This document shows, piece by piece, positions 1-24,965 of a DNA stretch of 24,965 bases. Both the position numbers and the translations under genes were made by a program. The notes under the pieces are model-generated. The model saw only the letters and a program-made list of their open reading frames with translations. It searched no databases and was not told the origin of the DNA. The DNA comes from a virus: positions 1-24,965 of the IMG/VR virus record IMGVR_UViG_3300027782_000344, one strand, 5' to 3'. The number at the start of each line of letters is the position of its first letter. Position 1 is the first letter of the stretch.

Positions 1-279
1 AACCTCAAAGGTTCTTTGCGGGTTAACAACCACTCAAGCATTATCTTGAACCTTAAATCTGGACCAATTGATTTTGGTGGTGATTATGTTCAGGTCAATC
101 CTTATTGGCTTAGTGACCATTATGATGGCGTAGCCTTGAAAGCTTTAAAAGAAATCAAACAGGCATTGCTTTCGGCTGATTATTATGACCACTCCGATGC
201 ACAAACAGATTATTTCAATACCGCATATTACTACCACATTCATGTTGGTAAATGGGACAAACCATACGCATGTCAATAA
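1..279 (+). CDS. C-terminal part of an unnamed phage protein (cut by window edge)
   Basis: The reading frame is open from base 1 and reads through codons encoding NLKGSLRVNN, so the true start most likely lies outside the window. A TTG at position 16 could be a start but has no ribosome site. About 92 residues are visible. They are rich in Tyr, Asp and His and contain HVGKWDKPY near the end. I recognise the general look of small conserved phage proteins but no named family, and I assign no function. It overlaps the next gene by about 10 bases, which suggests translational coupling in one transcript. Confidence 0.7.
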   Translation, partial: NLKGSLRVNNHSSIILNLKSGPIDFGGDYVQVNPYWLSDHYDGVALKALKEIKQALLSADYYDHSDAQTDYFNTAYYYHIHVGKWDKPYACQ

Positions 280-626
280 TTTACACATACCAAAAATCTA
301 AAAAATTCAGCAAGACCAAAAAGGAAATTGCTGAATATGAAGCGTGGCTTGACTCTGTTAAAAGTCAAACCACAAATTTTTCTCGTGGAATGGTAAAGAC
401 TAAAGTGATTAAAACCTCTAGCATTCCACCTTTGGTTGTGCCATCTGGTCGTGACACCAAACAATATAAAAGTTTGGTTACACCTGGCGGCAACACCACA
501 AAACCAGTTTATGGTAAGGTCTATACAGGCACTGCTATGAAAGGCATCGGCACTTTGCACAAATCAAACGCTGTGCCGATTTTTACTGATGAAGAAGCAA
601 AAGACCAAGCAAATATGCGTAGGTAA
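270..626 (+). CDS. Unnamed conserved phage protein, 118 aa
   Basis: I chose the ATG at 270, which overlaps the stop of the preceding gene, over the in-frame ATG at 252. The protein then begins MSIIYTYQKSKKF, which looks like a natural N-terminus. The first third is basic (KKFSKTKKEIAEYEAWLDS) and probably helical. The middle is rich in Pro, Thr and Gly, and the end is acidic and helical (FTDEEAKDQANMRR). No catalytic motif is visible. Similar short proteins occur in aquatic T4-like phages, but I know no function. Confidence 0.7.
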   Translation: MSIIYTYQKSKKFSKTKKEIAEYEAWLDSVKSQTTNFSRGMVKTKVIKTSSIPPLVVPSGRDTKQYKSLVTPGGNTTKPVYGKVYTGTAMKGIGTLHKSNAVPIFTDEEAKDQANMRR

Positions 627-644
627 TTTAAAGGAAAAATTATT

Positions 645-881
645 ATGAAAAAACTATTGTTAGTTGTTCCTGTACTTTTGTTGGCGGCTTGTTCGTCACC
701 AAAAGTGGCAGGATTTAAGGATGTAGAATACATCCAACGGCAGGAAGTTATCTTCTCGGCCAAAGAATGTGTTAATGCTCGTATGAAACCAAATATTCAA
801 TACGTGCGTCAGCAAACCGACCACGGTGTTGTAATGTTGCCTGTGTTGGTAACTTGCGAACCTGCTTACAATTCAAAATAA
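645..881 (+). CDS. Small phage lipoprotein, 78 aa
   Basis: The N-terminus MKKLLLVVPVLLLAACSS is a classic lipoprotein signal: two Lys, a hydrophobic core and the lipobox LAAC with Cys16 as the lipidation site. The mature part would be about 63 residues with two further Cys (near residues 42 and 75) that could form a disulphide in the periplasm. A ribosome site (AAAGGA) lies about 11 bases before the ATG. Phage lipoproteins of this size are often superinfection-exclusion proteins or outer-membrane spanins. Nothing in the sequence decides between these roles. The next gene also encodes a membrane protein. Confidence 0.75.
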   Translation: MKKLLLVVPVLLLAACSSPKVAGFKDVEYIQRQEVIFSAKECVNARMKPNIQYVRQQTDHGVVMLPVLVTCEPAYNSK

Positions 882-890
882 GGAAGTGAA

Positions 891-1277
891 ATGATTGCAG
901 AAGTTCCAAATATTTTAGGATTTCCACAAAAGACCCTGGAAATGGTGGTGCTTTACGGGATTGGTATTTCTGTGATTGGCACCGTTCTCGTTTTGTTTTG
1001 GCGTTACATTCTTTTTGGCGCTGTAGGTTTATTTTGTTTTGTTGTGATGGCAAATTCAGGTAGTACCACACAACCAACAAAAGCACCAGAAGCAGTTGTC
1101 AAACAAGAACCTATAAGTGAAGATGAATCCATGTTTTTAGAGGATTGTCAGACTACCACGGATTATACAAAAGAGCAATGTCAGGAAATCTGGAAATCTC
1201 AACCTGTTAATGCCCGTAAAATGTACAAGGCCAAAAAAGAAGATTATCTGAAAAATGCAAAATTTTCACGCCTTTAA
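891..1277 (+). CDS. Small membrane protein with two transmembrane helices, 128 aa
   Basis: Residues about 17-37 (VVLYGIGISVIGTVLVLFW) and 39-55 (ILFGAVGLFCFVVMANSG) form two hydrophobic segments split by a short RY turn. A soluble tail of about 70 residues follows, first acidic, then ending in a Lys-rich stretch (KMYKAKKEDYLKNAKF). Two Cys (around 85 and 97) sit in the tail. The ribosome site is AAGGAAG, and the gene starts 9 bases after the lipoprotein stop. Topology resembles some holins or superinfection-exclusion proteins, but there is no specific motif and function is unknown. Confidence 0.7.
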   Translation: MIAEVPNILGFPQKTLEMVVLYGIGISVIGTVLVLFWRYILFGAVGLFCFVVMANSGSTTQPTKAPEAVVKQEPISEDESMFLEDCQTTTDYTKEQCQEIWKSQPVNARKMYKAKKEDYLKNAKFSRL

Positions 1278-1324
1278 GGCTGTTGTAAAAAAGCAACACT
1301 ATGGCCATTAGTCTCGGAGGGGGC

Positions 1325-1352
1325 TTGACAATTGCCGTCCTTCTGTTATAAT
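1325..1352 (+). promoter_or_regulatory. Strong sigma70-type promoter
   Basis: The -35 box TTGACA (1325-1330) and the -10 box TATAAT (1347-1352) are both perfect consensus with a 16-base spacer. Transcription would start near 1359, about 24 bases before the ATG of the next gene. It is host-like, so the downstream block is probably transcribed early by unmodified host RNA polymerase. Confidence 0.85.
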
Positions 1353-1382
1353 GGATCCATAAGTTGAGAAAGCGAGTTAATT

Positions 1383-2132
1383 ATGAAGTTGTTGTCCACA
1401 GGTAATCCAAAAGTATTAAAAGGTCAAGCGCAAGGATATAATACTTATATCTTACACTTGGCTCCTGCTAATTTGTCAGGTTATGAAACCTGCGCTAAAC
1501 GCACCTTTGGTTGCACCGCTGCTTGTTTGAACCTCGCTGGTCGTGGCGGTATGTTCAAAAAAGGCGAAACCACAAACGTCATTCAACAAGCTCGAATTCG
1601 TAAAACCAAAATGTTTTTCGAAGACCGTATTACATTTATGAATTTGTTGGTTAAAGATGTTGAATTGGGTATTAAACAAAGCAAACGCCTTGGCTTAATT
1701 CCTGTTTTTCGTTTGAACGGCACTTCCGACCTTGCTTTTGAAAAGTATGAGGTCAACCGCAACGGCCAAACCTATTCTAATATTTTCTACGCTTTTCCTG
1801 AAGTGACATTTTATGATTACACCAAAATCCTTGGTCGTAAAGTCAAAATGGTTCCTAATTATTCGTTGACATTCTCGGCCGCTGATGGTAATGATGCTGA
1901 CGTTTATGCAGCTATTCAGCAAGGCTATAATGTTGCTACAGTATTCGGTATTAAGAAAACCTTGCCGATGCCAGAAACCTACAACGGCATTCCTGTGTTT
2001 AACGGTGATGAATCTGATTTGCGTTTCTTGGATCCAAAAGGTGTTATCGTTGGCTTGTATGCTAAAGGCAAGGCTAAAAAAGATACCACTGGTTTTGTGA
2101 AGTATCCAACTTTTATGATGAAGGCTGCTTAA
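1383..2132 (+). CDS. Conserved phage protein with a Cys cluster and barrel-like strand pattern, 249 aa
   Basis: This family recurs in many phages, but I know no biochemical role for it. The N-terminal third has a conserved segment with Cys37, Cys44 and Cys48 (C-x6-C-x3-C) followed by LNLAGRGG. After it come repeated short beta-strands ending in polar motifs: PVFRLNGTSD, VTFYDYTK, YSLTFSAAD, VATVFG, PVFNGDESDLRFLDP and VIVGLYAKGKAK. The pattern resembles an alpha/beta barrel, and the Cys cluster could hold a metal or Fe-S centre; both points are inference. The gene has its own consensus promoter about 30 bases upstream and is the first gene of that transcript. Confidence 0.85.
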   Translation: MKLLSTGNPKVLKGQAQGYNTYILHLAPANLSGYETCAKRTFGCTAACLNLAGRGGMFKKGETTNVIQQARIRKTKMFFEDRITFMNLLVKDVELGIKQSKRLGLIPVFRLNGTSDLAFEKYEVNRNGQTYSNIFYAFPEVTFYDYTKILGRKVKMVPNYSLTFSAADGNDADVYAAIQQGYNVATVFGIKKTLPMPETYNGIPVFNGDESDLRFLDPKGVIVGLYAKGKAKKDTTGFVKYPTFMMKAA

Positions 2133-2133
2133 T

Positions 2134-2331
2134 ATGAAAAGAACATTTAAAAATTCTGTTCTTAATCGTGTTGGTCGTAGCACCGCTGTTTTTCTAAAAG
2201 CGCCAATCGGCACCAATTTTGTTGTTCCTTACGGAACAGATTTACCAAAACGCACTTGCAAAAAATATGGAGTGACTTTAAAAGTTGTTTCACGTAAAGA
2301 TTTGCAAATTCAAATAGTGACTATATTATGA
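2134..2331 (+). CDS. Unnamed basic small protein, 65 aa
   Basis: The ATG follows the previous stop by one base, and the next gene's ATG overlaps this gene's stop, which supports a coupled, real gene. The product is strongly basic (MKRTFKNSVLNRVGRS at the N-terminus, KRTCKKYGVTLKVVSRK in the middle), so binding to nucleic acid is possible. No known family is recognised. Expression would come from the 1325 promoter. Confidence 0.55.
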   Translation: MKRTFKNSVLNRVGRSTAVFLKAPIGTNFVVPYGTDLPKRTCKKYGVTLKVVSRKDLQIQIVTIL

Positions 2332-2558
2332 TGTTTGACAGTTTTAAAACAAGAGGCTTAACCTCAATTTACTATAGAATACCAATTGAATTTTTGGATT
2401 CTTTTCGAAGTGAAATGGCAAAGCAAGGAAAGTATTTTAAGATTAGATACCGTGGTCCTCGAGCTAATACGCCATCAGCACGTTATCGCTCGCCGATGAC
2501 CAGACAATCAACCTGCATCAAACAAGATGCTACACATTTTTCAGCTTATAGTTATTAA
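2328..2558 (+). CDS. Unnamed basic small protein, 76 aa
   Basis: It begins at an ATGATG that overlaps the previous stop. The product is basic, with many Arg in the C-terminal half (KIRYRGPRANTPSARYRSP). No catalytic motif or membrane segment is seen. Its position between two tightly spaced genes is the main support; I cannot name a function. Confidence 0.55.
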   Translation: MMFDSFKTRGLTSIYYRIPIEFLDSFRSEMAKQGKYFKIRYRGPRANTPSARYRSPMTRQSTCIKQDATHFSAYSY

Positions 2559-2569
2559 AGGAAATTAAA

Positions 2570-2953
2570 ATGGGAACACGTAGTTTAACTTTTGTGTATG
2601 AAGGCGAGATGCCTATTATAAACATGTACCGCCAGTTCGATGGATATCCTACTGGCCATGGCCGTGAATTGGCTGAATTTCTAACCTCTGGTAAATTGGT
2701 AAATGGATATTCTGAGAAACAATCCGTACAATTCAATGGCATGGGTTGCTTGGCAGCTCAAATGATTGCTAATTTTAAGAATAGTGTTGGAGGTTTCTAC
2801 ATTCATTCTATTGATTCTACCGATTGTTGGCAAGAATATGAATACCACGTTTATGAAGATAAAGTGGTTTTAAAGAATCCCACCGAAGTGATTTTTAGCG
2901 GCACTTGGGATGAATTCCACTCTTTCTGTTATGAAGATGAAATTGTGGATTAA
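2570..2953 (+). CDS. Conserved phage protein of the MGTRSLT family, 127 aa
   Basis: The start MGTRSLTFVYEG and the core MYRQFDGYPTGHGRELAEFL are hallmarks of a small conserved family found in many phages and some bacteria. To my knowledge its function is unknown. The protein is acidic and compact with no membrane segment. The C-terminal half (CWQEYEYHVYEDKVVL, VIFSGTWDEFHSF) looks beta-rich. A good ribosome site (AAAGGAAA) precedes the ATG. It is the last gene before the next promoter. Confidence 0.8.
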   Translation: MGTRSLTFVYEGEMPIINMYRQFDGYPTGHGRELAEFLTSGKLVNGYSEKQSVQFNGMGCLAAQMIANFKNSVGGFYIHSIDSTDCWQEYEYHVYEDKVVLKNPTEVIFSGTWDEFHSFCYEDEIVD

Positions 2954-2976
2954 TAAGGCAAACATGCGAAAGGCTC

Positions 2977-3005
2977 TTGACAATAGTGCCTTAGTGTGTT
3001 ATACT
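2977..3005 (+). promoter_or_regulatory. Sigma70-type promoter
   Basis: TTGACA (2977-2982) and TATACT (3000-3005) are separated by 17 bases. Transcription would start near 3012, about 26 bases before the next ATG. The sequence before the -35 (GGCTCTTGACA) resembles that of the promoter at 1325 (GGCTTGACA). Confidence 0.8.
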
Positions 3006-3037
3006 GTACCCTCACAAACTAAAAAAGGAAATATATT

Positions 3038-3484
3038 ATGGCTCGTGGAAAATCTAGTAAACTAAAACCGTTCGAAAAACTGTTGACTATCATGGTCTCT
3101 GGCAAACCAGTTACAGTAGAAGAAATTGATGCTACTCTTGGCAAAGAAATCTATATGTACCGTTTGTCCACTTACATGTGGCACATTAAAGTACACGCTA
3201 ATGGTGTTGTACGTCCAGTTAAAGATGGTCGTAAAGTGACCGCTTATCAAATTGTAAACGTTGATGAGATTAAGAAATATTTGGCTCGCACAGGCGCTAC
3301 AAAATCTGGTTTTGTGCCAGGTGCTGTTGAGAAGAAACCTTCTGTTTCAAAATTGGCTGACCTCAATGCTAAGCCTGCAAAGAAAGTCAAAGTGAAACCT
3401 GCTAAGGTTGAAATGGCTGTTCCTTCTAATGTTGCTACGGAAATTAAAAACGAAGGAATCGTTGTTACTGAAATTGTGGAGTAA
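3038..3484 (+). CDS. Unnamed basic protein, possibly DNA-binding, 148 aa
   Basis: The first 90 residues look like a small folded domain: a helix (KPFEKLLTIM), then KPVTVEEIDATLG, MYRLSTYMWHIKVHANGVVRPVKDGRKVTAYQIV. This is compatible with a winged-helix layout, in which a wing of basic residues follows a recognition helix. The remainder is a low-complexity Lys/Ala/Pro/Val tail (AKPAKKVKVKPAKVEMA) like those of histone-like proteins. It is the first gene after the promoter at 2977, so an early regulatory or host-takeover role is plausible but only inferred. The ribosome site is AAAGGAAA. Confidence 0.75.
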   Translation: MARGKSSKLKPFEKLLTIMVSGKPVTVEEIDATLGKEIYMYRLSTYMWHIKVHANGVVRPVKDGRKVTAYQIVNVDEIKKYLARTGATKSGFVPGAVEKKPSVSKLADLNAKPAKKVKVKPAKVEMAVPSNVATEIKNEGIVVTEIVE

Positions 3485-3486
3485 AA

Positions 3487-3741
3487 ATGATTAATACAAA
3501 GTTTGCGCCACAGTTTCAAACTGACCGAAGGTTCCAACTATCACATCGCACATGGAACCGAAGGTTCTTTGATGCGACTAATAGAGAAGATGTGGCGGAA
3601 TATAAATTCTTCTTGGAAAATAGCCGATGGACCAATAATTGTCCATTCGAGTTGGAATGGCCTTTTTTAAATATTAATGATATGGTTCGAACCAAACTTA
3701 TCGAAGCTCATATTAACCTAATTCTTAAAAATGCAAAATAA
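3487..3741 (+). CDS. Unnamed small protein, 84 aa
   Basis: It starts two bases after the previous stop. The product is rich in Arg, Asn, Phe and Trp (RRFFDATNREDVAEYKFFLENSRW) and soluble. No family is recognised. The overlap of its end with the following MazG-like gene supports a shared transcript. Confidence 0.6.
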   Translation: MINTKFAPQFQTDRRFQLSHRTWNRRFFDATNREDVAEYKFFLENSRWTNNCPFELEWPFLNINDMVRTKLIEAHINLILKNAK

Positions 3742-4012
3742 CCAAAGAGAAATTCTGTTGATTGCTCAGGAAGAATGTGCTGAAGTAACACAAGCAATTT
3801 CAAAAGTCTTCCGATTCGGTATCGATGGTGTTCATAATGGCAGAAGCAATCGTGAGCACCTTGAAGAAGAATTGGGAGACCTTCAATGTATGATTGACCT
3901 AATGATTGACGAAGGCTTAATTAGCCAAGAAAAGATGTGGGCGGCTCATGGCCGCAAGCTTGAGAAATTGAAAACGTGGTCTAACATCTTTAATAAAGAG
4001 GAAATCGAATGA
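3731..4012 (+). CDS. MazG-like nucleotide pyrophosphohydrolase, 93 aa
   Basis: The motif EECAE (E14, E15, E18) followed by EEELGD (E47, D50) is the EExxE...ExxD Mg-binding signature of the all-alpha NTP pyrophosphohydrolase superfamily (MazG, dUTPase-2, phage MazG). These enzymes cleave NTPs to NMP and pyrophosphate. In phages they are thought to clean the nucleotide pool or alter host stress signalling. The length of about 93 residues is normal for a single-domain member. It overlaps the gene before by 11 bases and the gene after by 4 (ATGA). The exact substrate cannot be read from the sequence. Confidence 0.85.
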   Translation: MQNNQREILLIAQEECAEVTQAISKVFRFGIDGVHNGRSNREHLEEELGDLQCMIDLMIDEGLISQEKMWAAHGRKLEKLKTWSNIFNKEEIE

Positions 4013-4329
4013 AGTATTTTAATAATTTGACCGCTGTTGAAAGTGAAATTATCCGCCTTGGTTATTTGCGGTCTCTTTTGACCGTACTTACTAATGCTTA
4101 TGAAACAAGTAACCAAGAAGACGTTGAAAATTGTATTTGGCAAGCAAAAGAATTGGCAGACAGTATCAATGAAAATCTAGCAGAAGAATTCCAAAATCTG
4201 TGGGATACTGTTCGTGATGATGTGGTTGATGATGATTTAACCGATTGGTCTTTTGAAGAACCACAAGAACCTGTGTATGATACCAAACCACTAAGTGATG
4301 TTATTGATTCTTGGATTAGAAATAAGTGA
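4009..4329 (+). CDS. Unnamed acidic protein, 106 aa
   Basis: The ATG overlaps the stop of the MazG-like gene (ATGA), with GAGGAAA as ribosome site. The protein is helical in its first 65 residues and then very acidic (RDDVVDDDLTDWSFEEPQEP), and ends with a short helix. Its charge suggests DNA mimicry or protein binding, but that is only a guess. No family is recognised. Confidence 0.7.
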   Translation: MKYFNNLTAVESEIIRLGYLRSLLTVLTNAYETSNQEDVENCIWQAKELADSINENLAEEFQNLWDTVRDDVVDDDLTDWSFEEPQEPVYDTKPLSDVIDSWIRNK

Positions 4330-4889
4330 ATATCTTTTATCTAGATAATGACCCTAAAACGTGTGCAGAAATGCACCTAGACAAACATGTGGTCAAAATG
4401 ATTATTGAGTATGCTCAACTCATGTCAACAGCTCACCGCTTTCTTGATGGTGAAGAATATATCGACCTGACTGCTAATGGTCGGCGTATCAAACGTTGGC
4501 GAATGAATGATGACCTTGAAAATCAATTGATGAAGGCATCACACATTAATCATCCTTCAGGAGTCTGGTGTCGTACTACAGATACCAATTACAAATGGTT
4601 ATATAATATGTGGACATATCTACTTGATGAATACACCTATCGTTATGGTAAAATGCACGCTTGCGCTCGCCTGCGAGGCACCCTTAAAGCCTTGCCAAAC
4701 AATATCCGTCAAGGCGGGTTCACACCTCCAACTCCGGCTATGCCAGATGATGTGAAAATTCCTAATGATGTATTGAAGTCTTACCAAAATTACTATATAC
4801 AGAATAAGGCTCATTTTGCTAAGTGGTCTAAACGACCAGTGCCTTCTTGGTTTGAACAAGGAATAAAATCACATAATGCCAACTTATAG
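4326..4889 (+). CDS. Conserved phage protein, possible DenV-like pyrimidine-dimer glycosylase relative, 187 aa
   Basis: It begins with GTG overlapping the previous TGA, so it is translationally coupled. The N-terminus MNIFYLDNDPKTCAEMHLDKHVVKMIIE belongs to a family widespread in phages and usually left unnamed. D19-K20-H21 followed by E28 has the same spacing as D14-Q15-H16 and the catalytic E23 of T4 DenV, and the end (FAKWSKRPVPSWF) recalls the RPTWYKYYG end of DenV. DenV is about 138 aa, so this protein is longer. DenV uses the amine of residue 2 as nucleophile. Here residue 2 is Asn, which normally blocks Met removal, so an active glycosylase is uncertain. Confidence 0.75.
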   Translation: MNIFYLDNDPKTCAEMHLDKHVVKMIIEYAQLMSTAHRFLDGEEYIDLTANGRRIKRWRMNDDLENQLMKASHINHPSGVWCRTTDTNYKWLYNMWTYLLDEYTYRYGKMHACARLRGTLKALPNNIRQGGFTPPTPAMPDDVKIPNDVLKSYQNYYIQNKAHFAKWSKRPVPSWFEQGIKSHNANL

Positions 4890-5193
4890 TTTTTTAAATA
4901 ATGAAACAGGTGAAGTATTCGATTCGTTTATGAAAATCTCAGAAAGAGATGATTATCTAAAAACAAATCCCAATTTTTCACCAGTATTGACTGCACCAAA
5001 CATCGTTTCAGGTGTATCAACATCAACTCAAAATAGAGTACCAGATGGTTTCAAGGAGGTTCTATCAAAAGTAGCCGAAGCGCATCCTACAAGTCACGTA
5101 GCAGATAAACATGGAAAGAAATCTATCAAACAAGTAAAAAACGAACAAATTGTGAAGAAACACGTCCAGAAAATTACTGGCGTAAAAATTTAA
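4876..5193 (+). CDS. Conserved small phage protein preceding phoH, 105 aa
   Basis: The start MPTYSFLNNETGEVFDSFMKISERDDYL resembles the N-terminal strand pattern of FmdB-type zinc ribbons (MPTYxF...). The Cys pairs are absent, so no zinc site is present. The rest is a basic Lys-rich tail (KHGKKSIKQVKNEQIVKKHVQKITG). Relatives are common in aquatic T4-like phages and carry no function that I know of. It overlaps the previous gene by 14 bases, and a terminator follows it. Confidence 0.75.
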   Translation: MPTYSFLNNETGEVFDSFMKISERDDYLKTNPNFSPVLTAPNIVSGVSTSTQNRVPDGFKEVLSKVAEAHPTSHVADKHGKKSIKQVKNEQIVKKHVQKITGVKI

Positions 5194-5222
5194 TTCGTAA
5201 TGGGAACATGTTTCACTAACCC

Positions 5223-5260
5223 GAGGGACTCCCGCAAAAGTGGGCGTCCCTCTTTATCTT
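5223..5260 (+). terminator. Rho-independent terminator
   Basis: GAGGGAC (5223-5229) pairs with GTCCCTC (5246-5252). Inside, CCCGC (5231-5235) pairs with GTGGG (5240-5244), leaving an AAAA loop, and a TTTATCTT tail follows. It ends the small-gene transcript and separates it from phoH. Confidence 0.85.
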
Positions 5261-5277
5261 CCAAAAACGGAGAAAAA

Positions 5278-6036
5278 ATGGCAATAAGTAAAAAGAAAAT
5301 CCTAACAGGTAATGCCGAGGATGCCGCCACAATCAATGTACAGGCCTCACAGAGGTTAAAAATTCGCATTGATGATTTAAAGACATTTCAGCCTTTAACA
5401 GATAATCAAAAAATATTCTTTGATGCTTATAAACGTGGAGATTATTTTGTAGCTCTTCATGGTGTTGCAGGTACAGGTAAAACTTTCTGTGCATTATATA
5501 AAGCGCTTGAAGAAGTTTTAGATAAAAATAATCCGTTTAATAAAATAATTATCGTTCGTTCAGCTGTCCAATCTCGTGAAATGGGCCATTTGCCTGGTGA
5601 CGTTGATGAAAAAATGGAGATTTATCAACAACCTTATGTTCAAATCTGTGATACATTATTTGGACGCCGTGATGCGTACCAGCGCCTAAGTGAACAACAT
5701 CACATTGAATTCATTTCAACATCGTTCATTCGTGGTATGAGTTTTGATGATGCTATCATTATTGTGGACGAAATGCAAAACTTAACCTTTGAAGAAATCG
5801 ATACAGTTATGACTCGTGTTGGTTACCGTTCAAAGATTATTTGGTGTGGTGACTATCGCCAGACCGATTTGAATAAAAAGAAAAATGACATGAGTGGTAT
5901 TTTGAAATTCTTTGACATTGCACACCACATGGGTGCTTTTACAAGAGTTGAATTTACACCTGATGATATTGTGCGTTCTTCTCTCGTGAAGGACTACATT
6001 TTAGCTAAACTACAGTATGAGGATAACATTGCGTAA
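5278..6036 (+). CDS. phoH: PhoH-family P-loop ATPase, 252 aa
   Basis: Walker A is GVAGTGKT (residues 62-69) and Walker B is IIIVDEMQN (about 160-168), with the conserved ribose-side motifs VRSAVQSREMGHLPGD and the GDYRQTDL segment. PhoH is a helicase-like ATPase whose phage role is still debated; it is a common accessory gene of aquatic T4-like phages. I place the start at the ATG at 5278, preceded by ACGGAGAAA. An upstream in-frame ATG at 5200 would make the coding region run through the terminator hairpin. The end overlaps the exonuclease gene by 20 bases. Confidence 0.95.
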   Translation: MAISKKKILTGNAEDAATINVQASQRLKIRIDDLKTFQPLTDNQKIFFDAYKRGDYFVALHGVAGTGKTFCALYKALEEVLDKNNPFNKIIIVRSAVQSREMGHLPGDVDEKMEIYQQPYVQICDTLFGRRDAYQRLSEQHHIEFISTSFIRGMSFDDAIIIVDEMQNLTFEEIDTVMTRVGYRSKIIWCGDYRQTDLNKKKNDMSGILKFFDIAHHMGAFTRVEFTPDDIVRSSLVKDYILAKLQYEDNIA

Positions 6037-6703
6037 TTTTGAATTTGTGAAATTGGAATCTCTGGCGTTCGATTTGAATGCCGAGACTTCCGCATCGGGT
6101 AGAGTATATGCAACACCAACCGGTGAAAAGTATCCTTCTATAACTACTGTTTTGTCTTCCTTTAATAAGAAGGCTTTGTTTGAATGGCGTAAACGTGTTG
6201 GCGAAGAAGAAGCAAATCGTATTGCAGCCAAGGCTTCTCGCAGAGGTACCAAGTTACATACAGTTTGTGAAAACTATTTGATGGGTGAATTGTCTGGTAT
6301 GAAAATGCAGACTATGATGCCTGATACCAAAGAGTTGTTTATGCAGCTTCGACCATACATTGATGAAAATGTTGGTAAAGTTTATGGTCTAGAACAAGCT
6401 CTTTATTCTCATAAACTCCGTCTTGCAGGTCGTTGTGATTGTATTGCAGAGTGGGATGGTAAATTGTCCATCATTGATTATAAATCTGCTTCACGGGAGA
6501 AAAGCGAAGAAGGTATTTTAAATTACTTTATGCAATGTAGTGCTTATGCCGAGATGTTTGAAGAAGTGACGGGAATGCCGATTGACCAAATTGTGGTTGC
6601 TATTGCTGTTGAAGATGGTTTGCCACAAATATTTACAAAATCAAAAACCGCATATATAGAACCATTGAATGAGTATATCGGCAAATATTGGAATAAAGCT
6701 TGA
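6017..6703 (+). CDS. PD-(D/E)XK exonuclease (RecB/Cas4/MGME1-like), 228 aa
   Basis: The RecB-type nuclease core is visible: H81 in RGTKLHTVCE, E125 in YGLEQALYS, D141 in GRCDCIAEW, D154-Y-K156 in IIDYKSA, and Q173 in QCSAYA. These are the metal and catalytic positions of the Cas4/AddB/mitochondrial MGME1 group. Relatives in cyanophages and other marine T4-like phages are annotated as exonucleases. It probably trims DNA ends in recombination or host DNA breakdown. It lies directly behind phoH with overlap, and its stop codon sits inside the -35 box of the tmRNA promoter. Confidence 0.9.
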   Translation: MRITLRNFEFVKLESLAFDLNAETSASGRVYATPTGEKYPSITTVLSSFNKKALFEWRKRVGEEEANRIAAKASRRGTKLHTVCENYLMGELSGMKMQTMMPDTKELFMQLRPYIDENVGKVYGLEQALYSHKLRLAGRCDCIAEWDGKLSIIDYKSASREKSEEGILNYFMQCSAYAEMFEEVTGMPIDQIVVAIAVEDGLPQIFTKSKTAYIEPLNEYIGKYWNKA

Positions 6704-6728
6704 CATATCTCACAAAATCAAGTATAAT
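6700..6728 (+). promoter_or_regulatory. Consensus sigma70 promoter of the tmRNA gene
   Basis: TTGACA (6700-6705) and TATAAT (6723-6728) are perfect consensus with a 17-base spacer. The start point would be near 6735, just ahead of the acceptor piece of the tmRNA. The -35 box overlaps the TGA stop of the exonuclease gene. Confidence 0.9.
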
Positions 6729-6734
6729 ATTTGA

Positions 6735-7013
6735 TATTGCTGTATGAAGCAAAGAGAAAAGTGTTCTGGACGGGGGTGCGAATCCCCCCAGGTCCACCAT
6801 AAGAGCATATTGTGTTTTTATGATGGGCCTGACCTAGATTCGACAGGGCAACAAGTAAATTAGTGGACAGCACGGGAATGTGAAACCCGTAGGGTTGGGG
6901 GAACTCGGCCGCAGAAGCAAAAAAAGTAAACGCAAACGACTCACAGTTCGCATTAGCAGCCTAAACGCCGCTTAGGGTTTCGGATGGTTTCCTCGTAACA
7001 GAATAACCATCCA
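6735..7013 (+). ncRNA. ssrA: Circularly permuted (two-piece) tmRNA gene
   Basis: The 3' acceptor part comes first. A T-arm GGGGG-TGCGAAT-CCCCC (6772-6788), the acceptor strand CAGGTCC (6789-6795), discriminator A (6796) and encoded CCA (6797-6799) are followed after only 25 bases by the 5' part, GGGCCTG (6825-6831). The two strands form a perfect 7-bp acceptor stem carrying the G3-U70 pair that marks alanine tmRNA/tRNA. Then follow the conserved GACCTAGATTCGACAGGG and a PK1-like ACGGG/CCCGT pair. The tag reading frame is GCA...TAA (6932-6964), encoding ANDSQFALAA. The end is a hairpin, GGATGGTT/AACCATCC (6982-7012). Mature RNA is expected to be two pieces after removal of 6800-6824. The ends at 6735 and 7013 are estimated. 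Confidence 0.93.
6800..6824 (+). other. Intervening segment of the permuted tmRNA precursor
   Basis: The 25 bases between the encoded CCA end and the first G of the acceptor stem are AT-rich. They would be removed by RNase P at 6824/6825 and a 3' nuclease at 6799/6800. The segment is very short. Confidence 0.8.
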
Positions 7014-7032
7014 CTAATTTTATGGAGTTATA

Positions 7033-7704
7033 ATGAAAGTTTACATCAGTAATTACCGCCATCACTGGCTTTCACCTTACCACATCTTAAAGTTTGTGTG
7101 TTTTTGGGAGAAAGATGATAGCATCTTTTATAACCTTGAAGATAAACCTGATGCACCGTATGAAAAATGGGTTAATCGATTACAACCCATTTGTGAGTTT
7201 GGCCAAAAAGTTATGGATATAATTCATCCTAAAATCGACTATGTGAAGATTGACCGATGGGATACTTGGTCTATGGATCACACTCTTGGCCAAATTGCTT
7301 TGCCAATGCTCAAGCAATTACAAGCAAGTAAACACGGCGCACCTTTCGTTGATGATGAGGATGTACCAGAAGAATTGAAATCTACTTCAGCACCTCCAAA
7401 AGAAAATGAATATGATACTGATGCAAATCATTTCAAACGTTGGGATTGGGTAATGAATGAAATGATTTTTGCATTTGAACACCATATTAATAAAGAGTGG
7501 GAAGAAGCATATCGTTCAGGTGAAATAGATTGGAAAAGTGAAGCTTGCGAATGGGACGAAAACGGCAAAGCAAAAATGTTTAAAATGGTTGATGGTCCCA
7601 AAAATACCTATGAATGTGATTATGAAGGTATGAAAGTTGTTGAAGACCGCATCAAAAACGGTTTTAGACTTTTTGGTAAATATTATCAAGCACTTTGGGA
7701 TTAA
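7033..7704 (+). CDS. Conserved unnamed phage protein, 223 aa
   Basis: The start MKVYISNYRHHWLSPYHIL and the core KIDRWDTWSMDHTLGQIALPMLKQL followed by GAPFVDDEDVPEEL mark a family that is common in aquatic T4-like and other large phages but has no function I know of. It is acidic and Trp-rich, without membrane segments. The pattern NHFKRWDWVMNEMIFAFE is also typical. The ribosome site is TGGAGT, 5-9 bases before the ATG. It lies just after the tmRNA hairpin, so it may share the tmRNA transcript or be expressed from another promoter. Confidence 0.85.
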   Translation: MKVYISNYRHHWLSPYHILKFVCFWEKDDSIFYNLEDKPDAPYEKWVNRLQPICEFGQKVMDIIHPKIDYVKIDRWDTWSMDHTLGQIALPMLKQLQASKHGAPFVDDEDVPEELKSTSAPPKENEYDTDANHFKRWDWVMNEMIFAFEHHINKEWEEAYRSGEIDWKSEACEWDENGKAKMFKMVDGPKNTYECDYEGMKVVEDRIKNGFRLFGKYYQALWD

Positions 7705-7737
7705 ATTTACTATTGCCTTTTATCAGACATTGGTGAT

Positions 7738-7745
7738 TATAAATA
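7738..7745 (+). promoter_or_regulatory. T4-type late promoter
   Basis: TATAAATA is the exact T4 late promoter box. It lies in a 98-base gap between two genes, 58 bases before the next ATG. The start would be about 7751, where a small hairpin begins (GTCAGC 7750-7755 with GCTGAC 7768-7773). A CA-rich stretch and the ribosome site AGGAG follow. Confidence 0.85.
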
Positions 7746-7802
7746 GAAAGTCAGCAACACACAAAGCGCTGACATTTTACACAACACACACAGGAGATTT
7801 AT

Positions 7803-8081
7803 ATGTCTAACATGACACCGTTCGAAATTCGCCTAGAACTTTTAAAAATGGCGAAAGATATGCTCAATGACGATTATTACGGCCGCAGAGAGATTATATC
7901 AAACAGTTGGGCTGTCGCTTGCGAACAGGCCCGCATCAAAGGCGAAACACCGCCACTACATCCGGAGTATCCGGCATATCCATCGGAAAATGAGATTATC
8001 ATCAAGGCCAAAACCTTGAATGATTTTGTGTCTAACATTTCTACCGAGCAACCAAAGACTAATAGCAAAAAGTCTGCCTGA
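7803..8081 (+). CDS. Conserved small late protein, 92 aa
   Basis: The sequence MSNMTPFEIRLELLKMAKDML followed by YYGRREIISNSW and PPLHPEYPAYPSENEIIIKAKTLNDFV marks a family that I recognise from marine and freshwater T4-like phages, without a known role. It is soluble and mainly helical with a Pro-rich centre. It has the best late promoter and ribosome site in the window (AGGAG, about 8 bases upstream), so it may be a highly made late or virion protein; that is inference. A GC-rich hairpin follows it. Confidence 0.85.
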   Translation: MSNMTPFEIRLELLKMAKDMLNDDYYGRREIISNSWAVACEQARIKGETPPLHPEYPAYPSENEIIIKAKTLNDFVSNISTEQPKTNSKKSA

Positions 8082-8087
8082 TGGATC

Positions 8088-8112
8088 GGGAGGTTGCTCT
8101 GCGACCTCCCTT
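8088..8112 (+). terminator. GC-rich hairpin after the small late gene
   Basis: GGGAGGTTGC (8088-8097) pairs with GCGACCTCCC (8101-8110) around a TCT loop, with one G-U pair. The tail TTAACAAAAA is poor in U, so it may be a weak terminator or an mRNA-protecting 3' hairpin rather than a full stop. Confidence 0.6.
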
Positions 8113-8129
8113 AACAAAAAGGAGAAAAT

Positions 8130-8693
8130 ATGCGAAAATATTTCGTATCAATCAGCATCATTCTTTGTTTAGCAATGATGACTATCGCAGTTGTAGAGGC
8201 AAACCAGATTAAATATTTCTTGCCAAGTAATATTCAATTTTACTCATTGACAAAACCAATGCAGAAACAAGTTGAATGTTTGGCCGAAAATATTTACTTT
8301 GAAGCAGGACATGAATCTAAAAATGGCCAAATAGCTGTGGCCTTAGTTACACTAAACAGATTATCTTCAGGCAACTACGCTAATGATATTTGTGGTGTAG
8401 TTAATCAGAAAACACAAGGCACATGCCAGTTTTCTTGGGTTTGTATGTCAAACTTTACCGATAAACGCTTGACAATTAAGAACACTCCATTGTATAATGA
8501 GGTTCGTAAGATAGCAATGAACGTTGTTTTTAACTATGCCAACCTATCAGACATTACAAAAGGTGCGACTTATTATCACGCTGATTATGTAAATCCAGGT
8601 TGGAAATTGCCGAAGACAACACAGATTGGCGCTCATATCTTTTATAAGAGAGAGTCAGATTTAAAAACTATGACAAAGGAAATCAAACTATGA
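8130..8693 (+). CDS. SleB-type cell wall hydrolase (phage lysin) with signal/anchor, 187 aa
   Basis: A hydrophobic N-terminus (FVSISIILCLAMMTIAVVEA, residues 5-24) forms a signal or signal-anchor. The Hydrolase_2/SleB domain follows: LAENIYFEAGHES with the likely catalytic Glu58, GQIAVALVTLNRL, ICGVVNQ, CQFSWVC, GATYYHADYVNPGW and TTQIGAHIFYK. Such enzymes cut peptidoglycan as muramidase/transglycosylase-like hydrolases. The signal suggests release to the periplasm by the host Sec system. It is followed by an overlapping membrane-protein gene. The ribosome site is AAAGGAGA. Confidence 0.9.
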   Translation: MRKYFVSISIILCLAMMTIAVVEANQIKYFLPSNIQFYSLTKPMQKQVECLAENIYFEAGHESKNGQIAVALVTLNRLSSGNYANDICGVVNQKTQGTCQFSWVCMSNFTDKRLTIKNTPLYNEVRKIAMNVVFNYANLSDITKGATYYHADYVNPGWKLPKTTQIGAHIFYKRESDLKTMTKEIKL

Positions 8694-8950
8694 ATGAAAC
8701 CAAATCAACAGATGTTAACGTAATTACAGCAATCATTTCAGTAAGTCTTGTACTAATTACTGCTATTGGAAGTATTGGCTACTACAACATTCAAGACCGA
8801 ACTTTGATGGCAAGTAACATTGAATCTGCTATTGCTAAAGGTGTGGATCCACTATCTGTACGTTGTTCATATGTAAATGGTGGTGATACAGTTTGTGTTG
8901 CTTATGCAGCTTCTCACAACCCATCAGCCTTTACGAACACTAAAAAGTAA
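8690..8950 (+). CDS. Small membrane protein next to the lysin, 86 aa
   Basis: The ATG overlaps the lysin stop (ATGA). One transmembrane helix (about residues 10-32, VITAIISVSLVLITAIGSIGYY) is followed by a soluble domain with two Cys (VRCSYVNGGDTVCVAYA), likely disulphide-bonded outside the cytoplasm. The coupling to the lysin suggests a lysis accessory such as a holin-like or regulator protein. Similar small proteins occur in aquatic phages without a proven function. Confidence 0.75.
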   Translation: MNETKSTDVNVITAIISVSLVLITAIGSIGYYNIQDRTLMASNIESAIAKGVDPLSVRCSYVNGGDTVCVAYAASHNPSAFTNTKK

Positions 8951-8966
8951 TTAAAGGAATTATATT

Positions 8967-9239
8967 ATGTCAGTCCAACAAATCGCAGTTAATACATTAT
9001 CAAATCCGGCGGACCGTGAAAAACTTTTAAAAGTAATTCATGAATGTTCCGATTCTATGACTCGTGCTGAAGCCGAGAAAGATTATATCCGTGAATCAAT
9101 TACGGAAATCAGTAAAGTTCTACAATTACCAAAACGATTAGTTGCTCGTATGGTTAAAGTGTATCATAAACAAAATTATGATGAAGAAGTAGCAACACAT
9201 GACCAATTTGAAACTCTTTATGAAACGGTGGTGAAATAA
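8967..9239 (+). CDS. dsbA: DsbA-like late-promoter DNA-binding protein, 90 aa
   Basis: The protein is small and helical. Its C-terminus, LPKRLVARMVKVYHKQNYDEEVATHDQFETLYETV, resembles the end of T4-family DsbA, the double-stranded DNA-binding protein that binds and stimulates late promoters. Size (90 aa versus about 89 in T4) and position (just ahead of 33-59-32, as in T4) agree. The resemblance is from memory of the family and is not decisive. It should not be confused with the disulphide oxidoreductase of the same name. The next gene's start overlaps its stop (TAATG). Confidence 0.6.
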   Translation: MSVQQIAVNTLSNPADREKLLKVIHECSDSMTRAEAEKDYIRESITEISKVLQLPKRLVARMVKVYHKQNYDEEVATHDQFETLYETVVK

Positions 9240-9625
9240 TGCCTAAATTTACTCTTATCTCAGAACATGATGATTCTAGCCGCACAACGGTAGAGTTTGA
9301 ACGTGACTTTCTTCCTGATGTGATAATGCAAATGGACATGTTCCTACGTGGCACAGGATTCGTTTACAACGGAACTTTGGCCATTGAAGAATTTGAAGAC
9401 TATACAAATGATGAAGAATCTGATGAATGTGAAAGTGATTCAAATCAAAAATCCTATTCTTTCAAGGACCAAGATGGCACAGTAAACACTATAACAATTA
9501 CTGGTGCTGGACCTAGCAAATGTTATATTTGTGGATTAACCGATGAGCAACTAGGCCATAATGCTTGTTTTGACCAAAAATGCCCTAAACGACCTGCTGT
9601 ATATACAATGGCAGGAAAACTATAA
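9239..9625 (+). CDS. Conserved phage protein with a putative zinc ribbon, 128 aa
   Basis: The first half (FERDFLPDVIMQMDMFLRGTGF followed by GTLAIEEFED) belongs to a small family seen in aquatic T4-like phages. An acidic linker (DDEESDECESDS region) follows. The C-terminal half has CYICGL, then HNACFDQKCP, giving C-x2-C...H-x2-C-x4-C, a likely zinc site. It is inserted between the dsbA-like gene and gp33, two late-transcription genes, and could act with them; that is inference. Both ends overlap neighbours by one base. Confidence 0.75.
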   Translation: MPKFTLISEHDDSSRTTVEFERDFLPDVIMQMDMFLRGTGFVYNGTLAIEEFEDYTNDEESDECESDSNQKSYSFKDQDGTVNTITITGAGPSKCYICGLTDEQLGHNACFDQKCPKRPAVYTMAGKL

Positions 9626-9849
9626 TGCCAACTAAAGATGAGATGAAAAAGTTTGCGTTTGCTATCGATTCTATGGTAGCTAACACAACTTACACATATC
9701 TTGAAGCTATCATTGAGTATTGTAAAACCACAGGCTTAGAGATTGAAGTAGCAGCGTCCTTAATTAACCACAATCTGAAAAGTAAGATTGAAGGACAAGC
9801 TATGGAAAATAATATGTTGAAAGAGAAAAGTTCGAAGTTACCAATATGA
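9625..9849 (+). CDS. 33: gp33 late transcription coactivator, 74 aa
   Basis: The core TYTYLEAIIEYCKTTGLEIEVAASLINHNLKSKIEGQAM matches the pattern of T4 gp33 (SYLEATTAFLEE...IPSGIIEKIQSEAI). T4 gp33 binds the RNA polymerase flap and, through its C-terminal hydrophobic tail, the sliding clamp, coupling late transcription to replication. This protein is shorter than T4 gp33 (112 aa), missing most of the N-terminal extension. It ends in SSKLPI, a hydrophobic tail that could serve as the clamp contact. Its place directly before gp59 and gp32 follows T4. The start overlaps the previous stop, and the end overlaps gp59 (ATGA). Confidence 0.8.
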   Translation: MPTKDEMKKFAFAIDSMVANTTYTYLEAIIEYCKTTGLEIEVAASLINHNLKSKIEGQAMENNMLKEKSSKLPI

Positions 9850-10466
9850 GCATTACAGGTTACGAAGCATTTGGCATGTATCAAGCAATCAAATTGCATT
9901 TTACTACCGATTCATACGACTTTATGAAGTATGGCGGTAAGAGTAAAATCTCCATTGATGCGTTTGATAATCGTAAAGACAAATACCACTTTCACAAATT
10001 ATCTCGCAGGTTAACAAGTCAAGATGAATTGGTTATGTTTCTTGTGGCTAATTTTATTCATAATGATACAATTTGGGTTGGTGACTTGTTAACTGAAGAA
10101 TCTGAAACCATATACAGGCAACGTCAAAGAGTTTTACAAAGTATGTCTTACATTTTTGAAAACGATTGTCGCAAGATATTTGATGGTGTCTCTAACCCTA
10201 ATGAGGTCTTGCAAAGTGACGATGGAGACTATCCTAGACTGTTGAAGATGACTCTACAGAAGGTTACAGAGATTGAAACCTTGTGTGTTCTTAATAACAT
10301 TCTAGGGTTCTTGCCTCTTTGGAATCGTAAGATTGCCGATACTGTCCGATGGCCTCAGTACTCCAGAAAAGTGACCAAGTATGCCGCATTTTTACCTAAA
10401 GATGTAGTAAAATACAAGTTGATTTTGAAAAAGGTGTTGAATGAAAATGAAAACGTTGTATCTTGA
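9846..10466 (+). CDS. 59: gp59 helicase loader, 206 aa
   Basis: The sequence aligns by eye along most of T4 gp59 (217 aa): YEAFGMYQAIKLHF, YDFMKYGGK, RKDKYHFHKLSRR, LVMFLVANFIHNDTIWVGDL, YRQRQRVLQSMSYIFENDC near the N-terminal half, and the PRLLKMTLQKVTEIETLCVLNNILGFL pattern in the C-terminal half. gp59 binds forked DNA coated with gp32 and loads the gp41 replicative helicase. It precedes gp32, with one small gene inserted between them. Confidence 0.9.
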   Translation: MSITGYEAFGMYQAIKLHFTTDSYDFMKYGGKSKISIDAFDNRKDKYHFHKLSRRLTSQDELVMFLVANFIHNDTIWVGDLLTEESETIYRQRQRVLQSMSYIFENDCRKIFDGVSNPNEVLQSDDGDYPRLLKMTLQKVTEIETLCVLNNILGFLPLWNRKIADTVRWPQYSRKVTKYAAFLPKDVVKYKLILKKVLNENENVVS

Positions 10467-10929
10467 TATGGATGGTGTTCTTTGCTTCTTTGAGAAGCGC
10501 TACAAAGAACTGTTTGTTTCCATGGGAGAAAGAAGCCAAAAAGATTTTAATAAAAATTGGCCATCGTTCATTCAAGGTAAAAACTTTGAAACGCTTGAAA
10601 AGTTTCCTGGTTGTGATAAACTCTTGGCATTTGTTAAAGACTTACAAGACAACCATGAAATAAAAGTTGAAATTCTTTCCTCGTCAGGAGGTGAGAAATT
10701 TCATAGTGAAGTAACCGCTCAGAAAATTAAGTGGTTATGTGATAACGGTATTACATTCAAAGCAAACATTGTACCAGGTAGTGGCAAAAAGGCTGCGCTT
10801 GCTACACCTGATGCTGTTTTGGTTGACGATACCGACTATGTGATAGATGCCTACGTTAAAGCCGGCGGCATCGGCATCCTTCATACGGATGCGGACGAAA
10901 CAATTGCAAAATTAAAGTCCATGCTTTAG
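10441..10929 (+). CDS. HAD-superfamily 5'(3')-deoxyribonucleotidase-like protein, 162 aa
   Basis: The HAD motif I DMDGV (D9, D11) is present, with motif II in ILSSSGG, motif III Lys in GSGKKAAL and motif IV LVDDTDYV (D129, D130). This set and size fit the NT5C 5'(3')-deoxyribonucleotidase group, which removes phosphate from deoxynucleoside monophosphates. The substrate is inferred from the family. The start at 10441 (or the ATG at 10447) lies inside the end of gp59. It is an insertion relative to T4, where 59 and 32 are adjacent. Confidence 0.85.
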   Translation: MKMKTLYLDMDGVLCFFEKRYKELFVSMGERSQKDFNKNWPSFIQGKNFETLEKFPGCDKLLAFVKDLQDNHEIKVEILSSSGGEKFHSEVTAQKIKWLCDNGITFKANIVPGSGKKAALATPDAVLVDDTDYVIDAYVKAGGIGILHTDADETIAKLKSML

Positions 10930-10933
10930 AAAC

Positions 10934-10941
10934 ACTAAATA
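10934..10941 (+). promoter_or_regulatory. Possible late promoter upstream of gp32
   Basis: ACTAAATA lies in the 84-base gap before gp32. It matches the last six bases of the T4 late box and the same 8-mer occurs on the minus strand before gp4 (17339-17346). The first two bases differ from TATAAATA, so it is only a candidate. Confidence 0.5.
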
Positions 10942-10968
10942 CATTTATATAATGTAATCTGTGGATAA

Positions 10969-10999
10969 TCCGTTTATACTTAACATACTCCGTTTATAC
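10969..10999 (+). repeat. Two direct repeats in the gp32 leader
   Basis: TCCGTTTATAC occurs at 10969-10979 and 10989-10999, exactly 20 bases apart (about two helical turns), just before the ribosome site AAAAGGAAA of gp32. It could be a binding site for a regulator or an RNA operator for gp32 itself. Confidence 0.75.
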
Positions 11000-11013
11000 G
11001 AAAAGGAAATAAT

Positions 11014-11928
11014 ATGAGTTCATTTGCTAATCTCAAGCGTAACAAAAGTTCGTTTGACAAACTCACAAAGGCTGTTCAAGCCACATCTGCACCTGCTGAA
11101 GCAGGATCCAAAGACGACACACGATTCTGGCAACCAGAAGTAGATAAATCTGGTAATGGCATGGCCATCATCCGATTCCTACCAGCACCCTCAATTGATG
11201 GTGATGACGCTTTGCCTTGGGTTCGTGTTTTCAACCACGGTTTTCAGGGACCTGGCGGTTGGTTGATTGACAACTGCCTTACAACACTCAATCAAGCGTG
11301 TCCTGTTTGCGAACACAATTCTACTTTGTGGAATTCTGGTATTGAAGCAAACAAGGAAATCGTTCGTAAGCAAAAACGTAAGTTGTCTTACTATGCTAAC
11401 GTTCTGATTATTTCTGACCCTAAGCATCCAGAAAACGAAGGTCAAATCAAACTATTCAAGTTTGGTAAAAAGATTTTCGATAAGATTTCTGAAGCAATGA
11501 ATCCTGAGTTCGCTGATGAAAGTCCAGTTAACCCATTTGATTTCTGGGAAGGTGCTAACTTCAAGTTGAAGATTCGTAATGTTGAAGGCTATCGTAACTA
11601 TGATAAGTCTGAGTTTGATTCTCCACAACCATTGTTTGGTGGAGATGATGAGAAGTTGGAAGAATTGTGGAAGAAAGAGTACTCTCTGAAGGACTTTACT
11701 GAAGCAAAACACTTCAAACCTTATGACCAGTTGAAAGGTCGCCTTGATAAGATTCTTGGTTTTGAAGGCGGCGCAATCAAAACTAAAGGCGCTGCAGATG
11801 AAGAAGAAAGTAATTTCTCGTCTGGTTATGCTGCTAAAGCTGCTGATGAGGTATTGAGTAAATCTTCTTCTGTTGCGGAAGATGATGACCTTGATTTCTT
11901 CAAGTCACTTGCTGAAGACAATCGTTAA
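11014..11928 (+). CDS. 32: gp32 single-stranded DNA-binding protein, 304 aa
   Basis: The N-terminal basic motif LKRNKSSFDKL corresponds to the cooperativity region of T4 gp32. A zinc site is formed by His75, Cys88, Cys96 and Cys99 (NHGF, NCLTTL, ACPVCEHN), with the same H-x12-C spacing as T4 His64/Cys77 and the same final CxxC. The core is rich in aromatics and basic residues (RKLSYYANVLI, GYRNYDKSEF). The acidic tail AEDDDLDFFKSLAED is the protein-interaction end. Length (304) is near T4's 301. It coats single-stranded DNA and works with gp59. The ribosome site is AAAAGGAAA, and a strong terminator follows. Confidence 0.96.
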   Translation: MSSFANLKRNKSSFDKLTKAVQATSAPAEAGSKDDTRFWQPEVDKSGNGMAIIRFLPAPSIDGDDALPWVRVFNHGFQGPGGWLIDNCLTTLNQACPVCEHNSTLWNSGIEANKEIVRKQKRKLSYYANVLIISDPKHPENEGQIKLFKFGKKIFDKISEAMNPEFADESPVNPFDFWEGANFKLKIRNVEGYRNYDKSEFDSPQPLFGGDDEKLEELWKKEYSLKDFTEAKHFKPYDQLKGRLDKILGFEGGAIKTKGAADEEESNFSSGYAAKAADEVLSKSSSVAEDDDLDFFKSLAEDNR

Positions 11929-11953
11929 TCGATAGTCGCCTTTGCAAAGAATT

Positions 11954-11976
11954 CCCCGCCTTGTGCGGGGTTTTTT
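11954..11976 (+). terminator. Rho-independent terminator after gp32
   Basis: CCCCGC (11954-11959) and GCGGGG (11965-11970) pair around CTTGT, followed by six T. It ends the plus-strand transcript where it meets the convergent minus-strand block. The minus-strand gene stops at 11975, so the hairpin may also slow transcription from that side, though without a good U tail. Confidence 0.92.
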
Positions 11977-14485
11977 ATACCGCCACTCTTTCAACAAGTA
12001 ACTTCATTAATTCACTATCAACAATACTTGGTGTCGTTGTAGACCTTTGACCGCCATTACCAGCATTTTGCATATTATTGTTAGTTGTTGGTGCATTAAT
12101 AATAACAGGCGTTTGCATTTGTGTTCTCATTGTATCTGCAAGTGAAGTGGACGCAGAAGCAATCTGAGTAGCAGGTCTAGATGGTGTAGATGCCACAGTT
12201 GCAGGTGATGAAGACATTGTTGAAGGTGTTGAACCTGATGCTAATATTGGTGCTGGAGAATCTCCGCCGCCACCAAGAGCAACTTTATTATAACTGCCTT
12301 GATTTTTGCCAGCGTCTGACCAAGTTGCAAGGGCTTGACTGACAGGTTGATTGCCAAATTTTCTAGTCCATAAATCACGTTGAGCATCCCAGCCTGCTTG
12401 CATTGTTGGAAATTTAACAAACGTCAAACCATTATATGTACCACCAGGAACGCCTCCGAATTTTGCTTGCGCTTCTGTTACTTTTCCGCCAGGAGCTATA
12501 ATATTACCTGGATTATTATGTGAGTGTTGAATAGAAGTGGGTTTGTTCCAACCTTCAGCGATTGCTTGATTCATTAAAAGTGAATCTTGTTCTTGCCTAC
12601 TCATCTGATTGAATGTTTTACCACCAGATAAAGAACCACCGGAAGAACTGCTTGAAGAACTTGGTCCAGAAGGTGATGATGTTGGTGTTGGAGAAGTTCC
12701 TTGTGGCGCAGTTGTTTTAGAACCGGAACTTCCTTGCACCGCAGTTGGTGGCGGTGAAGTTGGAGTTTCTGTCACAAGTGCCGATGTTGGTGTTGGTGTT
12801 GAAGATACGTTATTTAATTTATCTTCTTTTTCCAATTCATCAAGTATTCCATTTTCGCCAAAAATAGCTTCGTAAATACTATAAGCGTCATAAGCTAGAG
12901 AAGCAAGACTTACTAAAGCAACAGCAGTTCCAATTCCCGGTACTGTTAAACCACCAATAAAAGCTGCAGCTTTTATTGCAATACTTTGACCCAATCTTAA
13001 AGCTAGTTTACCATATAGTTTTCCTATCCACCCTTTAGATTGAGCTTTTACTGCAAAGTCCATAAACTTTTTAAGCATTTCACCTTTTGGTAAATCTTTA
13101 GCACTTGTAAATTTTCCAGAAGCATCTGTAAATCTTTTAGCTGAGGTATTATATCCTTGAACTTTAGATCCTGTTGACATTCCAGATACAGCTTGGCCAA
13201 CTGCATATGCTGATCCTGCAGCACCAACAGCACTAACGCCAACTGTTAATGCTGCGTCTTTAATATTAGATTTACTTTGTTCTAATGCTTGTATATTTGA
13301 TAAATCATTTTCAGTTGGTTCTCTGCCATTTTTCTCAATAAATTTTTTCGTAGCAGCTTCATTTGCTGTTTGTATTTCTTCTTCGGTTAATTCTTCTGGT
13401 TTTTTATTAAACAAACTTAAAGCGAATGGTGCTGCCATTGCAGTAAGTGCTAAGGCTGCGCCGAATTTGCCGCCACCTTTATTGGGACCTTTATTAGGAC
13501 CTTTACTGCCAACTGGGCCTGTTGTTGCAGGACCTCCGCCGGCCATACCAATTCTACCAGCAGCTTGCAACACAGCTGTAGTTAATGTTGCTATCGCAGC
13601 TTTGAACGCAACAAATCCTGCAATAACAGCTGCAATAGCTCCGCCAATAGTAAGATTTACTTCACCAAAAGGTGTATCAAATAATGTTTTTAATTTTATA
13701 CTTAAAAACTCACCGATTGTAGAGATGATTGAACCTATGGCTGTTCTAATTGATTTTTGAACATCTTCGTTTTGGAAGCTCTCTTTAATAACTTCGAATG
13801 TATTGCTTACACCATTAAAAAATTTAGTTAGTACCAAAGAAATAAAATCTTTAACTTTTTGTCTAACTTCGTCATTTTCTAAAAGTTGGCCAATAATACC
13901 AGTAAGTAAAAGACCTTTAAATACTGTTGGTAAAAAATCTAAAATAGAATCAAATATTCCTTTTTTCTTTTCTTCAGGAACCTGTTTCACATTTGTTGGC
14001 GTTGTTGGCGTGGCAATTTTTGAATTTGCTATCTTTGTTTCATAAATAGATTCACGCTCAGCCGATGTTTGGAAAAAACGGTCGGCTTTATCTCTCTGAG
14101 TGCCTCCAGAAAGTTTAACCAATTTAACAATTCCTTGACGCATAACATTCATATCACGCATTATAGCAGGAAGAGCCATCGTGTTTTTACCAACTATATC
14201 CAATTTTGACGATACCTGTGATAACTGTTGGACAACCTCAGTATTGTCCATTGAGACTATGGTCTTTTCAGTTTCTGGTTTTGCTTGTTTAGGTATTTTT
14301 AAATTTTCACCAGCCTTAAAACCTTTTACATTCGGAAAAAGAGCATTTAGCGTTCCTCCTTTTTTAAACAAAGAATTTCGATAGTCTATCTTTTCTCTAA
14401 TTGTGTCGAAAGCAGAAGACCCCAAAGAGCTTATAAGTCCTTTGCCGCTTTGTCTTTGTTTTTTAAGAACGTCTTTAAATGCCAT
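11975..14485 (-). CDS. Tape-measure-like tail protein with a C-terminal wall-degrading domain, 836 aa
   Basis: The N-terminal 170 residues are helical and polar (VVQQLSQVSSKLDIVGKN). Several long hydrophobic stretches follow, around 190-205, 280-318 (GGAIAAVIAGFVAFKAAIA), 340-360 and 500-540 (VPGIGTAVALVSLASLAY). A Pro/Ser/Thr/Gly linker spans roughly 556-622. The last folded part (about 625-738) carries HNNPGNI, AKFGGVPGG and FVKFPTMQAGWDAQRDLW, a pattern shared with phage lysozyme/transglycosylase-type NNPGN domains. The end is an Asn/Thr-rich tail. Its position behind gp26 and the frameshift ORF, together with these membrane-like segments, fits a tape measure protein. It starts 3 bases after the upstream stop. 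T4 has no such fused lytic domain in gp29. Confidence 0.8.
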   Translation of the reverse strand: MAFKDVLKKQRQSGKGLISSLGSSAFDTIREKIDYRNSLFKKGGTLNALFPNVKGFKAGENLKIPKQAKPETEKTIVSMDNTEVVQQLSQVSSKLDIVGKNTMALPAIMRDMNVMRQGIVKLVKLSGGTQRDKADRFFQTSAERESIYETKIANSKIATPTTPTNVKQVPEEKKKGIFDSILDFLPTVFKGLLLTGIIGQLLENDEVRQKVKDFISLVLTKFFNGVSNTFEVIKESFQNEDVQKSIRTAIGSIISTIGEFLSIKLKTLFDTPFGEVNLTIGGAIAAVIAGFVAFKAAIATLTTAVLQAAGRIGMAGGGPATTGPVGSKGPNKGPNKGGGKFGAALALTAMAAPFALSLFNKKPEELTEEEIQTANEAATKKFIEKNGREPTENDLSNIQALEQSKSNIKDAALTVGVSAVGAAGSAYAVGQAVSGMSTGSKVQGYNTSAKRFTDASGKFTSAKDLPKGEMLKKFMDFAVKAQSKGWIGKLYGKLALRLGQSIAIKAAAFIGGLTVPGIGTAVALVSLASLAYDAYSIYEAIFGENGILDELEKEDKLNNVSSTPTPTSALVTETPTSPPPTAVQGSSGSKTTAPQGTSPTPTSSPSGPSSSSSSSGGSLSGGKTFNQMSRQEQDSLLMNQAIAEGWNKPTSIQHSHNNPGNIIAPGGKVTEAQAKFGGVPGGTYNGLTFVKFPTMQAGWDAQRDLWTRKFGNQPVSQALATWSDAGKNQGSYNKVALGGGGDSPAPILASGSTPSTMSSSPATVASTPSRPATQIASASTSLADTMRTQMQTPVIINAPTTNNNMQNAGNGGQRSTTTPSIVDSELMKLLVERVAV

Positions 14486-14487
14486 TT

Positions 14488-14694
14488 TTATCTCTTTTTA
14501 GTTGCGTTTGCCAGCTTTATTTTTTCATTTTCTTCTTCAATATATTTAATCAACATACTTACGTAAATTGATTTTTCCCATGGAATCATTTCGTTTAGTT
14601 CACTTAGACTGTACTTGTGGTGTTGCATCAATGCAAAGTTAGTCTCATAATGATTCCTCAAATTATCATGGCCAAGAGTTATACGAAAAAATTT
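14488..14694 (-). CDS. Frameshift extension of gp26 (tail chaperone-like ORF)
   Basis: This minus-strand ORF fills the gap between gp26 and the tape measure gene. Read in the -1 frame from the end of gp26 it continues for 66 residues, FRITLGHDN... then KYSLSELNEMIPWEKSIYV and SMLIKYIEEENEKIKLA, and stops 3 bases before the next ATG. It has no convincing start codon of its own. An in-frame ATG at 14628 lacks a Shine-Dalgarno and would leave 46 residues. At its entry lies A AAT TTT (14694-14688), a slippery heptamer in the exact register for a -1 shift from gp26. The fusion would be join(15419..14688, 14688..14488), about 310 aa. Position and helical YxxxELNEMIPWEK content suggest a tail-assembly chaperone, with gp51 as the possible T4 counterpart. 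Confidence 0.7.
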   Translation of the reverse strand, partial: KFFRITLGHDNLRNHYETNFALMQHHKYSLSELNEMIPWEKSIYVSMLIKYIEEENEKIKLANATKKR

Positions 14695-15419
14695 TGAAGT
14701 CCCTCTACAACAATATTTTCTTTATATCCACATTTGCCGCAATTAAAATCAACTTCTTTTTTAATTTTTGGCATAGACTCAAAAAATGCTTGAACTCTAT
14801 TAAATTGCTCTCTTGACATACTATCTACAAAATCAGATAATTCTTCATCAGTCAAATCTTTTCTATAGTACATAGAGTCAGCATCGTAAATGTAATCGAT
14901 ACAAGAAGCAACAATTTTTAAAACTTTATCAATCTCAGATAATTTCTCATCTCCAAGATTTTTCATGGAATTAAAACTAGGGTACTTCATAACAATACCG
15001 AGGTCCTTAGATAATTCAATTTTATTTGAATGATTTGGTGGAATCTCAGGTTTAATTTCTAAAATGTTTAAATCAAACTTAACCACATGGTTACAGGTCT
15101 TTTCTTCACCTTGTTCGTCTTTGACTTTATTATTACACTTATATTGCAATTCAACCACTTCACCAACAGACCTTGCTCGAAGGTTTAAGAAGAAAAACTC
15201 CAAATCTGCAATTGGCAAAGAGTTTACGTCAATGTCATCTAAACAACAATTATTAACAATCTGCTTAACGGAATCTAAAATTGTTGTTTCTTCCATAGAC
15301 TCTAAAGCCATGAGAAGCAATTTTTCTTCCTTAACTAGAAACGGTCGGAATCTTACGTTTTTCTTTGTAAGTGGTAAATCTACCGTATGAATCGGCACAT
15401 CAAGTTTAGGCAAAGCCAT
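14679..15419 (-). CDS. 26: gp26-type baseplate hub / tail assembly protein, 246 aa
   Basis: The protein matches the T4 base plate protein family (gp26): the N-terminal VRFRPFLVKEEKLLLMALES, then DIDVNSLPIADLEFFFLNLRARS, and a C-terminal NCGKCGY. The pairs CNNK...CNH (about residues 94-111) and CGKC (about 230-233) could bind zinc. Length 246 compares with 208 in T4. A ribosome site GGAGA lies before the ATG. The last codons CAA AAT TTT TTC GTA TAA contain the slippery site described for the downstream ORF, so a part of the ribosomes may make a longer product. Confidence 0.88.
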   Translation of the reverse strand: MALPKLDVPIHTVDLPLTKKNVRFRPFLVKEEKLLLMALESMEETTILDSVKQIVNNCCLDDIDVNSLPIADLEFFFLNLRARSVGEVVELQYKCNNKVKDEQGEEKTCNHVVKFDLNILEIKPEIPPNHSNKIELSKDLGIVMKYPSFNSMKNLGDEKLSEIDKVLKIVASCIDYIYDADSMYYRKDLTDEELSDFVDSMSREQFNRVQAFFESMPKIKKEVDFNCGKCGYKENIVVEGLQNFFV

Positions 15420-15442
15420 ATATTATCTCCATAAATTAAAAA

Positions 15443-16225
15443 TTAAATCACTCTATTGAATAGTGTAGCAATAGGTGAAGCAGCGGTCGTAGTTGCACCA
15501 CTAACGAAATTGGTGAATTTTGTTCCAAACAAAGCTAAACCAGCTGCAACTAAATCATAATTACCGTCATACAATGTACGATACTTCTGATAAGCAAACT
15601 GAACAGTTAAACGATGGAATCCTTCTTCACCCCAAGAAACCGGTTGTGCTGAGATACTGATAGGAAAAGCATCCATCAATTCTACAGCATAAATTTGTCT
15701 GATAAATTCATCGTACTGAACTACTTTAATATTAGTTAGGTAACGTGAATTTCTGCCTTTAGGAAAACGTAAGTTATTCGTGTCTGTAGGCATAATAGCT
15801 TCTAACCACTTATCGAATAGTTTTCTTTCAAAGAATTCATTAGTGCATAGAAACGTTAAATTAGTTTCATTGTATTGTGTTTGGTAAGGTACTTTAAAAC
15901 CTGGACCATAAATTTTTGCATCAGCGGTAATAATAGATTTACCTGGCAATTCTGCTGACTCACATTGTAAAGCCAAGTAACGTGATATAGACGGATTGTC
16001 ACTTCTTGATTGTGGGTCTGAGTTATTACTAAACGCATCTCGCACAGCTTGAGTAATTTCTGAAACGATTGTATTGGGTAAATTAAGTAAAGATTCAATA
16101 ATTGAGTTGCCTATAAACTCATTGATGTAAGTTGGAATAGGTAACACCACTTCAAAGCGGTTGCTTTTAGCTAACCCTTCTTTTGCATTAATGTTTGACA
16201 AGAATAACTGTGGTGAAAATGACAT
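15443..16225 (-). CDS. Tail tube-like protein (gp54/gp19 fold), baseplate-tail tube initiator, 260 aa
   Basis: The core YLALQCESAELPGKSIITADAKIYGPGFKVPYQTQYNE and the following FDKWLEAI, YLTNIKVVQYD, YAVELMDAFPISISAQPVSWGEEGFHRLTVQFAYQKY are the hallmark segments of the gp19-type tail tube fold. It is longer than T4 gp19 (163 aa) because of an N-terminal insert (residues about 35-75) and a C-terminal hydrophobic tail (about 225-255). That suits the gp54 initiator role better than the main tube protein, but I cannot decide firmly. Its ATG overlaps the upstream stop (TAATG), showing coupling. Confidence 0.8.
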   Translation of the reverse strand: MSFSPQLFLSNINAKEGLAKSNRFEVVLPIPTYINEFIGNSIIESLLNLPNTIVSEITQAVRDAFSNNSDPQSRSDNPSISRYLALQCESAELPGKSIITADAKIYGPGFKVPYQTQYNETNLTFLCTNEFFERKLFDKWLEAIMPTDTNNLRFPKGRNSRYLTNIKVVQYDEFIRQIYAVELMDAFPISISAQPVSWGEEGFHRLTVQFAYQKYRTLYDGNYDLVAAGLALFGTKFTNFVSGATTTAASPIATLFNRVI

Positions 16226-16803
16226 TAGAATTTTTTCCTAGAATCTGAATATACTTTACTTGTTGACGCACCAACAAAAGATTCCATTGGCAATAAAGCG
16301 GCAATGTCCCATTCGTCAGCGGTAATTTCTAAAAACCTAGAACCTACTTGAGAGAACAAATACCTTTTAATACAAGGTTGATGTTCAAACAATTTTGATG
16401 ATGAAGCTAATAAACTATAACTCAATCTAAGTTTTGTAGTCTTGTCGTATTTGTCGTTATTGGCAAAGTCACTAAGTTTATCCAAAAGAATGATACGTTG
16501 CTTTGGGTGAATGTAATGTAGATTCAACCCTAAAAAACCGTCTGAGTACTGTTCAATTGGTAGAACCAATGGGAACCTGTCGTAATATGGCAACTTATCC
16601 TTCGTTTTCGGATCATACGAATAAAAATACATACGACCTATAATGGTACTATCTCTTAAACGTTTTCGGTCTGCCAACAATGCTTGTCTTGTGGGGTTCA
16701 AGTTGTTTATTTTAGCACGCAGCCATGCTCGTGCCGCATTGGTACGGATGTTTAAACCCTCTTTAGCAAGGGAAGTCTTGATACGTTCGATTAAGTAAGC
16801 CAT
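16225..16803 (-). CDS. Conserved T4-like phage protein, structural or DNA end-protector-like, 192 aa
   Basis: The segment GRMYFYSYDPKTKDKLPYYD followed by FPLVLPIEQYSDGFLGLNLHYIHPKQRIILLDKL and EWDIAALLPMESFVGAS belongs to a family that recurs in aquatic T4-like phages near gp4. I have a memory of some such proteins being annotated as DNA end protector (gp2), but nothing in the sequence proves this. It has no enzymatic motif. The start codon lies 5 bases after an AATAAATA late box on the minus strand (16809-16816), without a Shine-Dalgarno, so the mRNA may be leaderless. Confidence 0.8.
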   Translation of the reverse strand: MAYLIERIKTSLAKEGLNIRTNAARAWLRAKINNLNPTRQALLADRKRLRDSTIIGRMYFYSYDPKTKDKLPYYDRFPLVLPIEQYSDGFLGLNLHYIHPKQRIILLDKLSDFANNDKYDKTTKLRLSYSLLASSSKLFEHQPCIKRYLFSQVGSRFLEITADEWDIAALLPMESFVGASTSKVYSDSRKKF

Positions 16804-16808
16804 GTCTC

Positions 16809-16816
16809 TATTTATT
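16809..16816 (-). promoter_or_regulatory. Late promoter directly before the start codon
   Basis: On the minus strand, AATAAATA is followed by GAGAC and then ATG (16803). In T4 the box occupies -13 to -6, so the predicted +1 is the A of the ATG. There is no room for a Shine-Dalgarno. Confidence 0.65.
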
Positions 16817-16897
16817 CATTATTTAAGCAATAGCTGAACATTGCCTTGGTTTTCACTCATTTGAAGCATAAGTATTGGTGTCCGGTTTGATGATAAT

Positions 16898-17332
16898 CTA
16901 ATGGATACCAAGATGCTTTTCTGTTAGTACTTGGAAGACCCATCCTCTATCTTTACAGAACTCCTCAGCGGCTTTCCATTTAGACTGATTCACTACGTAG
17001 GTCATAGATTCTTCTATGAACCTTTTAGTCTTTTTCTTTTGAGTCGGTTGCTTTGTCTGATACTCTGGTTTAACCTCTATTACGTGGGTCATAACTTTGC
17101 CGTCACGTTTCTTTATTTTTACAATAAAGTCGGGGAAATAACGATGAATCTTATTGTCCACAGGACTGTAATATTTAATTACCAATTCCTCGGAAGACCA
17201 ATAAACCACGTTCTCACTTAAATCTAGCCAATTCATAACCTGTCTCTCCCATGTGGAACGCCAGATGATGTTTGAAACGTCACCTGCATATTTTTGTGGG
17301 TTTTTCGGTATAAATCTTCCTTTATATGACAT
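16898..17332 (-). CDS. 4: gp4 head completion nuclease-fold protein, 144 aa
   Basis: The start MSYKGRFIPKNPQKYAGD and WRSTWERQVMNWLD are typical of T4 gp4, which is 150 aa. The PD-(D/E)XK-like elements are YFPDFIV (P67, D68) and VIEVKPEY (E86, K88), as in nuclease-fold head completion proteins. The product is thought to help finish the filled head before tail joining. The C-terminal region is basic with the pattern SKWKAAEEFCKDRGWVFQVLTE. The minus-strand ACTAAATA (17339-17346) lies 6 bases before its ATG, without a Shine-Dalgarno. Confidence 0.88.
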   Translation of the reverse strand: MSYKGRFIPKNPQKYAGDVSNIIWRSTWERQVMNWLDLSENVVYWSSEELVIKYYSPVDNKIHRYFPDFIVKIKKRDGKVMTHVIEVKPEYQTKQPTQKKKTKRFIEESMTYVVNQSKWKAAEEFCKDRGWVFQVLTEKHLGIH

Positions 17333-17337
17333 AAATA
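17330..17337 (+). promoter_or_regulatory. Late promoter of the gp48-gp53-gp27 operon
   Basis: CATAAATA overlaps the start codon of gp4 on the other strand. The predicted start is near 17343, about 22 bases before the gp48 ATG, leaving room for the ribosome site CAGGA. Confidence 0.75.
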
Positions 17338-17338
17338 G

Positions 17339-17346
17339 TATTTAGT
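17339..17346 (-). promoter_or_regulatory. Late promoter directly before gp4
   Basis: On the minus strand, ACTAAATA is followed by CTATTT and then the ATG at 17332. With T4 spacing the start point is within one base of the start codon. The box is interleaved with the opposing promoter at 17330-17337. Confidence 0.6.
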
Positions 17347-17364
17347 TTACATACAGGAACCAAC

Positions 17365-18594
17365 ATGGCTCTATTTTCATTCGGCGATATTAAGTTTAAA
17401 ACACCAAGTAGAAGCGGCTTTGGCGCAACTGGTGCGTTACTTAACAACCCATATCAATCAAATCTATTAAAATATCCAGCTGATTTGGGTGCCACGGATA
17501 AAGGCCATTATCTGGTCATTCACATCAATGAACAGAAAAAATCCAGATTTGCAATGAACTCCAATACTGGAGATTTGCCTACTGTTGCAACTAGACAGGC
17601 CTACGGAGTTTCCACTACAGGTTCAAATGCTATTGACCTTTTAAACGGTTCTCAAAGTATCGCTAATAGATTGTCGGGCGGCGCAGTAGATAATTTTTTC
17701 AACGATATAACAAACAAACTGTCGTCTTTTGGAATTTCTACTAATTTTGGCGACTACGGTGTTACCGCAACTAGAGAAAGTTTTAGTACAGATTTCTTAC
17801 GTACTATACAAAGAACTGCTGACACAATTGCTTTATACATGCCAGATACTTTAGCATTTAACTATCATCAATCATATAGCGATATTACTTTAGGCGGAGA
17901 CATGACGGCCGCTGCAATCGCCGGTGGTTCTAGTATTGTTGATGCTATTAATCAAAATCCTGGTGATATTAAGGGTGCTTCAACACAAGGTCTACAAAAC
18001 TTATCACCCTTTGTATTGAGCGTTTTAGGCCAACAAAATAAACAATTAAATGCTGGTATTATTGCTGCTACGCAAATGGTACAAAACCCAATGTTGGAAT
18101 TGTTGTACACATCACCAAAATTCAGAAGTTTTCAATTTGACTTTATGTTTTATCCTCGTGATGAACGAGAAGCAATTGAAGTTCAGAAAATTTTAGACAA
18201 ATTAAGATTTCATCAAGCTCCTGAAATTGCTGAAAATACAAAGTCATTCTTCTTAGTACCGCCGTCAGAATTTGATATTAAATTTTACTATAATGGTAAA
18301 GAGAATCCTAACATTCCAAAAATCTCCACTTGTGTTTTGGAAACTATCTCAGTAGACTATGCGCCAAATGGTTTCTCTGCTTACGAAGTCCAGAATGAAC
18401 CTTATCCAAGTCTTGGTCGAACAGGTATGCCTGTTGCAATTCGTTTGAGTCTTCAGTTTAAAGAAACCGAATATCTCACAAAACAACATTATCGTGGTGT
18501 TACAGTTTCATCATCTGCTGACGGTAGTAGCACAGAATTGAGAACAGAAGCAGAGATTCAGGCTAGTGCTGACCTTGGCGATTTTAACGGTTAA
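17365..18594 (+). CDS. 48: gp48 baseplate tail tube cap, 409 aa
   Basis: The N-terminal region (YPADLGATDKGHYLVIHINEQ) is followed by a long Gly/Asn/Ser-rich region. The conserved C-terminal half has NPMLELLYTSPKFRSFQFDF, YPRDEREAIEVQKIL, DKLRFHQAPEI, PPSEFDIKFYYNGKENPNIPKI and AYEVQNEPYPSLGRTGMPVAI. This is the gp48 family of T4-like phages, with a tail tube-like fold that tops the baseplate hub so the tube can start growing. T4 gp48 is about 364 aa. It begins the plus-strand baseplate operon behind the late promoter at 17330. Confidence 0.88.
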   Translation: MALFSFGDIKFKTPSRSGFGATGALLNNPYQSNLLKYPADLGATDKGHYLVIHINEQKKSRFAMNSNTGDLPTVATRQAYGVSTTGSNAIDLLNGSQSIANRLSGGAVDNFFNDITNKLSSFGISTNFGDYGVTATRESFSTDFLRTIQRTADTIALYMPDTLAFNYHQSYSDITLGGDMTAAAIAGGSSIVDAINQNPGDIKGASTQGLQNLSPFVLSVLGQQNKQLNAGIIAATQMVQNPMLELLYTSPKFRSFQFDFMFYPRDEREAIEVQKILDKLRFHQAPEIAENTKSFFLVPPSEFDIKFYYNGKENPNIPKISTCVLETISVDYAPNGFSAYEVQNEPYPSLGRTGMPVAIRLSLQFKETEYLTKQHYRGVTVSSSADGSSTELRTEAEIQASADLGDFNG

Positions 18595-18598
18595 TAAA

Positions 18599-19234
18599 AT
18601 GGCAAATTACTTTTCAAAATTCCCAAAACTTTACCATAGTTTTGACGGCTTTAATACTTCACAGTATATTACAAACCTACTTACACGTTTTACATTTGAG
18701 CAAAGCTTTAAAACAAATACTGCTGCTTTCTATGAGTACGATATTCGTGAGGGTGATACTCCAGAAATTATAGCTTCAAAGATTTATAACTCACCTGAAA
18801 GACATTGGATTGTTCTTTTAATGAACGATATGGTTGATCCATTTTTTGATTGGCCTTTGCCGTATGAAACTTTGACTAGATTTGTGGATGCAAAATATTT
18901 GGATAATGCTGTATCAAATACCGCAGGCCAAGGCCTTATTTGGTCAAAATCAAACATATATGGTTATTATCGTGTGGAGAAACAAAAACTGCCTAATGGT
19001 TCTGTATACGTACAAAAATATCAAGTAGATGCCAACACGTATGCGAATACCACAATTTCTTTAAATAACTCTATTACATTGGCGGATAACGTTGTTGTTG
19101 TTTTTGACACTACAAAAGAAACTCAAACCTATTATGATTATGAGTTGGCAGTAAATGAAGGTAAACGAAGAATTAAATTACTAAAACCAGAACTTGTTGA
19201 ATCGCTTGAGGAAGAACTTGGTAAATTGTTATGA
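18599..19234 (+). CDS. 53: gp53 baseplate wedge protein, 211 aa
   Basis: I place the start at the ATG at 18599, giving MANYFSKFPKLYHSFDGF. The gp53/LysM-like centre is clear: YEYDIREGDTPEIIASKIYNSPERHWIVLLMNDMVDPFFDWPL, comparable to T4 gp53 (AIYGNPQLYWVLLMCNDNYDPYYGW). T4 gp53 has 196 residues. The middle part is more variable and the C-terminus (ELAVNEGKRRIKLLKPELV) resembles the T4 end. gp53 links neighbouring wedges around the hub. The end overlaps gp27 by 4 bases (ATGA). Confidence 0.93.
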   Translation: MANYFSKFPKLYHSFDGFNTSQYITNLLTRFTFEQSFKTNTAAFYEYDIREGDTPEIIASKIYNSPERHWIVLLMNDMVDPFFDWPLPYETLTRFVDAKYLDNAVSNTAGQGLIWSKSNIYGYYRVEKQKLPNGSVYVQKYQVDANTYANTTISLNNSITLADNVVVVFDTTKETQTYYDYELAVNEGKRRIKLLKPELVESLEEELGKLL

Positions 19235-20541
19235 ATTATAATATAACGGCCGAACAAAGCACAAAGTTTGTTATTAAACAGTTGTATGTAATTGCACCTG
19301 ATAATAGCAGATACGACCTGAGTAGTGTTTATCAGGAATTAAATCTGTTCGACAATTTATTCATGCCTTGTGTTTCTGGTAACATTCAGGTTACTGATGC
19401 TGTAGACTTTGGTGGCAAATTACAATTGTTTAAAGGTAATAGAAAACTAAAAATTGTAATTGACAAAAGTAATGAGTATGTTCCTGGTTTAAGATATGAA
19501 AAAGAGTTTATCATTTATAAACACACAAATCTTAAAAACTTGAACATGTCTTCTAAAACATACACTTTACATTTTGTGTCTGAAGAATTTTTACTATCGA
19601 TGCAAAAGAAAATAAGCCAAAACTATGTTGGAAGATATTCTGACATAGCTGCAACTATATTAATTGATGAACTAAAAGTGCCAGAATCTGCTCCAAAAAA
19701 TGGTCTAGGCGGACTAGGAACAATTTATCCATCAAATGGTCCACAAAATATTATTATACCTGCTCTAACACCTTTTGATGCTATAAATTGGGTTTCAAAA
19801 AGAACAGTATCAACTTATAGTAATGATGGTGGTGATCCTGATTATGTGTTCTTTGAAACCGCTCAAGAGGGATATAGTTTTGCTCCTTTAAAATATTTTA
19901 TGGATAGACCAACAAGTTTTTCTATAAATTTTAATCCAAAAAATTTAAGTGACAATCTTTCTCAAGAATTTACTGGCGCAAGAGATATGAAAGTGTTGTC
20001 TAATTTTAGTTTACTAGATACAGTAAAAGATGGTGTTTATGCTGGTAAGTTTGTTGGATTTGACACATTAACAAAAACATTTAAAATAACAAGTGTGAAA
20101 ACAGTTTTTGAAAAAGGCAGCAAACAAAATAACCTTGCTGATGGATTAAATAAAGAAGGTTCAAAGTATTCTGAAATGGATGATTCTAGGGTTGTTGTAT
20201 ATCCTTTTGCTGCTCCTAGATTGACCGATTCTTACATACAAGAAAATTCGGCAGAAGAAGTTAACTTTGCTGATAATACACAAGATTATATTTTTCAACG
20301 TAAAGCTATCTTTTCAAATTTAATGCAAAGACGCTTGCAGTTGATGATGCCTGGAAATTTTGCTCTATTTTCAGGTAGTACCGTTGAAGTTACCGTTCCT
20401 AAATATGCTATTGATGATGGTCGAGGAACTAGGGATGCTTCTTTGTCTGGTAAATATATAATTACTGGTACTAGACATGTAATCAGAGCAGACAAACATG
20501 AAACTTTAATCGAAGTTGCAACTGACAATATAGAAAATTAA
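19231..20541 (+). CDS. 27: gp27-like baseplate hub protein, 436 aa
   Basis: The first part (STKFVIKQLYVIAPDNSRYDLSSVYQELNLFDNLFMPCVSGNIQVTDA) and the later SFSINFNPKNLSDN, IFQRKAIFSNLMQRRLQLMMPGNF and SLSGKYIITGTRHVIRAD match the gp27 hub ring family, equivalent to gpD of phage P2 and VgrG N-terminal domains. It forms a trimer around the spike protein. T4 gp27 is 391 aa. It lies directly before the gp5-like gene with 1 base between, as expected for partners in one complex. Confidence 0.88.
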   Translation: MNYNITAEQSTKFVIKQLYVIAPDNSRYDLSSVYQELNLFDNLFMPCVSGNIQVTDAVDFGGKLQLFKGNRKLKIVIDKSNEYVPGLRYEKEFIIYKHTNLKNLNMSSKTYTLHFVSEEFLLSMQKKISQNYVGRYSDIAATILIDELKVPESAPKNGLGGLGTIYPSNGPQNIIIPALTPFDAINWVSKRTVSTYSNDGGDPDYVFFETAQEGYSFAPLKYFMDRPTSFSINFNPKNLSDNLSQEFTGARDMKVLSNFSLLDTVKDGVYAGKFVGFDTLTKTFKITSVKTVFEKGSKQNNLADGLNKEGSKYSEMDDSRVVVYPFAAPRLTDSYIQENSAEEVNFADNTQDYIFQRKAIFSNLMQRRLQLMMPGNFALFSGSTVEVTVPKYAIDDGRGTRDASLSGKYIITGTRHVIRADKHETLIEVATDNIEN

Positions 20542-20542
20542 T

Positions 20543-21634
20543 ATGATTTCAAAAGATTTTTATGGTAAAAACGGCTTTGTTTGGTGGACTGGCATTGTTG
20601 AAAATGATGAAGACCCACTCATGCTTGGCTCAGTACAAGTTAGAATTATTGGTATTCATAGTGAAGATAAGAATTTAGTTCCTACTGAGAGTCTTCCTTG
20701 GGCTCAAACAGTTCAACCAGCAAATTCTTCTGGTACTGCTTCTGCACCACGACCTGGTGATTGGGTCGTAGGATTTTTTCAAGACGGAGACTATGCACAA
20801 ATTCCAGTAGTTTTAGGTGTGTATAGTGGTGTTGAAAGTGCTCAGTCTCAAACAATATACCGAGAAATTGTTGTTAAACGTGGCGCAAATAATGTTCCAA
20901 AACCATCACAGTTTGACCGTGCAGTAGGTGAACCAACATCACCTCGCATGGCTCGAGGTGTTATGCAAGGCACATTAACAAACTCAACAAATAATTTATT
21001 ATCCAGTGCTTGCGATATTAAAGGACAAATTGCAGTTGGAATTGCTTGGGCTAAATTAAAAAATAGTGAAGCTCTTAAAGCTGTTAAAGAATTTATTCAA
21101 GAATATTTAATATCATTGGCAGATCCAACAGGTGTGGTAACTCCTATTATAGAAACTTTAAAATGGATTGCATCTAAAATAAGATATGTTATTAAACTTT
21201 TAAAACCTGTTATAGATTTTGCTAACAGAGTTGCTCAAATTGCAGCCGTTGCAAGAGCAATATTAGATTATATTTTGAGTTTGCCTAACAGACTTCAAAA
21301 ATTTTTGAAAAATTGTTTATCAAAAGTTATTGGTGGTATCGGCGCTATTATTAGTGAATTGTTTTCTACTGCTGGTTTAGGCGGCGGCGACTTTACTGAA
21401 TTAAAAGACGCTTTCAATGATACTGTGAAAGCATTTAAAGAGGGTGCAGTTGCTGTTGGAACTATTGTTGCCATGCCTGGTAAAATAGCAGAATCATTTT
21501 TAAATCCTCCTAATGCTGCAGCTCAAAAAGAAGCAAATGCTTTCATAACAGATTTAGTTAGTTCAAATACTAAAAACGCTGAAAATATTTTTAACCAAAC
21601 AACTACCCGTCAATCGTCAGCGAGAACTCCTTAA
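20543..21634 (+). CDS. 5: gp5-like hub protein: OB fold without lysozyme domain, 363 aa
   Basis: Residues about 1-110 (FVWWTGIVENDEDPLMLGSVQVRIIG, LPWAQTVQP, RPGDWVVGFFQDGDYAQIPVVLGVYSG) are a clear gp5 OB-fold domain. In T4 gp5 a lysozyme domain and a beta-helix follow. Here the region after about residue 145 is helical and hydrophobic (LKAVKEFIQEYL, VIKLLKPVIDFANRVAQIAAVARAIL, ending in GIGAIISEL), with no lysozyme Glu/Asp/Thr motif. No needle repeats are present; these lie in the next gene. It is likely a baseplate hub component with a spike split over two genes. Confidence 0.85.
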   Translation: MISKDFYGKNGFVWWTGIVENDEDPLMLGSVQVRIIGIHSEDKNLVPTESLPWAQTVQPANSSGTASAPRPGDWVVGFFQDGDYAQIPVVLGVYSGVESAQSQTIYREIVVKRGANNVPKPSQFDRAVGEPTSPRMARGVMQGTLTNSTNNLLSSACDIKGQIAVGIAWAKLKNSEALKAVKEFIQEYLISLADPTGVVTPIIETLKWIASKIRYVIKLLKPVIDFANRVAQIAAVARAILDYILSLPNRLQKFLKNCLSKVIGGIGAIISELFSTAGLGGGDFTELKDAFNDTVKAFKEGAVAVGTIVAMPGKIAESFLNPPNAAAQKEANAFITDLVSSNTKNAENIFNQTTTRQSSARTP

Positions 21635-21637
21635 ATT

Positions 21638-22465
21638 ATGGCAAATATACCTGACTTTGGTCCAATATTCGAACCCGAATCGGCCGCTAATGAGGATAAC
21701 CAACCTCAATATCCTTACAATAGAGTAACTCAAACTCCTTCTGGTCATTCTTTTGAATTAGATGATACTCCAGATAGAGAGCGTATCCGACTAATGCACC
21801 GCACTGGCACGTTTATAGAAATGCACCCTAATGGTGATGAAGTTCATAAAGTGTATGGTGACGGATTTGAAATCACAGTAAGCAACAAATATGTTATTGT
21901 TCATGGTGAGTGTAAGGTTGTAATTGAAGGTGATTCTAGCGTTCATGTAAAAGGCAACAAATATGAACGTATTGATGGAGATTATTCAGCAGTTGTTAAT
22001 GGAAATTATAGTGTTCAGGTTGAAAAAGAACTTAGTATGACTGGCAAAGAAGTTGCTGAATTTGCTTCCGGTGTTGGCGGCTCTGCTGGTGAAGGTGGAG
22101 ATTTATATTTGAATGTTGGAGGTAACCTACATATTAATGGTGGTCTTGATGTAGAAGGTTCAATTCGTTGTGGTAATGTTTTATCTACCGGCCGTGTTGA
22201 TGCTGCTCTTGGTATGAGCGCAGGACCGTTTGGATTTGTTTCTATTTTTGGAGGTTTATCTATTGGTGTTCCAGTAGCAATTCCAGGAACTATTTCTTGC
22301 ATTGGCATAGTTAATGCGGGTATTATGGTTAATACTCCGCTTGTAGAGTGTTTAATATCTGATGCAATTTTTATGACAGATAATGTAAATACATCACTTC
22401 ACAATTGTCACTTTCACATTGGCTTCAAAGGTCCTACGGGCCCGCCAATTCCAGGAATGATTTAA
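21638..22465 (+). CDS. Tail spike needle: gp5 C-terminal-type beta-helix protein, 275 aa
   Basis: The centre holds octad repeats of the VxGxxxxx kind: VHGECKVV, IEGDSSVH, VKGNKYER, IDGDYSAV, VNGNYSVQ. These are the same kind as form the triple-stranded beta-helix of T4 gp5. The following Gly-rich part (GGDLYLNVGGNLHINGGLDVEGSI) continues the beta-prism. The end is CHFHIGFKGPTGPP, with H258-x-H260. In phage P2 gpV-like spikes an HxH motif in the trimer binds iron at the tip. It starts 3 bases after the gp5-like gene. It likely trimerises as the membrane-piercing spike under the hub. Confidence 0.87.
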   Translation: MANIPDFGPIFEPESAANEDNQPQYPYNRVTQTPSGHSFELDDTPDRERIRLMHRTGTFIEMHPNGDEVHKVYGDGFEITVSNKYVIVHGECKVVIEGDSSVHVKGNKYERIDGDYSAVVNGNYSVQVEKELSMTGKEVAEFASGVGGSAGEGGDLYLNVGGNLHINGGLDVEGSIRCGNVLSTGRVDAALGMSAGPFGFVSIFGGLSIGVPVAIPGTISCIGIVNAGIMVNTPLVECLISDAIFMTDNVNTSLHNCHFHIGFKGPTGPPIPGMI

Positions 22466-22474
22466 GGATATATT

Positions 22475-24769
22475 ATGGATTCATTTAATGATTTTTTAAA
22501 TAAAAACCAGCCATCTAACAACAAAAATCAAAAATTTGTTGATAGCTCTCCAACATCTAGCGTTTTTGCCAGATTAGGTTATGATTTTACACCATCTAAT
22601 CCTGAGATTTTGTTGTTATCTCCGGCAGCTTTAAAGCATCTAAACTCAATGCCAAAATTTCTGCAAGATTGGCAAGCTGAAGACATGCGTAATGGAGTAG
22701 TTAACAATAATAACTATTTTAAAAATCCACTTCAGAACATAACAATAACTATCATCAATAATCTTGAAGCTATTCGTAATGCTATTCCTACACATGTGGT
22801 TTATCCAGACCCCGAGTTTGGTTATGGCCGATACAACCGTCAAGGGCAACTTGAAGCTTATACTGTTGTGGATGTTCCCGCATTAGAACCGATATATGAA
22901 TCAGCAAATGTAGCTATAGCTGAAGCTACAAATTTTATTAATCATACTAATAGATTATCCAATACTGTTGAATTTAAACCTGAAGATGCAGAACTACCAC
23001 ATTTTGATGCAGCTATGGCGGTTGGAAAACAATTGTTATACGTTGTCAATCAAACTGATGGTATTGAAAATACTTCTCCTATTCTTGGATCATTTACAAG
23101 TCTTTTTGTTGAAACGGAAATGACTAATTATAATAATATGATAGCTCCATATTCTACTTTGATTGCTAATAGTATTACAGTAACAACTACATTTGAAGGC
23201 GGTGGTGAGGGCGGCAGTTGGGTAACAACAAAAACTTCAAATTTAGCTTCTAGCGTTATAACAACAATGACCAATACTGTAGACAGTTTAAAAGTGTTTA
23301 TAGAAAGAAGACGAAAACACGATGAAAGTTTTTGGAAGAAAGCACAAGTTATTGTTGAAGAATATAATAAACTAAAACGTGTTAGTTCAGGCGGTGAAAC
23401 ACAAGAAAATTTAATTGATAATTATATTGGTTCAGACTCTCTTAAAGCAAAACGCCTAATTAAAGATGTTCCTACAACACCACGATATAATGTAGATGTA
23501 TCATATAACGGTACAATTACATACAACTCATTAGTTCCTAATGTAGCATCATATGTAATTCCTACTATTGAAGTTAGAACAACACCAATTACTTCCACAA
23601 TTACATATGTTTCTGAGTTACCAGTTCCTGGTGAAGTTGTTGGTGATGAATATTATGTAACTACAACCGGCGAAACATGGCGTTGGAATGGTACAACATG
23701 GATACTCATTTCTCAGGTTGATCCAAACTCACCAATTGTTACACTCGAAGACTATATTAATTATTACAGTAACAACACACTCCATTTAACTTTCAATGGA
23801 TATGATTTAAATTTAACTCCTGGCGCATTGATATTTAACACCGTTAATGGTGTGTTGGCTACTAATGCTTCTATAACCATAACAAACACAAGTGATAAAG
23901 CTTACATTTTCTCTGATGTTATTGCAACAAACTTCCTTGATGTTGAGATGCAATATTCTTTTAGTAATGTAACATCAAATACGATTCCTGTTGGAAATTC
24001 TGCTACATTTATGGTATCACTAAAAAGTATGTCGGAAGCAAATACTGTGGATTACGGTGTTATTACTATTGTACCAGGTATTGATATTCAGACAAAACTT
24101 ATTAGTAACACAGCATCTTATGGTATTTTATTGCCTAGTCGAATCACACAAAATGTAGGTTCCTCAACAACTAGATTGCCAATAAATGTTAACGTTGGCC
24201 CATATCCACTTTTAGATGCTAATTCTTCCTCACCCGATTTATGGACTTGGAGAAATGACTCAATAGACCCTGTTACAATTTCTTCAATAACGAATATTAC
24301 CGAAGCTAACAGTACCGATGATATGACTATTACGTTCTATCAGGCAACTACGCCGAACACTATCAACGTTAACGGCAGTGTTCTTTGGTATGCCAACGTA
24401 AACGCACACGTAGAGTTCCCCAATACTGCTACCTATCGTGTCAGTACCACCGATGGTCAACAAAGAATTCTAACGATTGGAGTCGATCCTGGTAACGTGG
24501 ACGACAGTAATCTATACAATGAGATTATCAACACCAACCCCGACATTGTGGTAACTAATAACTACTTCAGTATTAGGGTCTATGGCGGCAAAGCAAATAC
24601 AATTGTTAATTATTCTGGACCTAACGTTAATGGTACAAGATACTTAAATGCTAATGGTTACGCTATTGTAGCAAATAACAGAATCACCTCAAACGGCACT
24701 TATACGTATGTGTTTGATTTTGTTGGAACCGGCCATAGAAGAACGATTACCAAGGCAATCTTCTCTTAA
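22475..24769 (+). CDS. Large virion structural protein with Ig-like beta regions, 764 aa
   Basis: No named family is recognised. The N-terminal 310 residues are mixed helical (AIAEATNFINHTNRLSN, HDESFWKKAQVIVEEYNKLKRV), with a Gly-rich break at about 245 (FEGGGEGGSW). Residues about 385-415 hold GDEYYVTTTGETWRWNGTTW, a short motif common in phage tail proteins. After about residue 435 the sequence is beta-rich with repeated Asn/Thr segments (LTPGALIFNTVNGV, ASITITNTSDKAYIF, GNSATFMVSLKS) like stacked Ig-type domains. Its place between the spike and gp25 suggests a baseplate or short-fibre structural role. Base composition and codon choice change in the last third (about 24200-24770), with more C-ending codons. 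The ribosome site is AAGGA. Confidence 0.8.
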   Translation: MDSFNDFLNKNQPSNNKNQKFVDSSPTSSVFARLGYDFTPSNPEILLLSPAALKHLNSMPKFLQDWQAEDMRNGVVNNNNYFKNPLQNITITIINNLEAIRNAIPTHVVYPDPEFGYGRYNRQGQLEAYTVVDVPALEPIYESANVAIAEATNFINHTNRLSNTVEFKPEDAELPHFDAAMAVGKQLLYVVNQTDGIENTSPILGSFTSLFVETEMTNYNNMIAPYSTLIANSITVTTTFEGGGEGGSWVTTKTSNLASSVITTMTNTVDSLKVFIERRRKHDESFWKKAQVIVEEYNKLKRVSSGGETQENLIDNYIGSDSLKAKRLIKDVPTTPRYNVDVSYNGTITYNSLVPNVASYVIPTIEVRTTPITSTITYVSELPVPGEVVGDEYYVTTTGETWRWNGTTWILISQVDPNSPIVTLEDYINYYSNNTLHLTFNGYDLNLTPGALIFNTVNGVLATNASITITNTSDKAYIFSDVIATNFLDVEMQYSFSNVTSNTIPVGNSATFMVSLKSMSEANTVDYGVITIVPGIDIQTKLISNTASYGILLPSRITQNVGSSTTRLPINVNVGPYPLLDANSSSPDLWTWRNDSIDPVTISSITNITEANSTDDMTITFYQATTPNTINVNGSVLWYANVNAHVEFPNTATYRVSTTDGQQRILTIGVDPGNVDDSNLYNEIINTNPDIVVTNNYFSIRVYGGKANTIVNYSGPNVNGTRYLNANGYAIVANNRITSNGTYTYVFDFVGTGHRRTITKAIFS

Positions 24770-24775
24770 AACTAA

Positions 24776-24783
24776 CATAAATA
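24776..24783 (+). promoter_or_regulatory. Late promoter directly before gp25
   Basis: CATAAATA is followed by AGAC and then the ATG at 24788. With T4 late-promoter geometry the start point is within one base of the start codon, so no ribosome site can be transcribed upstream. Confidence 0.65.
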
Positions 24784-24787
24784 AGAC

Positions 24788-24965
24788 ATGGCCAGCACAA
24801 CACTAAACGCTACAAGAGAATACAAAGATTTGGATTTGAACTTTTTGGTTCATCCGGTTCGCAAGGATATTAATAAAACTACCAATCAAATGGCAGTTAT
24901 TAATTCTATTAAAAATATCATTCTCACCAGTCATTATGAAAAACCATTTAATCCCGATTTTGGCT
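24788..24965 (+). CDS. 25: gp25 baseplate wedge protein, N-terminal part (cut by window edge)
   Basis: The frame from the ATG at 24788 to the window end is open and gives MASTTLNATREYKDLDLNFLVHP, then DINKTTNQMAVINSIKNIILTSHYEKPFNPDFG. The NQMAVINSIKNIILT and EKPFNPDFG segments are characteristic of the gp25/GPW family (lysozyme-like fold wedge protein). About 59 residues of an expected 130 or so are visible. It begins a new transcription unit at a late box immediately before its start codon. Confidence 0.9.
   Translation, partial: MASTTLNATREYKDLDLNFLVHPVRKDINKTTNQMAVINSIKNIILTSHYEKPFNPDFG

Follow-up and report, generated by a model that had tools for sequence, protein, structure and literature searches.

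A beta-type two-piece tmRNA gene in a T4-like phage from water, and candidate protein genes in the intervening segments of its relatives

Background

What might a T4-like phage gain from a tmRNA gene of its own, and does such a gene retain the features of a working molecule? The question is raised by IMG/VR record IMGVR_UViG_3300027782_000344, of which positions 1 to 24,965 (the window, a 24,965-bp fragment of a water phage genome) were analysed here. A preliminary description of this DNA had proposed a circularly permuted tmRNA gene at 6735-7013 and had noted no well-described permuted copy from a T4-like genome. The latter remark does not stand, since the two-piece tmRNA of the T4-like methylophage Melnitz, isolated by Buchholz et al. 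(2022), has been published (PMC9004378) and hundreds of viral copies can be found. Of the 133 unique phage tmRNA structures in the same paper, 53 are two-piece forms, almost all from marine or aquatic samples (PMC9004378), and a tmRNA database paper of 2025 gives 79 phage sequences together with the RF04321 model (PMC11915505). A T4-like phage with a permuted tmRNA is already known, and the window adds a new member of the beta type. The tmRNAs of mycobacteriophages (Bxz1 and others) are one-piece molecules and not permuted. The window copy is phage-borne, as are the Bxz1-type tmRNA and the RNA of phage DS6A, the latter being tRNA-like only and without a tag (PMC4131195).

The tmRNA gene and its parts

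ARAGORN called a complete permuted tmRNA gene with the tag ANDSQFALAA in the window. The Rfam models searched with cmscan agree with this call in position: RF04321 (tmRNA_permuted) matched 6738-6964 with 128 bits (cut-off 47, E 4e-25) and RF01850 (beta_tmRNA) matched 6686-7033 with 123.3 bits (cut-off 84, E 2e-37). The parts of the gene and its neighbours, all on the + strand, are as follows; the parts of the two pieces were placed by ARAGORN and Rfam unless another source is given.

5200..6036, + strand: PhoH-like gene (PF02562), syntenic with Melnitz and cyanophages
6017..6703, + strand: PD-(D/E)XK exonuclease gene (PF12705, phrog_298), the conserved upstream neighbour of the tmRNA
6700..6728, + strand: predicted sigma-70 consensus promoter, TTGACA-17-TATAAT, 12/12 match with a 17-base spacer
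6735..6799, + strand: acceptor piece of the precursor (5' end approximate; ARAGORN, Rfam RF04321/RF01850)
6739-6743, + strand: P2 3' strand GCTGT, in the acceptor piece
6762-6768, + strand: 3' strand of the helix after the D-loop, in the acceptor piece
6772-6788, + strand: T-arm, in the acceptor piece
6789-6795, + strand: acceptor 3' strand CAGGTCC (also read from the sequence)
6796-6799, + strand: discriminator and CCA (ACCA; also read from the sequence)
6800..6824, + strand: intervening segment of 25 nt with a predicted short hairpin (motif search, fold)
6825..7012, + strand: coding piece, from the acceptor 5' strand to the 3' hairpin (3' end approximate)
6825-6831, + strand: acceptor 5' strand GGGCCTG, followed by the D-loop, in the coding piece
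6844-6850, + strand: helix strand in the coding piece
6867-6871, + strand: P2 5' strand, followed by a pseudoknot-like region
6932..6964, + strand: tag reading frame ANDSQFALAA with stop TAA (ARAGORN)
6982..7012, + strand: 3' hairpin GGATGGTT...AACCATCC with the conserved loop CCTCGTAACAGAA (sequence, relatives)
7033..7704, + strand: downstream gene (phrog_11543), starting ~20 nt past the tmRNA

The acceptor and T-arm half lies upstream of the tag half, the two acceptor strands form a 7-bp stem with the G3-U70 pair, and the tag frame, with its resume region, ends in a hydrophobic -AA degron. The main claims of the preliminary description are borne out by these results: the permuted gene itself, for which it had proposed a covariance-model search that has now scored a permuted tmRNA, the 7-bp stem with G3-U70, the tag and its TAA stop, and a consensus promoter of the gene's own. 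The attribution to a T4-like phage also holds, as the window contains genes for gp32, gp59, PhoH, a tail-tube cap and an exonuclease.

The predicted fold of 6735-7022 has a free energy of -92.3 kcal/mol (z -3.2), better than all of 200 shuffled sequences. Among relatives, the stems of the 3' hairpin vary and still pair, while the loop CCTCGTAACAGAA is unchanged. A perfect 11-bp helix between AAATTAGTGGA (6857-6867) and TCCACTAATTT (7010-7020) was considered as a stem that might close the coding piece and was rejected as a feature of the family, the pairing of a copy's own strands (11.67) being no better than that of swapped strands (11.74) in 125 copies. The intervening segment at 6800-6824 would be absent from the mature tmRNA.

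Genomic position and type

The T4 replication and tail genes of the window indicate a myophage related to the Kyanoviridae; its gp32 DNA is 73% identical to that of cyanophages and is closest to that of marine cyanomyoviruses. No + strand terminator was found between the tmRNA and the gene at 7033..7704, and this gene is probably co-transcribed with the tmRNA. The tmRNA's gene block also holds a GP88 family gene (PF17338, 1383-2132) and a cell wall hydrolase gene (8130-8693).

The ssrA gene of Melnitz (MZ577097) occupies the same syntenic place, in the gene order PhoH, PD-(D/E)XK nuclease, tmRNA, gp33, gp59 and gp32, and is likewise a permuted two-piece tmRNA gene of a T4-like phage. It differs from the window copy in being of the alpha type (RF01849, 106.7 bits), in its intervening segment of 142 nt as against 25 nt, in its tag (ANDNYVPVDYALAA as against ANDSQFALAA) and in the glutamine riboswitch 3' of the tmRNA. 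The window copy is assigned to the betaproteobacterial type from its Rfam scores and the appearance of the bacterial copies rather than from a resolved tree: RF01850 is the best-scoring model of its clan for this copy, above its cut-off, and in 11 sampled relatives every hit passing a subtype cut-off was beta, none being alpha or cyano. A cyanobacterial-type permuted tmRNA (RF01851, 120 bits) was observed in marine virus AG-345-P14 (MH319764), a Kyanoviridae record. With Melnitz alpha, the window beta and this record cyano, all three types occur in this phage group.

Strong permuted matches (>120 bits) were obtained in 17 of 399 Burkholderiales genomes, and these RF01850 copies resemble the window copy in gene order, fold and AND...AA tags, as well as in their short intervening segments, which form a short stem and, in unambiguous cases, measure 25-43 nt. 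The phage copy encodes the final A of CCA; in most of the bacterial copies with the best scores this A is not encoded. A DNA search of the 399 Burkholderiales genomes gave short matches only. A search of genomes from 84,980 species for codon forms of the tag ANDSQFALAA had no match, which means no more than that no close donor was found.

Spread among phages

The search of other phages for the same permuted gene, suggested in the preliminary description, yielded viral contigs with some 300 permuted copies. At least 119 IMG/VR contigs contain the exact 21-base core of the tag, and all copies there that ARAGORN can call are permuted. A motif search (T-arm, 7-bp acceptor and D-arm motif) found permuted tmRNA in 314 of 396 viral loci, some on contigs of more than 300 kb. 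When the 80 closest exonuclease loci were examined with ARAGORN, 44 had a permuted tmRNA downstream of the exonuclease in the same orientation, its start lying no more than ~700 nt beyond the nuclease match. In roughly half of the related nuclease loci ARAGORN detected no copy, so that the tmRNA might be dispensable there, located elsewhere or missed.

Distant blastn matches of the window tmRNA to phage isolates were fragments only; the matched records nonetheless held permuted copies. Culturable phages with a permuted tmRNA include Xanthomonas phages X1, Rb1 and XacN1, Pseudomonas aeruginosa phages SM1, PaMx31 and UF_RH6, and phages of Stenotrophomonas, Alcaligenes and Acinetobacter (among them BUCT628). 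The hosts Pseudomonas, Xanthomonas and Acinetobacter have one-piece tmRNAs of their own. In the records of these culturable phages (L462-L470) no tmRNA feature is listed over the permuted copies, one record being wholly unannotated. As a separate observation, two viral copies (L163 and L164) are near-identical in the acceptor piece and intervening segment and different in their pseudoknot regions and tags; to judge from this pair, phage tmRNA genes seem to be mosaics whose parts may have been swapped by recombination.

Selection on fold and tag

Pairing was examined in 298 phage copies found by a search that did not require acceptor pairing; the kinship of the sequences inflates the pairing and tag counts that follow. 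All seven acceptor pairs are formed in 290 of the 298 copies, with 17 types of stem, as against only ~96 fully paired when partners are exchanged between copies. G3-U70 is present in all 298, and the T stem, of 15 types, is paired in all 298 as well. All 124 tags called by ARAGORN end in LAA, MAA or IAA, and the 44 exonuclease-linked loci, which had not been selected by tag, have 16 different tags with a degron end in each. Stem types that differ at positions 4-6 on both sides would be hard to explain without selection, and this comparison of sequences argues for strong selection for tmRNA function across the phage copies. Compensated stems and kept tags form the pattern of a working tmRNA, unlike that of a decaying passenger or a tagless decoy.

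A probable role during infection

We consider it very probable that the window gene specifies a functional two-piece tmRNA of the betaproteobacterial type for use during infection, a reading based on the gene calls, the acceptor and T-stem pairing, G3-U70, the degron tags, the conserved position, the consensus promoter and the lack of a phage SmpB. A search that was positive in 10 of 14 control genomes detected no SmpB in 28 large phage records, so the SmpB used is presumably that of the host. The host polymerase would transcribe the gene early in infection, RNase P would cleave before G6825, and host tRNA 3' enzymes would cleave after the CCA at 6799 and thereby free the 25-nt segment, leaving two pieces held together by the acceptor stem and P2 pairing. 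Host alanyl-tRNA synthetase could then charge the molecule by way of G3-U70, and host SmpB could bring it to ribosomes that have stalled on broken mRNA of host or phage, where addition of ANDSQFALAA would consign the stalled products to ClpXP-type proteolysis. The gain to the phage might lie in ribosomes and amino acids freed while messages are being destroyed, and it is plausible that the phage copy replaces or competes with host tmRNA.

The same lack of SmpB in the 28 records might be taken to mean that the phage RNA is a decoy, one that sequesters SmpB or alanyl-tRNA synthetase of the host and thereby blocks trans-translation there, as has been proposed for DS6A; a DS6A-like molecule did inhibit tmRNA, perhaps through titration of SmpB (PMC4131195; PMC11915505). 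A decoy needs no tag, however, and the intact tag frames with a degron end in 124 of 124 copies, together with the 16 tags of the set unselected by tag, make this explanation unlikely. That the gene is a passenger, captured from a host by recombination and now drifting, would agree with the many T4-like relatives in which no copy was detected and with the suggestion by the Melnitz authors that phage tmRNA was perhaps acquired through prophages (PMC9004378), but is highly improbable in view of the conserved genomic position and of the compensatory changes in the stems, the constant G3-U70 and the uniform tag ends of some 300 copies.

Candidate protein genes in the intervening segments

The intervening segments of the phage copies, as delimited by the motif search, range from 20 to 415 nt, and some have room for a protein gene. 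A frame of 25 codons or more that opens close to the 5' edge and has its stop by the 3' edge is present in 29 of 175 distinct segments, as against 9.7 expected from shuffled sequences, and 15 have such an edge-to-edge frame of at least 35 codons (1.4 expected); these counts come from unbiased scans, a scan deliberately biased to AAGGA having been excluded from the frequencies. All scans pooled, nested frames of 25 to 133 codons occur at 98 loci, 72 of them distinct (L351, L356, L373, L398, L251, L282, L124, L123, L030 and about 90 others), and some of the shortest will be due to chance. One nested gene specifies a thioredoxin (PF00085, E 4e-21; the example is L351), another a CxxCxxCC protein (PF03692, E 1e-6), and a third matches phage family phrog_1679. 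The tmRNA copy with the thioredoxin gene still scores 136 bits in Rfam across the insert. Related cargo genes differ chiefly at third codon positions, as in a 123-codon family with 5, 4 and 27 differences at the three positions.

The edges of the segments pair with each other, 5' TAAGGAAGTTT with 3' AAGTTTCTTTA. In 229 segments the pairing of a segment's own ends was 21.0 versus 11.4 ± 0.27 for swapped ends, and inside the cargo set it was 19.7 versus 15.2 ± 0.4. In the commonest form of cargo, the Shine-Dalgarno sequence lies in the 5' strand and the last codons (VSL-stop) in the 3' strand. Two close relatives of the window have cargo at the same locus (L123, 32 aa; L124, 63 aa), and the 25-nt segment of the window has no frame. 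The 142-nt segment of Melnitz holds an open run of 45 codons that exceeds shuffles and continues into the coding piece. A further segment, of 188 nt (L133), was seen to contain a cargo peptide frame followed by what may be a degenerate repeat of the acceptor stem and CCA (GGGTCAGCCAGGTTCACCAGAAG); its sequence suggests that the tmRNA junction has been partly duplicated.

We infer, with somewhat less assurance than for the tmRNA itself, that the segment probably serves as a cargo slot, which about one-sixth of the distinct unbiased copies fill with a frame at the 5' edge, and that the precursor would be both an mRNA and a tmRNA. The start usually stands behind a Shine-Dalgarno sequence (AAGGA) directly after CCA, and as a rule the frame stops 1 or 12-13 nt short of the coding piece. 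Within the stem that the two ends of a segment form, the last codons of the cargo would pair with the Shine-Dalgarno sequence, and cargo translation and tmRNA processing may exclude each other or set each other's timing. The window copy would be a cargo-free version of the same slot. It could be supposed from the nested genes that the locus is mainly a cargo site or regulatory leader, where the tmRNA fold serves to release nested mRNAs by processing, but this is scarcely credible given that most copies, including the window's, have no nested gene and yet retain tag and fold.

Implications

These results indicate that the beta-type two-piece tmRNA is a common and selected component of aquatic T4-like phages and of some jumbo phages, which would make the control of ribosome rescue a regular phage function. 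The unannotated permuted copies in culturable phages make the function of phage tmRNA testable. Inside such intervening segments the open-access papers searched mention only one tRNA and one repeat, and no nested protein genes; as far as those papers go, the nested protein genes of the relatives appear to be unreported. The cargo slot in these relatives is the part worth following: if its nested genes are expressed, they would represent a new way of accommodating a protein-coding gene within the gene of a processed non-coding RNA.
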